From: Methanomassiliicoccales archaeon
Lineage (GTDB): Archaea > Thermoplasmatota > Thermoplasmata > Methanomassiliicoccales > JACIVX01
Reading direction: 5' to 3'
Length of the DNA: 64,000 bases
Assembly (NCBI GenBank): GCA_038850735.1
Contig: JAWCLO010000011.1
Location: forward strand, 1 to 64,000
Part shown: positions 1 through 64,000 of the stretch, one piece after another
How positions within the stretch are numbered: the stretch's first letter is position 1
Layout of the letters: each line of letters opens with the position of its first letter
Notes under the pieces: generated by a model
The model's database searches: none
What the model saw: only the letters and a program-made list of their open reading frames with translations
What the model was told of the DNA's origin: nothing
Program-made: the position numbers and the translations under genes

Positions 1-287
1 ATTTGAGAGGTAACAGACCCAAAGTAAACAGGTGAGCCCAAAATAATGCCATCGGCCTGTTTGATCATTTCGATATATTTGTTGATGTTGTCGGTCTCAA
101 TGATGCATTTTTCATTCTTGTTTTTGGCGCAGGCCATACATGCTGTGCAACCCTCAATGCGTTCGCTTCCAATTTGAACAAGTTCCGTTTCGATTCCCTC
201 ATTCTTCAACTCTTCAAGCACTATCTGTAGTGCTTGGAATGTATTGCCGTTTTTCCTCGGGCTTCCATTGAACGCAATTACCTTCAT
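1..287 (-). CDS. Iron-sulfur flavoprotein / NADPH-dependent FMN reductase family, truncated by the window edge
   Basis: The first 95 codons of a flavodoxin-fold redox protein are present; the C-terminal half lies before base 1. The ATG is at 287-285. The start MKVIAFNGSPRKNGNT is the FMN-phosphate loop typical of the family. Around residue 48 the motif GCTACMACAKNKNEKC gives cysteines spaced C-x2-C-x2-C-x7-C, the compact 4Fe-4S motif of archaeal iron-sulfur flavoproteins (Isf). GSPVYFGSVTSQ near the visible end is the second FMN loop. From family knowledge it would be a homodimeric cytoplasmic flavoprotein moving electrons from ferredoxin. The physiological acceptor cannot be told from sequence. 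Two related proteins occur at 22717 and 31767. Confidence 0.85.
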   Translation of the reverse strand, partial: MKVIAFNGSPRKNGNTFQALQIVLEELKNEGIETELVQIGSERIEGCTACMACAKNKNEKCIIETDNINKYIEMIKQADGIILGSPVYFGSVTSQ

Positions 288-446
288 CTAATCACCTTGA
301 GAAGATCGAACCTCGAGAGCGAATAGGAATCGGGATTAATAATTTGTTCTTCGCAATCAACTGTTTATCGTTCTGGGCGTTCGGATTTCGGAAACGGTAG
401 TCTCCTCTGGCTTTAAGGAATTTACGTTATAGGAATGTCTAGCAAA

Positions 447-454
447 CTTATATA
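447..454 (+). promoter_or_regulatory. TATA box for the small-paralogue pair
   Basis: The A/T-rich element cttatata is preceded by purines (agcaaa), like an archaeal BRE/TATA. It would place the transcription start near 475-480, giving a leader of about 50 bases before the ATG at 527. That start has a strong Shine-Dalgarno sequence (ggaggt, 516-521). Confidence 0.5.
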
Positions 455-526
455 TCCTGTTTAACGATTGATCACCAAAGGCATTTGCCAGGGATGCGTC
501 AAACTGGATTCGATTGGAGGTAAATT

Positions 527-721
527 ATGCAGCTCTATTTGAGGATGATTCAGGATCCCTCAACAGGAAAGGGTGTGATTGAGGTCCTGGAGCAGAGAAC
601 AATCACGTGCAGAGCTAGGATAGGATTGATAACATACGACAATGAGGAGGAGAAGAAATTCTTTATCGACGCAATACTAGAAGGCGGCAAGCATGGATCG
701 ATAATATCGCTTTCAAAATGA
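527..721 (+). CDS. Small conserved-looking protein, first of a tandem paralogue pair
   Basis: This is a 64-residue protein of unknown function. The ATG follows ggaggt with 5-base spacing, so translation is well supported. It is clearly related to the next gene: both share an N-terminal L-x-L-R-x-I, then G-x-G-x-I-E-x-L, then I-G-x-I-x-Y-D-x-E-E-x-K-x-FFIDA-x-L-x-GGK-x-G. No signal peptide or membrane segment is visible. The alternating hydrophobic pattern in the first 40 residues suggests beta strands, followed by one helix (EEEKKFFIDAILEGG). The stop codon overlaps the Shine-Dalgarno of the next gene (atgaggtga), so the two are probably translated together. I do not recognise the family. Confidence 0.75.
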   Translation: MQLYLRMIQDPSTGKGVIEVLEQRTITCRARIGLITYDNEEEKKFFIDAILEGGKHGSIISLSK

Positions 722-730
722 GGTGAGAGC

Positions 731-913
731 GTGAAACTTCAATTGAGAATTATTGAAGGGAAAGGGAGTGGCGTAGGTATCATCGAGATCCTTCAAAACA
801 AAGGCCAGTTTAATAAGCCCATCATCGGTTACATCTCATACGATAGCGAGGAAAAGAAGCGATTCTTTATCGATGCACTGCTCAAAGGCGGTAAATTCGG
901 CGAAGTAATTTAA
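731..913 (+). CDS. Small conserved-looking protein, second of the tandem pair
   Basis: This 60-residue protein starts at a GTG 9 bases after the upstream stop, with aggtga as its Shine-Dalgarno. It shares about half of its residues with its 64-residue neighbour, most strongly in the C-terminal block (Y-D-S-E-E-K-K-R-FFIDALLKGGK-x-G). Tandem duplication with retained reading frames suggests both are made, perhaps as partners of a heteromer. Function is unknown. Confidence 0.72.
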   Translation: MKLQLRIIEGKGSGVGIIEILQNKGQFNKPIIGYISYDSEEKKRFFIDALLKGGKFGEVI

Positions 914-1179
914 TCAAATATCTTTGCCATCAACATCCTATCGCTTGATCAAAAAATTTCACTCAATCCACAAAGATTACAGTATAAAATTCCTTTTCAA
1001 TTTTGAAATCAAAAAATGATCATAGAATTTATAATGATCGTCGTGAGCATCCGTGAGAAACCGCTAAGAAACGACACATAGTACCATTGTTTACGATTAC
1101 CGCGAGATGAGATATAGCGCATAGGGAGAAAAGACAAAGTCGAATTGAACAGTTGACAGAAGTTCGCTTACTAATCGCC
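914..1179. other. Intergenic, no gene seen
   Basis: This is the convergent gap between the small-protein pair and arsM. It is AT-rich, with a weak T-tract region after 940. I see no supported gene or RNA. Confidence 0.5.
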
Positions 1180-2043
1180 TCATAATGCAACTTTCTTATC
1201 TGTAATTTTGGGTTTGTATGCGACGATATGATCATTCGCAATTGAACAAAACGCTTTCACCGCCGATTGCTCATCTGGAGGAGACTTGCCTGATTCGATT
1301 GCTTCTTCAATCAACGTCTTTGCAAGCGACTTCGCTTCATCAATGGAGTATACACGGCGGTCAGTTACTTTAACATTCACAAATCCAGCCTCTCGAATCA
1401 TGTTTAAATACTCGTTCTCGTCGATGGCACCGGAAACACACGCACTCCACAACTCTAGATTCGATTTTGCCTCCTCAGGTAATTCACCGATCAAGACTCT
1501 ATCTGAAATTGCCAATTTTCCTCCTGGCTTAAGAACTCTGTAGGCTTCGCGAAACACTTTTTGCTTGTCTGTTACAAGATTGATCACACAATTACTGATG
1601 ATGACATCTACCGAATTGTCGGAGATTGGCAAATCTTCGATAAGCCCCTTCCTGAATTCTACATTTTTGAGACTAAGTGTTTTCGCGACCTTGTTTGCCT
1701 TTGCTACCATCTCATCAGTCGCATCTACCCCGATGACCAATCCAGAATCCCCTACTTTTTGCGAGGCGAGAATGACATCAAGACCTGCACCACTTCCGAG
1801 ATCAAGAACGACCTGTCCCTCCTTGAGCTCCGCAATAGCTACAGGATTGCCACATGCACAGTTCGATTCCTTCACGTCATCAGGCACTGATGATAACTCT
1901 TCTGATGAATAGATCTTAATGATTTCTCTCGGACCAGATGATGCGTCGCAGCATGACTTGCCTTTTCTCGCCACAGTTTTGTATCTGTCAATCACAGCAC
2001 TTCTGATCTTATTATCTTCAACATTTTTCGTTTCGCCTTTCAT
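1180..2043 (-). CDS. arsM: Arsenite S-adenosylmethionine methyltransferase
   Basis: This 287-residue class I methyltransferase would methylate As(III) using SAM. The SAM-binding loop DLGSGAG is at residues 81-87. Three cysteines fit the conserved As(III)-binding triad of ArsM: C64 (in NCACGNP), C152 (NCVINLV) and C202 (SACVSGA). C31-C32 is the extra N-terminal cysteine pair seen in many ArsM proteins. Length and motif order are normal for prokaryotic ArsM. It stands alone on the minus strand, with no arsR or arsenite pump beside it, so it may act in housekeeping detoxification or volatilisation. An ion-transporter-superfamily permease lies far off at 52038. Confidence 0.93.
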   Translation of the reverse strand: MKGETKNVEDNKIRSAVIDRYKTVARKGKSCCDASSGPREIIKIYSSEELSSVPDDVKESNCACGNPVAIAELKEGQVVLDLGSGAGLDVILASQKVGDSGLVIGVDATDEMVAKANKVAKTLSLKNVEFRKGLIEDLPISDNSVDVIISNCVINLVTDKQKVFREAYRVLKPGGKLAISDRVLIGELPEEAKSNLELWSACVSGAIDENEYLNMIREAGFVNVKVTDRRVYSIDEAKSLAKTLIEEAIESGKSPPDEQSAVKAFCSIANDHIVAYKPKITDKKVAL

Positions 2044-2455
2044 GCTATATCACTATTTTTTCGATGCCGTACCCTAACTCAACAGTTGATAATATAAAAA
2101 TGTCGACCCCGGATTAGTGAGAATTGCTTCGTAACGCTAGAACAGTCCTGTAGGCTCATGCCAGCATCATGCCCACTCAAATCTACTCTTGTGCGATCAA
2201 TCGGATATTGCATATATTCATTTTCAATGTAACTTGAAAATTCCATATTTCATGGTGAATTCGCGTACTGGATAAAGTCAATGATATCAAAGATGGCACC
2301 ATATACATTGGCCGAGCAGGGAAAGCGTGAAAGTAGATGCACCATAAAATTCCCATGCTTCTCAATATATACGCAGATGCTGTTCGATACTTGTCCGAAA
2401 GAGTTCGATTCTTGAACCAAAAATCTCTTCAAATCACCCCTATAGTCTACTACTC
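2044..2455. other. Divergent intergenic region
   Basis: This 412-base divergent gap must carry promoters for arsM (minus) and the surface-protein gene (plus). Around 2085-2100 the sequence is A/T-rich enough for an arsM TATA box. Two overlapping minus-strand open frames here lack start signals and recognisable sequence, so I do not call them. Confidence 0.4.
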
Positions 2456-3733
2456 ATGGTGAGAAAAATGAGAATAGGCTTTGCAAAAAGCGCTTTCGTC
2501 GCTGCGATTGCCTGCCTCATTGCGACGTCGCTCGCAATGACAGGTGTGCAGGCTCTGGGGATTTCAGACGTTATCAGCAATCAAGCGGGACAGCCTCCTC
2601 AAGGCAATCAAAACTACTACTATGGATTCGAAAGCGGTAAACACATGACGCAGGAGCAGATCAACGAAAGAATAAGGGCAATGTGCCAGATGGGACTACA
2701 GCGCAAGATTTTTGGTCCCCTCAATTACGCAAACGGCTCTATTGAGGGATACTTCATCGCATTCAAATTCAACGAATCCGATGGGACAATCACGAACTAC
2801 TCAGTGCGCAATGGCATCAGCTCGATGCTTCAGGTCTTTGATGAGGTAAACATCCAGAACTTCTCATCAGGCAATGTCAAGGTTGTTGGCTCAATTTTCA
2901 TGGCGAATGACGAATTACACCGCATCATCGCACATAACAATCCCACTGCCATGCTTCACATCCTGGTTAATGGATCAGGTAATATCTCCATGGCACTAGC
3001 TAAAGACCTTGATGTGGAGCAAGTAAACTGCGATGATTCTTGCCTTGATGCCACTTACAAGATTTCAACTGAATCTTTTTCCGCTATCATAGGCGTGGCT
3101 AATGGCACCGTTGAACTTGCGGAAATCAATAACGCAACTCACATGATGATCAGCGGTTTCGACATGCATGTTTTCTTTAGAATGCGACCGTATTTCCAAC
3201 AAACGGGACTAGCTCTGCATGAGAAGATCATGAACGCAATTATGCACGGTCGCATCAGTGCGGAAATGAGAGTGATGATGCACAATGGCGATGCTGTATA
3301 TGATGCCCAGGTATATGATCACAGATATACCATGCGATTGGTATCAGCTGAGGAGAACAGGCTGAGAATTCAAGTATCTTCTGAGAATCACGAGGGGCGT
3401 CTGTTCCTTTTCGCGATCGATAATGAAACCGCTACAACGACGAATCAAATAAGGGTCACCCTCGACAACAATGAGATGACGAGAGCTGGAAATCTCGATG
3501 ACATTCTCGATAAGACTGGAAGCGCAGACTCTGATGCAAGTTACTATCATTTGGAAGCCGATGGTGTGCAGTACCTCCTCGTCTATGTCCCCCACTTTTC
3601 TGAGCACACCATCGACATTGCATTCCTCCCATCTGCACCGATTCCTTACGCCTGGATCGTTGCGGGTCTGGTCGGAGTGGGGATTGTGATAGGCGCCGCA
3701 GTCGCATTGTCTAAAAAGGGCAGAAAGCAGTGA
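2456..3733 (+). CDS. Secreted, membrane-anchored surface protein of unknown function
   Basis: This 425-residue exported protein has a basic N-terminus, then a hydrophobic signal segment (about residues 9-33, ending near GVQALG). A long polar ectodomain follows, then one C-terminal membrane helix (about residues 398-420) and the cytoplasmic tail SKKGRKQ. The ectodomain holds many N-x-S/T sequons (for example NGS, NES, NYS, NGT, NAT, NET), as expected of an N-glycosylated archaeal surface protein, and one Cys pair (NCDDSC). Histidines and methionines are frequent (HMM, MRVMMHNG), so metal binding is possible but unproven. A second in-frame ATG at 2468 could be the real start; neither has a strong Shine-Dalgarno. 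I do not recognise a domain. Confidence 0.8.
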   Translation: MVRKMRIGFAKSAFVAAIACLIATSLAMTGVQALGISDVISNQAGQPPQGNQNYYYGFESGKHMTQEQINERIRAMCQMGLQRKIFGPLNYANGSIEGYFIAFKFNESDGTITNYSVRNGISSMLQVFDEVNIQNFSSGNVKVVGSIFMANDELHRIIAHNNPTAMLHILVNGSGNISMALAKDLDVEQVNCDDSCLDATYKISTESFSAIIGVANGTVELAEINNATHMMISGFDMHVFFRMRPYFQQTGLALHEKIMNAIMHGRISAEMRVMMHNGDAVYDAQVYDHRYTMRLVSAEENRLRIQVSSENHEGRLFLFAIDNETATTTNQIRVTLDNNEMTRAGNLDDILDKTGSADSDASYYHLEADGVQYLLVYVPHFSEHTIDIAFLPSAPIPYAWIVAGLVGVGIVIGAAVALSKKGRKQ

Positions 3734-3764
3734 AATAACTGAGAAACGATTCATAAAATCATTC

Positions 3765-3778
3765 TTTTTTTATTTTTT
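3765..3778 (+). terminator. Poly-T terminator
   Basis: Two T-runs of six or seven bases separated by a single A lie about 30 bases after the surface-protein stop codon. This is the usual archaeal intrinsic termination signal. Confidence 0.6.
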
Positions 3779-3844
3779 AAAGAACCTAGTTGTTTGAATC
3801 GGTTTAGCTAAGTAGGGCTTCGTGCATCGCATCAGAAGTTCTGT

Positions 3845-4501
3845 TCATAACTTTCTCAAAACGACTTCGTAAAGCTTTTTTGTATATGTCGGCGAGGGGT
3901 CGTCGAACTCATTCACGCAGAGAAGCTCGTATCCCCTCGCGAGACGCCTCACTTTTTCAGGTGAGAAGAAGTGAACAACAAATTTCTGCGGGCTCTCCCA
4001 CATATCCTCTCCTCTGTGAATTCCTTTTCCGTAATGAGGGTCATTGATATTCCTTACTGAATAAATATTGAGAGCGCCTCTTTTCATCACCCTGAGACAC
4101 TCCTGAAAGATGAAATCCAATTCTCTTTCAAACAGTTGCATGGTGAAAAACATGTGGGAGTAGACGCCATCAACACATTCACGTTGAAGGGGAAGTCCGT
4201 TTCTTGCGTCATGAACCATCACTGTAAGATTTTCTGCAAGGCCCATGTACCTGGCTTTATGAAACAGATGATTAATCGCTACAGGGGAATAATCAAGAGC
4301 GATAACTTCAAGTCCCTCCTTTAAGAAGAGCAGAGTATCCCTGCCTTCACCGCACCCCAACTCGATAATACGCTGCGCATGATTCTTTTTCAAAACTTCG
4401 AGAGATCTTCTTGCAAACTCGCTAGGTAACTCTCCAAAGTACTCAGGCTTGGTGTTGTACACCTCATCCCAGTGCTTTCTTTGATCGTCACACTTCTCCA
4501 C
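3845..4501 (-). CDS. SAM-dependent methyltransferase (class I)
   Basis: This 218-residue protein is made from a GTG start preceded by a good Shine-Dalgarno (ggaggg). It has the class I fold signature: the SAM loop IELGCGEGRDTLLF at about residues 44-57, the acidic motif II ALDYSPVAI, and motif with D-ARNGLPL. The G-E-G-R-D-T form resembles the TehB/small-molecule methyltransferase group. The substrate cannot be deduced. It stands alone between the surface-protein gene and the condensing-enzyme gene, transcribed toward the former. Confidence 0.85.
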   Translation of the reverse strand: MEKCDDQRKHWDEVYNTKPEYFGELPSEFARRSLEVLKKNHAQRIIELGCGEGRDTLLFLKEGLEVIALDYSPVAINHLFHKARYMGLAENLTVMVHDARNGLPLQRECVDGVYSHMFFTMQLFERELDFIFQECLRVMKRGALNIYSVRNINDPHYGKGIHRGEDMWESPQKFVVHFFSPEKVRRLARGYELLCVNEFDDPSPTYTKKLYEVVLRKL

Positions 4502-4743
4502 AAGATCCCTCCTGATGCGAAGATAAGGAAATATTGATCATGTGAGCAAAGAGACGAATGGATAAAGGCTTTTTCATGGTGAAAATCACACATACATTAA
4601 TTTTGACCGCTGAGTCTTGAGGTGGTTTTATTCATTTCCACTTTAACCAATTGTGCATTGAGTAATGCCTCTGGGACAAAGTGGAAAACACGAGTAAATC
4701 CATAGGCTTTTAGCGTTGGAGGTGCGTACGATACATTTGTGAG

Positions 4744-5943
4744 ATGATGAAGTGGAAAACCGATGACTATTGGGTGAGCCATTACAATTTCAGGAACGAA
4801 ATCAGGTTTCCGAAAATAAAATTCCATGACACGACCTTCCGTGACGGTGAGCAGCAGCCTGGCGTGGTTTTTACCAGCGAAGAGAAACTTAGAATCGGTT
4901 CTCTTATGAGTGAGGTGGGAATCGATAGGATCGAGGGAGGGATGCCTCTCGTATCCGAAGATGATAGGAAGGCTGTGAAGCTACTTGCAAATGCTGGATT
5001 GGAGGCTGAGATCTTTGCATTTACCCGATGCATGAAGGAAGACGTCGAGACTTCGGTCGATTGCGATGTTGACGGTGTGATTATGGAAATCCCATCGAGC
5101 GCACACCTCATAGGAGATGCTTATGAATGGTCGGTGGAAAGGGCCAAAAAGCTAGCCACTGAAGCTACAGCATATGCTCACGATCACGGTCTTTATGTCT
5201 CGTTCTTTTGCATTGATCTTTCAAGGGCAGATGCGAGCTGGGCGTTTGAAATCATAAGTGCGGTTGCAAAGGAGGGACATATGGATTCATTGAATGTCGT
5301 CGATACCTTTGGAGTTCTTACGCCTGAGGGAATAGCTGATCTCGTGACCATACTTAAAAGCGAGTTCAGGGTGCCGATTGAGGTGCACACTCACAATGAC
5401 TTTGGTCTCGCAGTCGCAAATACGCTTGCAGCTATAAAGGCAGGCGCTGAGGTTGCACACACGACTGTCAACGGTATTGGTGAGCGCTCGGGAAATGCAT
5501 CTTTTGAAGAAACGGCGATGTGTTTGAAACTCCTTTACGGACAGGAAATAAATCTCAATTTCTCAAGGTTTAAGGAACTTTCAGATGCTGTGGAAAAGGC
5601 GAGCGGTATGAGAAAGCCTTCAAACAAGCCTATAGTGGGAAACGAACTATTTACCGTTGAATCAGGAATTGTTGCTGGCTGGTGGAAAGTGCTGGAAGGT
5701 AAAGAAAGGCCCCTGACCATGTTTCCATACCGCTGGACACTTGTGGGGCAGAATCCCCCTAGGATCGTATTGGGCAAGAAGAGCGGACTCGCATCTGTTA
5801 TTTACTGGGCAGAGAAACTTGGGTTCAAGATTAGTGAAGAGGACGCAAAAAAGATTCTTACTGAGGTGAAAAACCTATCGATACGCAAAAAAGGATTGCT
5901 GACAGAGAGAGAATTTATCGAGATTGTCGAAAGAATTAGATGA
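4744..5943 (+). CDS. Homocitrate/isopropylmalate/citramalate synthase family enzyme
   Basis: This 399-residue HMG-lyase-like TIM-barrel enzyme would condense acetyl-CoA with a 2-oxoacid. H28-D-T-T-F-R-D-G-E-Q-Q-P-G is the metal- and acyl-binding signature. HTHND around residue 216 supplies the metal histidines, and NGIGERSGNAS follows. At about 400 residues it ends without the C-terminal allosteric domain of LeuA and CimA. That matches archaeal homocitrate synthases (AksA/NifV type) and some short isopropylmalate synthases. No leuB/leuC/leuD or aks genes lie nearby, so substrate assignment stays open. The start may be 4744 or the adjacent ATG at 4747. Confidence 0.85.
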   Translation: MMKWKTDDYWVSHYNFRNEIRFPKIKFHDTTFRDGEQQPGVVFTSEEKLRIGSLMSEVGIDRIEGGMPLVSEDDRKAVKLLANAGLEAEIFAFTRCMKEDVETSVDCDVDGVIMEIPSSAHLIGDAYEWSVERAKKLATEATAYAHDHGLYVSFFCIDLSRADASWAFEIISAVAKEGHMDSLNVVDTFGVLTPEGIADLVTILKSEFRVPIEVHTHNDFGLAVANTLAAIKAGAEVAHTTVNGIGERSGNASFEETAMCLKLLYGQEINLNFSRFKELSDAVEKASGMRKPSNKPIVGNELFTVESGIVAGWWKVLEGKERPLTMFPYRWTLVGQNPPRIVLGKKSGLASVIYWAEKLGFKISEEDAKKILTEVKNLSIRKKGLLTEREFIEIVERIR

Positions 5944-6264
5944 GGCGCACATTTAGTGAATTTCGTGCAGTCCCGACAAATGTTTCTTCACCATCAATTA
6001 CGCTGAAATTAATTGCTAATATGCACGCAAGTTCCGCCAAATCCATGAATCATTAGCATAGCCGGGAATGAGCAGGAACGCATTGATTTTCTGTCAATGA
6101 ATCCTGCGCCTTAATCATATTTAAGATTCCTGAATGATTTGATTTGGTCCGTGTAAATTATAATTGTTAATAATAAATTAAGAAAAAATTAATAAACAAT
6201 GAGGCAAAATACGACTAACTCTGTTCAAAAATCAAGCCGTTGAAAGTACCAAAGGGGATAAAAC
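5944..6264. other. Intergenic, AT-rich upstream region of the ZIP gene
   Basis: This 321-base stretch has no gene. The portion 6155-6200 is almost pure A/T and probably contains the promoter for the metal transporter that follows. I see no clear repeat or RNA fold. Confidence 0.45.
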
Positions 6265-7014
6265 ATGTCCGCATGGCTTTACGCAATTGCCAGTGTTGTT
6301 CTTGTAAGTGTCATTTCAATCATTGGGATACTGTTTCTTATCATGAACGATAAAGTGCTCAAGACCTCAGTTTTTGTTTTAGTTGGTCTTGCAGTTGGCG
6401 CCCTTTTTACCGACGCTTTCGTACATTTGATACCAGAGACTTTTGAGACCTATGGTATGGAGCCTTGGATTTCTGTGTACATAATAGTTGGCATATTCGC
6501 TTTTTTTGTACTCGAGAAATTCCTGCACTGGCGACATGAACACACGTGCGAGTTTCAGGAAATATGCAAGAAGCCAGTAGGATATATCAATCTTGTTTCC
6601 GACGGAATTCACAACCTCATTGATGGCGTACTTATCGGCGTATCATATCTCGCGAGTTTCGAAGTTGGTGTGGCAACAACAATTGCCATTATTTTGCATG
6701 AAATTCCACAGGAAATAGGTGATTTCGGCATACTGATATATGCGGGATTTTCTAAGTGGAAAGCGCTGATGTTCAATTTCCTGGCTGCAACCATGGCCAT
6801 TGCCGGTGCAGTAGCATCTCTTATTCTCGGTGAAACCGTCAGCGGGTACACGACGATCATGCTGCCGCTTGCTGCGGGCGGCTTCATTTACATCGCAGGC
6901 AGCGATCTTGTTCCAGAAATGCACAAGGAAACGAATATTAAGAAGTCAGTCATTCAAATGATTTCAATCATCATAGGGGTGCTTTTGATCCTCAGCCTTG
7001 CACTACTGGAATGA
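6265..7014 (+). CDS. ZIP family divalent metal transporter
   Basis: This 249-residue polytopic membrane protein has about eight hydrophobic segments. The ZIP metal-path motifs are plain: HLIPETFE in TM2, HNLIDGVLIG in TM4 and HEIPQEIGDFG in TM5. These carry the conserved His, Asn/Asp and Glu of the binuclear centre. A short His-bearing loop (HWRHEHTCEF) lies on the TM3-TM4 side, as usual for metal sensing or relay. It would import Zn, Fe or another divalent ion across the cytoplasmic membrane. The ATG follows aaagggg, a reasonable ribosome-binding site. Confidence 0.9.
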   Translation: MSAWLYAIASVVLVSVISIIGILFLIMNDKVLKTSVFVLVGLAVGALFTDAFVHLIPETFETYGMEPWISVYIIVGIFAFFVLEKFLHWRHEHTCEFQEICKKPVGYINLVSDGIHNLIDGVLIGVSYLASFEVGVATTIAIILHEIPQEIGDFGILIYAGFSKWKALMFNFLAATMAIAGAVASLILGETVSGYTTIMLPLAAGGFIYIAGSDLVPEMHKETNIKKSVIQMISIIIGVLLILSLALLE

Positions 7015-7096
7015 GTTGACAGCACTCTTATCAAGAGAATGTACTGATGTGAAGCGCAATACTCTAAACTGCGGTAACATATCGCTTGTCCGTGCT

Positions 7097-8317
7097 TCAA
7101 GATGTATTCTTCTGGTTTCCTGAATAACCCTTCAACAGAAACATAACATACGCGAATACACAAACTGCTATCAGCTGGACGGTGATTGACAAAACGATAA
7201 CAGCAATGATCGATGAATTATAAATAACCCCCATCGCCGCAGTTCCGATGAACCAGCAAATGCCAAAGAGAAGGCTGAAGATGCCGAAAGCTGATGCCCT
7301 CTTATTCGCTGGTACCATATCAGCGATAATAGCCCGCATGATCGACTCCTGGGAGGCTGCACCCAATCCCCAAAGCGCTACTCCAAGCAAAACAAGAAAG
7401 GTATTATCGAGGAAGACGAAACATACGAATAATGAGGAAATCAAAGTGATAATTATAAGAACCATCATGCCCGCGGTGTCGTAAAATTTGCCGATGAAAA
7501 GCGCTCCGAACGCATCGATAACATTGGCTGTTGCATAGAAGACGGGAATCAACACTGTGGGAACAGAATCGATTCTATCAAAGTGATACGAAAGGAACGG
7601 AAAATCTATATAGGCAATGGCGACACAGCATGCGCCCACGACGTAAATCCAAAAAATCCTTGGCAGCGAATTTTCCGACGCACTAGGCGTTTTTCTTTCC
7701 ATTTCTTTAGGAGACGGGTAATATTTCCACGCAAAAAGGAGAAGAATGACAGCGATGACGCCTGGTAGCATGAGAACGAGAAAAGCGTCTTGGTAATCGC
7801 CCTGAACCATCATGACAATAGAGACGATTACGGGCCCCAATACAGCCCCAATAGAGGTTATTGCTTCATTGAGACCGAAGGCCCATCCTCGACCGACCTC
7901 CACGCCTGCGTATGAGAGAAGAGCGTCTCTCGCTGGCGCCCTTATTGCCTTACTTGCCCTCTCGAGTATTATGAGAACTGCCGCAGTAGTCCAGTTTCCG
8001 CATAATGCCATTAGCGGAACAACAAAAGCGTTAATACCATAACCCAGGAAGAGAAAACTCCAGTGCCTGCCTGTGCGATCAGCCATGCTGCCTGTTAACA
8101 GTCTTGGAGTATAGCCGACGAGTTCACCAAATCCTATAATAAAGGCGATTGCCGCAGCACCTGCTCCTAGAAATGCCAAATAATTCCCAGAGATGCTTCT
8201 TGCTCCTTCATAAACTACATCGGCTGAGAGACCGATAAGACTGAGTAGCAATATGAATCTGAAGGCTCCTCTTTTCGGACTGGCAATTGAGCTACCAGAT
8301 GATGCGTCTGAGTTCAA
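7097..8317 (-). CDS. Major facilitator superfamily permease
   Basis: This 406-residue protein has twelve likely membrane helices in two halves and the MFS motif A between helices 2 and 3 (G-S-M-A-D-R-T-G-R-H, near residue 77). Helix 4-5 residues ERASKAIRAPARDALLS resemble the R-x-P-x-R-D-A signature of a broadly spread prokaryotic MFS group. The substrate is unknown. The start is preceded by gggatgg and is followed by a short hydrophilic leader before helix 1. It converges with the ZIP gene. Confidence 0.88.
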   Translation of the reverse strand: MNSDASSGSSIASPKRGAFRFILLLSLIGLSADVVYEGARSISGNYLAFLGAGAAAIAFIIGFGELVGYTPRLLTGSMADRTGRHWSFLFLGYGINAFVVPLMALCGNWTTAAVLIILERASKAIRAPARDALLSYAGVEVGRGWAFGLNEAITSIGAVLGPVIVSIVMMVQGDYQDAFLVLMLPGVIAVILLLFAWKYYPSPKEMERKTPSASENSLPRIFWIYVVGACCVAIAYIDFPFLSYHFDRIDSVPTVLIPVFYATANVIDAFGALFIGKFYDTAGMMVLIIITLISSLFVCFVFLDNTFLVLLGVALWGLGAASQESIMRAIIADMVPANKRASAFGIFSLLFGICWFIGTAAMGVIYNSSIIAVIVLSITVQLIAVCVFAYVMFLLKGYSGNQKNTS

Positions 8318-8578
8318 CTATGCAATCCCATCCCTTTTGCGAGCACTAGGATTCATTCGCTACGATAAAAACAGTTCGATGATTTGCGGTGCTAAAACAG
8401 GAACTAAAAGAAGAAGTGAAATATGATGATCAAATAAGACGAGCATGAAACAACGAATTAAAAGGCTCCTCGATACGGCGAAAAAACTACATGCTTGCAT
8501 TTAAAATCGGCAATACAGCAGTCAGCGATACAATTAAATCTTTATGCCTCCTCTCCACGATCTATATGGGGTAGCCGC

Positions 8579-9328
8579 ATGCTTGAAATACAAAATCTTA
8601 CCGTGGAGGTCGGAGGACATACCATACTAAGAGATGTTAATTTAAGTCTCATGTCGGGATATACCAGCGTACTCTTTGGACCGAACGGATCTGGCAAGTC
8701 TTCACTTCTTATGACGATTATGGGATATAGCCAGTACAAGGTAAAAGAAGGAAAGATTATTTTCAAAGGTGAAGATGTCACGCATTTGCCAATGCACGAA
8801 AGGGCAAAACGAGGGATCGGCATCATGATGCAGAGACCTCCCAACTTGGTAGGAGTCAAACTGGGTGATTTTGTTCGCGTCGTCGGCAAAAACTCAATCG
8901 ACGTCGACTCTTTGGCGTCTACTCTCAACATGTCAAACTTTCTGAGCAGGGATGTCAATGTCGGATTTTCAGGAGGGGAGATAAAGAGGTCTGAACTCTT
9001 ACAGCTAACGGCTCAAAATCCATGTTTGTACCTGCTCGATGAGCCCGAATCTGGCGTTGACCTCGAGAGTATCGAGGTTGTCGGCAACGCGATAAGGATG
9101 TTGCTGAGCGGAGCCCTTGAATGTGCTGGGAAGAAATCTCTTGACGGTAAATCGGCGCTTATCATCACGCACACAGGGCAGATACTCGATTATATCGAGG
9201 CAGACAGGGGATATGTGATGTGCAACGGCACAATCCTTTGCTCCGGAAATCCAAGAGAATTGTTGCAGGAAATAAGAAGAAAGGGATACGAGGAGTGCGT
9301 AAAATGCAAGATGATTCGAGTGGATTGA
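8579..9328 (+). CDS. sufC: Fe-S cluster assembly ATPase SufC
   Basis: This is the ABC-type ATPase that powers the SufB scaffold in Fe-S cluster assembly. I chose the ATG at 8579 (MLEIQNLTVEVGG), which matches family N-termini, rather than an upstream in-frame start at 8495 that adds 28 unrelated residues. Walker A is GPNGSGKS, the ABC signature FSGGEIKRSE and Walker B LYLLDEPESGVD. The Q-loop lies at MMQRPP. A TATA-like aatctttatg near 8536 fits this start. The 3' end overlaps sufB by 25 bases, so the two are translationally coupled. Confidence 0.94.
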   Translation: MLEIQNLTVEVGGHTILRDVNLSLMSGYTSVLFGPNGSGKSSLLMTIMGYSQYKVKEGKIIFKGEDVTHLPMHERAKRGIGIMMQRPPNLVGVKLGDFVRVVGKNSIDVDSLASTLNMSNFLSRDVNVGFSGGEIKRSELLQLTAQNPCLYLLDEPESGVDLESIEVVGNAIRMLLSGALECAGKKSLDGKSALIITHTGQILDYIEADRGYVMCNGTILCSGNPRELLQEIRRKGYEECVKCKMIRVD

Positions 9329-10530
9329 AAAAGAGGGCCGAAGTGGCGCGGAAGAAAAAGGCACCATACGGTGAAGATTTTGACCTAGACGAGTTCGATA
9401 TCGCGCCGAAAAATGCCTCAGAAACCGACAATCTTGAAGATCTTGGCGGAGATATCAAACAGACCCTTTTGAATGCTGGCGTAATTCCAACAGGCGAGGG
9501 GAGGTCTGGAAGTTTTCTTCTGCTTGATAATGCCGTCGTTCACAGGTCTCAAAGAGAGGAAAACGTCGAGGTCATGTCGACGCAACAGGCGCTAGCGAAG
9601 TATGACTGGGTAAAAGAATACTACTGGAAGGCAGTTCAGCCCGATGCGGACAAATACACCGCTACGACATTTCTTGAGAATGCCGATGGGTATTTTATCA
9701 GAGCTCTGCAAGGAAAGAAAGCTGTGATGCCAGTGCAGACATGCCTCCTTCTCGGAAGCAGGAATGCGGCGCAGACGGTGCACAATATCGTCATTGTTGA
9801 AGAGGATGCGGAACTAGAAGTCATTACTGGCTGCGCCGCGAAACCCGGCGTGGAAAGAGCATTGCACCTCGGAATCTCTGAATTTTACATTAAAAAGGGC
9901 GGGAAGCTCATATTTACGATGATTCACAACTGGGCTGAACAAATAGGAGTGAGGCCGAGAACCGTTGTGATGGTTGACGAGGGTGCGACCTACGTGAATA
10001 ATTATGTATGCCTCAAACCCGTAAAATCCGTCCAAATGTACCCAACAGCGGTGCTCAGAGGTAAAGAGTCTTTTGGCCGTTTCAATACCGTTGCAATCGC
10101 TCATCCAGGCTCGGAGCTCGACATTGGTTCAAAGGTTATCCTATCGGCAACAGGGGCGAGAGCAGAAATTGTATCTAGGAGCATTACTACTGGCGGAAAA
10201 TCGATTGCAAGGGGAAAACTCGTCGGAGAAGCACCTGGGATCAGGGCACACCTTGAGTGCAAAGGCCTCATTCTCAGCGAGAAGGGTATTCAAATCGCGA
10301 TTCCTGAGCTCGAGGCAAGCGTTCCTGATGTTGAGATGACACACGAAGCCGCTGTCGGAAAAATCGCAAAGGATCAAGTAGAATACATCATGTCGAGGGG
10401 GTTGAGTGAGGCAGAAGCCGTTGGTATCATTGTGAGGGGGTTCCTCGAGGTCGGCATCAGGGGTATTCCAGAGGAGCTCAAAATGGAAATTGATAAGGCA
10501 ATTTCGGCTGCTGAGCTCGGTGGCGGATAA
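9304..10530 (+). CDS. sufB: Fe-S cluster scaffold SufB/SufD-family protein
   Basis: This 408-residue scaffold partner of SufC has the right-handed beta-helix core of the family (about residues 150-340) and the C-terminal domain with R-G-L-S-E-A-E-A near residue 370. The start at 9304 sits inside the end of sufC behind gaggagtg; an upstream in-frame start at 9220 would lie deep in sufC. Conserved basic/acidic patches and the HEAAVGKIAKDQ stretch match archaeal SufB. There is no sufS, sufE, sufU or second SufB/D paralogue here. This is therefore the two-gene minimal system typical of anaerobic archaea, probably using sulfide or another sulfur donor (inference from known archaeal systems). Confidence 0.92.
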   Translation: MQDDSSGLKKRAEVARKKKAPYGEDFDLDEFDIAPKNASETDNLEDLGGDIKQTLLNAGVIPTGEGRSGSFLLLDNAVVHRSQREENVEVMSTQQALAKYDWVKEYYWKAVQPDADKYTATTFLENADGYFIRALQGKKAVMPVQTCLLLGSRNAAQTVHNIVIVEEDAELEVITGCAAKPGVERALHLGISEFYIKKGGKLIFTMIHNWAEQIGVRPRTVVMVDEGATYVNNYVCLKPVKSVQMYPTAVLRGKESFGRFNTVAIAHPGSELDIGSKVILSATGARAEIVSRSITTGGKSIARGKLVGEAPGIRAHLECKGLILSEKGIQIAIPELEASVPDVEMTHEAAVGKIAKDQVEYIMSRGLSEAEAVGIIVRGFLEVGIRGIPEELKMEIDKAISAAELGGG

Positions 10531-10740
10531 AGCTGAGGAAACACATTCGTCTCGACTCAGATCTCTTTGATAGAAATACTGCACGATATTCAAAAGGAAT
10601 CGAGCGAATAATATGAATTTCCGCTTTATCTTGCTGGTTAAGTGATTTGATAAATTCCTTCGAATTAACTTTACATGTTTTATAGAACAATCTGATAAAG
10701 TCGAGAAATTCTGATCCATTTCTCTGCATTCGCGATGTGT

Positions 10741-11616
10741 CTATTTTGAAACGACTAGGAGGGACGTGGATAAGAAATACAACCCCTTTTTCACATTCGC
10801 CCATTTCCTTAATGTCCATATCAGTTATCGTCAATACTTCTCTGATGAGGAGCGGTCCTTTATCTCCCGTATTTTCGAAGAGCTTGTCTTTCATATCTAG
10901 CGGTATACCGACGCTATCATTATCATATCTCACAACAAGTCTGGTACCTATCATTTAATAACTCCCAAATATTGTCTTCACGCGCTTTCCATGACTTATA
11001 GAAGTATCGACGAGATTGTAGAAAACCTCCTCAAAGATAGGATCGACGCAAAGCATCAATCCGTCGAGGCGCAAGTCAAATTTGATCACCGTTACATCAA
11101 GTGCTTCAAGAGCATATGCAAAAAGATAGCTTGCATGCTGCCATTGCAACTCCGCAGACCCAAGACGCTCATAGTCCCGTGTGGAATTGAGGATTTTTTT
11201 CAATATTCTTACATGCAATCTGCATCCTACTCAAATGACTCTTCATACATGCATCATGCATCGATAGATGCTCCCATCACAAGTTCAATGCACCTGGATA
11301 TTATGAAAAACTCATTGCGAATATCGTGCCTTGAAAGATGGCTTGTGAGCCGAAGTTTCTTGTTTATCCTCTAGAACTCTGCCATCACTTCTCTTCAACT
11401 AGTTATGCCGATTCCGCAGGCGATAACCGAGATGCCGGTTCTTATCACCCATTTGATAATCCTTAACACCAACGTTATATCTTCCTCTGCGGATTGCGCA
11501 GAGGGCTTCTTCAACTGATTTGACGGCATCAGCTCTGAAATGCAATCGAATTCAAGAAACTCTTCTGCAATTTCAGAAAAGGGAACTTCATCCTCGACGA
11601 GCAAGATATGTATGGT
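10741..11616 (-). pseudogene. Degraded receiver / sensor histidine kinase
   Basis: Reading the minus strand from 11616 down gives fragments in the order of a two-component protein. First is a receiver start (HILLVEDEVPFSEIAEEF). A frameshift near 11525 leads to AVKSVEEALCAIRRGRY and a phospho-acceptor region KDYQM. A deletion follows, then a HisKA-like H-box (LRLTSHLSRHDIRNEF, about 11300-11360), then TRDYERLG and VFYNLVDTSISHG (N-box, about 10990-11180). The last part is an ATPase end with DNDSVGIP and LLIREVLTITDMDIKE. In-frame stops occur after the receiver part, near 11231, and as TAA at 10955-10957. The G-L-G-L box reads G-P-L-L. It cannot make an intact kinase. The intact ancestor resembled methanogen-type receiver/PAS/kinase proteins (family knowledge). 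Confidence 0.82.
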
Positions 11617-11922
11617 GCCTTACGAATTAATAATGCGCTTCATTTTGATCATGGAATTTCGGTTATCGTATATACAACTGATGATCTCGTTATCAATTGA
11701 AAATAGTGTTAAAATGCGGTGACTGCCTAAGCGGATTGACATCTTTAACAGAAATTTGATGCTGTACTGTCAAGGTTAAGAATCGAATCTATTTGCTAGC
11801 ACACTGAGAGACTAGAGAGTTGATAAACACCGTCGAAAATTCCACACACAATTGGAGCATTCTGTTTACAAAAAAGAGAAAGCATGAAGAACTAAGTATC
11901 GCATCAGATAGGAGTGACTCTT
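11617..11922. other. Intergenic, no gene seen
   Basis: This 306-base stretch lies between the dead kinase gene and the ATP-cone nuclease gene. It probably holds the nuclease promoter, but no clear TATA box stands out and no open frame is supported. Confidence 0.4.
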
Positions 11923-12714
11923 ATGCGGGTAATCAAGCAATCTGGAGAAAGGGAAGATTATGACGAAAGAAAGGTGATGAGTGCTCTCTTACGATCCGGC
12001 GCCAGTCCCGAGGAAGCAAATCTCATCATCTTGAGGCTGCAGCCAAAAATATATGACGGAATCCCCACCAGAGAGATCTACAGGCTCGTACGGCAGATGC
12101 TTGACAGGAAAAGGCGAGTGCGATACAGTTTGAAGGATGCCATCTTCTCACTTGGACCTGAAGGCTATTATTTTGAAGATCTCATCAGTAGACTTTTTGA
12201 GGAGCTTGGGTACTCTGTCAGAGTGAGAGAGTGTGCGAAAGGACGGTGTGTATCACACGAAGTCGACATTCTCGTAGAAAAGGAGGGCGTGAAACACATG
12301 GTCGAATGCAAGTTCCACAACCGCGCGGGCACTAGGTGTGGAATTCAAACTGCCCTCTACACATATGCCCGATTCCTCGATCTCAGGGAAACTTCAGCAG
12401 CCTCTACCCCATGGCTTGTCACAAATACAAAATTCTCTAACGACGTCGTCAAGTATGCAGAATGCGTGGGCTTAAATCTCATAGGATGGGGGTTTCCACA
12501 AGCAAAAGGACTCGAATGTCTCCTAGAAAATTACAAGTTATATCCTCTCACAACTCTGCAAATCAGAAAGGACATCAAGAACGCTCTATTGAGCAAAGGG
12601 ATAATCACACTGAAAGACGCCGTGATGGAAAGAGATCTCCTTCTAGAACTCTTGCCAGAGTACAAAGTCAACGAGATCATTGAGGCATCAGAAGAGATCC
12701 TCGGAGGATTTTGA
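11923..12714 (+). CDS. ATP-cone domain fused to a PD-(D/E)XK nuclease-like domain
   Basis: This 263-residue protein has two parts. Residues 1-88 form an ATP-cone (V-I-K-Q-S-G-E-R-E-D-Y-D-E-R-K-V), a nucleotide-sensing module best known from ribonucleotide reductase and NrdR. Residues 90-190 look like a restriction-endonuclease/Mrr fold, with acidic D in HEVDILVEK and the E-x-K pair in MVECKFHN. The ATG at 11923 follows aggagtga at good spacing; the GTG nine bases earlier is less likely. A C-terminal helical tail follows. It could be a nucleotide-gated DNA nuclease, but its biological substrate is unknown. It has no methylase partner, so a classical restriction system is unlikely. Confidence 0.85.
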   Translation: MRVIKQSGEREDYDERKVMSALLRSGASPEEANLIILRLQPKIYDGIPTREIYRLVRQMLDRKRRVRYSLKDAIFSLGPEGYYFEDLISRLFEELGYSVRVRECAKGRCVSHEVDILVEKEGVKHMVECKFHNRAGTRCGIQTALYTYARFLDLRETSAASTPWLVTNTKFSNDVVKYAECVGLNLIGWGFPQAKGLECLLENYKLYPLTTLQIRKDIKNALLSKGIITLKDAVMERDLLLELLPEYKVNEIIEASEEILGGF

Positions 12715-12845
12715 TCCTAACTTCTTTTTAAGATTCCCATTCAAAGCACATTGAAATTTCGAGACCAGTTGCGCTCAGTGCGGGAAATCTACTATTTTCG
12801 GTGTCCTATCTTTTGCCGTGCTGTCAGGCACTTCGCAAGAGTGGA

Positions 12846-13283
12846 TTACTTATTTTTTGCTAACGAAATGGCTGTCTCCAGGATAGCGATCTCATTACCA
12901 TCCTGATCTAAAAATGCTGCCATCAATCCGCCCCACGGTTGTCTCGTGGGTTTCATGACAAAATTGACTCCCTCATCGACAAGCCTTCTGTGCAGTTCGT
13001 AGATGCTATCGGTCCCCAACACGATTCCAGTATGGATTCCATGTGTTCGCTCCTTGCCATCAGGAGGTCCATACAGCGCAATTTTTCCTCCGCAACCAGG
13101 AACCTTGAGTTCAATCCAGTTAGCTCGTCTCAGATCAGATACGATCTCAAACCCAAGAACCCCGTTGTAAAATTCCACGCCCTCTTCGATATCGCTTACT
13201 GGTATCATTACCATTTCTAATCCTGTGATCTTTCCCCTTTCGCGGTAGTCCTCATTACCACCCATTGGGTCGCCAAGAGGCAT
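12846..13283 (-). CDS. VOC / glyoxalase-like protein
   Basis: This 145-residue protein has one vicinal-oxygen-chelate domain with the two beta-alpha-beta-beta-beta modules. The first is G-L-E-M-V-M-I-P-V-S-D followed by FYNGVLGFE. The second starts near GIHTGIVLG and ends FLDQDGNEIAILE, the usual closing D-P-x-G-N-x-x-x-L-x-E motif. Possible metal ligands include E24 in the first module and the late E in AILE. It may be a dioxygenase, lyase or resistance protein; the substrate is not deducible. It converges with the nuclease gene. Confidence 0.8.
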   Translation of the reverse strand: MPLGDPMGGNEDYRERGKITGLEMVMIPVSDIEEGVEFYNGVLGFEIVSDLRRANWIELKVPGCGGKIALYGPPDGKERTHGIHTGIVLGTDSIYELHRRLVDEGVNFVMKPTRQPWGGLMAAFLDQDGNEIAILETAISLAKNK

Positions 13284-13793
13284 GTAAGCAAATATGCAGG
13301 ATTACCTATTTAGGAATTGAATTCCGCCTCTAGATCATAAATATGAGTATGCTTGATGATATTTTTCGAAAACAAAATAATTAATTCCATAGAACTGGGT
13401 CGGGCAACAAGGAAAAAATTGCATGGATTCTGCCGATCAGATACCTTTGCAAAAATCTCTTCGCAAAGAACCTCAACCCACCGAGAATCATGTTACTGCC
13501 GATTAGCATTCCATAGCGTAATGAACTATATAGATCACGATTTCCTGCTCTTTGTTGCAACTAAAGGAGAGTTTTTGATACGATGTGTGGCTCGTATATA
13601 GCCAAAAACGTTTTCCCAAAAATCTTCGTTGAGAGGGGATGTATCTAGTGATAGGCACTTAAAAAATGAGGCGTGCAGAGTGGGTTAAGGCCGATCTATT
13701 CATCGTGAAGAAAAGCGATAGAATCTGGCACTTGATGAGGTAGGGCTCGAATAACATATTGGTTATATAGAACGGTGTTCCTAATTTGCTTTC
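13284..13793. other. Intergenic with a promoter at its end
   Basis: No supported gene lies in this 510-base gap. A TATA box, ttatatag, sits at 13763-13770. Its distance to the ATG at 13794 (about 28 bases from box centre) predicts a leaderless mRNA for the NifX-like gene. An open frame at 13353-13601 has no ribosome-binding site and no recognisable sequence. Confidence 0.5.
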
Positions 13794-14150
13794 ATGAGAA
13801 TCTGCGTATCTTCTATCGGCGACGATCTCGATTCTATTGTTGATGATGAATTTGGAATGTGCGACTACTTCATCATAGTGGACTCCGACACAATGGACTA
13901 TAAGGCGATTCCGAACGAGGCTTCAAGATCTCCCCATGGGACAGGCGCCATGGCAGCTCAGAGCGTTGTTGGTCTCGGTGTGGATGTCGTCCTGACAGGA
14001 TTCGTGGGACCGCACGCAAAGCGCATTCTCAGAGATGCTGGTATCGAGATTGTTGAGGGGATTGAGGGCACTGTGAGATCGGCCATCGAGCGATATTTGA
14101 AAAAAAGAGAAGAGCGGGAAACCGTGCGAAGGAAAACCAAGGGCCATTGA
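13794..14150 (+). CDS. NifX/NifB-type iron-molybdenum cofactor domain protein
   Basis: This 118-residue single-domain protein belongs to the dinitrogenase iron-molybdenum cofactor biosynthesis superfamily. It starts MRICVSSIGDDLDSIVDDEFGMCDYF, the family opening in which the chain binds metal-sulfur clusters. GTGAMAAQSVVGLGVDVVLTG and IEIVEGIEGTVRSAIERY are its other conserved blocks. Stand-alone members are widespread in anaerobic archaea lacking nitrogenase and probably carry or assemble Fe-S or mixed metal clusters. The C-terminal tail is basic. No nif genes are nearby. Confidence 0.88.
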   Translation: MRICVSSIGDDLDSIVDDEFGMCDYFIIVDSDTMDYKAIPNEASRSPHGTGAMAAQSVVGLGVDVVLTGFVGPHAKRILRDAGIEIVEGIEGTVRSAIERYLKKREERETVRRKTKGH

Positions 14151-14272
14151 TATATGAGAAATCATATCATTTCTGCATGGTGAGTGGAAAAGCAGCCAAA
14201 ACGCAAGCGTCATTTCATTGCACCTCCGTCGTGAAAGAAAAAATTATAAAGGCTTCTTTGTAATAGCAATTG

Positions 14273-14289
14273 TCCGACAATCGTCCGAC
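14273..14289. promoter_or_regulatory. Direct repeat TCCGAC x2 in the leader of the GNAT-like gene
   Basis: Two copies of tccgac start at 14273 and 14284, exactly 11 bases apart (one helical turn). They lie between a TATA-like element (aattataaag, about 14242-14251) and the Shine-Dalgarno ggagg at 14290. The position just after the predicted transcription start suits a repressor site, but the element is short and could be chance. Confidence 0.3.
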
Positions 14290-14300
14290 GGAGGAATTTC

Positions 14301-14963
14301 ATGGTAAAACACCTCCACCATTCAATGAAACTCATTGGTGGAATAAAGGGAGATAATTACTGTTCTTTGGACAGTGAAGGCGCTGCTTGTTGGTATGATT
14401 TGAATGTTAAGATTTCTGAAGGCGATTTGAGGATATCAAGAGTTCATGATTACAAGGATCGTTTCATTCTTCAGATCCTTCAAAAAGAGGCTTTTGTTGA
14501 ATGTCCAGGTTTCAAGAATGTAAAGGCAAATTGGAAAAGCAAGATTGCCTGGATAAATAAGGATAATGTGTGGGTGCCGGCGGGATACTACATGTACAGT
14601 GAGATGGGTGTTCAAGAGACGAAGTACTCAGAAATGAAAGTGGTATTTCCCTTGACACTCCACCAGATCTATGTTATCCCAGATCTCAGACGTCTCGGCA
14701 TCTGCACCTTCATGATGCTGGACTTCATTTCAATGAGTGATAGTAGGGTCATCTGGATTGAAAGTCCGTTTGATGCGACGAAGCATATCCTCAGAAAATT
14801 GGGGTACAAGGAGACCGAGGAGCGATACGAACTGTGGCAAATGATGGAAGGTCTCTCGAAATGGATAAGGATAGAGGAATCACAGATTGGTAGCGAAATA
14901 GAAATGAAAGATCATACTGCCAATAGGTTTTCTGAGGCAGAAATGGCGTTTGCACCACTCTGA
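14301..14963 (+). CDS. GNAT-like acetyltransferase domain protein
   Basis: This 220-residue protein is translated from ggaggaatttcATG. The block LHQIYVIPDLRRLGICTFMMLDFI (about residues 117-140) resembles GNAT motif A, with the V-x-P-x-x-R-x-x-G turn that binds acetyl-CoA pyrophosphate. FDATKHILRKLGYKETEERYELW afterwards looks like the closing GNAT motif B. The first 110 residues (three cysteines, several beta-strand-like stretches) are not recognised. The acceptor is unknown. The G-I-C in place of the usual G-x-G weakens catalytic confidence. Confidence 0.6.
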   Translation: MVKHLHHSMKLIGGIKGDNYCSLDSEGAACWYDLNVKISEGDLRISRVHDYKDRFILQILQKEAFVECPGFKNVKANWKSKIAWINKDNVWVPAGYYMYSEMGVQETKYSEMKVVFPLTLHQIYVIPDLRRLGICTFMMLDFISMSDSRVIWIESPFDATKHILRKLGYKETEERYELWQMMEGLSKWIRIEESQIGSEIEMKDHTANRFSEAEMAFAPL

Positions 14964-15132
14964 TCGCTTTTTCTAGATATATTCCTCAACCAGCAATACA
15001 TTTGCGGTTCTAAAATCTCGTTTGGAGGATTGTCAATCCATACCCAAAATTCAATTATTTGAGCTTTACAAGTTGATTCGAGTTCGAGGTGAATGGGAAT
15101 TCTAGCCAGAACGTCATGCAATTCAAATTTAA

Positions 15133-16194
15133 TCACAAGAATCGCGATTTCAACGCACGGTAGAGGCCGAGAGGTCCAGTCATCATCATATCACCAGCTG
15201 GTGCTGCATACCTAAATCCCAATTCTAATTCGTTCATAAGAGACCTTCTCGGTCCCGTCACGAGAATCTTATCAGGCTCCACAGGAACTTGACTCACCTC
15301 GAAAAGGCCATGACCACCATCGTTGAAAACCCTTTCATTTGATAGCTTGCCTTTGAGAAGATCGCAAAGATATGATTTTAACAATTTTGCATCGGCGAAC
15401 TGCCTGGTGTGGGCTTCAAATCCCCTCAGAACGACACCACCATCAAGCAGAACACCTAAAGTATGTCCGTTGCCAAAATTGATTGCGAGGACCTTTTCAC
15501 TATCCTGAACGCAAGGATCCATCAAACAGCCAAGCACCGCTGCTGGCGAAGTGTCCATCACATACACATCGGCATCGGGCAGTTCCTCATGCGCTCTTCT
15601 AGCTGCAGATCTCATCCTTAAGAATTCATCTGGAACTGAGTTTTCAGAATACAAAAGGAATTCAAGGTATGGATTTTCCGAGAGAGCTGTTTCAAAACGG
15701 CCAATCCTCGTCATTCGGTTCGAAACACCCTTCGGTGAGATGCCGTGATCTTGAACGGCGATTGTAACGCAATCAACCTGCTCGTTCTCGCCATATTCGC
15801 TCAAGAACCGAAGAACTTCCTTCAATCTAACTTCCTGCAGCCAAAGAGTAAGAAAATCAGTATCCCAAGCGTCTATACAATCAACGATCTCGATACCAAG
15901 TGCTTCCACTTCTGAAAGATCGTTTCTAATCGAATACGCCGCCCCAGGAGTCATTTTCACCTTCAAACCAGCAGAAATGTGTGCTTTGACGGCACTGGCG
16001 AACGGTCCTCCACCAACCGTATCGCCATCGATATAGAGATTCTTTCTCGCTTTCGCAGCTCTTAACACCGCTGCCCTGTGCAGCTGCGCTGGCGATGGCA
16101 AGACAAGTTTGGTGCCGTTCTCCAAAATCTTTGAAGTATCGATTAACATGACATCCATGGTTCCGACACCAATATCAACCGCGATGATTCTCAT
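15133..16194 (-). CDS. DUF1786 / COG4012 ASKHA-like protein
   Basis: This is a member of an archaeal family often labelled as related to pyruvate formate-lyase activating enzyme, though it lacks the radical-SAM CxxxCxxC motif. Instead DIGVGTMDVMLID at the N-terminus and NFGNGHTLGVLLDGG near residue 240 look like phosphate loops of the actin/sugar-kinase (ASKHA) fold (inference). A block GGGPFASAVKAHI lies between. The ATG at 16194 follows ggagtg; a GTG three codons upstream is less likely. Upstream, tttaattaaataaa (minus strand, near 16232-16245) would serve as a TATA region. Function is unknown. Confidence 0.82.
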   Translation of the reverse strand: MRIIAVDIGVGTMDVMLIDTSKILENGTKLVLPSPAQLHRAAVLRAAKARKNLYIDGDTVGGGPFASAVKAHISAGLKVKMTPGAAYSIRNDLSEVEALGIEIVDCIDAWDTDFLTLWLQEVRLKEVLRFLSEYGENEQVDCVTIAVQDHGISPKGVSNRMTRIGRFETALSENPYLEFLLYSENSVPDEFLRMRSAARRAHEELPDADVYVMDTSPAAVLGCLMDPCVQDSEKVLAINFGNGHTLGVLLDGGVVLRGFEAHTRQFADAKLLKSYLCDLLKGKLSNERVFNDGGHGLFEVSQVPVEPDKILVTGPRRSLMNELELGFRYAAPAGDMMMTGPLGLYRALKSRFL

Positions 16195-16314
16195 GGTGCA
16201 CACTCCGTGATCTAATAGCAGAAATAAGTTTATTTAATTAAATTCAGTGGCGGGCGACTTGCGATTTCAAAATCTCCTGCTGTCCGCGTCGAAAAAGATT
16301 ACTGGAGAATCCCA

Positions 16315-17514
16315 TTAATAGGTACGTTTCTTAGTCATATCCAAATCCCGCAGTGGATTTGGACCGAGACTTCTTATTGTTGAAATGAACGATGAAACTT
16401 CGTGCTGATAGCCTTCGGCATCTTCTGAGTCGATGAAACTCAGCATGAGCCTATTCTCATCAAATCCAAGTTGTGATAAAACACGCCTCAGCAAAGCAAT
16501 CCTCCTCGTCGTCCTGAAATTCCCAATCTCGTAATGGCAGTGTCCAAGTTTACCTGGGAGTACAAGGACCCCGTCGGCTCCCTTAGAGAAAGCGCTTAAG
16601 ACCCACTCAGGATCGATTCTCGCAGAACACATTGTTCTTATCGTCAGGAAATTGGGTGGAATGCTGAGTTTCTTAAGCCCCGCGAGATCGGCAGCTGCAT
16701 ACGAACACCAATTGCACGAAAATACCAGAATGTTCGGCGAAGAGAAGTCCTCGATGATCCTTCCCTTAGTCGCCGCTTCTATCTGCGCCATGATCTGTCT
16801 ATTTGAGAAGTATCTTTGGTCTAGTGCTCCACTCGGACACGATGCAACACAGGCACCACATCCATCGCACACGTCTTCATTGATTGATACTATCTTCTTG
16901 CCAGGTCTTTTCGGATCGTTGACGACGCTGATCGCCTTTAATCTGCATATCGACGCACAGATCCCACAACCGTCGCACAATTTCTCGTTTACAGTTGCCA
17001 TATATCCTCTTTCTGACTGCTCAGAAGCGAGGAGCTTAGCCGCTGCCATGCTTATCATTGTGGCGGCCTTCTCCGTTGCTGCAGCCGGATCATCCCAGTG
17101 TATCCACGCACACTGCTCCCTTATATTTGCTATTTCGACTATTGCGCTTCCTGTACCGTTCTGCGACAACTCCGATTGGAAATACCTCAGATAGGTTCGG
17201 GGCGAACATGCCCCTATAACAATACGGTTGAGAGCATTTCTCTGCGCATCTTTCTTAATTGATTTGAGCGATTGTTTCGAACAGAGGTGGTTCATAATCT
17301 CGAGTCTTCTGACAGCTTTCAAATGCCGGATTCCTTCTGCTATAGAATTTAGATCAATGATGCCGCTAATGCAACCATCACAGGTGCATAGATAAATACC
17401 TATTCTCTGCAATGTTCGATCGGCTCCCCTATGATCTTGACTTGCACCCTTATTCTTATCATCGTCCCGATCGCACTGTGAAATTGTACCAGTTGAGATG
17501 GTTTCGCTCGTCAT
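16315..17514 (-). CDS. HdrA N-domain / ferredoxin / MvhD fusion lacking the HdrA FAD domain
   Basis: This 399-residue iron-sulfur electron carrier has four parts. Residues 36-165 match the N-terminal domain of heterodisulfide reductase HdrA (IGIYLCTCDG, IGACSPRTYLRYFQ, ANIREQCAWIHWDDP, ATEKA). Two 4Fe-4S motifs follow: C180-C183-C186-C190 and C216-C219-C222-C226. Residues 260-360 match MvhD/FlpD, with C267, C270, C296 and C326 as the 2Fe-2S ligands. Normal HdrA has an FAD-binding domain between the first two parts; it is absent here without any frameshift. It may link an Hdr-like complex to a hydrogenase or dehydrogenase. The first 33 residues are low-complexity. Confidence 0.85.
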   Translation of the reverse strand: MTSETISTGTISQCDRDDDKNKGASQDHRGADRTLQRIGIYLCTCDGCISGIIDLNSIAEGIRHLKAVRRLEIMNHLCSKQSLKSIKKDAQRNALNRIVIGACSPRTYLRYFQSELSQNGTGSAIVEIANIREQCAWIHWDDPAAATEKAATMISMAAAKLLASEQSERGYMATVNEKLCDGCGICASICRLKAISVVNDPKRPGKKIVSINEDVCDGCGACVASCPSGALDQRYFSNRQIMAQIEAATKGRIIEDFSSPNILVFSCNWCSYAAADLAGLKKLSIPPNFLTIRTMCSARIDPEWVLSAFSKGADGVLVLPGKLGHCHYEIGNFRTTRRIALLRRVLSQLGFDENRLMLSFIDSEDAEGYQHEVSSFISTIRSLGPNPLRDLDMTKKRTY

Positions 17515-18024
17515 CGGGTGTCACCGTTCTATCAGCGTATGGTCTTTTTAATTTTTTAATTATTAGTACATTTCTGAGAGAATTGCGAATGGTACATTCT
17601 AATCGCATTTTTAATTCGAGAACCGCTATGCTGGAGAATTTCCGCGCAATGATGATTGAAAGACTGGTACACAATTGAGCGATGAATCGGGACTCCACCT
17701 AATTTTATTGTGGGCTGACTAAGCGCATCGCGTCGATGATAGAGAAAGGGAATTAGAGATGAATCTGAATGCAAGGCGATAAGCGTACAAAATTGTTCCA
17801 TTTTCGGAAGATCGTGAATTTTTCAGATTTATCCGCGCTTAAGAAAATTCATTATCCCGTTCAAACTCGTACAAATGCTATCATTTACTAGGACTGTTCG
17901 CGACTATGCCAGAGATTTAATCAGATCTATGTCTCACTTGTTACGGTTCTGCGTTTTAATCTTGTGTCATCAGAATCGATGCTGCATCAATATGGGCTAA
18001 GCACAGACACTTGTAACCTACTGT
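17515..18024. other. Intergenic, no gene seen
   Basis: This 510-base stretch is upstream of the HdrA-MvhD gene and downstream of the zinc-ribbon gene. The tract 17548-17572 is rich in A/T (tttttaattttttaattatt) and could hold the minus-strand promoter. No open frame in it has a plausible start and recognisable product. Confidence 0.4.
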
Positions 18025-18177
18025 TTACTGAGATTGATTTGGAGGGCCTGGATTCATGCGATGTATCGATTCAGCAGGTGCCTTACATTTCGGACATGAG
18101 GTGGGTTTAGGCATTCCGAAAGGGATCTCTATAGTTTCCCCGCACTGGGCACATTTAAACATCTTTGCCTTCATCAT
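18025..18177 (-). CDS. Small zinc-ribbon protein, 50 residues
   Basis: This short minus-strand gene reads M-M-K-A-K-M-F-K, then C-A-Q-C-G at residues 9-13, a P-F-G-M-P-K-P turn, and C-P-K-C-K at residues 29-33. It ends NPGPPNQSQ and a TAA at 18027-18025. The two C-x2-C knuckles about 17 residues apart are a textbook rubredoxin-like zinc ribbon. Starts GTG (18180), ATG (18177) and ATG (18174) are in one frame behind an aaaggggtt ribosome-binding region. Such ribbons bind Zn, or rarely Fe. The partner is unknown. Opposite-strand reading of this stretch gives a meaningless frame. Confidence 0.72.
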   Translation of the reverse strand: MMKAKMFKCAQCGETIEIPFGMPKPTSCPKCKAPAESIHRMNPGPPNQSQ

Positions 18178-18308
18178 CACGTTCAACCCCTTTGATTCAC
18201 ACTCTCTGAGTCTGACTATACTGGCAATTGTTTTCTTTACAGCATTATTTTAAATTTGCTGAGAAATTATCGAGAGATTCGAATTAACCGAATGACTAAT
18301 GGCTGAAA

Positions 18309-19382
18309 TTAGAGAATCAGCTGAGAATTCTCGCCGATGATGAATCTGCAACCCTTAGGAATCGCATTCTCGGCGGAACATATCCTGCACCCAGCACCGA
18401 CGAGACTGTCGATGATCTTCTTTTTGCACTCAATATAGACATCGCCGATGATAATTGACGATTCAATTTCGCATCCAATGAGTGTTGTATTGTCACCGAT
18501 TGATGTATAGGGTCCCACATAGGTGTCTGGACCTATTATGCAATTCTTCCCGATGATCGTAGGACCTCGGACGACGCTATGTTTTTTGATCAAAGTACCC
18601 TTTCCAATATTGACCCTGCCTATCAACTTAACATCATCCTCAACGATTCCATCATTCCTGCTTTCGATCATTTCAAGCATCAAGTGGTTAGCTGCAAGTA
18701 TATCCTCAGGTTTTCCAGTATCCTTCCACCAGCCTCGGACGATTCTTGCAATCACCTTACCAGTTTGCCTGTTAAGTTGATCTATTGCATCAGTGATTTC
18801 AATTTCATTGCGCCACGAAGGTTTAAGGTTCTTTATAATCGAGAAAATGCTCTTTTTCAGAAAATAAATGCCAATCATTGCTAGATTGCTTTTTGGGTTT
18901 TTTGGCTTTTCAACCAGCCGCACGATATTCCCCTGCTCATCGAGTTCCGCGATTCCGAATTTTTCTGGATTTTCAACGGGACACAGAGCAATCATTGCTT
19001 CGCAGTCTAAAGATGCAAATTCTTCGACCATATACTTAATTCCACCAGTGAGAATGTTATCGCCTAAATAGACTACGAACGGGTCATCGCCGATGAATTC
19101 TTGAGCGCATCCCACCGCATGCGCTATGCCTTTCGGATCTCCTTGAAATATGTACGTGATTTTCACTCCATACCTTGAACCATCGCCGAGAAGTTCTCTC
19201 ACTTTCTCAGGCATGTTGTTACCGAGAATAACCCCTATATCAGTGATTCCGGCATCGCGCAGATCTTCAAGGCAGTACATGATGTTCGGTTTATTGGCTA
19301 TCGGAATCAGCTGTTTTGGCCCCGTATGGGTAAGAGGCCTCAACCGGGTTCCCGTACCGCCCGCTAAAATCAGTCCTTTCAT
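18309..19382 (-). CDS. rmlA: Glucose-1-phosphate thymidylyltransferase, long form
   Basis: This 357-residue nucleotidyltransferase makes dTDP-glucose from dTTP and glucose-1-phosphate. The nucleotide loop LAGGTGTRLRPLTHTGPKQL is at the start, followed by YLGDNIL (metal-binding Asp), VEKPKNPKSN and WWKDTGKPEDILAAN. A left-handed beta-helix of hexapeptide repeats (IGRVNIGKGTLI, IGKNCIIGPDTYVG, IGDNTTLIGCEI) forms residues 245-345, as in archaeal long RmlA proteins. Its ATG overlaps the rmlD stop as atga, so the two are coupled. Product feeds dTDP-rhamnose for surface glycans. Confidence 0.93.
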   Translation of the reverse strand: MKGLILAGGTGTRLRPLTHTGPKQLIPIANKPNIMYCLEDLRDAGITDIGVILGNNMPEKVRELLGDGSRYGVKITYIFQGDPKGIAHAVGCAQEFIGDDPFVVYLGDNILTGGIKYMVEEFASLDCEAMIALCPVENPEKFGIAELDEQGNIVRLVEKPKNPKSNLAMIGIYFLKKSIFSIIKNLKPSWRNEIEITDAIDQLNRQTGKVIARIVRGWWKDTGKPEDILAANHLMLEMIESRNDGIVEDDVKLIGRVNIGKGTLIKKHSVVRGPTIIGKNCIIGPDTYVGPYTSIGDNTTLIGCEIESSIIIGDVYIECKKKIIDSLVGAGCRICSAENAIPKGCRFIIGENSQLIL

Positions 19383-20275
19383 TTCACTTCACTCCTCCGC
19401 ATATCCTCCAATCCTTCCTCTAAGGTGAGCGTCTTCATCATCAAATCAACTTCGGTTTTCATAACACTGAGGCATGGACGTGGTGGCCTCTTTGCTATAA
19501 GGTTTGAATCCCTTGAAGTCATCGAATGTATCAGAGATTTATCCAGGTTGAAAACATCCGATACCTTTAAGCCGATGTGGTAACGACTTAGACAGTCAGG
19601 ACCCGATGTGTGATAGATTCCATTTGCTCGACTTTCCAAAAGTCTTAACAAAATATGGGCGCAGTGCGGTGCATATGTAGGAGAAACGAACTGATCTGTG
19701 AAGAGTGAAATAGGATTGCCTCTCCTCAGGGAGTTGATGATCCAAGTCACGAAGTTTTCCTTCTGTGAAATTCTATTCCATCCGTAAAGCGTCGATACGC
19801 GGCAGACTAAGTTGGCTTCCGATGCATCGAGCGTGATTTTTTCACCTTCAAGTTTCGTCTGCGCGTAGATATTTAAAGGATCTGGGATATCCGTTTCGAC
19901 GTATTTCCCACACTTTAGCCCATTGAAAACGTAATCCGTTGATACGTAAAGCAACTTCGCGCTAAGATTTCTAGCAGAGGTTGCCACATTGAGTGTTCCC
20001 TCGGCATTGATGTTCCACGCTTCAGAAGGGTTCTTTTCACAGAGGTCGACATTTGTTACTGCTGCTGCGAGTGCGATGCCATCAGGCTCAAACTTTCCAA
20101 GCAATTGTTCGACTTGTAATGCGTCTCTTATATCAAGGAACTCCGTTTCGGCATTGCGGAAACTTACAGGAACATTTCTAAACGTGCCAAGAACCTCGTG
20201 CCCATTTTTGACAGCTTCTTCCACGAGATATTGCCCAAGAAGTCCCGAGGCACCGATGACCGCAATTCTGTTCAT
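19379..20275 (-). CDS. rmlD: dTDP-4-dehydrorhamnose reductase
   Basis: This 298-residue short-chain dehydrogenase carries out the last step to dTDP-L-rhamnose with NAD(P)H. The dinucleotide motif is GASGLLGQYL (G-x-x-G-x-x-G, residues 8-17). The catalytic set is T in VSTDYVFNG and Y-x-x-x-K in YAQTKLEGE. FVSPTYAPHCA is the substrate-loop motif typical of RmlD. It is first in a two-gene minus-strand operon with rmlA and divergent from rmlC, with 116 bases between the starts. Confidence 0.92.
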   Translation of the reverse strand: MNRIAVIGASGLLGQYLVEEAVKNGHEVLGTFRNVPVSFRNAETEFLDIRDALQVEQLLGKFEPDGIALAAAVTNVDLCEKNPSEAWNINAEGTLNVATSARNLSAKLLYVSTDYVFNGLKCGKYVETDIPDPLNIYAQTKLEGEKITLDASEANLVCRVSTLYGWNRISQKENFVTWIINSLRRGNPISLFTDQFVSPTYAPHCAHILLRLLESRANGIYHTSGPDCLSRYHIGLKVSDVFNLDKSLIHSMTSRDSNLIAKRPPRPCLSVMKTEVDLMMKTLTLEEGLEDMRRSEVK

Positions 20276-20372
20276 GAAAAGAACGATTGAATAGGTGTTC
20301 TAAAAGTTCTTCGATCGAGTCGAATGCCTAATTAAAAATATAAGTCAAAATTATAAAATGATATGATGTAAT

Positions 20373-20386
20373 TTTCCCTAGGGGAA
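20373..20386. promoter_or_regulatory. Imperfect palindrome at the rmlC start
   Basis: The element tttccctaggggaa is a near-perfect inverted repeat centred on ccctaggg. It lies about 25 bases after a TATA box (ttataaaa, 20351-20358), so it spans the likely transcription start. Its right half, aggggaa, also serves as the Shine-Dalgarno of rmlC, so the symmetry may be partly accidental. Confidence 0.3.
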
Positions 20387-20391
20387 TCTAG

Positions 20392-20859
20392 ATGGACAAG
20401 AAGTTGATCGACGGCGTCGTCGTCAGAAGGTTACATCCAATTCCCGACGATCGGGGATGGTTGATGGAATTATTCAGAAGCGATTGGGAAGAATTCGAAC
20501 GATTTGGTCAGTTATACATCACCGTCTGTTATCCGGGAATCGTGAAAGGCTGGCACTATCACAAAAAGCAAACAGATAATTTCGTGTGTATTAAAGGAAT
20601 GGCGAAGGTCGTTCTTTATGATTCCAGGGAAAGCTCTGTAACGAGAGGACTTATCAATGAGTTCTTTATGGGGGAGCGGAATTTCATCATAGTGAAAATT
20701 CCTCCAAATGTCTATCACGGCTTCACTGCAATCGGTGGGGATGAAGCGTGGGTCCTGAATATTCCAACTGAGGTTTATGACTACATAAACCCTGATGAAC
20801 ACAGATTACCATTTGATTCGAAAGAGATTCCGTACGATTGGGCTCCAAAAAACAGATGA
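20392..20859 (+). CDS. rmlC: dTDP-4-dehydrorhamnose 3,5-epimerase family protein
   Basis: This 155-residue cupin-fold epimerase has HPIPDDRGWLMELF, the RmlC opening with the R-G contact, and KGWHYHKKQTDNFVCIKG carrying the active-site His. VPPNVYHGFTAIG follows in the form IPPNVYHGF. The C-terminus around YDYINPDEHRLPFD fits the family. It would epimerise dTDP-4-keto-6-deoxyglucose at C3 and C5. It is somewhat shorter than many bacterial RmlC proteins (about 180), so a related sugar-nucleotide epimerase remains possible, but the rml context supports the call. Confidence 0.88.
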   Translation: MDKKLIDGVVVRRLHPIPDDRGWLMELFRSDWEEFERFGQLYITVCYPGIVKGWHYHKKQTDNFVCIKGMAKVVLYDSRESSVTRGLINEFFMGERNFIIVKIPPNVYHGFTAIGGDEAWVLNIPTEVYDYINPDEHRLPFDSKEIPYDWAPKNR

Positions 20860-21256
20860 TGATTGAAGGGAAATCAAAAACAAATAACGCACAACCATAT
20901 TTTGCACAAAACCCTCAATTTACAAGGGTTTGATAACGGCCAAAATAGCCCTACTATTTGCGAAAAAGGCGCTTTTCTTGAATTGCGGTGCTTTCATTGG
21001 AATCGCTTCTCATACAACGCTATTTCTCGGCAAACAAATATGCAAACTGATCCAAGAGAAGTTTCTCAAGAGTAAAATTCAAAATTTGTTCTGCTCTAAA
21101 TACGGCATTTTGCTGCCAACACGGAAGGGATGAGCAATTTGACTTACGAGTACATTATCGCATAATAGAAAAGTATTAAATAGTAGGTGTGGGAAAATTA
21201 AAGGCGTTAATGTTGCTCGATTCTTCAGAATAATTGAGCGACAAGAAGGAGGGGTG
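20860..21256. other. Intergenic, no convincing gene
   Basis: This 397-base gap contains a run of repeat-like aaaaac/aaaccc sequence near 20875-20930 and a TATA-like tattaaatag near 21174-21183, which could serve the Fe-ADH gene. Open frames at 20863 and 20930 have no ribosome-binding site and no recognisable product. Confidence 0.4.
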
Positions 21257-22426
21257 ATGAATAATACATCGTCTGAAATTCACTTTAGAAAATTTCTGCT
21301 CCCAGAAATTGTTTTCGGGCTTGATTCGAGATTTCTTGCTTCAGAATATGCAAAAGTAATTGTTGCGAAAAAAGTCCTTATAGTGACGGATGAGGGAATA
21401 AAAGGGGCCGGATGGGTTGAAGACATCAAGGAAACGCTGAATAACGCGAAGATCTGCTTCGTAGAATATTCGAACGTCACACCAAACCCGCGAACTGACG
21501 AGATAGTGGAAGGCGCAACATTCTTCGCCGAGGAGAAATGCGATTCTCTTCTTGCAATAGGTGGTGGTAGTGTAATCGACTGCGCGAAAGGAATCGGCAT
21601 CCTCTCGAGAAATGGTGGAATTATCCAAGATTATGAGGGAACCAACCGAGTTGTAAATCCACTCCCCCCGCTCATATGCGTACCAACAACGGCCGGCACG
21701 GCCGCGGATATCTCGCAGTTTGCAGTTTATATGGAGCTGGAAAAGAGGCGGAAATTCTGCGTTATAAGCAAGTATTTGATCCCTCGGGTATCGCTTATCG
21801 ATCCAGTAACAACGACAACAATGCCTCCGCGATTAACAGCCGAAACAGGATTAGATGCATTGTCCCACGCAATTGAAGCATATGTTTCGACTGGCCGCTC
21901 ACCTATTACTGATATTCATGCCAGAGAAGCGGTAAGTATAATTTGTAAGACTCTGCCGCTCGCCGTTGAAACAGGCGATAATCTCGAGGCGAGGAGCAAG
22001 ATGATGCTCGGAAGCCTACACGCTGGCATCGCATTTTCTAATGCAGGGTTGGGAGCCATTCATGCTATATCGCATGTACTCGGGGGTTTCTTTGACATAC
22101 CTCATGGGGAATGCAACGCAATTCTTCTCGAACATGTTGTTGCTTACAATTTCGATGCAGCGCCACACAGGTATGAGCAAATAGGCAAGTTCATGGGAAT
22201 CGATTTAGAGGGCATGTATTTTCCAGACAAGAAACGCACTTTGATCGAAGCTTTGTCGAAACTCCGATCGCGCCTCGGAATCGTTCAAAAGCTTCGCGAT
22301 CTTGGTATGAAGAAATCTGAGATCCCTGATCTCGCAGATGCAGCTTTAAAGGATCCGTGCATGATAACAAATCCGAAGCGGTTGATGCATAGCGATGTCG
22401 AAGCGATATACGAAAGAGCATTGTGA
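21257..22426 (+). CDS. Iron-containing (group III) alcohol dehydrogenase
   Basis: This 389-residue NAD(P)-dependent dehydrogenase of the Fe-ADH fold has the nucleotide motif LLAIGGGSVIDCAKG (G-G-G-S, about residues 95-109). Metal ligands fit the family: D and H in GLDALSHAIEAY, H in AISHVLGG and H in DIPHGECNA. PTTAGTAADI is the typical T-x-A-G-T-x-S/A motif. Its ATG at 21257 follows aaggagggg; the adjacent GTG at 21254 is also in frame. It may reduce or oxidise a small alcohol or aldehyde; the location within the rml island could be incidental. Confidence 0.9.
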   Translation: MNNTSSEIHFRKFLLPEIVFGLDSRFLASEYAKVIVAKKVLIVTDEGIKGAGWVEDIKETLNNAKICFVEYSNVTPNPRTDEIVEGATFFAEEKCDSLLAIGGGSVIDCAKGIGILSRNGGIIQDYEGTNRVVNPLPPLICVPTTAGTAADISQFAVYMELEKRRKFCVISKYLIPRVSLIDPVTTTTMPPRLTAETGLDALSHAIEAYVSTGRSPITDIHAREAVSIICKTLPLAVETGDNLEARSKMMLGSLHAGIAFSNAGLGAIHAISHVLGGFFDIPHGECNAILLEHVVAYNFDAAPHRYEQIGKFMGIDLEGMYFPDKKRTLIEALSKLRSRLGIVQKLRDLGMKKSEIPDLADAALKDPCMITNPKRLMHSDVEAIYERAL

Positions 22427-22716
22427 TCAAAAAACCTCTTGGCGGATACTCGAATCCTGGTGGAATCTCGGATACGACCAAAGATCTAGATGATGCCAAT
22501 TCATAGCCAATGACAGATGATATATTGGTCTCCTCGATTTCAAAATGTCAGAAAAAAAAATGGAATCAGCATAATCCTGCAAATCCTTTATGAGAAATTA
22601 ACTGCATAATCTTTGATCAACTCCTCGATCACCTGAAATGCATAGGCATTCCTAATCCTACAACAAAAAATCGCGATCCACGATGATATTTATATCCAGA
22701 ATCGAATACTCAGTCG

Positions 22717-23319
22717 ATGAAAGCAATCATTTTCAATGGAAGCTACAGAACGAATGGAAATACTGCTAAAATACTTCGGAAGATTGCCGGGATGTTTGAA
22801 CATCATTTGATTGAATATGAATGGGTTGATTTGGGATCTTTGGAGATTGAAGACTGCCGAGGCTGCCTTGTCTGCAAGGACAGTAACAGATGTTGCGTAA
22901 AGGATGACATGCAACTGCTGTATGATAAAATCCAGATGTCAGATTTTTTAGTACTAGGCTCGCCAATTTATATGGGTGCAGAGACTGGTAGATTCAAATC
23001 GTTTATCGATCGACTGTACGCATTTCTCAGATTCACAAATGAAAAGGGATTATTTGAAAGCAGTCTGAACAAGGGGAAGAAAGCTATCATTGTCTTCACT
23101 TGTGGGCGAAAGGACGGCGATATTGTGTACAACCACCTCAATGTAAGATATTTCCACATCTTCGTAAAGCTACTTGCTTGCGAAGATATGCGCTCGTTCA
23201 TCATTCCAGTTTTTTGCATTGATCAAGAACCAATGAAAGTATCAAAAACTACTCCACTGAGCCAAATGTTCGAAGAGACTTCGAGGTTCATTGAGGATAG
23301 TAAAGGACGGACACACTGA
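22717..23319 (+). CDS. Flavodoxin-fold oxidoreductase with a cysteine motif
   Basis: This 200-residue FMN protein starts MKAIIFNGSYRTNGNTAKIL, the phosphate-binding loop. C-R-G-C-L-V-C-K-D-S-N-R-C-C near residue 48 gives C-x2-C-x2-C-x5-C, close to the Isf 4Fe-4S motif. LGSPIYMGAETGRFKSFIDRL is the second FMN loop. A TATA box (tatttatat, about 22687-22695) lies about 26 bases before the ATG, predicting a leaderless transcript. It would transfer electrons between ferredoxin or NAD(P)H and an unknown acceptor. Confidence 0.85.
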   Translation: MKAIIFNGSYRTNGNTAKILRKIAGMFEHHLIEYEWVDLGSLEIEDCRGCLVCKDSNRCCVKDDMQLLYDKIQMSDFLVLGSPIYMGAETGRFKSFIDRLYAFLRFTNEKGLFESSLNKGKKAIIVFTCGRKDGDIVYNHLNVRYFHIFVKLLACEDMRSFIIPVFCIDQEPMKVSKTTPLSQMFEETSRFIEDSKGRTH

Positions 23320-23442
23320 GAGACACACACGATACAAGTAGGATACCCTTTCAACGCCATCTTTCTCGACTGTGCTATGGTACTCAAAGTCTAAAACGGA
23401 CATCCGAACTATAATATCACTCTTTGCATTACTGCATGGCAG

Positions 23443-24432
23443 ATGAAGAAAGAAAAGAAAATCTTGGCATGTCCTTACTGCGGGAGCGTTGAGATAGTGC
23501 CGAAGGTGATTTTCGGAGGACCTCTGCCTGGAATCGATGCGAAGAACGGTACTTATGTGTGCGAGAAATGTGAAAAGGAAGCCGTCCCGCTCCATTTCAG
23601 GACTTTTGAGGAGTGGAGTTCATTCTTTGGGGGAGTAGGCATTTCTTCCGAGAGTGGGTCAGCTTTCTTTCGAATACCCGTTCTTCCAATCGATACCGTA
23701 CCCTTTCTATCCATCGGCAGAATTGAGTTTCCCATCGGAAAGGTTGCTCGCGTGTCAAATATTGTATGGCGGGGAAATGCGTTGGCGTCTATCAATGAGG
23801 GTATTCCATTTGACATATATTTGAAGACGGTATTTGGCAAGAATTATAGTGCGAACGCAATCTTGCTCATGGATCTTGCCGGGATCAATGAAGGAAAACC
23901 TAACTTCAAAGTTCTTAAAGAATTGACGAGAAAGAATCGAGAAATCTGGCTAGACATTGGCATGCATACACTCCAAGACTTGTTTGATTCCTATGCAATG
24001 GAGGTTTCAAGAGCTATCATCAACACATCAACGGCCAATGGCTTGAGGATCTTTGAAGAGGCGTTTGAACTTTCAGATAGATGCATGCCGTGTATTTACT
24101 TCGATAAGGAGATAAGATGGGCGAAGAGGAATTCAGGTCCAGCAGATCTTAAGACTATGGCTAATATGCTCAAGAAAATCGGTTATGAGGAAATGGCGGT
24201 CATTGACATTAATCATCTTGGAAGCAGTAAGGGTGTTTCGAAAGATTTTGTCAAAAAAGCCCTTGCAAACGACTTGAAAGTTTACATAGGCGGAGGAGTT
24301 GTAGAAACGGATCTGGACCTGCTAGAAAAGGAAGGTGCTACTGGCGCACTCATCGATCCGCATACGCCAATGATCAGGAGCCTGCTTGAAAACGACGACG
24401 AAAAACTGCATCCGTCGACATTTTCCTTGTAG
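23443..24432 (+). CDS. Zinc ribbon fused to a HisA-related TIM barrel (COG1411-like)
   Basis: This 329-residue protein begins with a zinc ribbon (C10-P-Y-C13 and C40-E-K-C43). A barrel related to HisA/HisF follows from about residue 75: LPIDTVPFLSIGRI, VWRGNALASINEG, AILLMDLAGI, IWLDIGM, MAVIDINHLGSSKG and VYIGGGVVETDLD. The late I-G-G-G-V with the acidic LDLL segment is a phosphate-binding site of this fold. No histidine genes are nearby and the sequence departs from true HisA. It belongs with the archaeal proteins 'related to proFAR isomerase', whose reaction is unsettled. It starts 123 bases after the flavoprotein. Confidence 0.78.
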   Translation: MKKEKKILACPYCGSVEIVPKVIFGGPLPGIDAKNGTYVCEKCEKEAVPLHFRTFEEWSSFFGGVGISSESGSAFFRIPVLPIDTVPFLSIGRIEFPIGKVARVSNIVWRGNALASINEGIPFDIYLKTVFGKNYSANAILLMDLAGINEGKPNFKVLKELTRKNREIWLDIGMHTLQDLFDSYAMEVSRAIINTSTANGLRIFEEAFELSDRCMPCIYFDKEIRWAKRNSGPADLKTMANMLKKIGYEEMAVIDINHLGSSKGVSKDFVKKALANDLKVYIGGGVVETDLDLLEKEGATGALIDPHTPMIRSLLENDDEKLHPSTFSL

Positions 24433-24777
24433 AACAAGTTGAAAGCGCACCATTGATTACCAACGGAATGAATGCAAAAGCAAAATTCCGTTGCATAGAC
24501 CTTCACGCCTTGTCGTTATAGAAGTTTGAAGCGCAGAAAACCAAAGGCTTCTCAATGTGACATTCACGAATAACGCCAAAAAACATTATCTCGGCTTTCC
24601 GCGTTTACATCATAGTCGCATAGGATCTCCAAAAAAATGTCAATTCATTGCTGCGAACCATGCACATTGATTGATGCAATCAAATGAAAATCGAAAAAGA
24701 TAAAAAAGGTGTTTTAGTCTGCCTGCAAAATGAAAATTAGTAGAGACTTCAATCTAGGTCGCATTAGATGTGAGATC
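24433..24777. other. Intergenic, no gene seen
   Basis: This 345-base gap holds no supported gene. Sequence from 24690 to 24715 (tgaaaatcgaaaaagataaaaaag) is A-rich. If the dehydrogenase starts at the upstream ATG 24730, the gap is shorter. Confidence 0.4.
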
Positions 24778-25761
24778 ATGGCATTTAAGGTTGTCATTAC
24801 GGATTACATCTATGGAGAGCCAACTGAAGAAATCGAGATCCTGAAAACGATTGGTGCTGAGGTCGAGATGCACCAATGTAAGACAGAAAAGGAGGTCATT
24901 GAAACCGCTAAAGATGCTGATGCCATACTGAACACCTATGCGCCCGTCTCAAGAAAAGTCATTGAAAATTTGGAGAGATGCAAAGTCATAGTCCGTTACG
25001 GAATCGGATACGATACCATTGACACAGAAGCTGCTACAGAGAAAAGCATCGTTGTCGTGAATATACCATCCTACTGCATCGAGGAAGTAGCCGATCATAC
25101 CCTTGCGTTAATGCTCTGTGCTCTCAGAAAAATTACTGTTTATGACCGCGCCATTAGGAGGGGGAAATGGGATTGGCGAGATGCAAGACCGATAAACAGA
25201 CTGAAAGAGCTTACACTGGGTCTCATAGCCGTTGGAAAAATCGGAAGAGCAGTTGCAGAAAGAGTGAAACCAATAGGCATGAAAATCATCGCATTTGATC
25301 CTTATGTACCAGAGAACAAACTGAGAGAGTTGGGAATCGAGCCGGTTAGCCTCAATTATCTTTTGAAAAATTCTGACGTAATATCGATTCACACGCCTCT
25401 AACGAAGGAAACCAGACACATGATCGATTACGAAAAAATTAAGACAATGAAGCGTGGAGCAGTACTTATAAACACTTCTAGGGGAGCGGTTATCAAAACC
25501 GAAGACCTCATCAGAGCACTTGAAGAAGAACTGATAAGTTGCGCAGCCTTGGATGTTCTTGAGTCCGAACCTCCCCCAGCTGACTTTCCGCTGTTGAAAT
25601 TCGAGAATGTTGTTTTAACGCCCCACGCCTCATTCTACAGCGAGGGGTCTCTAAAGGAAGTGAAGAGAATTGCTGCAGAAGAAGTTGTACGAGTTCTATC
25701 TGGAAAAAAGCCTCTGAACTGCGTAAATCCTGAAGTTCTGGAAAAGGTAAAATTGTCCTAG
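24778..25761 (+). CDS. CtBP-like D-2-hydroxyacid dehydrogenase
   Basis: This 327-residue NAD-dependent dehydrogenase has the N-terminal MAFKVVITDYIYGEP typical of C-terminal-binding-protein-like members, hence the start at 24778 rather than 24730. RYGIGYDTIDTEAATEKSI closes the catalytic domain. The Rossmann segment reads G-L-I-A-V-G-K-I-G with a distal FDPY acidic residue, so the first glycine of G-x-G-x-x-G is Ala151. Arg in NTSRGAVIKTEDL, Glu in ESEPPP and His in LTPHASFYSEGS form the catalytic set. The oxoacid substrate is unknown; phosphoglycerate is possible, but no regulatory domain is present. Confidence 0.87.
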   Translation: MAFKVVITDYIYGEPTEEIEILKTIGAEVEMHQCKTEKEVIETAKDADAILNTYAPVSRKVIENLERCKVIVRYGIGYDTIDTEAATEKSIVVVNIPSYCIEEVADHTLALMLCALRKITVYDRAIRRGKWDWRDARPINRLKELTLGLIAVGKIGRAVAERVKPIGMKIIAFDPYVPENKLRELGIEPVSLNYLLKNSDVISIHTPLTKETRHMIDYEKIKTMKRGAVLINTSRGAVIKTEDLIRALEEELISCAALDVLESEPPPADFPLLKFENVVLTPHASFYSEGSLKEVKRIAAEEVVRVLSGKKPLNCVNPEVLEKVKLS

Positions 25762-25830
25762 TGATACGCCGACAAACTCTCGCGCACCACAATATTCTAT
25801 TTTTTCACTCATGGCATGCAGTCAGAAGGT

Positions 25831-25841
25831 ATATTTATTGA
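25831..25841 (+). promoter_or_regulatory. TATA box of rmlB
   Basis: The stretch gtatatttatt lies about 25 bases before the ATG at 25862. This spacing predicts that transcription begins at or next to the start codon. It also argues against an upstream in-frame start at 25811. Confidence 0.5.
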
Positions 25842-25861
25842 CGAACATTACTGACTTTTCA

Positions 25862-26890
25862 ATGTTTCGCAGAGTATTAGTCACCGGTGGAATGGGATTC
25901 ATTGGTAGCAATTTTGTAAGGTGGATGCTGGAAAAACATCCCCGTACGGAAATAATCAATCTAGACAAACTTACATATGCAGGTAATCTCCGAAATCTGG
26001 CGGATATAAAGGGCGATCGCATGAAATTTGTCCACGGCGATATATGCGATAAGAGGCTCGTTGAAGATGTGGTTTCCAAGTGTGATGCAATTGTGCATTT
26101 TGCCGCCGAAACCCACGTAGACAGGTCGATTATATCCGCAGGAGATTTTATCACAACTGACGTTTACGGAACATATGTCCTACTTGAGGCAGCAAGAAAG
26201 CACGGAATCAAGAAATTCGTACATATTTCAACAGATGAAGTATATGGTGAGGCGCTTAAACAACCGTCGAAAGAGACCGATCCGCTTATGCCAAAAAGTC
26301 CTTATGCGGCGAGCAAAGCAGGTGCAGATCGGCTAGCATATTCCTACTACTGCACCTATGGACTTCCCGTCATCATCACGAGATGCGTGAACAATTATGG
26401 TCCATTTCAGTATCCCGAAAAATTGATTCCCCTTTTTGTCACAAATGCCATTGAAAACGAACTGCTTCCAATATACGGCACGGGCGAAAATACGCGTGAG
26501 TGGATATATGTTGAAGACCACTGTCAAGCGATCGATACTATTCTCCATACAAATGAGTTCAACGGCGAGATATTCAATATCGGGACAGGCGAGGAAAAGA
26601 GTGTGCTCGAGATTGCAGAAATCGTGCTCGAGCTTCTTGAAAAACCCCTTGATCTCATTGTTCACATCCCAGATAGACCCGGGCATGTCAAAAGACATGC
26701 GGTGGATTCACGAAAAATCAGGAGCCTATTGAGATGGAAACCAAGATTTCGTTTTGAGGAGGGCATGGAGAAGACTGTAAAATGGTACATAGACAATGAG
26801 AAATGGTGGAAGGAGATCAAATCAGGCGATTTTAGAAAATATTATGAGGAACACTATGGAAACCTTAACGATCGTGCAACAATGGCATGA
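25862..26890 (+). CDS. rmlB: dTDP-glucose 4,6-dehydratase
   Basis: This 342-residue extended SDR enzyme converts dTDP-glucose to dTDP-4-keto-6-deoxyglucose. VTGGMGFIGSNFVR is the NAD-binding start. STDEVYGE contains the catalytic Thr-Asp-Glu set of RmlB, and SPYAASKAGADR gives Tyr-x-x-x-Lys. NNYGPFQYPEKLIPLFVTNA and TREWIYVEDHC are family blocks. It is separated from rmlC by four unrelated genes and about 5 kb, yet all four steps to dTDP-rhamnose are encoded within 18.3-26.9 kb. Confidence 0.93.
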   Translation: MFRRVLVTGGMGFIGSNFVRWMLEKHPRTEIINLDKLTYAGNLRNLADIKGDRMKFVHGDICDKRLVEDVVSKCDAIVHFAAETHVDRSIISAGDFITTDVYGTYVLLEAARKHGIKKFVHISTDEVYGEALKQPSKETDPLMPKSPYAASKAGADRLAYSYYCTYGLPVIITRCVNNYGPFQYPEKLIPLFVTNAIENELLPIYGTGENTREWIYVEDHCQAIDTILHTNEFNGEIFNIGTGEEKSVLEIAEIVLELLEKPLDLIVHIPDRPGHVKRHAVDSRKIRSLLRWKPRFRFEEGMEKTVKWYIDNEKWWKEIKSGDFRKYYEEHYGNLNDRATMA

Positions 26891-27172
26891 CTTTCTCTTT
26901 TGGTTCGATGGTCGAGGTGTAAAATGAAACTGATCAACTATCGCGGATGAAAAATTGGATGCGAAATTCAATTTCATCGGCTCCTAATTTGATTTTTCTG
27001 ATTTCATCAAATCCTTAAATTTGCAGATGACCTGAAAACAAGAATTCAGAGATACCTATTATCGATGATCCTGCGGCATTTTTAATTTCCTATCTTCATC
27101 AAACTCTCCGCAAATGTTTTTGTAAGTACAGCCATGAAATAACTCGCCATATTTATACGGTGGTTTTTCATA

Positions 27173-28864
27173 ATGCACAATGCAGAAGAGAATATGACTG
27201 TTCAAGAAAGCAATCCGATGATGAAAGCACTAGTAATCAATTGCAATGGGGAAGTCTCTTCTGAACTCGTCCGAATCCTCCATGAAAAGAATTATGCGGT
27301 GTTCGTGGCAAAATCGCTGGAAGAGACGATCGAGTTACAGAAACGATTGACTTTCGACATTATCGCCGTCGATAGGGAAAGTTTTGAGTTGTGGGGGAAT
27401 CAATTGCCAACAGTGCTATTGCAGTTTCCAGACAGAATCAAAATAATCATTTTTGATCATACATTGCAGAAATTTCAAGGTTCCGAAAGAGTAAGATTCA
27501 CGGGATTCAAAATTGAACGCGTGAATATTGAAGACTTTCCCCAGGCAATCGAAAGTTTCTTATCAATTCAACATGGAGTAAGGGAGGTAAATATTTCGGA
27601 GCGCATGCCTCAAGCACGTGTTACACAGAATCACATTTCGAAGACGGAAGTTGTTGACGATATGCTTGGAAACGCGCTGGAAGAAATTCGCAAACATTTC
27701 AATGTCGATATGGGTGCAGCTTATCTGAATGACGGCGAAAAATGGATTTTGAAAAGATATCGCAATGTTTCAGAGAAATTCGTTAAGAGCTTTTCAAGTT
27801 TGAGCGATCAACATCCACTCATCCTAGAATTGACTAAAAAGAAGGCGCCTCTTTTGTTCGTTGCTGATCGAAAACAAGACGTTAAGCGATCATGGCTTGT
27901 CGTTCCGCTTTTTGCCGGTGAACGAATAAGAGGCGCTCTCATACTGGTAAGCAACAATATGATATCGCTTACAAGCAATGATTTAGAATTCCTGCGATCA
28001 ATCATGAGGGATTTCAACAATGCCATTGATTCTTCATGTTTCCCTCGAGCAGTAGATGAAAGAGAGATTGCCGCTGTAGAAGACTTAGGCAATATTCCTC
28101 AAGTAATGATATTATACGATCTCGAAGGGAAAGTAAAGTACTGGAGTCATGAAGCCGAAAGGAAGTGCGGTTACTCTCAAGAAGAGGCCAAAGGATCATA
28201 TCTCATTCCCTTCCTGACCAGCCGCCACAATAAGATTCTAGATAACTTCAAAAGAGCAATTGAAGGACCAATTTCCGTTATTGAGCTCATAGAAAGAAAA
28301 GACGGAACGACAGCTGCAGCAGAAGTGCGTTTCTGGCCTGTGATTTCGTCCGCCAGTGGACCAGCTATGATTTCAATGTCGCTCGGAACATCTATTTTAT
28401 TGGATGAATTGATCAATATCGATGCACATACCGCCCACATACATGAAACTGCATGGGAAGCCCTGATGGACCTAATTTCATTGCTCTTGAAGAGGAACAT
28501 TCCTGATGAGGACAAAGACGAGTATATCAATATCATTTCACAAAGAATTGAAAAAGCGCTTTATCCAAAATATATACAAAGCGAAAAGGACGTATCAGCG
28601 GAAGTTCTTGCCACGGGGATCGTTCGATTGTTTGCAGATATTGGCGGAAGATTCAGTTATACAAACGATGAAAACAAGATTGAGATTATTGGAACGAAGT
28701 GTCCCTGGGACAATGAGCGCAGAAAAAATCCAGTGCTTTGTGCCTTAACAAAAGGTATCATCATAAGGTTTGCTAAGAGGGCGCTCGATAATAAGAATGT
28801 GGCCTTGAAGGAAGCGCTTGCAAATGGAGACCCTATATGCAGAATTGTCATAAACAAGAGATGA
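27173..28864 (+). CDS. Degenerate-receiver/GAF/PAS signalling protein with a methanogen-type output domain
   Basis: This 563-residue cytoplasmic sensor has four parts. Residues 16-125 look like a receiver fold whose acidic pocket is lost (ALVINCNGE where D-D is expected; one Asp remains in IIAVDRES). Residues 155-290 look like a GAF domain (MGAAYLNDGEKWIL, WLVVPLFAGERIRGALILVS). Residues 305-420 are PAS-like (VMILYDLEGKVKYWSHEAERKCGYSQEEA). The C-terminal 160 residues end IGTKCPWDNERRKNPVLC and ICRIVINKR. These resemble the methanogen output domain found in archaeal sensors. No kinase domain exists. A TATA box (atatttata, 27149-27157) fits a leaderless start. Confidence 0.75.
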   Translation: MHNAEENMTVQESNPMMKALVINCNGEVSSELVRILHEKNYAVFVAKSLEETIELQKRLTFDIIAVDRESFELWGNQLPTVLLQFPDRIKIIIFDHTLQKFQGSERVRFTGFKIERVNIEDFPQAIESFLSIQHGVREVNISERMPQARVTQNHISKTEVVDDMLGNALEEIRKHFNVDMGAAYLNDGEKWILKRYRNVSEKFVKSFSSLSDQHPLILELTKKKAPLLFVADRKQDVKRSWLVVPLFAGERIRGALILVSNNMISLTSNDLEFLRSIMRDFNNAIDSSCFPRAVDEREIAAVEDLGNIPQVMILYDLEGKVKYWSHEAERKCGYSQEEAKGSYLIPFLTSRHNKILDNFKRAIEGPISVIELIERKDGTTAAAEVRFWPVISSASGPAMISMSLGTSILLDELINIDAHTAHIHETAWEALMDLISLLLKRNIPDEDKDEYINIISQRIEKALYPKYIQSEKDVSAEVLATGIVRLFADIGGRFSYTNDENKIEIIGTKCPWDNERRKNPVLCALTKGIIIRFAKRALDNKNVALKEALANGDPICRIVINKR

Positions 28865-29060
28865 AATGCGATTAGAAGTTCGTTTAGATGATCGTAAAAA
28901 TCTCTTCTACGCACATCCTAGGCTGCGTCGAACGATCTTAGACTGCGATAAAATAATCGGCTTCATTGCGATGCATCGAGCCTGGCAAATCGCGCAATCC
29001 AATACCATTTCCAATTACGAGACTGTGAGATCAAGATTCCAATGTAACTGCAGGGAATGA

Positions 29061-31202
29061 TTATTTCACCAGCCTCATGGCATTCGTAATGACCACAAAA
29101 GAGGTTCCAAGATCGCCTATAAGTATTGCTAACCAGAGCGTAATGAAACCTGGAAATGCGAGAACGAAGAATAGCGATTTAACAACTAGAGAAATTGAAA
29201 TGTTCTGTTTGATCACCCTTGAAGCCCTCTTGCTCAGCCTAACACCATAAGACAATGCACGCAGATCATCGCCCATGAGTGCGACATCAGCGGCTTCTAT
29301 CGCCACATCTGTACCTGCAGCAGCCATTGCAACTCCAATATCCGCTTTCGCGAGCGCTGGAGCATCGTTCACCCCATCACCAACCATGATTATTGCACCA
29401 TATTTTTCCCGGTAGTTTTCAATAGCCTTTGCTTTGTCCTCTGGTAACAGATTCGCCATGTATTCATCGGTGCCGATCTCACCAGCGACCTTTGCAGCAA
29501 CATTCTCATTATCTCCCGTCAGCATGATAATTCTCATGAAGCCGAGGCGTCTGAGGTCCGAAACAACTTCTGTAACCTCTGGTCTTACCTTATCTCTAAT
29601 TGAGATGATACCTGCGAGTTTACCATCTACTGCAACAACAACAATCGTCTTACCCTCAGCGCTCTTCTGAACAATGATATCTGCACAACACGAAAGATCG
29701 ACTCCCCTTTCCCTTAAGAAATCATAATTCCCGCACAAGATCTCATGTCCCTCAACAACCGCCACAACTCCTTTACCAGAAAAACTCTCAAATGTCTCCG
29801 CATACCCAATTGGGACATTCATTTCTTTTGCTTTTGAAACTATTGCTTTGGCCAAGTGGTGCTCCGACCGCAACTCCGCGGAGGCTGCAGTGGCGATGAG
29901 CTCGCTCAATGATTGGCTGCCGGTCGGAATGATCTCATCAACTTCGGGTTTCCCCTTTGTGATCGTCCCAGTCTTGTCAAAGGCGATAGTAGAGATCTGG
30001 CCCATTCGCTCGAGGTAAATGCCACCTTTGAATAGAATACCCTTTCTGGTCCCACCAGTAATTGCGGATACCACAGTGACTGGCGTTGAGATGACGAGCG
30101 CACAGGGACAAGAAATAACAAGCAGTACCAAACCCCTGTAAAACCAGATTTCAAATCGCTCGCCGAATATGACAGTTGGGATAATTACGGTGAGAACAGC
30201 TGCAATAATGATGACAGGCGTATAGTACTTCGCAAATCTGTCAACTAAGCGCTCAGTCGGGGCCTTCTCGCTTTCCGCCTCCTCAACGAGCTGGACAATT
30301 CTTGAGATCACCGTGTCTTTAAATTTCTTCGTGACCTTAATCTCAAGATATCCCGATGAATTCAGCGTCCCTGCGAACACTTGATCGCCAATTCTTTTTG
30401 TCACTGGAATTGATTCGCCGGTGACGGTCGATTCATCAACTGATGATTGGCCGGATACAACCACACCATCGATTGGTATCCTTTCACCAGGTCTAATCAA
30501 GACAAGATCTCCGATCTCGACGTCATTGACATCGTAGTACTCTTCTTTGCCATTTTTTTTAACGAGGGCAAGATTCGGGGCAAATTCCATCAATTCATGA
30601 ATGGAACGGCGAGTACGGGCTATAGCGAATGATTCAAGCATTTCAGCCAGGGAGAAGAGAAACACGATTGCAGCACCTTCAGCATATGAACCTATGAGAA
30701 CTGAACCCGCGATTGCAATGACCATAAGCATGTTGATATCCAGATATTTCTTGATAGCAGCAGCGACGCCTCTCCTTGCAATGTAATATCCACCGACTAC
30801 AATCGCGATGGCGTAAAATAAGAGATAGAGAATTTCAATTGCTAAAATAACTTCGCACAAAATTCCAAAGAGAAGGAAAATGCCAGAGGTAGCTGTTGCT
30901 AACAGCCTCCGGTTCTTGAAAGTGAAAAATTCATCGGCCGATCGCAAGTCAAAAGGCTCAAGACGATAGCCAAGGAGTCCGACCGATTCCTGCAATTTCT
31001 CATGAGAGACTTTCCCCCTTTCCACCTCAACTGACATCCTTCCAAGAGCGTAGGAAACACGGACTCGCTTGACTCCCTCGATCTCACTGACAGCTTTTTC
31101 GATTTTTTTCGCGCACTCAATGCAATCCATGCCATCAATTTTGCAGACGAGCTGTTGCGATTCTCTTTCTTCCACGAGCAACCAGTAATCATTATCAAAC
31201 AC
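29061..31202 (-). CDS. Heavy-metal P1B-type ATPase (Zn/Cd/Pb efflux type)
   Basis: This 713-residue metal pump has an N-terminal metal-binding domain (GMDC27-IEC30) and the membrane motif C-P-C in [23 protein letters not shown] holds the phosphorylated Asp, [10 protein letters not shown] the nucleotide-binding HP-like pair, and [16 protein letters not shown] the hinge. The last membrane helices ([19 protein letters not shown]) carry the distal Asp-Gly of zinc/cadmium pumps. It should export Zn(II), Cd(II) or Pb(II). It starts at a GTG, with a TATA-like attaataattt about 28 bases upstream (31225-31240 region), so it probably has its own leaderless promoter. Confidence 0.93.
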
Positions 31203-31277
31203 TTTTGACTTTTGCTAAAAGCCAGTTCATAAATTAATAATTCAACATACACGCAAGCGATAAACGGTTCCCAGGCC

Positions 31278-31655
31278 TCACACGATGCTTATAGAATATC
31301 TCACATCTCTTATCGATGAGAGTTCCTGTGTAAACAGCCTCACCTTTGAGTATTCCCCCACTGCTATAATCTGTTCTATACATCTGTCATTAAAATGGCT
31401 ATGGAGCGAGCTCTTGATCATTTCGGAATACTTGTGCATCACATCAGCTACCTGGTGTTTTTTCTTATGTTCGTATGCTATCGATACAACGTACAAGTCT
31501 TCTCCTTCATTTTCACTCGTCAATTTGCTAAGAGAAACAAATTTATGAATGGCAGATCTGATAGCATCTGATCTGCTCGTAAAGCCTAATTTTTTTGCAA
31601 TTTCGTCAAATTCCCGCAGTTCCTTCGCCGAAATCGAGATACTGACGACAACCAT
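31278..31655 (-). CDS. NikR-like metal-responsive ribbon-helix-helix regulator
   Basis: This 125-residue regulator has an N-terminal ribbon-helix-helix (VSISISAKELREFDEIAKKLGFTSRSDAIRSA, broken at residue 22 for reading) and a C-terminal ACT-like domain. The NikR metal set is visible: His in VMHKY, then H-S-H eleven residues on, then Cys in NDRCIEQ. The H-to-C spacing is one residue shorter than in E. coli NikR. It lies 75 bases upstream of the P-type ATPase on the same strand and probably controls it. Whether it senses Ni or the pump's own metal is open. A TATA box (acatatatat) lies near 31685-31694 on the minus strand. Confidence 0.85.
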   Translation of the reverse strand: MVVVSISISAKELREFDEIAKKLGFTSRSDAIRSAIHKFVSLSKLTSENEGEDLYVVSIAYEHKKKHQVADVMHKYSEMIKSSLHSHFNDRCIEQIIAVGEYSKVRLFTQELSSIRDVRYSISIV

Positions 31656-31766
31656 AGGATCTCATTAACCTATCATTTCCTCAATATATATGTCTGGCGG
31701 AAATTCTGGTAAAAATACCCCGCATTAATTGCTCCTCCTCATCAATCTCTCAGTCGGCAAATTATC

Positions 31767-32375
31767 TTATCCCCTCGAGGCAACTTCCACCAAATACCCG
31801 CCCATTTGTCTTGCGTCCTTTAACGCACTCGGGTGATTTAGAATGGCTGCCTTGCGATCAACACCTGGAAATGTCAATTGAGACACAAATTTCACATTCA
31901 CGGATACAAAAAAAGCCCTCAGTGTAATGAGGGATCCTTCAAAATTCGAATGTTCTCTGCCTCCAACGAGAATAGCGCCACCCACTCTTTTCTTTCCACC
32001 ACCGATCGATTCACCTTTAATGAATTTGCGCGCCCAGATGCTCTGGCATCGGTCGATCATAATCTTGAATTTCCCCGGAATTCCAGAAAAGAATACGGGC
32101 GATGACACTATTAATACATCAAGCGTTTCCAATAGCTCATATATTTGTTTCATGTCATCTTTGACCGCACATTTTCCAGAAGACATGCAGTTATCGCATT
32201 CTTTGCACCCAGTTATATCCATTGTTTCCAGAACCAGTTCGGTAATCGATCCACCGTTTTCTCTTGCTCCCTCCAGTGCGGCATCGAGCAACAGATCCGA
32301 ATTCCCGCCAATTCTAGGGCTACCCATAATGCCGACTACTCTCACCAACTGTTCCACCCCATGAGGCCATCGCAT
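31767..32375 (-). CDS. Iron-sulfur flavoprotein-like NAD(P)H oxidoreductase
   Basis: This protein of up to 202 residues has the FMN loop GIMGSPRIGGNSD. C-K-E-C-D-N-C-M-S-S-G-K-C near residue 57 gives C-x2-C-x2-C-x4-C, a compact 4Fe-4S motif. VSSPVFFSGIPGKFKIMIDRC is the second FMN loop. The true start may be GTG 32345 (VRVVGIMG), which fits other family N-termini; the longer ATG at 32375 sits about 22 bases from a TATA-like attatacag. It shares the family of the proteins at 1-287 and 22717 but not close sequence. Confidence 0.84.
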   Translation of the reverse strand: MRWPHGVEQLVRVVGIMGSPRIGGNSDLLLDAALEGARENGGSITELVLETMDITGCKECDNCMSSGKCAVKDDMKQIYELLETLDVLIVSSPVFFSGIPGKFKIMIDRCQSIWARKFIKGESIGGGKKRVGGAILVGGREHSNFEGSLITLRAFFVSVNVKFVSQLTFPGVDRKAAILNHPSALKDARQMGGYLVEVASRG

Positions 32376-32424
32376 ATTGCATAAAATCCACTGTATAATT
32401 GCTCATTTATCCATATAAGTAAGC

Positions 32425-32802
32425 TTATTGTTCCAAAATGTCCAAAATTCTTTTTCCAAGTGTTTTGTAATATCCAAAAGTCTTAACGACATAGTCCTTG
32501 ACTCCAAGTTGTCTTGCTTCGAAACTCAGCTTAGGATCGTCGTAGGCTGTTGTGAAGATCACAGGAGCGTTTACGAGGGGCTTCACTTTCTTGAGGAGTT
32601 CGATACCATTCATATCTGGAAGTGAATAATCAAGAACTATCAGATCGTAAGTCTTTCGACCGATCTTTCTGAGTGCTTCCGCCGCATCGAGTGCTTTGTC
32701 CATAACGAACTGATCTTTTGGCAAAAATTCTTCGCACAGCGCTATATGCTCGGAATTGTCATCGACCATTAGAATTCTCAACGGCTGTGGCTTATTTTCC
32801 AA
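32425..32802 (-). CDS. Single-domain CheY-like response regulator
   Basis: This 125-residue receiver domain stands alone. The acidic pair is in ILMVDDNSEH, the phospho-acceptor Asp in LIVLDYSLPDMNG, the Thr in VIFTTAYDD and the Lys in DYVVKTFG. It starts at a TTG with aaggtga eight bases upstream. No output domain is attached, so it works by protein contact. The only kinase-like gene in this window, at 10.7-11.6 kb, is dead, so its kinase is elsewhere. Confidence 0.9.
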   Translation of the reverse strand: MENKPQPLRILMVDDNSEHIALCEEFLPKDQFVMDKALDAAEALRKIGRKTYDLIVLDYSLPDMNGIELLKKVKPLVNAPVIFTTAYDDPKLSFEARQLGVKDYVVKTFGYYKTLGKRILDILEQ

Positions 32803-33061
32803 TGATATTCACCTTTCAAATCTTTTCACTTGCAATGTATATTTTTTAAGTATTATCCTTTTTAGTAAATCTATTTTTTTATTAAGAAAAGTGATCATAA
32901 GGCGGTTAAATTTCTTTTCAACGGCAAAAGAAAAGCGGTACCACTTCATATTATATGTGACTTCCAGTCAAAACGATATATTGTGAATTGGATAACACCA
33001 CATAAAAAAATCTCGGCATTACTTCTTCCACAAATGAGAATTTAGTATTTCCCAAAATTTA
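32803..33061. other. Intergenic, very AT-rich
   Basis: This 259-base region has a high A/T fraction, with T-runs at 32837-32885 that give TATA-like sequence on the minus strand for the receiver gene. No gene is seen. Confidence 0.4.
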
Positions 33062-33403
33062 TTAAGAGGAATAGGATTTGTATTGTTCCAGGAGGCTCTG
33101 CGTCTTTTGTAAAAGCATTTTTTTAGATACGCCGCCCTCAAGCAGATCGTAAATTTCAAATATAATAATAGAATTGCACACCCTCCAAGAGATCCCGGGG
33201 AGGATCACCCCCAAATCTCCTCCTGAGTAGTTTGATGTTTTTTGACTTCTACTACTAGCCTTCCCGGAGATCTCTAACCTAATAATTTTTTCACTCAACC
33301 TGATTGAAATGGAAGCGGACTGAAAAATGTTTGGAAGATTTGCGGACATTTCTGCCAATATAAGGTGCGATGCCAGCAACAGTGATCCACAGTCAAGAGA
33401 CAT
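33062..33403 (-). CDS. Hypothetical protein, 113 residues, doubtful
   Basis: This open frame starts at an ATG but lacks a strong ribosome-binding site. Its sequence has believable amphipathic stretches (LLASHLILAEM, SISIRLSEKIIRLEIS, IIIFEIYDLLE, MLLQKTQSLLEQY) and no low-complexity junk, so it may be real. I recognise no family. A shorter frame on the opposite strand (33327-33563) overlaps it and is less convincing. Confidence 0.35.
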   Translation of the reverse strand: MSLDCGSLLLASHLILAEMSANLPNIFQSASISIRLSEKIIRLEISGKASSRSQKTSNYSGGDLGVILPGISWRVCNSIIIFEIYDLLEGGVSKKMLLQKTQSLLEQYKSYSS

Positions 33404-33480
33404 GAAGATAAGATCGAAGCTGATAGAAAATTCAAATTCCTGCGAGTTATTTGTTGCTCACTCAATCGATGAAGAATTTG

Positions 33481-34704
33481 TCAGACTCCCATTGCTATGC
33501 GCAGTGAATCTCTCACGCCAGGCGCGAGACCCAGAAAGATCAACACGAATTTTACTATGTTAGACAAATTCGGATATTTCACAAATTCCGAGCGAAACGC
33601 AACGTCGATAAGCCATACGATTATGATGATGAGTACCAGTTTGATTATTATTAGAACGAATGCACTGCCAAAAAGATTTATCGCAAGTTCTGGCAGAACG
33701 TGCTTTTCACCATAGCCATAAAAATCAATTCCTCTATATGTAGCTACGCCGTCAAGCAATTGAGAAAAAGCAAGAACAATGTTGACTGGGGTAGAAAGGA
33801 GCGCATGTTTTTTATCGCACAATCTATCAACGACATACAGACCCAGTGTGAATGAGAAGGCTATAGCGGGGATTATTAATAATTCAGCAGGTTGGGTCAC
33901 AATGGTATCCAGGGTCTCAGAACGATAGAAGCTTTGCCATTCTGTAGAGGCAAAGAACGACAAGGCATATGCCATTGACATTGACAGCAGGAATGTGCCA
34001 GTAAAGAAAATAGAGATTGTAAAAGGATTGAATTTCTTGTGAAAGAAAATCGCAAAGCCTATTATGGAAAATAAGGCAAAAGCGATAGGGAAAATCATGG
34101 GAAGGCTATAATTCAGATAGTTCGATGAAAAGTTGGAAACCAGGATGGTCGCAGCCAAAATTGACAAAAGAAATATCACAAAAGGAATGCTTGCGAACTT
34201 CTCATACTTTGATTTGGTCTTCACCGAGATAATCCCGACTGCAGCCGTAACAGAGAACAGGAAAATCATAAAAATATAGATGATCGGTGAAATGAATAGG
34301 TATTGAAGCGCGCCGTCGAACAAAAGAGCGTCTTCTAGTGATCTAGATACGCCACCAAATATAAAAAAAGGAAGCGAGACATAAATAAAAGCATTGTTAA
34401 TTTCAATGCCGAATTTATTCACAACCTTGTACATGAGAAAAATGCATGAAATGAGGAGTGCAGCATAAACGATCGTATTCAAGAAGTTGTAGCCTTCTAC
34501 TATGTTGTCAATTGGATGACCTTCCTTGTCAGCCTCTATTGGCCCCCAAAAATATTTGTAAAATATGTCATTCCAGATAATAAAATAAAACTGCAGAGAT
34601 AATATTATTATCAAAATAATAATAAATAAGCAGATCACAAATAGTAAAAGAAACTTCCTACGACCACTAAGAGTTGCCAGCAACCCAAAAAATGATGATT
34701 TCAC
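33481..34704 (-). CDS. DUF63 family membrane protein
   Basis: This polytopic protein of about 407 residues has roughly ten hydrophobic segments. Its motifs are those of archaeal DUF63: WGPIEAD with GYNFLNTIVYA, SRSLEDALLF, and LLDGVATYRGIDFYGYGEKHVLPELA. The charged loop with Y-x-E-K-H is strongly conserved in this family. The start is uncertain. GTG 34704 leaves 28 bases before the divergent egsA start, whereas the longest frame (GTG 34776) would overlap egsA. Function is unknown; it is a typical archaeal integral membrane family. Confidence 0.85.
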   Translation of the reverse strand: MKSSFFGLLATLSGRRKFLLLFVICLFIIILIIILSLQFYFIIWNDIFYKYFWGPIEADKEGHPIDNIVEGYNFLNTIVYAALLISCIFLMYKVVNKFGIEINNAFIYVSLPFFIFGGVSRSLEDALLFDGALQYLFISPIIYIFMIFLFSVTAAVGIISVKTKSKYEKFASIPFVIFLLSILAATILVSNFSSNYLNYSLPMIFPIAFALFSIIGFAIFFHKKFNPFTISIFFTGTFLLSMSMAYALSFFASTEWQSFYRSETLDTIVTQPAELLIIPAIAFSFTLGLYVVDRLCDKKHALLSTPVNIVLAFSQLLDGVATYRGIDFYGYGEKHVLPELAINLFGSAFVLIIIKLVLIIIIVWLIDVAFRSEFVKYPNLSNIVKFVLIFLGLAPGVRDSLRIAMGV

Positions 34705-34732
34705 CGATAAATTGAAAAGGAAAAAGGTGTAT

Positions 34733-35824
34733 ATGAGGCTTCGTTCAGGTGCTTGGATGGATGAGGGTCTTTTCACGAAAGCCCGGTCTATGATTTTTCC
34801 GAGGAATGTCCTTGCGGGTCACGGAGTGATCGACAACGTTCCACAGGTGTGCGAAGATTTTGGATTGAGTGGCACGGCCCTCATCGTTGCGGGCGAAAGG
34901 ACACGAAAGATTGCTGGCAATCGCGTCGCAGATCAGTTGATGGATAATGGTTTTGAGGTGCAGTTCGCCATTGTTGGTGAGGCGACCCAGGAGAATTTAG
35001 AAAAAGTCATCGACATAGCAAAAGAGATAAAAGCATCGTTTATTCTTGGCATCGGCGGTGGAAGCAAAATAGACCTTGCTAAAATGACTGCGAAAGAGAT
35101 GAACATTGAATTCATCAGCATTCCGACATCAGCCTCACACGACGGTATAGCATCAGGGCGGGCTTCACTTCACGATAAGAATGGTCACGTATCAGTGGAT
35201 GCAAGGGTCCCTCTTGGTGTGGTTGCAGATACCTCGGTAATTCTCCAGGCGCCCTATAGGCTTCTTGCATCGGGATGCGCTGACGTAATCTCGAATTCAA
35301 CGGCTCTAATGGATTGGGAATTTGCGAGGAGGCTCAGGAATGAGGAAGTAAGCAGATCCGCTTACGCTTTGGCAAGCTACACTGCTCAAACGCTCATTGA
35401 AAATGCTGATTTGATAAGACCAAATCTCGAAGAAAGTGTGTGGATTGCCATAAGGCCTATAATCATCTCAGGAATCTCCATGAGCGTTGCGGGCAGTTCC
35501 CGCCCCACGAGCGGGTCCGAGCACATGTTTTCGCACGCGCTTGACATGATCGCGCCTGGCAAAGCGCTGCATGGAGAACAGTGCGGTGTAGGTTGCATCA
35601 TGATGATGTACCTTCATGGCGGAGACTGGATGAGGATAAAGAGTGCTCTTTCAAAAATTGGCGCACCAACAAATGCGTCGCAGCTAGGAGTTACAAAAGA
35701 GGAAATCATTGAGGCCCTTGTCAATGCTCACAAGATCAGGCCTGATCGTTTCACGATCTTAGGAACTTCTGGATTGACATATGAAGCGGCTGAGAAACTC
35801 GCGAGAATCACTGGTGTAATTTGA
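34733..35824 (+). CDS. egsA: sn-Glycerol-1-phosphate dehydrogenase
   Basis: This enzyme makes glycerol-1-phosphate from dihydroxyacetone phosphate with NAD(P)H, the first step of archaeal ether-lipid backbones. ATG 34733 follows aaggtg and begins just before the typical KARSMIFPRNVLAGHG opening. ILGIGGGSKIDLAK is the nucleotide loop. IPTSASHDGIASGRASL, the D of SGCADVISN, the H of GSEHMFSHAL and the H of LHGEQCGVG provide Zn and active-site residues. An in-frame ATG at 34757 is a possible alternative. It is the clearest archaeal marker in the window. Confidence 0.94.
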   Translation: MRLRSGAWMDEGLFTKARSMIFPRNVLAGHGVIDNVPQVCEDFGLSGTALIVAGERTRKIAGNRVADQLMDNGFEVQFAIVGEATQENLEKVIDIAKEIKASFILGIGGGSKIDLAKMTAKEMNIEFISIPTSASHDGIASGRASLHDKNGHVSVDARVPLGVVADTSVILQAPYRLLASGCADVISNSTALMDWEFARRLRNEEVSRSAYALASYTAQTLIENADLIRPNLEESVWIAIRPIIISGISMSVAGSSRPTSGSEHMFSHALDMIAPGKALHGEQCGVGCIMMMYLHGGDWMRIKSALSKIGAPTNASQLGVTKEEIIEALVNAHKIRPDRFTILGTSGLTYEAAEKLARITGVI

Positions 35825-35853
35825 TGTCTATGGAAAATCATGATAGAGGTGAA

Positions 35854-36282
35854 ATGATGGTGATCATAACACTAATCGGAGAACGCTTGGCAAAGGAGGG
35901 AGCTCAATTCGCCTATAGGGGACCGATCACAGACTGCAGAGATTGCAAACTGAAAGCTGTCTGCTTTAACCTTGATGCCGGTGGAATTTATAAAATTACG
36001 GCTCTCAGGGATGTGCATCACGAATGCAGAATACACGAGGAAGGTGTGAGAGTAGTTGAGGTGGAAAAACTTCCACTCAGGTGTGCTGTTCTTCAGAAGT
36101 ACGCTTTGGAGGGTTCCATTGTCACGCTTGAAGAGATCAAGTGCTCGAATATCGGTTGCGACCGATATAGGGTTTGCCATCCTATAGGAATGGAAAAAAA
36201 TGGTAAAGGGAAAATTCTAAAGATCATCGGCGAAATTGCATGTCCTGAGGGGCATAAGCTTGTTGAAATTGAATTATCTTGA
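35854..36282 (+). CDS. UPF0179 family cysteine-rich protein
   Basis: This 142-residue archaeal protein has many conserved cysteines: CRDCKLKAVC near the N-terminus, a C in HECRIH, RCAV, CSNIGCDRYRVC and CPEGH. The pattern suits metal or Fe-S binding. The ATG at 35854 follows gaggtgaa; upstream in-frame starts reach back to the egsA stop but lack a ribosome site. It is only 29 bases from the egsA end, so the two are probably co-transcribed. The biochemical role is unknown. Confidence 0.9.
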   Translation: MMVIITLIGERLAKEGAQFAYRGPITDCRDCKLKAVCFNLDAGGIYKITALRDVHHECRIHEEGVRVVEVEKLPLRCAVLQKYALEGSIVTLEEIKCSNIGCDRYRVCHPIGMEKNGKGKILKIIGEIACPEGHKLVEIELS

Positions 36283-36335
36283 AAAACTTTTATAGCCGAT
36301 CCATATTTCTTGAAATTCCATACTTTCTAAAATTC

Positions 36336-37541
36336 CTAGAAGAAATGCACCTCAACTTTGGTTCCCTTTTCCAAGATATCGACATTTGGGGGTACCTCAA
36401 CCCATCCATCTGCATGTGCCATGCTCGTTATTGCTCCAGATTCCTTGAATGCTGGATAAACATAGCCATCGATGACTTTGACCGTAAGGAATTGGTGTCT
36501 TCCAAGCGTCGCCGCATACTTTTTTGCCATGGGATAGATTCCGATAGTCTCTTGCTTTTTAGGCAGTCTCGCCATTTTCCTGACAGCTGGAGCCAGAAAC
36601 ACATATCCGTTCGTCAAACATGCTGTTGGATATCCAGGCATACCAAATACAGGGGTGTCGCCGATAACTCCGAAAATAGTGGGTTTTCCAGGTTTGATCT
36701 GAACCCCGTGGAATATTACCCTTCCCAAATCACTAATCACTCCTTCAAGTACATCCCGGTCTCCTGCAGAACTCCCGCCCGAGAGAACGATCATATCATA
36801 TTCACCCGCCCTCCCTAAAACGCGGGTCAACGCATCCGCTGTGTCCTCGACGATGCTGTGGCGAACATAGATACAGCCGTTTTCCATAAGGATTGATGAA
36901 AGCGTGTGGGAATTAATATCGTACACCTGTCCAGGCCGTAAGGGTTTCCCCACCTCGGCAACTTCATTCCCTGTCGGCACAACGAGAACTTTTGGCCTAG
37001 CGTAGACTTCAACTTCGATCATTCCAATAGCAGCAAGAACACCTACCTTAGAAGGGGTCAGCAACTCCCCTTCCTTTAACACAACCGTTCCTGCTTTAAT
37101 GTCTTCACCTTTTCTTGAAATATTTGATCCTGGCGGAAGTGATCTAAATATCTGGACCGTGTTATTTGATCTTTCAGTATTTTCGACCATTACTACAGCA
37201 TCCGCCCCTTCAGGTATCATTGCACCTGTGGCAATCTGCATGCATTCTCCAGACCTAACCAACCTCTGAGGAAGTTCACCAGCATGAACTGCGCCGATAC
37301 ACCTAAGCTCGACGGGCTCAAATTTTCCAGCCTTGAATGTATCCTCAGCTCGAACTGCGTATCCATCCACGGCGGATCGATCATATGGAGGGACGTCAAA
37401 ATTAGAGAAGACGTCTTTTGCAAGCACCCTGAAAGGGGCATTTGAAAGTGATACTGTTTCCTTCTTCGAAATCGGCTTTACGTTTGCTTCGATAAGCCTC
37501 TTAGCTTCCTCAAGCGGGATCAAGGAAGCAAGCGGTCTCAA
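36336..37541 (-). CDS. moeA: Molybdopterin molybdotransferase
   Basis: This roughly 401-residue MoeA inserts molybdate (or tungstate) into adenylated molybdopterin. PPYDRSAVDGYAV, the conserved loop EGADAVVMVEN, VLVVPTGNEVAE, and SGGSSAGDRD of the MoeA/MoaB fold are all present. PGKPTIFG and GMPGYPTACL follow. The likely start is TTG 37541 behind ggaggtg; it overlaps the moaB stop as ttga, indicating coupled translation. It is last in the operon moaD-moaE-moaC-moaB-moeA. Confidence 0.94.
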   Translation of the reverse strand: MRPLASLIPLEEAKRLIEANVKPISKKETVSLSNAPFRVLAKDVFSNFDVPPYDRSAVDGYAVRAEDTFKAGKFEPVELRCIGAVHAGELPQRLVRSGECMQIATGAMIPEGADAVVMVENTERSNNTVQIFRSLPPGSNISRKGEDIKAGTVVLKEGELLTPSKVGVLAAIGMIEVEVYARPKVLVVPTGNEVAEVGKPLRPGQVYDINSHTLSSILMENGCIYVRHSIVEDTADALTRVLGRAGEYDMIVLSGGSSAGDRDVLEGVISDLGRVIFHGVQIKPGKPTIFGVIGDTPVFGMPGYPTACLTNGYVFLAPAVRKMARLPKKQETIGIYPMAKKYAATLGRHQFLTVKVIDGYVYPAFKESGAITSMAHADGWVEVPPNVDILEKGTKVEVHFF

Positions 37542-38041
37542 CGATCCACCTCCCAAACCATGTGACCAAGCTGTGGGAGTATTAATTTATCCATTGCCAA
37601 CCTCACGGCGTGGGGAGAACCAGGAATGCACAAGATGATCTTTCTGAATGCGACACCTCCAAGCGCTCGGCTCAGCATAGCAGCGCTTCCGATTTCCTGA
37701 AAACTTAGGTATCTGAACATTTCACCGAATCCGTCCATGCGTTTTTCTAAGAACGGAGTTACAGCCTCGATCGTTACATCTCTTTTCGAAAGACCTGTGC
37801 CGCCGTTAATAATGATGACTTTTACATCATCGTTTTCAAGGTCTGCCGTGATTGCACTCTTGATCTCCGCTATGTTGTCCTTCACGATCCGGTAATCCGT
37901 CACGCGATGACCTGATGACTGCAACATCCCGATGATGATCTTTCCTGATTCATCAGACTCATTCGTCCTCGTGTCGCTAACCGTAAGCACAGCGCACGGG
38001 ACATTGGAAACCGCATGTTTCTCGTGATCTTCATAGCCCAA
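37538..38041 (-). CDS. moaB: Molybdenum cofactor biosynthesis protein MoaB/Mog type
   Basis: This 167-residue protein adenylates molybdopterin before metal insertion. LTVSDTRTNESDESG is the opening loop; IINGGTGLSKRDVTIEAV carries the G-G-T-G nucleotide site and Asp. PGSPHAVRLAMD closes the fold. It starts 3 bases after moaC ends and runs into moeA by a 4-base overlap. Confidence 0.92.
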   Translation of the reverse strand: MGYEDHEKHAVSNVPCAVLTVSDTRTNESDESGKIIIGMLQSSGHRVTDYRIVKDNIAEIKSAITADLENDDVKVIIINGGTGLSKRDVTIEAVTPFLEKRMDGFGEMFRYLSFQEIGSAAMLSRALGGVAFRKIILCIPGSPHAVRLAMDKLILPQLGHMVWEVDR

Positions 38042-38044
38042 GAA

Positions 38045-38482
38045 TCATTCCTCCTTTTCCTTTGCCAAAACTCTGATATCAGTTATTCGAGTGAAGGGAT
38101 ACTGCCCTTTTTCGTCCTTTTCGATGTATTTTACCATGTCCCAAATGGTAAGAAGAGCTCCCGTTACGCCGGCAAGCGCTTCCATCTCAACCCCTGTTTT
38201 GTAATGCGCCTGAACTTCAACACAGCACGATACTGAATTCTCACCGATCTCAAAGGATACATCTATGGATTCTATTGGGATTGGATGGCAGTATGGAATC
38301 GAGTGCCAAGTATCCTTGGCCGCCTGTATAGCCGAAATTTTCGCAGTCTCAAAAACATCTCCCTTTTTGATTTTTCCAGAAACGATCATCTCGAGGGACT
38401 TCGATGTAAGAACTATTTTGCCACATGCTACTGCCTTTCTCCGTACTATGGGTTTTTCGCTGATATCTACCATACCGCTCAT
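38045..38482 (-). CDS. moaC: Cyclic pyranopterin monophosphate synthase
   Basis: This 145-residue enzyme converts the GTP-derived cyclohydro intermediate to cPMP. Conserved blocks are KGDVFETAKISAIQAAKDT, IPYCHPIPIESI (the active-site H and C) and GVEMEALAGVTGALLTIWDMVK. It overlaps moaE by 4 bases (atga). The MoaA that would make its substrate is not encoded in this window. Confidence 0.95.
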   Translation of the reverse strand: MSGMVDISEKPIVRRKAVACGKIVLTSKSLEMIVSGKIKKGDVFETAKISAIQAAKDTWHSIPYCHPIPIESIDVSFEIGENSVSCCVEVQAHYKTGVEMEALAGVTGALLTIWDMVKYIEKDEKGQYPFTRITDIRVLAKEKEE

Positions 38483-38889
38483 CTACTGCCCTCCACCCAG
38501 ATCTCGCCGTCCTCGTAAAATTCTTTCTTCCATATGGGCACGATTCTTTTTATTTCATCGATGATGAACTGAGCCGCTTCGAATGCAGGTTTTCTGTGAG
38601 CACTCGCTACGACTATCATAACGATGTTATCGCCTGGAAAAAGCGTGCCGTAGCGGTGCCATATGATTGCATCTTGAATATCGAATTTGCTTAAAGCGAT
38701 CTCTCTCAAATGCGTCAATTCATTTCTTGCCATATCTTCATACACTTCTATTTCCATCCTCAACAAACGCTTTCCATTGTATTCGCCTCTCACCACTCCG
38801 ACAAAGCTAACCACAGCACCAGTGTTCTCTCTCTTTATCCTGCTCAGAGTCTCGCCGACAGAAAAATCTTCCCTCGATAAGACGATCAT
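38479..38889 (-). CDS. moaE: Molybdopterin synthase large subunit
   Basis: This 136-residue subunit builds the dithiolene with sulfur from MoaD. VVSFVGVVRGEY, IWHRYGTLFPGDNIVMIVVASAHRKPAF and the catalytic-lysine segment IVPIWKKEFYEDGEIWVEG are typical. It follows the MoaD gene by 14 bases. Confidence 0.95.
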   Translation of the reverse strand: MIVLSREDFSVGETLSRIKRENTGAVVSFVGVVRGEYNGKRLLRMEIEVYEDMARNELTHLREIALSKFDIQDAIIWHRYGTLFPGDNIVMIVVASAHRKPAFEAAQFIIDEIKRIVPIWKKEFYEDGEIWVEGSR

Positions 38890-38903
38890 GAAATCCTTCT
38901 CCT

Positions 38904-39149
38904 CTATCCTCCGCTCACGGGGGGAAGCAGCGCAATCTCATCGCCCTCATTGAGTAGGACTTCTTCCCCAGCATATTTCTTGTTAACGGAAGCGATAATA
39001 CTATCAGAGAATCCGCTCAGCCGTGGGTAAATGCGTTTCAGCTCTTCTACAACATCGCGCAACTTCGATCCTTCTTCGACATCCATTATTATTTCCTGTC
39101 TGCCCACGACATCGCGATAAGCTGCAAAAAATTTGATCTTTATCTTCAC
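38904..39149 (-). CDS. moaD: MoaD/ThiS-like sulfur carrier
   Basis: This 81-residue beta-grasp carrier ends in the diagnostic Gly-Gly (LLPPVSGG). In MoaD this is adenylated and thiocarboxylated to feed MoaE. The GDEIALLPP block is the normal pre-terminal motif. As first gene of the operon and directly before moaE, it is most likely MoaD rather than ThiS or a SAMP-type modifier, though archaea can share these roles. Confidence 0.9.
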   Translation of the reverse strand: MKIKIKFFAAYRDVVGRQEIIMDVEEGSKLRDVVEELKRIYPRLSGFSDSIIASVNKKYAGEEVLLNEGDEIALLPPVSGG

Positions 39150-39274
39150 GCGATCGCCTCGATAGCCTCATTAGCATTTTCGCCGCCCCATGATAAGTGT
39201 TTCGGTTGGTAGCATAAACAACATACAAAGGGTTTGTGGCTTATTGTTGCGCGGTAAATGAATATGGCGGACGC

Positions 39275-40180
39275 TCAGCGAAAGCTCTCGCCTGTGATTT
39301 TCTCGAACATCTCGATATACATCTCGCTGATCTCTTCCACCTTGTCTTGGGGAAGCGGGGGTATATCGGGCTCGGGCAGACCATTGCGACGTGCTTCCAT
39401 CAGTTTGTCGTAATAACCTATATCCCGATAGTACTGTCGCACAGCCTCCTTGCTCAGCTCTATGAATTTTCCACCGGCATAGGCGTCCTGATCCCACCAT
39501 CTGTCTTCATCTGCCGTGCCGAATGTATCCACGATCATCAGACGCCTTTTTTCGTCGAATGCAAATTCCTTCTTGCCATCGACATGTATGAGCATGCGCT
39601 CTTCGGCCTCAGCATTTATTATCTCATCAATCTTCGCGATGATTTCCAGTATTCTTTCGAACTCTTCTTCGGTCAGACCGGAAATCTGGAGCGCTTCCTC
39701 CCTTTTCAGTTCCCTATCATATTTTTCAAGTTTTGTCGTCACTTCGAAATAGGGCTTCGGAAGTTTTTCCCCATATTTGACGTTGTGACCTTTTGAAAAT
39801 CCAAGTTCCTCTGGCTGGACCCGGCCCGCCTTTACCCTATCGTACAGGGATCCCGCAACATAGCTACGACTGATAAATTCGAGCGGAATGAGGTAATTAG
39901 CACTGGCGCAGTTCAGCTTGCTGTAGTCGCTGATGACTTCCACCTTTTTGACTCTCATCCGGTTGGGTGGGACAAATTCTTTGAAGTGAGATCTGAAACC
40001 GTTCTTTTTAAGAACCTGAAACCAGAAGACCGCTGTCCTGCAAAGCGTCTCTCCTTTATACGGAATTTGTGTGGGTATGATTTTGTCAAATACTGAGATG
40101 TTGTCCGTGAAAACGAATTCAAGAGTATGCTCATCAACCTCATAAACCTGTTTGACTTTACCCACACGTACCAATTTCAT
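39275..40180 (-). CDS. purC: Phosphoribosylaminoimidazole-succinocarboxamide synthase
   Basis: This roughly 301-residue SAICAR synthase carries out purine step 8 (CAIR plus aspartate plus ATP). VGKVKQVYEVD is the ATP loop; FTDNISVFDKIIPTQIPYKG, SRSYVAGSLYDR and IVDTFGTADEDRWWDQDAY are the signature blocks. The ATG at 40180 follows ggtggc; eleven in-frame residues upstream lack support. It stands alone on the minus strand, 125 bases upstream of the molybdopterin operon. Confidence 0.94.
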   Translation of the reverse strand: MKLVRVGKVKQVYEVDEHTLEFVFTDNISVFDKIIPTQIPYKGETLCRTAVFWFQVLKKNGFRSHFKEFVPPNRMRVKKVEVISDYSKLNCASANYLIPLEFISRSYVAGSLYDRVKAGRVQPEELGFSKGHNVKYGEKLPKPYFEVTTKLEKYDRELKREEALQISGLTEEEFERILEIIAKIDEIINAEAEERMLIHVDGKKEFAFDEKRRLMIVDTFGTADEDRWWDQDAYAGGKFIELSKEAVRQYYRDIGYYDKLMEARRNGLPEPDIPPLPQDKVEEISEMYIEMFEKITGESFR

Positions 40181-40496
40181 CGAGCCACCGGCTAAGTAAT
40201 CGGATTGATGCACTTATTATTTACGGTCGCCCATTTGGTTCGTCGACGGATGTCTGAAACATACCTCATTCGCTCGCATCATGTGAGAACTCGAGAGTCA
40301 TATATCCAGAGATCGTCTTCGCGAATGCGCATAATCATTTGTTCATCCGCAGCTATTTCATATTATCGTAATACTCCTAGCCCGTATAACTGTGCGGATG
40401 CCAAATAAGCACAGTGGAATGTTTGACTTATGAGGCAAAGCCAGAATTTCGCCGTGTCTTCTTTGAGATGAAGGGGAAAATGATGAAATCATCCTT
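40181..40496. other. Intergenic, no gene seen
   Basis: This 316-base gap lies between purC and the KaiC-like pair. It must contain the purC promoter, but I see no convincing TATA element. There is no gene or RNA. Confidence 0.4.
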
Positions 40497-41210
40497 TCAA
40501 AAGACCTCCGCACCGGCGTGTACCTCGATTCCTTTGTTTGTTATCGAATAAGGCTTCACCCTTCGCGAGTGGCTGATCCTCCTCATCTTAAGTATCCTCA
40601 GCGTCAATCGAATTTCCCCTTTTTCTTGCGACTCTTCGTACTGGAGAGAAATGACACCGTCTGCAGTGTATTCGATTAGACCATCACGGGAGGCAAGGGG
40701 ATTGTTATCTTTTACCTCCGCGGTCATGATGCAAGTCGCACCGGTCTTCTTGATCATTTGAGAAAGGTTGAAGAGATTTGTTCTTTTTTCGTGTTCAGAT
40801 TCGAAAAGCATATTGAGCAAAGAAATAGAATCAATTACGATCCTCTTTGCACCGAAGGATTTGATAAACTCAGGAAGTTCGCTCTTTATCCGAGTCACAG
40901 TTGTTTTCGCATCGGTCGGCTCTAGCTTTACCACAACGAGATTCTTTGATTCGATCGCTGGTGTTAGATCCCATCCAAACCCCTTAGCATCCTCGATGAT
41001 GGATCGCTCATCTTCTTCCAAGGTGATGTAGATTCCTTTCTCTCCATTTTTTAAACCCTCATATATGAATTGAAGGCAAAAAGTAGTCTTACCAGTTCCA
41101 AATGATCCCATCACAACAATTGTATGAGCGCGTGGAAAACCGCCGTTGAGCATTTCATCAAGGCCAACTATACCCGTTTTAACTCTATCATTCTGAGGCA
41201 AGTTCATCAC
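40497..41210 (-). CDS. KaiC-like RecA-fold ATPase
   Basis: This 237-residue single-domain ATPase has Walker A G35-S-F-G-T-G-K-T42 and Walker B in RIVIDSISLL. YITLEEDERSIIEDAKGFGWDL has the catalytic Glu pair found in KaiC-like proteins. TGIVGLDEMLNGGFP is their usual opening. In archaea such proteins are linked to signalling and motility control, but no partner is certain. It overlaps its upstream paralogue by 4 bases, so the two form a coupled pair. Confidence 0.88.
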   Translation of the reverse strand: MMNLPQNDRVKTGIVGLDEMLNGGFPRAHTIVVMGSFGTGKTTFCLQFIYEGLKNGEKGIYITLEEDERSIIEDAKGFGWDLTPAIESKNLVVVKLEPTDAKTTVTRIKSELPEFIKSFGAKRIVIDSISLLNMLFESEHEKRTNLFNLSQMIKKTGATCIMTAEVKDNNPLASRDGLIEYTADGVISLQYEESQEKGEIRLTLRILKMRRISHSRRVKPYSITNKGIEVHAGAEVF

Positions 41211-42046
41211 CCGACTCTCTCAGTATCAATTACCACCAATCCGCTCTGCGCGGTTACAACCGTTGCAAATCTTGCTATCCTTTCCTTGTCGAGGTGCGGT
41301 AAGATGCTCATGAATTTCTCAACATAAAGATACCTCTGCCTTTTCGACGATTTACTAAATTTACTCCATTCAAAGACGAGAGCACCATCTACACTGTCCA
41401 TGACCATCTTCTGCTTTCGTGGCTCAAGTATATCCTGGGTGAGAATTAGGTAAATGATCCCTCCCCATTTTTTTGATATCCTCTGCATTCCCCTCAAAAC
41501 AGATACCAAGTCTGTGATATCGATCTTTGCATTAACGGCAAGGTCAGTTATTGAGTCGATTATGATCAGACTGTTAGGCGCGTTTTCATCAAGGAATGTC
41601 ACAAGGCCTTCCAGCAAATTATCTTCGGCCTGACTCTTGAAAAGCGACGCTTCTTCGCCCGCCCAACCTGGGGGAACCACTGTGTGCCTAAAATAGGCAC
41701 CTGAAAAGTCCTTGAAAAGAACGTGCTTCGCAAAAGCCTTATAGAAGTCTTCGTTAAAGGAAACGGCAATTTCCTGCAATATCTCCTCTCGAGATCTCGA
41801 GAAGGTTATGTAGCACAGACGATCTGGTAGATCCTCAATCCGCACATTCCGTCCTAAAAAGAAATTCGCAGTGTCAGGAAACTCTCTCACGAGCGCGAGT
41901 TTTGCGGCGGAAGTGAGGGCAAATTCCTGCTGCCCTGCACCGAGCTCTCCGAGTAGCAATACCACAGAGCCCGCGGGAAAGCCTCCTTTTACGATCGAAT
42001 CAAAATCAGATACACCAGTAGGAATCCTCTTGACGAGCGCACCCAT
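41207..42046 (-). CDS. KaiC/RecA-like paralogue with a destroyed Walker A
   Basis: This 279-residue relative of the preceding ATPase opens with IPTGVSDFDSIVKGGFPAGSVVLLLGE. Its P-loop reads G33-E-L-G-A-G-Q-Q40, with Q where Lys and Thr/Ser should be. Walker-B-like SLIIIDSITDLAV remains, and a C-terminal region of unknown type follows. Binding without hydrolysis, or a regulatory partner role for the intact neighbour, is likely. A TATA box on the minus strand (tatataaatac, near 42070-42080) lies about 26-34 bases upstream. Confidence 0.82.
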   Translation of the reverse strand: MGALVKRIPTGVSDFDSIVKGGFPAGSVVLLLGELGAGQQEFALTSAAKLALVREFPDTANFFLGRNVRIEDLPDRLCYITFSRSREEILQEIAVSFNEDFYKAFAKHVLFKDFSGAYFRHTVVPPGWAGEEASLFKSQAEDNLLEGLVTFLDENAPNSLIIIDSITDLAVNAKIDITDLVSVLRGMQRISKKWGGIIYLILTQDILEPRKQKMVMDSVDGALVFEWSKFSKSSKRQRYLYVEKFMSILPHLDKERIARFATVVTAQSGLVVIDTERVG

Positions 42047-42067
42047 CCCCTACACCTGACAGAGTGT

Positions 42068-42081
42068 GTATTTATATACCG
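42068..42081 (-). promoter_or_regulatory. TATA box of the KaiC-like pair
   Basis: On the minus strand the sequence ggtatataaatac lies about 25-35 bases before the ATG at 42046, with caggtg as a downstream ribosome-binding candidate. Confidence 0.5.
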
Positions 42082-42442
42082 GCATAAAGAACTTACTATT
42101 CAAAATGTTTGATCACCTCCTTAAGAAGAGTCATGGAAAGCCACGATTACGGCAATAAGGCCATACCACGTGTTCTAGGAAGTCTACTGCTTCCTTTGTT
42201 TTTGGCATTCTAAGGTAGCGCAATACGATTAACTTAGAAGCTTATTATAATCGACCTATTGAGGACTTCTCGCACCTCAAGAAGACAAATTATGTTTTTT
42301 ATGATTCTAATTCACCTCTGATAATTCCATATGAAATGATATCACGATAGGAAGGTTCAACGAGAAAAATAAAGTGAATGAGACTTCTTGATAGTGCTCA
42401 TTTTCTTCGATTTTAAAAATATAGAACCGACGACAAAGAATT
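42082..42442. other. Intergenic, no gene seen
   Basis: This 361-base stretch has no open frame with a plausible product. A/T-rich parts lie near 42280-42330 and 42365-42425. Confidence 0.4.
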
Positions 42443-42928
42443 TCAGGAAAATTCTTGGTTGCGCAAGAGATCGATAATCATTCTCAGTAAATACTCCGAA
42501 GCACTTTTCTTTATTTCACGTCTATCGCCACTAAACACGCACCGCGCAGATTGGAGAATTCCGTCCTTCGTGGTCACTGCAAAATAAACCAAACCGATTG
42601 GTTTTTCATCAGTTGCACCACTTGGTCCGGCTATACCCGTTAGGGACGCTCCTATATCTGCGCCCGTCATGTCCCTGATTCCCTGCGCCATTTCGATCGA
42701 AGTTTCTTTGCTCACAGCACCGTGTGCTTCCAGGGTTGATCGCCTGACACCTAGCAGCTTGATTTTGAGATCGTTGGAGTAGGCAACGATGCTTCCAAGA
42801 AAGTATTCCGAACTGCCTGGGATATCTGTTATCAAAGAAGATGCAAGACCGCCCGTCATTGACTCGGCTAATGCAATAGATTTCCCGCGTTCTTTCAGAA
42901 GTCTTCCTAGATCTTCTCCCACCGTCAT
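42443..42928 (-). CDS. pncC: NMN amidohydrolase (CinA C-terminal family)
   Basis: This 161-residue stand-alone CinA-C domain would deamidate NMN to nicotinic acid mononucleotide. AESMTGGLASSLITDIPGSS, FLGSIVAYSNDLKIKLLGV, HGAVSKETSIEMAQGIRD and SLTGIAGPSGATDEKPIGLVYFA are the family signatures, including the active Ser. It begins 7 bases after the NMN adenylyltransferase, so they are one operon and both handle NMN. Confidence 0.92.
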   Translation of the reverse strand: MTVGEDLGRLLKERGKSIALAESMTGGLASSLITDIPGSSEYFLGSIVAYSNDLKIKLLGVRRSTLEAHGAVSKETSIEMAQGIRDMTGADIGASLTGIAGPSGATDEKPIGLVYFAVTTKDGILQSARCVFSGDRREIKKSASEYLLRMIIDLLRNQEFS

Positions 42929-42935
42929 GGGATCA

Positions 42936-43502
<567 letters not shown>

Positions 43503-43551
43503 TCAATCTTTTCAAGAGAAATAAAAACAAAAAGGAAAGCGGGTAGAAAAG

Positions 43552-45510
43552 TTATTGAGTTGTTGGGCGACCACTCGGAACCGTAGCCGATTCGACCATC
43601 GAAGCAAGTTTCCTTAGAAGACCTTCCTTCTTTGTCCCACTCACTAATGCATACTTCAGCACATCGCTGAGGTTTTCCACTGGTATCACTTCGATTTTCC
43701 CGATGTACTTTTCCTCCAGGACAACGTCTTTCATGTTTTCTTTAGGAATGAGAACTTTTTTTATGCCGGCTTCGGCGGCCGCTTCAATCTTCGCAGTAAC
43801 GCCACCAACAGGTAGCACCTTGCCTCTCACGCTGAGGCTGCCCGTCATCGCAACCGATTGATCCACGGGAACCTCCTCGAAAGCTGAAATGACTGCAGTA
43901 GCCACCGATATCGAAGCGCTGTCACCTTCTACCCCCTCATATGAACCTACGAATTGCACGTGGACATCATGGTTGCTAATGTCTTCGCCCGTATACTTCT
44001 TGATCAAAGCTGACACGTTTTGAACGGCCTCTTTCGCTATCTCACCGAGCCTACCTGTAGCGATGATCTTTCCTCCGTTCTTCGTCTGCGCAGGAGTGAC
44101 TTCAGCCACAATCGGCAGCACAACGCCGGAATACTCAGCCATACTCGATTCCGTATTCAGCGCTGCAAGACCGTTGACAATTCCCACCGCGGATCCTTCA
44201 GTTACGAAAGTCTTATACATCTTGCGGATCTCAATATACCGATCTGCTACCTGTTGCTCAAGGCTCCTAGCGATTCTCTTTGCACGGACCACATGGTCGG
44301 CGGTTACTATCGGCTTGTTTTCCTCTCGTGCGATGTCCCCTGCTACTCGGATAAGTCCGCCCAATTCTCTCAGCCGGAGAGTCAACTGACCGCGGCGACC
44401 AGCTCTGCGCTGCGCTTCTTTGACGATCTCAGCAACAGCGCTCTTGTCAAAGTGGGGTATCTTCTTGTCCTTTGCAACTTCCTGCGCTACAAATCTCACG
44501 AGCTTTTCCCTGTTCTCGGGCGTATCGTCCATAGTAGACTTCATGTAAACTTCGTAACCATATCCGCGAATCCTGGAGCGCAGCGCTGGATGCATACCCT
44601 GAACGGCATCTAGATTTCCCGCACACACGAGAATGAAATCGCATGGAACTGGTTCGCTTTTCACCATCGCCCCTGAGCTTCTTTCGCTCTGACCGGTGAT
44701 CGGAAACTTTCCTTCCTGAAGCGCTGTGAGAAGACTTTGCTGTGATTCTATCCTCAACATATTTATTTCGTCGATGAATAAAACACCCTTCGACGCTTTG
44801 TGAATCGCCCCTACCTCAAGTCTTTCGTGAGCGGGGGTTTCTAGACCGCCACTCTGGAAAGGATCGTGCTTGACGTCTCCCAGAAGTGCACCAGCATGCG
44901 CCCCTGTTGCGTCTATGAACGGGGGCATTTCGCCTTCTTCATGCGATATTAGGAGCTTGGGAACCATAATGTTCTCTTGCCTCGTGCCAGAATACCTCAT
45001 CGCGAAGAAAATGATCGCTGCTGCAACGATTCCCACGAGTATAATACCAGGATCGTGCATGCCTGATTGGATGTAAAGTAGCACCGTGAGCATGATGATC
45101 ATGAAGACTATTCCCGTGACCATCGATGCCCTTTGCTGTCTCCTCTGCATCGCCTCTCTCTTCTGCGCTGCCACGATTTCCTTTCCCTTACCAGCAGGCA
45201 CCACACGAATCTTAGGTTCGTTTGGATCCTCGGGATTATGATATGCGATGACGTCCTGCAATTCGCCCTTTGGAAGAAACTCCGTCATGGATCGAGCAAG
45301 CATGCTCTTTCCTGTACCAGGCTCTCCAATCAGCATCACGTGGCGCTTTTGCTCGGCTGCCTTCTTAATGACTTCCACTGCTGCATCTTGACCAATGACC
45401 TGATCGACCAATTTCTCTGGAATTTTTATATCTGCTGTTGTCGTGAAATTTTGTGTCTTAATCCATTCGTCAACCTCAGGAACTTGACCAACAACATTCT
45501 CGTCTGTCAT
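43552..45510 (-). CDS. lonB: Archaeal membrane-bound Lon protease LonB
   Basis: This 652-residue ATP-dependent protease has Walker A G62-E-P-G-T-G-K-S69, two transmembrane segments inserted after the first AAA strand (about residues 128-173) and Walker B in [11 protein letters not shown]. The C-terminal protease domain has the catalytic Ser in [13 protein letters not shown] and Lys in [14 protein letters not shown]. The inserted helices anchor it to the membrane, as in Thermococcus and Haloferax LonB. It is first of the lonB-nadM-pncC series on this strand. Confidence 0.95.
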
Positions 45511-45665
45511 GGCAACTTAGCTCGCATCACTCATATCCGCAACCCCTAATTAAGCATTTCCCCAACTTTACAGATTTTTGGTGTAGAGCCAGACAGATGA
45601 AACAGGAATCTTGCCTGCAAGCTATGATAAAAGGAGGTTGTTAAGTACCTTTCATCTGATTCCTA

Positions 45666-46589
45666 ATGAAAATGAAAAGAAAAGCACTGGGGGTCGTCGC
45701 GGTGCTTTCCGCGGTCTTGATGTGGGCTTCATCATTTCCTCTGCTGAAATTCGGTATTCTTCATGTTCCGCCAGTCACTCTTGCGGCCATACGCTATATC
45801 ATTGCAGCTCTTTTTATGTTCGTCCTTGCGATCGTGATGAGAGGGTTTGATCATGTTATGAATTCATTCTTACTCAGTTGGAAACGACTGGCCGTCATTG
45901 GACTCGTTGGCTTCACTTTGCCAAATGCTGCTCTGAACTTGGGCCTTGAGCTCACGACCGCTGCCACATCGTCGGTCATACAAGCCTCAGGTCCGGCATT
46001 TACAATTCTCTTAGCCGTTGTCATTCTTCACGAGAGACTAACGATACGTAAATGGATTGGTATGGTAATCGCACTTATCGGGACAATACTTCTTGTTCTC
46101 TCACAAGGAGGGAATGTGAACGACGATTTGGTGGCAGGTAACATACTTGTTCTTCTTTCTGCAGTTTCTTATTCGCTATCAGGGGTTATTTCGAAAAGGG
46201 AACTTGCCGTTAACGAGCCTATTATTATCACCTGTTGGGGACTCATTACTGGTTCGTTGATGCTCTGCTTCGCAATACCGCTCGAAGTGCATGAACCTAT
46301 TTCGATATCACTGGATGTGGCAGTTCTGATCCTCTATTTAGGTATCTTTCCAGGCTGTTTGGCTTTTCTTTTCTACTACTATATCCTTAAAGACGAGGAG
46401 CTGAGCTCAGTTTCATATTTCCTGTATCTCATCCCTCTTTTCTCCACATTGATGGCAATTCCACTGCTTCACGAAAGTATTACCTTAGAAATGATATTCT
46501 TTGGAGCAGTTATTGTTACGGGTGTCGCGATTGCACAATACAATCCCCCAGGCAATAGGTCGGTGAGAAATGGGAATCGAAAAAATTGA
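45666..46589 (+). CDS. EamA/DMT family permease
   Basis: This 307-residue protein has ten likely membrane helices arranged as two EamA halves, opening with ALGVVAVLSAVLMWASSFP. QASGPAFTILLAVVILHERLT is the E-R motif closing the first half. A TATA-like ttaagtacc lies at 45641-45649, about 20-25 bases before the ATG, predicting a leaderless start. Its last 20 bases overlap hel308, so the two are co-transcribed. The exported metabolite is unknown. Confidence 0.87.
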   Translation: MKMKRKALGVVAVLSAVLMWASSFPLLKFGILHVPPVTLAAIRYIIAALFMFVLAIVMRGFDHVMNSFLLSWKRLAVIGLVGFTLPNAALNLGLELTTAATSSVIQASGPAFTILLAVVILHERLTIRKWIGMVIALIGTILLVLSQGGNVNDDLVAGNILVLLSAVSYSLSGVISKRELAVNEPIIITCWGLITGSLMLCFAIPLEVHEPISISLDVAVLILYLGIFPGCLAFLFYYYILKDEELSSVSYFLYLIPLFSTLMAIPLLHESITLEMIFFGAVIVTGVAIAQYNPPGNRSVRNGNRKN

Positions 46590-48768
46590 GATAGATACTC
46601 GTGTCGTTGACATCTTAAGAAAAGAAGGTATCAGCACACTTTATCCGCCGCAGGAGCAGGCCATACCTTACGCGCTCAGGGGCGATAATATTGTTCTAGC
46701 AGTTCCTACTGCCAGTGGCAAATCTCTGGTGGCATACTTGGCAGCACTGAAGCATGTAATAGAAAAGAGGGGGAAGGTGCTTTACATAGTACCTTTGCGA
46801 GCGCTGGCCTCAGAGAAATATGAGGATTTGAAGAAGTTCGAGGAATTAGGAATCAAGGTGGAAATGTCGATAGGGGACTTCGATACGCCCGATCCAGAAC
46901 TCGAGAAATTCGACATCATTGTTGCAACATCTGAAAAAGCAGACTCTCTGCTTCGCCATAGAAGCAAGTGGCTCGACAGAATTTCGCTTGTCGTCGCTGA
47001 TGAGATTCACCTGATACACGACCCTGAAAGGGGACCTACACTCGAAATCACGCTAACCAAATTTAGAAAATTCAATCCATCAATCCAACTCATTGCTCTT
47101 TCTGCAACAATAAAAAATTCAAAGGAAATCGCTGAGTGGCTTGACGCAGTTCATATCGCGAGCAATTGGAGGCCAGTACCTTTAAAGGAGGGTGTGTTGT
47201 GCAACAATGTTATTCATTTCACCGACAATTCAACGAGAGAAATTGCTGACAGAGGAGACGTCGTCTGGAGTCTCATCTGTGATTCCATCCTCTCAGGTGG
47301 GCAGTGCCTAATTTTCGTCAACACGAGAAAGTCCGCAGAATCCATGGCAATCCGATATGCACCCAGAATGAGGGAAATTCTGAAAGATTCTTTGGAGATA
47401 GAGGAACTAGAGTTTGTCATAGAAGAAGATGAGGCGACATCCGTAGCGAAACGCCTGAGAAATTGTATGAAGAAAGGGATTGCGTTCCACCATGCTGGTC
47501 TGACAAATGAGCAAAGAAGACTCGTTGAGAAGAACTTTAAGATGGGCACAATCAAGTGCATTATTGCTACGCCGACACTGGCGGCCGGGATTAACCTTCC
47601 TGCTAGGATGGTCATAATTAAGGACGTCCATCGATATGAATCAGACATAGGCTTTGTATCTATACCAGTACTCGAAATCAAGCAGATGTGTGGTCGTGCT
47701 GGGCGGCCGCGATATGATTCCTTTGGCGAGGCTATACTCATAGCCCGTAATGAAGATGAGAAATCGCTTCTAATGGAGAGTTATCTGCTTAATGAACCCG
47801 AAGAAATCTTTTCGAAGCTTGGGAACGAGACGGTTCTTCGTAGTCATATTTTGTCGACAATTGCCACTGGACTTGCAAACTCCAAGGATGCCCTATTCGA
47901 TTTCTTTGACATGACTTTTTATGCGCACCAGACGACAATTAACACCCTGGAAGATGCGATCGAAAATATTCTTGATTTTCTCACAAAGGAAGGAATGATT
48001 AGAGAGAACGGCGAGCTCCTGCCGACTTTTTTCGGAAGACGTGTTTCTGATCTATATATCGACCCACTCTCAGCGGTAAGGATGAGAGACGCCATAAGGG
48101 CGTTCAAACAAGGAGCATCAGACTTTGGACTCATTCATGCCATATGCGCAACTCCAGATATGAGACATATGTATCTCCGCCGTGGAGAATACGAGGCACT
48201 CGAAGAGGTTTATCATCTAAGAAAGAAAGAGCTGCTGCTCCCTGCTCCGGATGACCTTGCCGAGTACGAGTTCTTTCTCTCTGAATTGAAAACTACCTGT
48301 GCACTGGAAGAGTGGATCGATGAGGTAAGCGAGGAAGACATATTGGAAAAGTATAATATGGGACCTGGAGACCTCAGAAGTAAGGTGGAACTTGCGGAGT
48401 GGCTTTTATACTCTATGAGAGAAATTGCAAACATTTTCAATAAAGATGCATACCCCGCACTTAATGATTTGGTGATGAGGGTCAGGTATGGCGTAAGAAA
48501 AGAGCTCCTCGATCTCGTTGTTTTGCGCGGTGTTGGAAGAATAAGGGCGAGGATGTTATATAACAGCGGATTCAAGGCTCTTGATGATTTGAGAAATGCC
48601 GACCTAGGAAAGCTTGCAAGAGTACCGCGCATAGGAGAATCACTTGCCCGCAGCATAAAAGAGCAATTGGAATCAATCAAGATGCCCGATACTCACATTT
48701 CAAAAGGCGCGGAATCTCGTTCAATTAACACCGGCCAGGAGTGCCAGAAAAGGCTCACTGACTTCTAA
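46570..48768 (+). CDS. hel308: Ski2-like DNA helicase Hel308
   Basis: This 732-residue superfamily 2 helicase opens stalled replication forks. Motif I is AVPTASGKS (residues 44-52), motif II DEIH (144-147), motif III LSATIKN, and motif VI QMCGRAGRP. The domain after the helicase core (winged helix and ratchet) is followed by a C-terminal helix-hairpin-helix region (LRGVGRIRARML, LARVPRIGESLARSI). The ATG sits inside the permease gene. It converges with a KaiC-like gene by 4 bases. Confidence 0.94.
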   Translation: MGIEKIEIDTRVVDILRKEGISTLYPPQEQAIPYALRGDNIVLAVPTASGKSLVAYLAALKHVIEKRGKVLYIVPLRALASEKYEDLKKFEELGIKVEMSIGDFDTPDPELEKFDIIVATSEKADSLLRHRSKWLDRISLVVADEIHLIHDPERGPTLEITLTKFRKFNPSIQLIALSATIKNSKEIAEWLDAVHIASNWRPVPLKEGVLCNNVIHFTDNSTREIADRGDVVWSLICDSILSGGQCLIFVNTRKSAESMAIRYAPRMREILKDSLEIEELEFVIEEDEATSVAKRLRNCMKKGIAFHHAGLTNEQRRLVEKNFKMGTIKCIIATPTLAAGINLPARMVIIKDVHRYESDIGFVSIPVLEIKQMCGRAGRPRYDSFGEAILIARNEDEKSLLMESYLLNEPEEIFSKLGNETVLRSHILSTIATGLANSKDALFDFFDMTFYAHQTTINTLEDAIENILDFLTKEGMIRENGELLPTFFGRRVSDLYIDPLSAVRMRDAIRAFKQGASDFGLIHAICATPDMRHMYLRRGEYEALEEVYHLRKKELLLPAPDDLAEYEFFLSELKTTCALEEWIDEVSEEDILEKYNMGPGDLRSKVELAEWLLYSMREIANIFNKDAYPALNDLVMRVRYGVRKELLDLVVLRGVGRIRARMLYNSGFKALDDLRNADLGKLARVPRIGESLARSIKEQLESIKMPDTHISKGAESRSINTGQECQKRLTDF

Positions 48769-49478
48769 AAATCGATCAAAGCTCGGGTAACAAGGAAATA
48801 TTTTTCTTTTTTCAGCAAAGTAAAGAAACTAGTAGCGTGATCCACTTCCCTCATTTTAACACACCTGATCTGCCTCGTCACCTCGTTTGACTTCCCTTCA
48901 CTCATCCTCAAGTGTATGATACCGTCAGCAAGAAAGTCGGCTTCATGTGGGGCATAATACGAAAACTGTCCCGAAGGCATTTCAGAAATGATAAGCGATG
49001 TGATATCAAGCGACCTCAACCACTCAAAAAGCCTAAACATATCTTCTCTTGGTCTCGTGAAATTTGATATGATTTCGAGGGCGCCAAGAGAATCGATAAC
49101 GAGTAACTCATAGTTTAACCGGCGTTTTGTTTCGTTGATTGCGAATCTAAAAGTATCGAACCAATTTGGTCCCTCTGCCCTTTTGCGAATTTCACCCATA
49201 TCAAGGATTTCGATAAGTCCTTTCGTCTCACCACAGAACCCCATCTTTTCCATCTGCCTCAAAATGCTTTTCTTGCTTTGTTCAAGTGAGATGTAGAGAC
49301 CACTGATACCATCATTTTCTGCATTCATGAAAAGAATGTAGTATGCAATGGAAGATTTCATAGAGCCAGTTTCTCCAGCAACGAGAACAACGTGACCCTT
49401 TGGGATGCCGCCACCAATGTTCTCGTCGAATCCTTGAATGTAGGTTCTGTACCTGATCTCATTTTCGGAGGTATTCAT
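48765..49478 (-). CDS. KaiC-like RecA-fold ATPase with a G-x-x-G-S-M-K-S loop
   Basis: This 237-residue third KaiC-like protein opens YIQGFDENIGGGIPKGHVVL. Its P-loop is G35-E-T-G-S-M-K-S42, keeping Lys but with Met at the last glycine position. Walker B is LLVIDSLGALEI. FFTLLKKEKYFLV closes the fold. The same loop form occurs in a group of archaeal KaiC-like proteins, so it is probably active. It stands alone and overlaps the hel308 stop by 4 bases. Confidence 0.87.
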   Translation of the reverse strand: MNTSENEIRYRTYIQGFDENIGGGIPKGHVVLVAGETGSMKSSIAYYILFMNAENDGISGLYISLEQSKKSILRQMEKMGFCGETKGLIEILDMGEIRKRAEGPNWFDTFRFAINETKRRLNYELLVIDSLGALEIISNFTRPREDMFRLFEWLRSLDITSLIISEMPSGQFSYYAPHEADFLADGIIHLRMSEGKSNEVTRQIRCVKMREVDHATSFFTLLKKEKYFLVTRALIDF

Positions 49479-49523
49479 TTGAAATCCTCAATAATGATAT
49501 CACTTGAAACTAGATAGAATTTC

Positions 49524-50747
49524 TCAGATCACAGCTCTCCGAATCACTTTCCTTACAGACTCCACATTTGCTGGAACCGTAGATGTGGGACCAAACGATC
49601 TTATGACTGAATCAGGGTCTTTGAGCAGATTGCCGGTACAAATGCATACAACCCGCTCGTCTCTATCGATTTCTCCTTCCTGAGCCATTTTGAGAAGACC
49701 GGCAATCGATGCTGCACTGGCGGGTTCAACGCCAATCCCTTGCAAACGACCTAGAATTTTTTGTGCGTCAAGAATTTCTTCATCGGTCACTTCAATTGCA
49801 CACCCATTGGTATCATAAATCGCTTTTAGCGCCTTCCTGCCACTAACAGGATTGCCGATTCTGATGGCGGTGGCAACGGTTTCTGGATTATCACATGGCA
49901 GAATGTCCTTCCGTCCCTCACGATACGCCATAACGACTGGCATTGCCCCGGAAGCCTGAACACCTACAAGCTTTGGAATACTGTCGATTAAACCAACATC
50001 CCTTAATTCTATTAACGCCTTGTAGACCGACCAGATGTTTCCAGCATTCCCAACCGGCAAGAAAATTCGATCTGGAATCTGAAAGTCAAGCTGGTCTATA
50101 ATCTCAAAAGCGACTGTTTTCTGGCCTTCAGGCCTAAAGGGATTTATTGAATTAAGAAGGTATATTTCTTTTTCTCTTGCCAATTCCTGAGCTATCCTAA
50201 GAGCGTCATCAAAGCTACCTTCTATCGAAATGACCTTTGCACCGAAAAACACCGCCTGAGCCAGCTTACCAGCTGCTACCTTACCAGCGGGCAAAATCAC
50301 AACGCAGTCGAGTCCGGCTTTTGCAGCATAGGCAGCTAGCGAGGCAGAAGTGTTGCCCGTCGAAGCACAGCCGACAACCTTTACACCTAGCTCAGTGGCC
50401 CTAGTGACACCAACGGTCATACCTCTGTCCTTGAACGAGCCAGTAGGATTGGCACCCTCGTATTTGACAAATATGCGATGAATACCTGTGATCTTGGCGA
50501 TGTTTCTGCAATCATAGAGGGGGGTACCTCCCTCTTTCAACGAAATGGCCCTTTCCTCACTAACTGGGAGAAAATCTGCATACCTCCATACGCCGAGTGG
50601 TTTGCGACGAATTTCGTAAGGATCGATTCCCACCAGAGACGATAAATCCATCTCTATATCAAGAAGTCCTCCACACCTGGGACACCGATCCGCGAATGGA
50701 TCTTCGATTTTCCCGTCGCAATCCCAGCACTTTATAATATATGGCAT
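49524..50747 (-). CDS. thrC: Threonine synthase
   Basis: This 407-residue PLP enzyme converts O-phosphohomoserine to threonine. An N-terminal zinc ribbon (CWDC and CPRC, residues 8-24) is typical of archaeal forms. NPTGSFKDRGMTVGV contains the PLP-binding Lys. ASTGNTSASLAAYAAKAGL, LPVGNAGN and CTGNLLKDP are further cofactor and substrate blocks. It starts directly after the homoserine kinase stop (behind ggaggata), so both are made from one mRNA. Confidence 0.95.
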   Translation of the reverse strand: MPYIIKCWDCDGKIEDPFADRCPRCGGLLDIEMDLSSLVGIDPYEIRRKPLGVWRYADFLPVSEERAISLKEGGTPLYDCRNIAKITGIHRIFVKYEGANPTGSFKDRGMTVGVTRATELGVKVVGCASTGNTSASLAAYAAKAGLDCVVILPAGKVAAGKLAQAVFFGAKVISIEGSFDDALRIAQELAREKEIYLLNSINPFRPEGQKTVAFEIIDQLDFQIPDRIFLPVGNAGNIWSVYKALIELRDVGLIDSIPKLVGVQASGAMPVVMAYREGRKDILPCDNPETVATAIRIGNPVSGRKALKAIYDTNGCAIEVTDEEILDAQKILGRLQGIGVEPASAASIAGLLKMAQEGEIDRDERVVCICTGNLLKDPDSVIRSFGPTSTVPANVESVRKVIRRAVI

Positions 50748-51686
50748 TCACCCTATCCTCCTGCATCCCGAACCTGGCTTAGTAACCCATGTATCACACC
50801 TGATACCATTATCCATGTACACCTCTTTCATAGCTTTTGCAATATCATTGCCATCACATCGGCGCAGGTCATAGATTGCGGCGACAGCGGGTCCTGAGCC
50901 GCTGAGAAATGCGGCACTTGCACCGCTACGGACCGCTGCAAGCTTGACCTCACTCAGGTAGGGGATAAGATGTGCCCTCGCTGGCTCTACAACAACATCC
51001 GTTGCACTGCAACCGATTAGATTCATATCCCCACTGATCATTCCAAGTACAAGGCCACATGCATGGCTGACATGATGCACCATTTTTTTCAGCTCAATCT
51101 TTTCGGGAAGTATGCTTCTAGCATCCTTGGTTGAAACGAATACATCTGGCATGGAAACTACGATGCCGATATTGATGCTGGGCTCAACTCTTTCCACAAT
51201 TAAAGGAGCATATGAAGCAATCACAGTGAAACCACCTAGTATTGCAGGAGCAACGTTGTCTGCATGAAAGCCTCCGGAAGTTACTTCTTCAGCTCTTGCA
51301 GCACATTCGATGAGTTTGGGTGGTGGCAGAGGATTTTCCAAGAAGAGATTTGCAACAAATGCTCCTCCCGCAGCCGATGCTCCTGACGAGCCGATACCGC
51401 TACCAGGCCTTATCCCCTTTCTTATGGTCAGTTCAAGTCCGAAATCCGCATTTCCAGCTCTAAGCACTTCACTGGCTGCGATGCTAGCAGAGTTTTTTAA
51501 GGGGTCGAACGTAATACGATTTCCGCCAATACCAGTAATTGATTTGATGATAACATCTTTTTCCTTGATTTTTCGGGCTTCAATTGTATCATACGGTTCG
51601 CTGAGAGCTAAACCGAATACATCGAATCCTGGACCCATGTTCGAAAGTGTCGCAGGCGAAACCACCACTACATTCATTTCATGCAT
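50748..51686 (-). CDS. thrB: Homoserine kinase
   Basis: This 312-residue GHMP kinase phosphorylates homoserine with ATP. PGSGIGSSGASAAGGAFVAN is the ATP loop; VVSPATLSNMGPGFDVFGLAL is the opening motif and AFLSGSGPAVAAIYD the C-terminal motif 3. It precedes thrC and completes the last two steps from homoserine to threonine. The start at 51686 follows aggttg; ATG 51677 (NVVVVSPATLSN) is an alternative. Confidence 0.93.
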   Translation of the reverse strand: MHEMNVVVVSPATLSNMGPGFDVFGLALSEPYDTIEARKIKEKDVIIKSITGIGGNRITFDPLKNSASIAASEVLRAGNADFGLELTIRKGIRPGSGIGSSGASAAGGAFVANLFLENPLPPPKLIECAARAEEVTSGGFHADNVAPAILGGFTVIASYAPLIVERVEPSINIGIVVSMPDVFVSTKDARSILPEKIELKKMVHHVSHACGLVLGMISGDMNLIGCSATDVVVEPARAHLIPYLSEVKLAAVRSGASAAFLSGSGPAVAAIYDLRRCDGNDIAKAMKEVYMDNGIRCDTWVTKPGSGCRRIG

Positions 51687-52037
51687 CTGAACAACCTTTT
51701 CTAACCGAACTGGTCTGTCCTAGAACCATGTACTAAAATAAAATTTTCCCATCGGATGTGTTTTTGCAAGGAAAAGAAGGAACGAGTCTACGATAAGTGT
51801 ATATGAAGTCGATTTTATTGTGGCGATTCTTCTGTAACAAGCGCACATTACGATTTACTCATTTTCAAAATATGAGATCATGGCGCAATTGAGGAAAAGG
51901 CGATCAAAACCTAGTCACGCTTCATTCACATTGAAATATTGTAATTACAAAGAATACCATAATTCTACTTGAGCATGACTCTACTACTATAGAATCATTT
52001 AATAATCCATTACAAGTTCTCGAGCAAATTTGATGAT
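51687..52037. other. Divergent intergenic region
   Basis: This 351-base gap lies between thrB (minus) and the permease (plus). Near 51995-52008 atcatttaataatcc could be the permease TATA region, giving a short leader. No gene is seen. Confidence 0.45.
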
Positions 52038-53294
52038 ATGAGCGCTCTGCCTCAAGTAAGCATTCCAGTAATCATTCTTTTTGTCGTCTTCGCATTGATC
52101 GCAGTTCGTCAGGTAGGCCGCTTTCGCCTGAAGATCTGGCAAATTATGGCATTTGGTGCAATAGGTGTACTGGTAACAGGCCAGATTAGTCCAATTGATG
52201 CGATCTTCGCTATCGACCTCGATGTGATGTTATTCCTTTTTGGAATGTTCGTTGTTGGAGAAGCGCTAATTCAAAGCGGTTATTTATTCTACCTTGGTCA
52301 TAAAATATTTAGAACTGCAAAAAACACCGACCAACTTGTCTTGATGGTTTTATTCGTAATTGGTCTTCTGTCGGCATTTCTCATGAACGATACCCTCGCA
52401 ATCATCGGAACACCACTTGTTTTGCAGTTTGCTGCCAAATTCAAGATTTCTCCAAAGCTGATGCTTCTCGCGCTGGCCTTTGCGGTTACCACAGGTAGCG
52501 TCATGAGTCCTATTGGAAATCCCCAGAATCTTCTTATTGCGATCAACGGGAAAATCGAAAATCCGTTCATCACCTTTTTCACATACTTGGGTATACCTAC
52601 GCTGATCAATATTTTTCTCTGTTATCTGGTACTAAAGTTTTTCTACCGAAAAGAATTTGAAAGAGAAATTTCGAATAATGATGTTATATCGATAACAGAT
52701 CCTAGGTTGGCTACGGCCTGCAAAATCTCGATCATTCTCATAATATTGCTGGTGATGCTAAGAATCGGATTGTCAATCCTAGGTATGGGTGAGGAGTTTA
52801 GACTGACTTATATCGCCATCATCGCGTCACTTCCCATACTCATTGCAGGTGATAAGAGAATTCAAATATTGAAGAATATTGACTGGCATACGCTCATTTT
52901 CTTTGCATCGATGTTCATACTTATGGAAAGCGTATGGGATTCGGAATTCTTTCAGTCCCTTATCGCCCAATCGAATTATGATTTTTCATCTTTGTATGGA
53001 ATCTTGATTATCAGTGTTATTCTAAGCCAACTAATATCAAATGTGCCGTTTGTAGCGCTGTATCTTCCATTGTTAGTAGAAGCAGGCATCTCTGAGCAAG
53101 GATTAATGGCTCTGGCAGCGGGAAGTACGATCGCTGGAAATCTGCTAATATTGGGCGCTGCAAGTAATGTGATCATCATTCAGAATGCGGAGAAGAGGGG
53201 GGAAACTGTTGGATTCTTGGAATTTGCGAAGGTAGGAATTCCATTGACAGCAATTAATATGGCAGTGTATTGGTTATTCCTCAACATTCTATGA
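52038..53294 (+). CDS. Ion transporter superfamily permease (ArsB/SLC13/NhaD-like)
   Basis: This 418-residue protein has about eleven membrane segments. The paired re-entrant motifs of the ion transporter superfamily are visible: FLMNDTLAIIGTPLVL and SPIGNPQNLLIA in the first half, ISNVPFVALYLPLL and GSTIAGNLLILGAASNVII in the second. This arrangement fits ArsB arsenite pumps, SLC13 dicarboxylate/sulfate carriers and NhaD antiporters, which I cannot tell apart here. An arsenite role would go with arsM at 1180 but is not favoured by context. Confidence 0.87.
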   Translation: MSALPQVSIPVIILFVVFALIAVRQVGRFRLKIWQIMAFGAIGVLVTGQISPIDAIFAIDLDVMLFLFGMFVVGEALIQSGYLFYLGHKIFRTAKNTDQLVLMVLFVIGLLSAFLMNDTLAIIGTPLVLQFAAKFKISPKLMLLALAFAVTTGSVMSPIGNPQNLLIAINGKIENPFITFFTYLGIPTLINIFLCYLVLKFFYRKEFEREISNNDVISITDPRLATACKISIILIILLVMLRIGLSILGMGEEFRLTYIAIIASLPILIAGDKRIQILKNIDWHTLIFFASMFILMESVWDSEFFQSLIAQSNYDFSSLYGILIISVILSQLISNVPFVALYLPLLVEAGISEQGLMALAAGSTIAGNLLILGAASNVIIIQNAEKRGETVGFLEFAKVGIPLTAINMAVYWLFLNIL

Positions 53295-53456
53295 TTTTCA
53301 CGTGACTGATAGGACTTTATATTTTCTAACGCAACTTTTCATTCAATGATAGGTGTTGATGAGTATTGTGCATTTTTTTAAAGGTCTTGCAAGAAAACAT
53401 AGTCGCAGAATCCTGACAGAAAGAATGTTATAGAGCTGTCTGTATCATATGCGATC

Positions 53457-53948
53457 GTGAAAGAGATCGCTGTGATTGGCGCGAGGGGTAATATCAAAGA
53501 TCCCAATACAGTTATTACATATCTGCAAAGCCTTAAAGATGGTATAGGAATTCCGTTGAACGCAGATCTTGTTTGTGGGAAAGATCATTTAGTCTCTTCA
53601 GTTTACCATGCCATGAGGTCTTTTGAGCGTCAGGAAAATGTATCTGGCAATCTAGCAACAGAAATCCTGTTGTACGCTTCTGGGGAAAAACAGATTTCGC
53701 ATGCTTTGGAAAAAATGGGAATCAAAGCAGGCTATGAAAGGATCGCAATTGTCCTTATCGGCTGTGTTGACATAGATGAAGTTTTAAGCACTCTCGAACT
53801 TCAACGCGATGACTCTCTCCTCGAATTCTCCGTTGAGAAATTAAGGGCATTCGGCATTGATGAACGCGATATAATATCCCTAGAGCCTTCAGAACTAGAA
53901 GATCTAATTTTAGAACAAGTGGCGTTCGTGGATCTCATCAAAGGATGA
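53457..53948 (+). CDS. cgi121: KEOPS complex subunit Cgi121
   Basis: This 163-residue protein is a component of the complex that makes t6A37 on ANN-decoding tRNAs. The signature N-L-A-T-E-I-L-L-Y-A-S-G-E-K-Q-I-S-H-A followed by I-K-A-G is the Cgi121 hallmark, and IAIVLIGCVD is the second conserved strand. It starts at a GTG with no Shine-Dalgarno, so it may be leaderless. The kinase and Kae1 partners lie elsewhere. Confidence 0.87.
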   Translation: MKEIAVIGARGNIKDPNTVITYLQSLKDGIGIPLNADLVCGKDHLVSSVYHAMRSFERQENVSGNLATEILLYASGEKQISHALEKMGIKAGYERIAIVLIGCVDIDEVLSTLELQRDDSLLEFSVEKLRAFGIDERDIISLEPSELEDLILEQVAFVDLIKG

Positions 53949-54130
53949 TTCAATGATCGAAGTAGCAAATGCCAGTGAAATGTAAATCGTATATTGACAC
54001 TTCAAGATCCCACAGAGTCATCTAACTGAATGCAGGAAAGAAAAAAATTAATGACTTACACTGCCAATAAGACTCATTAACTTGAATTTAGAACACATCA
54101 TTTCATGTTCGAAAGCGGAGATGAAGGACT

Positions 54131-57100
54131 TTGCCTGGTGATTTCGTTAGCCAGCTTCAGCTTGCAAAACAACTGGAGCAAAAGGCAAAAGAAGCAGCAA
54201 GAAGCCGGAGGGCAGCTGAAGAGAAGATAGCTGAAGCCGAACTAGCGATCACTAGTATGAAGGAATTTGATATTACATCTGCCGAATCTCAGCGACTTTT
54301 TATCGAAGCTAAGGATGCACTAGCTCGCCGAGATTTCGAGGCAAGTTTAAGCCTCGCTGTGCAGTGCATTAACTCTGTCCAAAATGCCAAATGTGAAAAG
54401 ATCGATCAGATGCTGAAATCTGCTACGGAGCTTGTCAATCTCTTCGAAAGTGGGGATGCAGATCACGGAGCCATTTTGGAAAGCGTGCGAAACGTGCAAA
54501 ACTTGGTCTCAGAGAAAAAATTGACCGAAGCATACGAGAATGCCAAGAAAATTGCTGATAGAGCGGAACAGTACGTCAATCGAAAGATGGCAGAATTGTT
54601 CGGGAAAGTTCAGTCACTTCTGGTGCTTGCAGATTCTGTTGGACTAAAAGTTGAAGAGGAGCGGCAACTGCTATCTCACGCGAGAAGATGGTTTGATGAG
54701 GCGCAATATTCCCAAACGATCAAAGAACTACATGCATGCCTCAGCAGAATTCGGGATCTTTTCAGAACATATATAGAATCGAAATTTAACAAACTATTGG
54801 AATTGAGAGCATCACTTTTGTCTCTCAGATTTGACCCGTCTAAAATTGATGAGATATTGCTTGAAATAAAGAGGCGTGTAGAAGAAAACGATTTCGAAAT
54901 TGCACTGAGGAACTTGAAGATCGCGGAGATAGAAGCTCAGAATCTGTTGGTATCAGGTTTAAGGAATGGTTTAATACGACTACAGAAAATAAAAGAACTT
55001 TTAGAGATCAACAGCATCAACATCGGCGATGCTGAAAAAATTCTAAGTGATTTTCAAGAATTCCTCAAAAGCCAACAACTGGAAAAGGCGAAGATTGCCT
55101 ACGAAGAAGCTGCAAGAGCTCTGTCTAAAGCTGTGGGAGAATTTATCCTACAATCGGTTTTGAAAATGCAGCACAGATTAGTTATTGCGAAGAAACTGAA
55201 TATTGATCTCGACGAGGTTGCTAGATATCTCGAGTCATCAAAAAAGTCGTACAAGAGCGGGGAGTTTGAAAACGCCGTTGAATTTATTCACAAGGCCGAT
55301 GCATCTCTAAAGAAGGCACTTGAAGAATATGAAAGCATTGAGGCCGAATTTGCAAGAATCAAACAACTGCTCATAATAGGAAACAAGTATTCCGTGGATT
55401 TGGGCAGGGCTAAAGAAAGAATAAAGAACCTAAAAGGACTCATTTTCTCTCACAATTTCAAAGCGGCCGCTGAAGAATTGAAAGAAGCCCAGAGGGAAGC
55501 TCACATAGCGTTACAACAATACTTTGCAAAAAATATCATGGACCTAGAGCTCATGGTTGCTGATGTAGCAAAGATGGGAGCCGATATCGCCGAAGTGCAA
55601 GCTCTTTTGGATGATATTATTAACGCAGCGAAAGAGGGCAGATACGAGGAAGTTGCTGACTCGATAAGGCAATGCCGTGAAATCATCAATGAGAAAATGA
55701 TGCTTGCTGCGAGAGAAATCATTGCCTCTGCACTAAAATTCATTGAGACTCGTTCAGAACACATAGACATATCTGTGGCAAATTCAATCCTAAATGATGC
55801 AAAGGCGGCTCTTGAAAAAGGCGAGTATGAGCGGGCTTATAGCCTGGGAAAGAGCGCTCTTGAAAATGTTAGAAAATCCGAAACAAACGCAATAGCTAGA
55901 ATGCTCGAGGAAGCAGAGAAGCAATTAGAGATAGCAAAGAATCTTGGAGCGGATAGTGTAACACTCCGCGAGAAACTGAAAAAAGCTGCAGCACTTAGAG
56001 AAAGTGAGAATTTTTCCGAAGCGTTTGAGTCGGTTGTTGAAGTCATCAATTTATCAGCATCAATAATCGCAGATGAGCTCACGAGGAGATTAACTCCATT
56101 GCTGAGGGATATATCGTCGATGCGGCGAACTGGAATTGCCGTTGGAAAAATAGAAAGAATGATCGAAGAAGCTTCCCTGGCAATCGGAAAAAAAGAATTC
56201 ATGAAGGCTTACGAAGTTCTCAATCAAATTGAAAACCTTATCAAAGGGACGAAGACGCTCCACGCTGAAATATATGATAAAATCGTTGAGATATCAAATC
56301 TCCTCAAAGAGGCGAAGGAGCAAGGCAGGGACATTAGTGATGCAATGTCCCTGCTGCTTAAGGCCAAGAGGAATTTTGAAAGCGGGCGATATGAAGAGGC
56401 AAAAGAACTTATTGACCAGTGTTACGCATCTACGGAGAAGATTGTAGCACCATTCATAGCCACGAGGAGAATCCCCATAGTTAGAGATCTCCTCTCAATA
56501 ATGAAAAGAATAGGACTGGAGAGGGGGCAAGTGGAACGATTGCTTGCAGAAGCTGATGAGGCTGTGAGAAGCGAACGATTTTTAGAAGCATTGAATTCTT
56601 CGAGGGAAGCAGAGCAGATTGCCACAACATCTTTGATCAGAGAAATTTCGATGCGAATTGAAAATATACGCTCAAGCATCTCAGAAGCAACGAAAAAAGG
56701 TCAAGAGGTCGCTATCGTTGAAGGCGTCATCCAAAAGGCTGAAAGTCTGCTAAAAGACGGACGCTTTAATGAGGCACTGAAGGCAATTGATCTGGCAAAA
56801 GCTGAGATTGATCAAGCAATTGTCGTAGAGCGGAAGGCAGCAGAGCACGTTCAGCTCGCTGAGAGAATCATTGGGGATGTAGAAGCGATGATAGATGTAA
56901 CGGCATCAAAGAACCTTATCGATCAGGCCAAAAAAATGATGAATCAAGGAAAATTTGTTGTTGCATCAGAGTTGGCAAAGAACGCAGCTGAGCAAGCGAC
57001 CCGCAAAGCAATCGAATGGGTTATGGACGAACTCGCAAAGATTGAGGAGTTTTTCCGAAAAGAGGGTCTGGAGGGGATTGAATCAAAAACATTGAGCTCA

Positions 57101-58480
57101 TCGATTGAGGAAATACGCCGGCTTGCAAACGTCTGGCAATTCAAACAAGTAAGATCTATGATCAGCACCCTTCGAAATACGATGGAAAGACTCCGCCAGC
57201 AGAGGGATTTGACTGCGAAGACCCTTGAAGAAATCAAAATTGAGGTAAGCAAAGCAAGGGAACAAGGTCTCAAAGTTGATCACATTAGCGAAAAATTAAG
57301 AAATGCAGAGGAGAAGATGAAAGCGGGTTCATTCTCAGAAGCTTTCGCCATCGGCATGTCTTGTTCGGAAGAACTAAAATCCATACACGAGACTTTGAAT
57401 CGCAGAATAATAGAATGTGAGGAAATCAAGAAGAAAATCCAGGTACTCAGAAATAATGGTATTGATGTTTCAGGTTTGCGGAAAATGACTGAGTCAGTTG
57501 AGGAGGCGCTGAAATCCCTCGATTTCGAAAGGGCGGCTTTATTGATACAGCGCGTAAATACAAAAGCATCGGCGGAGTTGAAGCGACTAGTTGGAATGAA
57601 AAGGGAGGAATTAAGCGTACTTCTGGATCTCACTCGAAAGGCTGCCTTAGACGAGGAAGCATCGAAGCTTGTCGAAAGTATTGCGAGTGCTGAAAAAGTT
57701 GATTCTGGAAGCATAGATATCGATTTGATTGAGTCACACATCCAAGTAATCAAATCAACACTTCTGGAGGCTATTACTGGGAAATTATGGGAAATGACAC
57801 AGTTGATCGAAAATGAGAAGAAAAGTGGAAAGGAAACATCGTTGAGTGAGCGCTTGCTTTCTGAGGCCCAAGAGAGTCTCGAAACCGGTGATTTTGGTAG
57901 GTCCATCGAGCTCATTGAAGAGGCGCGTGCAAACATAGGTACTTCGGTGGAAGAATTTAGGGAGATTGAAAATCTGAAGAGCAAGATCAGAGGAATGATA
58001 GAATCGGCGCAAAACTGCGGGCTGCCAATAAATAGAATGACATACGAAGAGCTTTTGCAAAGGATTGACAACAGGGAATTTGACCGACCGAAATCCATTC
58101 TAAACGCCTTGAATGAAGCGGCCTCCTTACTGAAAGATGAGCTGGAAAGGCTTGCACCTGCCATTGTCATTGAATCTGTCGATCCCGGTATGCCCATTGA
58201 GGGGAAATGGTGCTCTATGAAGATTGCTCTTCGAAACAAGGGCGTAGCGATGGCTCGTGACATTTCCATAGAGATCAGCGGTGATCTTGACTATGGAAGG
58301 AGTACAACACGAAGCTGGCTTAAGGGAGGAGAAGCTCTTGTTATTGAAATAAAGTATTTGCCGAAACGCAGCGGAATTCTTGAAGTTGATATCATAGTAA
58401 AATGGAAACCAGCTTTCTCAGAAGAGATCTTAAAATCAAATAAGAAGGTAAATTTGGAAGTTGGCAGAGGGATCTCATAG
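54131..58480 (+). CDS. Giant helical-repeat protein with a C-terminal Ig-like domain
   Basis: This 1449-residue cytoplasmic protein (no signal peptide or membrane helix) consists of about twenty helical repeats of roughly 65-75 residues. Each repeat contains the core x-x-G/x-F/Y-x-x-A-x-x-h. Examples are RRDFEASLSLA, SGEFENAVEFI, KGEYERAYSLG, SGRYEEAKELI, DGRFNEALKAI and AGSFSEAFAIG. The helix before each core often ends in a G-x-D/E turn (for example GADIAEVQALL). The last 100 residues, from about 1348, form a beta domain (IESVDPGMPIEGKWCSMKIALRNKG) like a CARDB or Ig fold. The start is a TTG, 54131, behind ggag. I recognise no function; a scaffold, filament or rod is plausible. Confidence 0.8.
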   Translation: MPGDFVSQLQLAKQLEQKAKEAARSRRAAEEKIAEAELAITSMKEFDITSAESQRLFIEAKDALARRDFEASLSLAVQCINSVQNAKCEKIDQMLKSATELVNLFESGDADHGAILESVRNVQNLVSEKKLTEAYENAKKIADRAEQYVNRKMAELFGKVQSLLVLADSVGLKVEEERQLLSHARRWFDEAQYSQTIKELHACLSRIRDLFRTYIESKFNKLLELRASLLSLRFDPSKIDEILLEIKRRVEENDFEIALRNLKIAEIEAQNLLVSGLRNGLIRLQKIKELLEINSINIGDAEKILSDFQEFLKSQQLEKAKIAYEEAARALSKAVGEFILQSVLKMQHRLVIAKKLNIDLDEVARYLESSKKSYKSGEFENAVEFIHKADASLKKALEEYESIEAEFARIKQLLIIGNKYSVDLGRAKERIKNLKGLIFSHNFKAAAEELKEAQREAHIALQQYFAKNIMDLELMVADVAKMGADIAEVQALLDDIINAAKEGRYEEVADSIRQCREIINEKMMLAAREIIASALKFIETRSEHIDISVANSILNDAKAALEKGEYERAYSLGKSALENVRKSETNAIARMLEEAEKQLEIAKNLGADSVTLREKLKKAAALRESENFSEAFESVVEVINLSASIIADELTRRLTPLLRDISSMRRTGIAVGKIERMIEEASLAIGKKEFMKAYEVLNQIENLIKGTKTLHAEIYDKIVEISNLLKEAKEQGRDISDAMSLLLKAKRNFESGRYEEAKELIDQCYASTEKIVAPFIATRRIPIVRDLLSIMKRIGLERGQVERLLAEADEAVRSERFLEALNSSREAEQIATTSLIREISMRIENIRSSISEATKKGQEVAIVEGVIQKAESLLKDGRFNEALKAIDLAKAEIDQAIVVERKAAEHVQLAERIIGDVEAMIDVTASKNLIDQAKKMMNQGKFVVASELAKNAAEQATRKAIEWVMDELAKIEEFFRKEGLEGIESKTLSSSIEEIRRLANVWQFKQVRSMISTLRNTMERLRQQRDLTAKTLEEIKIEVSKAREQGLKVDHISEKLRNAEEKMKAGSFSEAFAIGMSCSEELKSIHETLNRRIIECEEIKKKIQVLRNNGIDVSGLRKMTESVEEALKSLDFERAALLIQRVNTKASAELKRLVGMKREELSVLLDLTRKAALDEEASKLVESIASAEKVDSGSIDIDLIESHIQVIKSTLLEAITGKLWEMTQLIENEKKSGKETSLSERLLSEAQESLETGDFGRSIELIEEARANIGTSVEEFREIENLKSKIRGMIESAQNCGLPINRMTYEELLQRIDNREFDRPKSILNALNEAASLLKDELERLAPAIVIESVDPGMPIEGKWCSMKIALRNKGVAMARDISIEISGDLDYGRSTTRSWLKGGEALVIEIKYLPKRSGILEVDIIVKWKPAFSEEILKSNKKVNLEVGRGIS

Positions 58481-58484
58481 TCCT

Positions 58485-58895
58485 TCATTGCAATGGCTTT
58501 GCCGGTACGAACTTGTATCCATAATGAATGACTCCTGCCTCTCCGTCCTCTCCGAGCTTCCTCAACGTGCTTCGTACCCTCATGCCAATCCTAACCTCTG
58601 ATGGTTCGCAGTCGATGACTTGTCCCGTAACCTTAACGCCTTCATCCATCTCCACTATCGCCACGATGTAAGGTTTCATCTTGTCTAGCTGTGCTGGTGC
58701 TTCGTGAACGACTGAGAAGGAATAGATCTCACCTTCGCCCCGCAGCTTAATTTCCTCAAGTCTACCCACGCTCTTCCGGCGGCAGGTAGGGCATATCGAT
58801 CTGGGCGGGAAAAGGATCTTCTGACAGACATTGCACCTTACTGCAATCATATTATACCTGCTGGGATTCTCACGCCAGAACCTAGCCGTTGACAT
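58485..58895 (-). CDS. DUF35 zinc-ribbon/OB-fold protein of the HMG-CoA complex
   Basis: This 136-residue protein has an N-terminal zinc ribbon (C21, C24, C35, C38) and an OB fold (EGEIYSFSVVHEAPAQLD, YIVAIVEMDEGVKVTGQVID). In archaea this DUF35 protein bridges thiolase and HMG-CoA synthase, binding CoA and channelling acetoacetyl-CoA (known from a Methanothermococcus complex). It is the last gene of the operon, one base after thiolase. Confidence 0.92.
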   Translation of the reverse strand: MSTARFWRENPSRYNMIAVRCNVCQKILFPPRSICPTCRRKSVGRLEEIKLRGEGEIYSFSVVHEAPAQLDKMKPYIVAIVEMDEGVKVTGQVIDCEPSEVRIGMRVRSTLRKLGEDGEAGVIHYGYKFVPAKPLQ

Positions 58896-58896
58896 T

Positions 58897-60063
58897 TCAC
58901 ACCACCCCTAGAATGTGAATGACAACGGTTGCTCCGGTGCCACCAACATTGTGTGCAAGCCCAATTTCCGCACCATTCACTTGTCTTTTACCAGCCTCGC
59001 CTCTGAGCTGCGCGACGATTTCCACCACCTGAGCCACACCAGTGGCACCGATGGGGTCTCCTCTTGCCTTGAGACCGCCTGACGTGTTGACCGCAATTTT
59101 CCCGCCTATAGCTGTCTCGCCTTCAATCGTAGCCTTTCCCCCTTCTCCCTTTTTAAAAAAACCTAGATCCTCAATCGCAAGTATTTCGCTGATCGTATAA
59201 TTGTCGTGAACCTCTGCAACATCAATGTCCTTAGGCTTTACTCCCGCCTGTTTGAAGGCTTTCTCGGCGGCTACTCGCGTGGCTTCAAATCTGCAAATAT
59301 CTGAGCGATGGTGTAGGGCAAGCGTATCCGAGGCTTGCGCAGAGGCCATTATCTTGATAGGTGTATCAGTGTATTTTTTCGCTTTTTCCAGAGGACAAAG
59401 AACAACAGCCGCACCGCCATCTGAAATCGGTGCGCAGTCAAACATCCCCAGCGGCTCAGCCACCGGCGGCGATCTCAGGACTGTTTCGATAGATATTTCC
59501 TTTTGAAATTGAGCCTTGGAATTAAGAGAGCCGTGCTTGTGGTTCTTAACAGCAACATGGGCAATTTGCTCCCGCGTGGTACCATATTCATGCATATGCC
59601 TTCTCGCAATCATTGCATGCAAAGAGGCAAAGGTAGCCCCAAAGGCGCACTCCCACTGCTGGTCAGCTGCTGATGATTGGATATCGATCGCCTTGAGATC
59701 ACCGACATCCGTCATCTTCTCAGCACCACCAACTACGACAATGTCATGTAGACCAGATGCTACAGCTAAGTATCCTTGACGAAGAGCCAAACCTCCTGAT
59801 GCGCCAGCGGCTTCCACTCTAGTTGCTGGGATATGGTTATTGGCCATGCCGGCATAATCTGCGATGAGCGCACCCACGTGTTCTTGCTCGATGTATCGAC
59901 CAGCAGACATGTTCCCAACATAGATCGCATCGATCTCGTCACCAGAAAGGTTTGCATCGTACACTGCAGCCAATCCTGCTTGTATCCCAATTTCCCGAAA
60001 TGATAAATCCCAAAGTTCGCCAAACTTCGTATCCCCGACTCCAATTATAGCAACTTCCCTCAT
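58897..60063 (-). CDS. Thiolase-family protein of the mevalonate operon, atypical active site
   Basis: This 388-residue thiolase-fold protein sits in the position of acetoacetyl-CoA thiolase (2 acetyl-CoA to acetoacetyl-CoA). The fold motifs are clear: [64 protein letters not shown] and [12 protein letters not shown]. Two expected catalytic residues differ. The nucleophile Cys in A-C-A-S-G is Gly87 (codon ggc) and the His of G-H-P-x-G-A-T-G is Asp336 (codon gac). The gene is otherwise intact and overlaps HMG-CoA synthase by 4 bases. It may be a non-catalytic scaffold, or work by another chemistry. Confidence 0.88.
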
Positions 60064-61118
60064 TTCATCCCTCCAGCGATTCTGATCTTTCCTTTAAATT
60101 TTGCATAAGTGGCATAATCGATGAATTTCTTGCTCTCAACAAGCTGTCTCACAGTTGGCGCAGCTTCTCTACGGAATCTCTGAATTTCTGGTGTTACCGT
60201 AATATCAAAGCCGTCACTACCGGCTCCTGACCCATAAGCAACAGCAAAGATCCTCTCATTTGGTTTTGCCACGTCAAGAATAGCGGCAATGCCAAGAGGG
60301 ACAGAACCGCTATAAGTGTTGCCAATGAACGGAGTCAGTAGCCCAGTTTCGATCTGTGCCTCATTAAATCCCAGTTGCTTCGCAACACGAACAGGGAATT
60401 TGCCGTTGGGCTGATGGAAAACGGCGTAATCATAATCCTCAGCCTTTGTACCTTGTATTTTCATAAGTTCTCTTCCGCAGTTGACGATATGCTTGAAATA
60501 GGCTGGCTCACCAGTAAATCTCCCTCCGTGACTTGGATATGGCTGGCCTTCCCTTCGCCAGAAATCAGGCGTATCCGTTGTGTAAGAATAAGTCTTATTG
60601 ATTTTTGCAATGATTTTTTTGGCACCAATGAGAAATGCAGCGCCACCCGCTGATGCGGCATATTCAAGGGCATCGCCCGGTGCTCCCTGAGAAGTGTCAG
60701 CCCCTATTGCCACGCCATACTTGATCATCCCAGCACCAACCATTCCCATGCACGTTTGTATGGCAGCGGTGCCTGCCTTGCATGCAAATTCATAATCTGC
60801 AGCTGTAAGACTGGGTGATGCTTCAATTGCCTCTGCAACTATCGTTCCAGTTGGTTTAACGGCGTATGGATGGGACTCAGAACCAACGAAAATCGCCCCA
60901 ATCTCCTTAGGGTTGATTGAAACACGCTTCAGCATATTGCGGGCAGCTTCCACGGAAATCGTTACTGTGTCTTCATCAGGACCAGGTACAGATTTGCTGA
61001 AAATCAGCAAATTCCTGCTCATCATCTCACCATCTACCCCCCAAATTCTGGCAATTTCTTGGGGGGTTATCCTATACCTAGGAACATACGCCCCATAACT
61101 AACAATTCCAACATCCAT
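60060..61118 (-). CDS. hmgS: Hydroxymethylglutaryl-CoA synthase
   Basis: This 352-residue enzyme of the mevalonate pathway condenses acetyl-CoA and acetoacetyl-CoA. Catalytic residues are present: E81 in [13 protein letters not shown]113 in [10 protein letters not shown] and H235 in [26 protein letters not shown] is the conserved C-terminal motif. It is second in the operon (regulator, hmgS, thiolase, DUF35) and follows the regulator by 18 bases. Together with egsA it supports archaeal lipid synthesis. Confidence 0.95.
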
Positions 61119-61136
61119 TACATCCCACCTCGCACC

Positions 61137-61820
61137 TTAGCCAAGGCGTTCAAGCCTGTCAACAAGAACCTGCATTGGGAGGTCAGTCTTCACAAGGGGA
61201 ATACCCTCGAGCGCTGCAAGCCTGACTGCTAGTTCATCAACGTGTTCCGGTCGGTGATAGCACACCATCGCCGGTTTGAGTGGATGTGCCCTCACTGCGA
61301 TCATGGGAGATCTTCCATACTTAACGCCGGTGAATATCAGCGCTCTCTCGCTACTCCAGCCATATACTTTGAGATAGTCGAATGAACTCAAAGATAATAT
61401 TGCCTTCATGGAATCGATAATCGTATAACCATGGATATCCCTTACAAGGGGTAGCCCCTTGGTGAGATTGTTTCCATCGATTACTTTTATGAAATTTTCA
61501 ACAGGTATGCTCGTTCGGAATTCTCGCATGCTAATGATACAATCTGTTTTGTCTCCAAGAGTGTATTTCTTTATAGTATGTCCCCCGGTTTTTTCATCGA
61601 TTTCTATGAGACCATCAACAATCCGCTTGATTATCGTGATACCAGGTGATTTTCTTCTTCCTGACTCGTAGTCACTGATCACCGAAGGGGAGATCCCCAG
61701 ATGTCTCGCTAGGGCTTGCTGTGATATGTTAAATTCTTCTCGCCACTTCCTTATCGTTTTACCAGGATCGTTCGATAAGGTGATGTCCCCAGCAATCTTT
61801 TCCCTAAGGTGTTCCTTCAT
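61137..61820 (-). CDS. Helix-turn-helix regulator of the HMG-CoA operon (COG1709-like)
   Basis: This 227-residue regulator has an XRE-type helix-turn-helix at about residues 24-70 (WREEFNISQQALARHLGISPSVISDYESGRRKSPG). A C-terminal domain of about 150 residues (for example VRDIHGYTIIDSMKAI, MIAVRAHPLKP, MVCYHRPEHVDELA) could bind a ligand. It is first of the mevalonate operon and probably controls it. Upstream, three copies of a TGTCG site lie over the predicted promoter. The ATG at 61820 is the only good start. Confidence 0.9.
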   Translation of the reverse strand: MKEHLREKIAGDITLSNDPGKTIRKWREEFNISQQALARHLGISPSVISDYESGRRKSPGITIIKRIVDGLIEIDEKTGGHTIKKYTLGDKTDCIISMREFRTSIPVENFIKVIDGNNLTKGLPLVRDIHGYTIIDSMKAILSLSSFDYLKVYGWSSERALIFTGVKYGRSPMIAVRAHPLKPAMVCYHRPEHVDELAVRLAALEGIPLVKTDLPMQVLVDRLERLG

Positions 61821-61835
61821 GGAATGGCGTAAGGC

Positions 61836-61878
61836 TGTCGAATATTTAATATTTGTCGTATATTGAATTCGACATATT
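61836..61878. promoter_or_regulatory. Candidate operator: three TGTCGWATWTT sites over the mevalonate-operon promoter
   Basis: Two direct copies, tgtcgaatatt (61836-61846) and tgtcgtatatt (61854-61864), are 18 bases apart. A third, atgtcgaattc, is read on the minus strand at about 61868-61878. The outer two form an inverted pair (gtcgaat ... attcgac). The stretch aaatattaaatatt on the minus strand, inside this array, is a TATA-like box about 25 bases before the ATG at 61820. Protein bound there would block the basal factors, so autoregulation by the operon's HTH protein is the simplest reading. Confidence 0.5.
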
Positions 61879-62086
61879 ACGAAGAAATTCGGTTTAATCG
61901 TCTGGAAAATTTTTTGAAGCTTTTGTATAATTCCATGCTAAATACAAAGAAAACGCCAACTGAAATTACCGGAATGAAATTTACCTTCATGAAAATCGAG
62001 AGCAACAAGAAATTGGAGATTGTTTTCGGAGGCTAGGGGGGAATAATATTTATTCTTGTGTCACATTTTGATCCATTCAACTAAGT

Positions 62087-62160
62087 GGGGCTGTGGGGTA
62101 ACTTGGCTATCCTTGTAGCTTCGGGAGCTATAGATTCCGGTTCAAATCCGGACAGCCCCA
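62087..62160 (+). tRNA. tRNA-Pro (anticodon CGG)
   Basis: This is a complete 74-base cloverleaf. The acceptor stem is ggggctg with cagcccc (7 bp) and discriminator A. The D-arm (gggt...) has the A14, G18 and G19 positions. The anticodon stem gtagc/gctat encloses the loop ttcggga, with T33 and G37, so the anticodon is CGG, reading CCG proline codons. The T-arm is tccgg-ttcaaat-ccgga. No intron is present and CCA is not encoded. A TATA-like taatatttat at 62045-62054 suits its promoter. Confidence 0.93.
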
Positions 62161-62166
62161 TAACGG

Positions 62167-62172
62167 TTTTTT
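62167..62172 (+). terminator. T6 terminator after tRNA-Pro
   Basis: Six consecutive T residues begin 7 bases after the tRNA 3' end, a normal archaeal terminator position. Confidence 0.5.
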
Positions 62173-62365
62173 GGAAGGATATAGTGATGCGTGTTGATTG
62201 CAGAGTGCCAAAATGAGTGACTGATAAGAAGCCATTTTATGATAGATATCCCCAGTATTTTGAAGTGTAAATCCCGACGATCTACTTCATTCTTCACCAT
62301 CTATCCTGAAACTAAGAACTATTACCAGTTACTTGATCAGCAATTCAAACTGCTCATTGCAATAA

Positions 62366-63430
62366 TTATGGAAGCTCCCTGCCACATACATCAAGTTTGG
62401 TCGTTCCAATAACGATCCTGCGGACGTTCCCCTTGGCAGTGGTATAAATCTTAATAAGACCCTTAGCGGGCTCTGTTTCTATGACAACACCTATCCCCAG
62501 AAATTCCCGGTCCTTCCCGAACAATCCAACAATATTATTCTTAGCATCTTCCCATTTGCCTATCAAATCAACACTCTTATTATCGAAAGCACGAATCCTT
62601 CCTCCTGCAAGATACTTTGAAAATATTAGCCCACGAAGTCTCTTTCTCGTTTCTTGAGTTCTTATCTTGATTTCCGATGGTGATTCTACCCAGCAAATCT
62701 CTTCATCGAGAGTGTTTTCTATGTTACTGATAATATCGTTTTTCTGAGTGCCAATTACCAATGGTGAAGGCATTATATCTACCAGCGACTTCTTAAAACT
62801 CATAGCCTCGCTGCTATCCACCCAACCGTCTGTATTTACAATAATTATCTCTGATTTCTTTGATCTAGCAATGTATACCAGTTTCTTAAGCAATGAAAGA
62901 ATCCTGTTTTGGACAAAATAAGGAGATGTCGTTCCAATAAACTCGAGATGGGGCGAATGGATCGATTGTATGTCTGTTATTTCTCTGTCTAAAATGGCTA
63001 GCCCTATTGTTCCAGGAGGACCTAAGTCTGACTGGCCGAGATCTGTGTCGATAAAACAGACTGGCAAAAGATTAGACCTGATGCATCGGTTCGCAATATA
63101 TAGGCTAAGGCCTGATTTTCCCGAGTCGGTGCTACCAATGACGATAACGGACTTAGGTTTAGTCGATGAGATCTTGTCGACGCACGCTTTCCACGATGCG
63201 GGAATGGTATCTTTCGATAGTACATCATAAGACGATCCATGTCCTAGATTGATCGATGACGAGAATGACTCAACTGCAAAGAATGGCATTCTCTTATCTT
63301 TTCTCACAACCGCTTTTGTCCCTTTTTTGAGAAGAGCGCCGAAGCACTCTGCGGCACCCTCTCGCACTACAACAGATGCAGGTCCGTCGACAACTAACGT
63401 CGATCCTGTCGGAACTGTCATCTCGACCAT
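62366..63430 (-). CDS. Polynucleotide 5'-hydroxyl kinase, Clp1/GRC3 family
   Basis: This roughly 354-residue RNA/DNA kinase has an N-terminal beta domain (MVEMTVPTGSTLVVDGPASVV), Walker A GSTDSGKS and the family motif DTDLGQSDLGPPGTIGL. VNTDGWVDSS holds the Walker B-like Asp. A C-terminal beta domain (LFGKDREFLGIGVV, KGLIKIYT, VVIGTTKLD-like) follows. It would phosphorylate 5'-OH ends of RNA, as shown for archaeal Clp1. ATG 63430 is preferred over TTG 63457. Proximity to a tRNA gene is probably chance. Confidence 0.9.
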   Translation of the reverse strand: MVEMTVPTGSTLVVDGPASVVVREGAAECFGALLKKGTKAVVRKDKRMPFFAVESFSSSINLGHGSSYDVLSKDTIPASWKACVDKISSTKPKSVIVIGSTDSGKSGLSLYIANRCIRSNLLPVCFIDTDLGQSDLGPPGTIGLAILDREITDIQSIHSPHLEFIGTTSPYFVQNRILSLLKKLVYIARSKKSEIIIVNTDGWVDSSEAMSFKKSLVDIMPSPLVIGTQKNDIISNIENTLDEEICWVESPSEIKIRTQETRKRLRGLIFSKYLAGGRIRAFDNKSVDLIGKWEDAKNNIVGLFGKDREFLGIGVVIETEPAKGLIKIYTTAKGNVRRIVIGTTKLDVCGRELP

Positions 63431-64000
63431 GCAAACTCGATATTTGGGTAATTGCAAGATAATTCTATCTATGAGTAAAACAAAAATTATTGCAGTTCCG
63501 AATCTATATGATCAAAATGAGCAAAATAGAATTTATTTGCATTCGCATAAAGGGAACATATATAATTAATCAAGAGGATTATTCCTTGTTCAAGTTTTGC
63601 CGTCATCTCGTATTTTTGAGCTTGTCAATTCTACGTCCTTGAAACTTCGGAATATCTCGCCGTGAGATTTCTCAAGAATGCCGTTGGCGGTTACTCATGT
63701 ATGTTGTTGTGCTGGCTTATTCTCATGATGTGAAAACAAGAATCTTAGACAATCGCCCAACCATCTTATCCATGAGCCCAAAAGGAGTAATTATGATTAA
63801 GATGTGGAATCACACATTCTCGCAGGGGTACAAATAATCAATATTTGTTTCCTCGCCATAGTTCTCAAGGGATAAAAGGAAATCTCAGAGTTTTGGGGGA
63901 AATTCTTCTTGCGTCTTGCGAGGGAGGGAATACAGTTGGATATTTGCTGCAAGGATAAGCCAGAATCGAGCGGCCTTATATAAAGCGGGGAAAGCATACA
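63431..64000. other. Intergenic tail, possible promoter at the edge
   Basis: The last 570 bases hold no supported gene. An open frame at 63797-63997 (minus) has no ribosome site and no recognisable product. At 63975-63985 the sequence cttatataaag looks like an archaeal TATA box. The gene it serves, on the plus strand, would begin beyond base 64000; because the core is nearly symmetric the direction is uncertain. Confidence 0.4.

Follow-up and report, generated by a model that had tools for sequence, protein, structure and literature searches.

What a protein of 1449 residues with about twenty internal repeats might do in an archaeon is the question raised by one open reading frame in the 64,000-nucleotide stretch of Methanomassiliicoccales DNA analysed here (the window). 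The frame occupies positions 54131..58480 on the + strand, begins with TTG and carries a Shine-Dalgarno-like sequence, GGAGATGA (54117..54124, +), 6 nt 5′ of that codon. Its orthologues begin translation at the same residue. We use REPEAT as a working name for this mini-spectrin-like protein. Many Thermoplasmatota have little or no cell wall and, to our knowledge, their division and shape maintenance are poorly known.

The architecture of REPEAT is well supported, with a conserved N-terminal helix leading into 21 units and then into a C-terminal eight-stranded Ig/CARDB-like domain. The preliminary description had recognized an aromatic residue followed by x-x-A as the repeated core, and the motif counts bear this out. 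Residues 1-1330 contain 16 [FYW]xxA motifs (6.6 ± 2.4 expected), a number reached in 0 of 2000 shuffles. When the flanking residues are restricted as well, 9 motifs remain where 0.7 would be expected, and no shuffle has more than 5. In a profile of the family built from 45 sequences, autocorrelation is highest at lag 62 (0.176), while 200 column permutations yield at most 0.041. The repeat spacing first given as 65-75 residues must be corrected to 62-64. The unit anchors lie at residues 69, 131, 193, 255, 317, 379, 443, 505, 566, 628, 690, 754, 817, 879, 942, 1004, 1068, 1132, 1194, 1255 and 1318, a few of them non-aromatic, and the unit motif reads LLxxAxxxLxxGDYxxAxxLAxxAxxE. The array so delimited, to which the AlphaFold2 models also contribute, spans 54269..58150 (+). 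Its 21 units by our count, or 20 by an HMM trained on units of the family, agree with the original estimate of about twenty. At a mean pairwise identity of 13%, the units have diverged strongly from one another, so the expansion is old, as had been proposed.

AlphaFold2 models of REPEAT (pLDDT 87.6 and 88.2; pTM 0.42 and 0.50) show regular helices and then a β-sandwich, matching the all-helical array with a single β domain that had been read from the letters. Within each unit a 15-residue helix is joined by a 3-residue turn to a 39-residue helix that is common to adjacent units, and the modelled units are near-identical. This arrangement is predicted to be spectrin-type topology in miniature, in which the short helix would pack back on the first half of the long helix while the second half would belong to the next unit. 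Repeat-level couplings within the short/long hairpin reach z = 6.7. Weaker couplings join adjacent units, the second half of a given long helix being coupled to the first half of its successor (position pairs 25-11, 29-11 and 31-10). Their maximum z of 5.0, against 3.8-3.9 between non-adjacent units, is a modest signal. No signal is seen at offset 0, where side-by-side packing would be expected. The inter-unit couplings thus agree weakly with the spectrin offset.

The two ends of the protein are distinct from the array. Residues 1-45 (54131..54265, +) include a helix modelled at residues 4-45, and residues 1-31, with the family consensus YLKQLQLxKQLExKAKEAxxxR, form the best-conserved block of the protein (2.24 bits per position vs 0.8-1.6 elsewhere). 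The block is a candidate site for partner binding or self-association. At the other end, the eight-stranded domain (residues about 1345-1445; 58163..58465, +) matches Ig-like domains in Foldseek searches with E-values down to 1e-5. Pfam CARDB matches four relatives (best E of 4e-5) and not the window protein. In agreement with the preliminary description, REPEAT lacks a membrane helix, its hydropathy averaged over 19 residues nowhere exceeding 1.22.

Known families do not account for the array. It is covered by no family of Pfam, NCBIfam or PDB, which upholds the view that it lies outside any named family. Searches of Pfam and NCBIfam, and phmmer and profile searches of PDB, return only chance helical bundles, and PDB holds no relative by sequence. 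Pfam Spectrin matches neither the window protein (E ≤ 0.1) nor any of 30 family members (E ≤ 0.01), and EzrA is likewise absent from all of these at E ≤ 0.01. SMC models match 0 of the 30 members at E ≤ 0.01, and the window protein carries neither SMC_N nor SMC_hinge. An SMC/Rad50 coiled-coil ATPase was considered and rejected, as REPEAT has no ATPase domain and its short and long helices alternate regularly. The outcomes named in advance as contradicting the preliminary description did not arise. Literature searches for this analysis found no report of a spectrin-like rod from an archaeon.

The unit motif does resemble TPR-type hairpins, including a G-x-Y-x-x-A-like signature, and REPEAT might instead be a TPR- or HEAT-like superhelical adaptor, not a rod, that binds peptides or partners along its face, for example serving a ubiquitin-like or trafficking system as a hub by means of the RING-like zinc finger in which most relatives in other orders terminate. 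Isolated TPR_2/ANAPC3 matches in 2-3 of 30 relatives point the same way, as do a Prok-RING_1 match in 15 of 30 scanned relatives (best E of 1.7e-14) and a ThiF/E1-like gene beside one very long relative. However, a TPR unit has 34 residues and two helices of about 15, whereas REPEAT units have 62-64 residues and helices of 15 and 39. Moreover, the window protein matches no TPR profile in Pfam, and Foldseek finds 0 fold matches in PDB at E ≤ 0.001 for its N-terminal half, TPR structures included. The RING-like finger is also missing throughout Methanomassiliicoccales, the window protein lacking the Cys/His zinc-ligand motif of Prok-RING_1. We consider the adaptor reading improbable.

REPEAT orthologues are spread across the class Thermoplasmata. 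A scan of named GTDB genomes by N-terminal alignment found 50 loci, in Thermoplasmatota-type genomes only, although it requires exact conserved peptides and distant relatives elsewhere could escape it. Residues 67-1281 of the window protein (1215 residues) correspond to 1203-1218 residues in most full-length orthologues; array length is thus constant within about 1% in most orthologues, at identities down to about 20%. Some lineages carry many copies together with giants of 3155-3407 residues (about 45-50 units). In genome G280, the ThiF/E1-like gene mentioned above adjoins such a giant.

Within Methanomassiliicoccales, REPEAT lies between cgi121 and a thiolase gene cluster. In the window, the gene for the KEOPS subunit Cgi121 (53457..53948, +; NCBIfam), a neighbour conserved in the order, ends 182 bp upstream of REPEAT, and a gene for an OB-fold/zinc-ribbon protein (58485..58895, −; Pfam) belongs to the convergent thiolase/HMG-CoA-synthase-like cluster, which extends to 61118 and is supported by synteny. 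The neighbours in this order (Cgi121, Hel308, ThrB/ThrC and thiolase genes) serve metabolism, repair and tRNA modification, and include no division genes. Most other families likewise have no division gene adjoining REPEAT.

Elsewhere the neighbourhood differs. In family f18, ftsZ lies 6-51 bp upstream of REPEAT on the same strand in 8 of 8 testable genomes, namely those whose upstream flank was present in the data. Of the 37 genomes in the order of G128, 30 have smc-scpA-scpB directly upstream of REPEAT and in the same orientation, according to coordinates and Pfam. A further genome (G145) has smc-scpA upstream, and three genomes of family f14 (G079, G166 and G097) have scpB-smc convergent with REPEAT. 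Adjacency to ftsZ or smc-scpAB thus occurs in four separate lineages and in differing orientations. An early suggestion that REPEAT acts in division finds circumstantial support in these neighbours of its orthologues, and none in the gene order of the window.

The smc linkages would also suit an accessory subunit of SMC-ScpA, whose helical repeats would play the part that HEAT subunits have in condensin and cohesin. Against this, SMC is near-universal (155 of 157 good genomes of the class) and REPEAT is often missing, which led us to reject an obligate SMC subunit as the main reading. The window genome carries smc and REPEAT unlinked, on separate contigs (C2 and C11), and neither Pfam nor Foldseek identifies the array as a HEAT fold. 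Even an accessory role of this kind therefore seems very unlikely.

REPEAT is found in 0 of 43 class genomes that lack canonical FtsZ (FtsZ_C profile), a co-absence due mainly to one shared loss in family f2. Three genomes (G010, G019 and G022) have canonical FtsZ and no REPEAT at the syntenic site, indicating that REPEAT is dispensable there, and f22 includes further FtsZ-positive members without it. The ftsZ beside REPEAT in f18 belongs to a divergent clade apart from canonical FtsZs, and a first tree placed it close to a Methanomassiliicoccales FtsZ of 335-343 residues. The only f2 genome with REPEAT (G044) has a long-branch FtsZ that groups with the f18-like paralogue. Strict coupling to one FtsZ paralogue was rejected, because G019, G022 and G024 carry the paralogue with no REPEAT detected.

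Alternatively, REPEAT could be a skeleton or spacer of general use, in the cytoplasm or at the cell cortex, giving shape or membrane support to wall-less or thinly coated cells. It would then have no particular link to FtsZ or SMC, and its neighbourhoods would be inherited accidents. The multiple copies and giants fit structural material, the window's order and most families lack a division neighbour, and three genomes have lost REPEAT and kept FtsZ. However, adjacency to ftsZ or smc-scpAB recurs in four lineages, and the constant array length points to a specific spacing task. We regard this alternative as rather unlikely.

The reading we place first, at somewhat less than even confidence, is that REPEAT is an EzrA- or spectrin-like cytoplasmic rod of fixed length that serves FtsZ-based division, chromosome segregation, or both, a function suggested by gene neighbourhoods. 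Its three-helix bundles would follow one another end to end with a rise of about 27-30 Å per unit, so that 21 bundles would make a rod of roughly 60 nm. The regular helical array of the cytoplasmic scaffold first envisaged is present in the AlphaFold2 models, and it may form a straight rod. Two attachment sites are envisaged, one in the conserved N-terminal helix and the other in the C-terminal head, which is Ig-like here and comprises Ig plus a RING-like zinc finger in most relatives. The rod would hold its partners a fixed distance apart, as spacer or tether, in FtsZ-based division, SMC-based segregation or both. By analogy, it would resemble EzrA at the bacterial Z-ring, or spectrin between actin and membrane.

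EzrA, a spectrin-like regulator of the bacterial Z-ring (PMC4243239), is likewise a linear cytoplasmic array of three-helix bundles with distinct ends, as predicted for REPEAT, and the f18 gene lies beside an ftsZ paralogue. EzrA differs in being anchored in the membrane by its N terminus and in having five units, each of about 100 residues, in contrast to the 21 shorter units and Ig-like end of REPEAT. Eukaryotic spectrin and α-actinin share with the predicted structure a long helix common to neighbouring bundles, and very low conservation between units. However, the spectrin unit has about 100-106 residues, and no actin- or membrane-binding domains are seen in REPEAT. The SbsC spectrin-like repeat (PF22360) of a Geobacillus S-layer protein has a 62-position unit, and an artificial REPEAT consensus scores 26.1 bits against it (curated threshold of 26). 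The same consensus matches dozens of unrelated helical families, DUF1771 and TPR among them, so this score is no evidence of kinship, and we abandoned that route; no natural member matches PF22360, and SbsC is extracellular.

More tentatively, REPEAT may be part of an internal skeleton specific to the phylum, in which the 21-unit mini-spectrin rod and the giants would couple divergent FtsZ and/or SMC-ScpA to another cell structure through the N-terminal helix and the Ig/RING-like head, like spectrin or EzrA in form and unrelated to them in sequence. Extreme conservation of length without conservation of sequence makes the family useful for studying constraints on repeat proteins. Methanomassiliicoccus is in culture, and cultured hosts of REPEAT probably exist, so localisation and pull-down experiments are feasible. 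Large, clade-wide, fixed in length and encoded in some lineages beside ftsZ or smc-scpA-scpB, REPEAT is a concrete candidate for a role in division or shape, and through it the proposal that Thermoplasmatota have an internal skeleton or a division scaffold becomes testable.

The open reading frame at positions 54131-58480 of the window (+ strand) is real, as the preliminary description had it; it spans 1449 codons, begins with TTG and is preceded by GGAGATGA. The product of this frame (termed REPEAT, as are its orthologues) carries the aromatic-x-x-A core pointed out there, which is seen 16 times versus 6.6 expected, a count reached by none of 2000 shuffles. The spacing of 65-75 residues proposed for the units was too long. 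The true period is 62-64, and a family profile of 45 sequences has its autocorrelation maximum at lag 62 (0.176; highest across all lags in 200 permutations, 0.041). About twenty copies had been claimed, and this estimate holds: 21 unit anchors can be written from residue 69 to 1318 of the window protein, in which a unit HMM detects 20 units; in orthologues it usually detects 18-23.

AlphaFold2 was run on two halves of the protein that overlap, using for each 45 sequences taken from retrieved loci (mean pLDDT 87.6 and 88.2). The predicted unit is nearly metronomic: helices of 15 and then 39 residues are separated by a 3-residue turn, and a loop of 4-7 residues follows. A 42-residue helix lies ahead of the array, and the single terminal beta domain noticed earlier is recovered as an eight-stranded sandwich whose Foldseek matches are Ig-like domains. 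Spectrin shows the same up-down-up arrangement, every long helix being the last of one three-helix bundle and the first of the following one, but its unit has ~106 residues rather than 62-64. That REPEAT is a TPR-like adaptor seems unlikely to us. Packing was checked independently of AlphaFold2 by direct-coupling analysis of 1227 unit pairs. Non-local coupling is strongest where the short helix pairs with the N-terminal half of the long helix in its own unit (z up to 6.7). From one unit to the following one, the leading pairs connect the C-terminal half of the long helix with the N-terminal half of the following unit's long helix, and also with that unit's short helix. Because these reach 5.0, whereas control pairs two or three units apart reach only 3.8-3.9, the analysis modestly favours end-to-end stacking. 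If this is right, the rod would be roughly 60 nm long, a number that, like the rod shape, we infer. A general skeleton is a possible role for such an array, if not our preferred one.

Named loci and synteny place the window's genome in the order Methanomassiliicoccales, class Thermoplasmata. REPEAT matches occur in 39 of 61 genomes of the close-relative set and in 158 of 250 class genomes, some of them to small paralogues only; an improved profile found further full-length copies in families f14, f18 and f30. Identity drops from 46% within the genus to ~20% between families, with flanking enzymes mostly at 50-90%. Array length is far more constant: the stretch from residue 67 to 1281 of the window protein (1215 aa) is matched by 1203-1218 residues in most orthologues of full length, and the few that deviate do so by about one or two units. 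Residues 1-31 form the best conserved block (2.24 bits per position versus 0.8-1.6 elsewhere). Across families, same-position units are 17% alike, only a little above the 14% for different positions, and a unit's best match stands at its own position in 27 of 141 cases (chance 1 in 18); the array was thus probably assembled before the class split.

Most orthologues outside the window's order end in a Cys/His-rich finger (Prok-RING_1 in 15 of 30 relatives scanned, best E 1.7e-14), which is absent from REPEAT of the window's order; the two f14 members scanned have a repeat unit, and no finger, at the C-terminus. After the finger, orthologues at loci L118, L119, L121, L126, L127, L131 and L132 carry a short conserved basic-hydrophobic tail, about K-K-x-V/L-A-L/I-K/R-F/I, possibly a docking peptide. 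In small paralogues of ~350 aa, a double zinc ribbon is combined with four units (the copy in the window's genome, L051:6309-7349 on contig C6, has 346 aa; also L052:6132-7124, L054:5930-7021 and similar others). These paralogues are present in most genomes of the order that carry REPEAT, and may act as a regulator or cap. Other classes of the phylum and family f29 have proteins of 3155-3407 residues with ~45-50 REPEAT-type units (L223:5664-15128, 3155 aa; L224:5619-15167, 3183 aa; L226:2372-12592, 3407 aa). A ThiF/E1-like gene lies directly upstream of the L223 giant.

In Methanomassiliicoccales the gene order is Hel308, (KaiC-like), ThrC, ThrB, Cgi121, REPEAT, OB/Zn, thiolase, HMGS-like and HTH regulator; REPEAT is missing from this slot in family f2 and in genomes G010, G019 and G022. 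In the window's genus a CitMHS-type transporter (52038-53294) sits between thrB and cgi121, which is not so in the order's other families examined. The window also encodes a CLP1-type polynucleotide kinase-like protein at 62366-63457 (Pfam CLP1_P, 2e-31).

Three further settings, whose genes were identified with Pfam, recur outside that slot. In f18, REPEAT follows ftsZ by 6-51 bp, with both genes on one strand, in each of the eight genomes for which this flank is available, and an archaeosine-synthase-like gene is directly downstream. In the order of genome G128 (six families), REPEAT directly follows smc-scpA-scpB in the same orientation; by coordinates, 27 genomes have smc and 3 more scpA on REPEAT's contig, 6 are not assessable and 1 (G200) is contrary. 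G145 has smc-scpA upstream, and in G079, G166 and G097 scpB is convergent with REPEAT, the ends ranging from a 20 bp overlap to a 22 bp gap. That REPEAT is itself an SMC subunit is, in our judgement, improbable. The SMC encoded at L124:10766-14926 is interrupted close to its ATPase P-loop by an intein-splicing domain (residues 46-231).

The ftsZ gene of f18 encodes a genuine FtsZ (E 1e-72 to PDB archaeal FtsZ homolog 1), in a clade apart from canonical FtsZs. A model of the FtsZ C-domain has no match in 43 of 250 class genomes (by subtracting listed positives, 32 in f2 and 11 in f22), and REPEAT occurs in none of the 43. In f2, 32 of 33 class genomes (G006, G011, G014 and others) have no canonical match; the exception, G044, has a weak one and is also the sole f2 genome with REPEAT. 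Every f2 genome tested retains a tubulin/FtsZ GTPase domain, mostly of the short type. The converse of this co-absence fails, FtsZ-positive genomes without REPEAT being common. Since f22 is without REPEAT whether FtsZ is present or not, the informative part reduces to one joint loss and one joint retention. Methanomassiliicoccales also have an additional divergent FtsZ paralogue of 335-343 aa near canonical ftsZ and separate in the tree (L291:476-1480; L296:526-1551; L305:3079-4104; L316:985-2013).

The analysis shows the sequence and its periodicity, the secondary structure as predicted, the constant length and the gene order, and these data support a long cytoplasmic helical array of constrained length whose two ends differ. 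Its attachment sites and every partner we infer. Because FtsZ and SMC neighbours are frequent, in differing orientations and orders, a division or segregation scaffold is tentatively ranked the single likeliest of four readings, followed by a general skeleton, then a TPR-like adaptor and last an SMC subunit. REPEAT belongs to neither the EzrA nor the spectrin family, because profile, unit-length and membrane-anchor tests all fail. If the scaffold reading is right, REPEAT would, by analogy, work like EzrA or spectrin.
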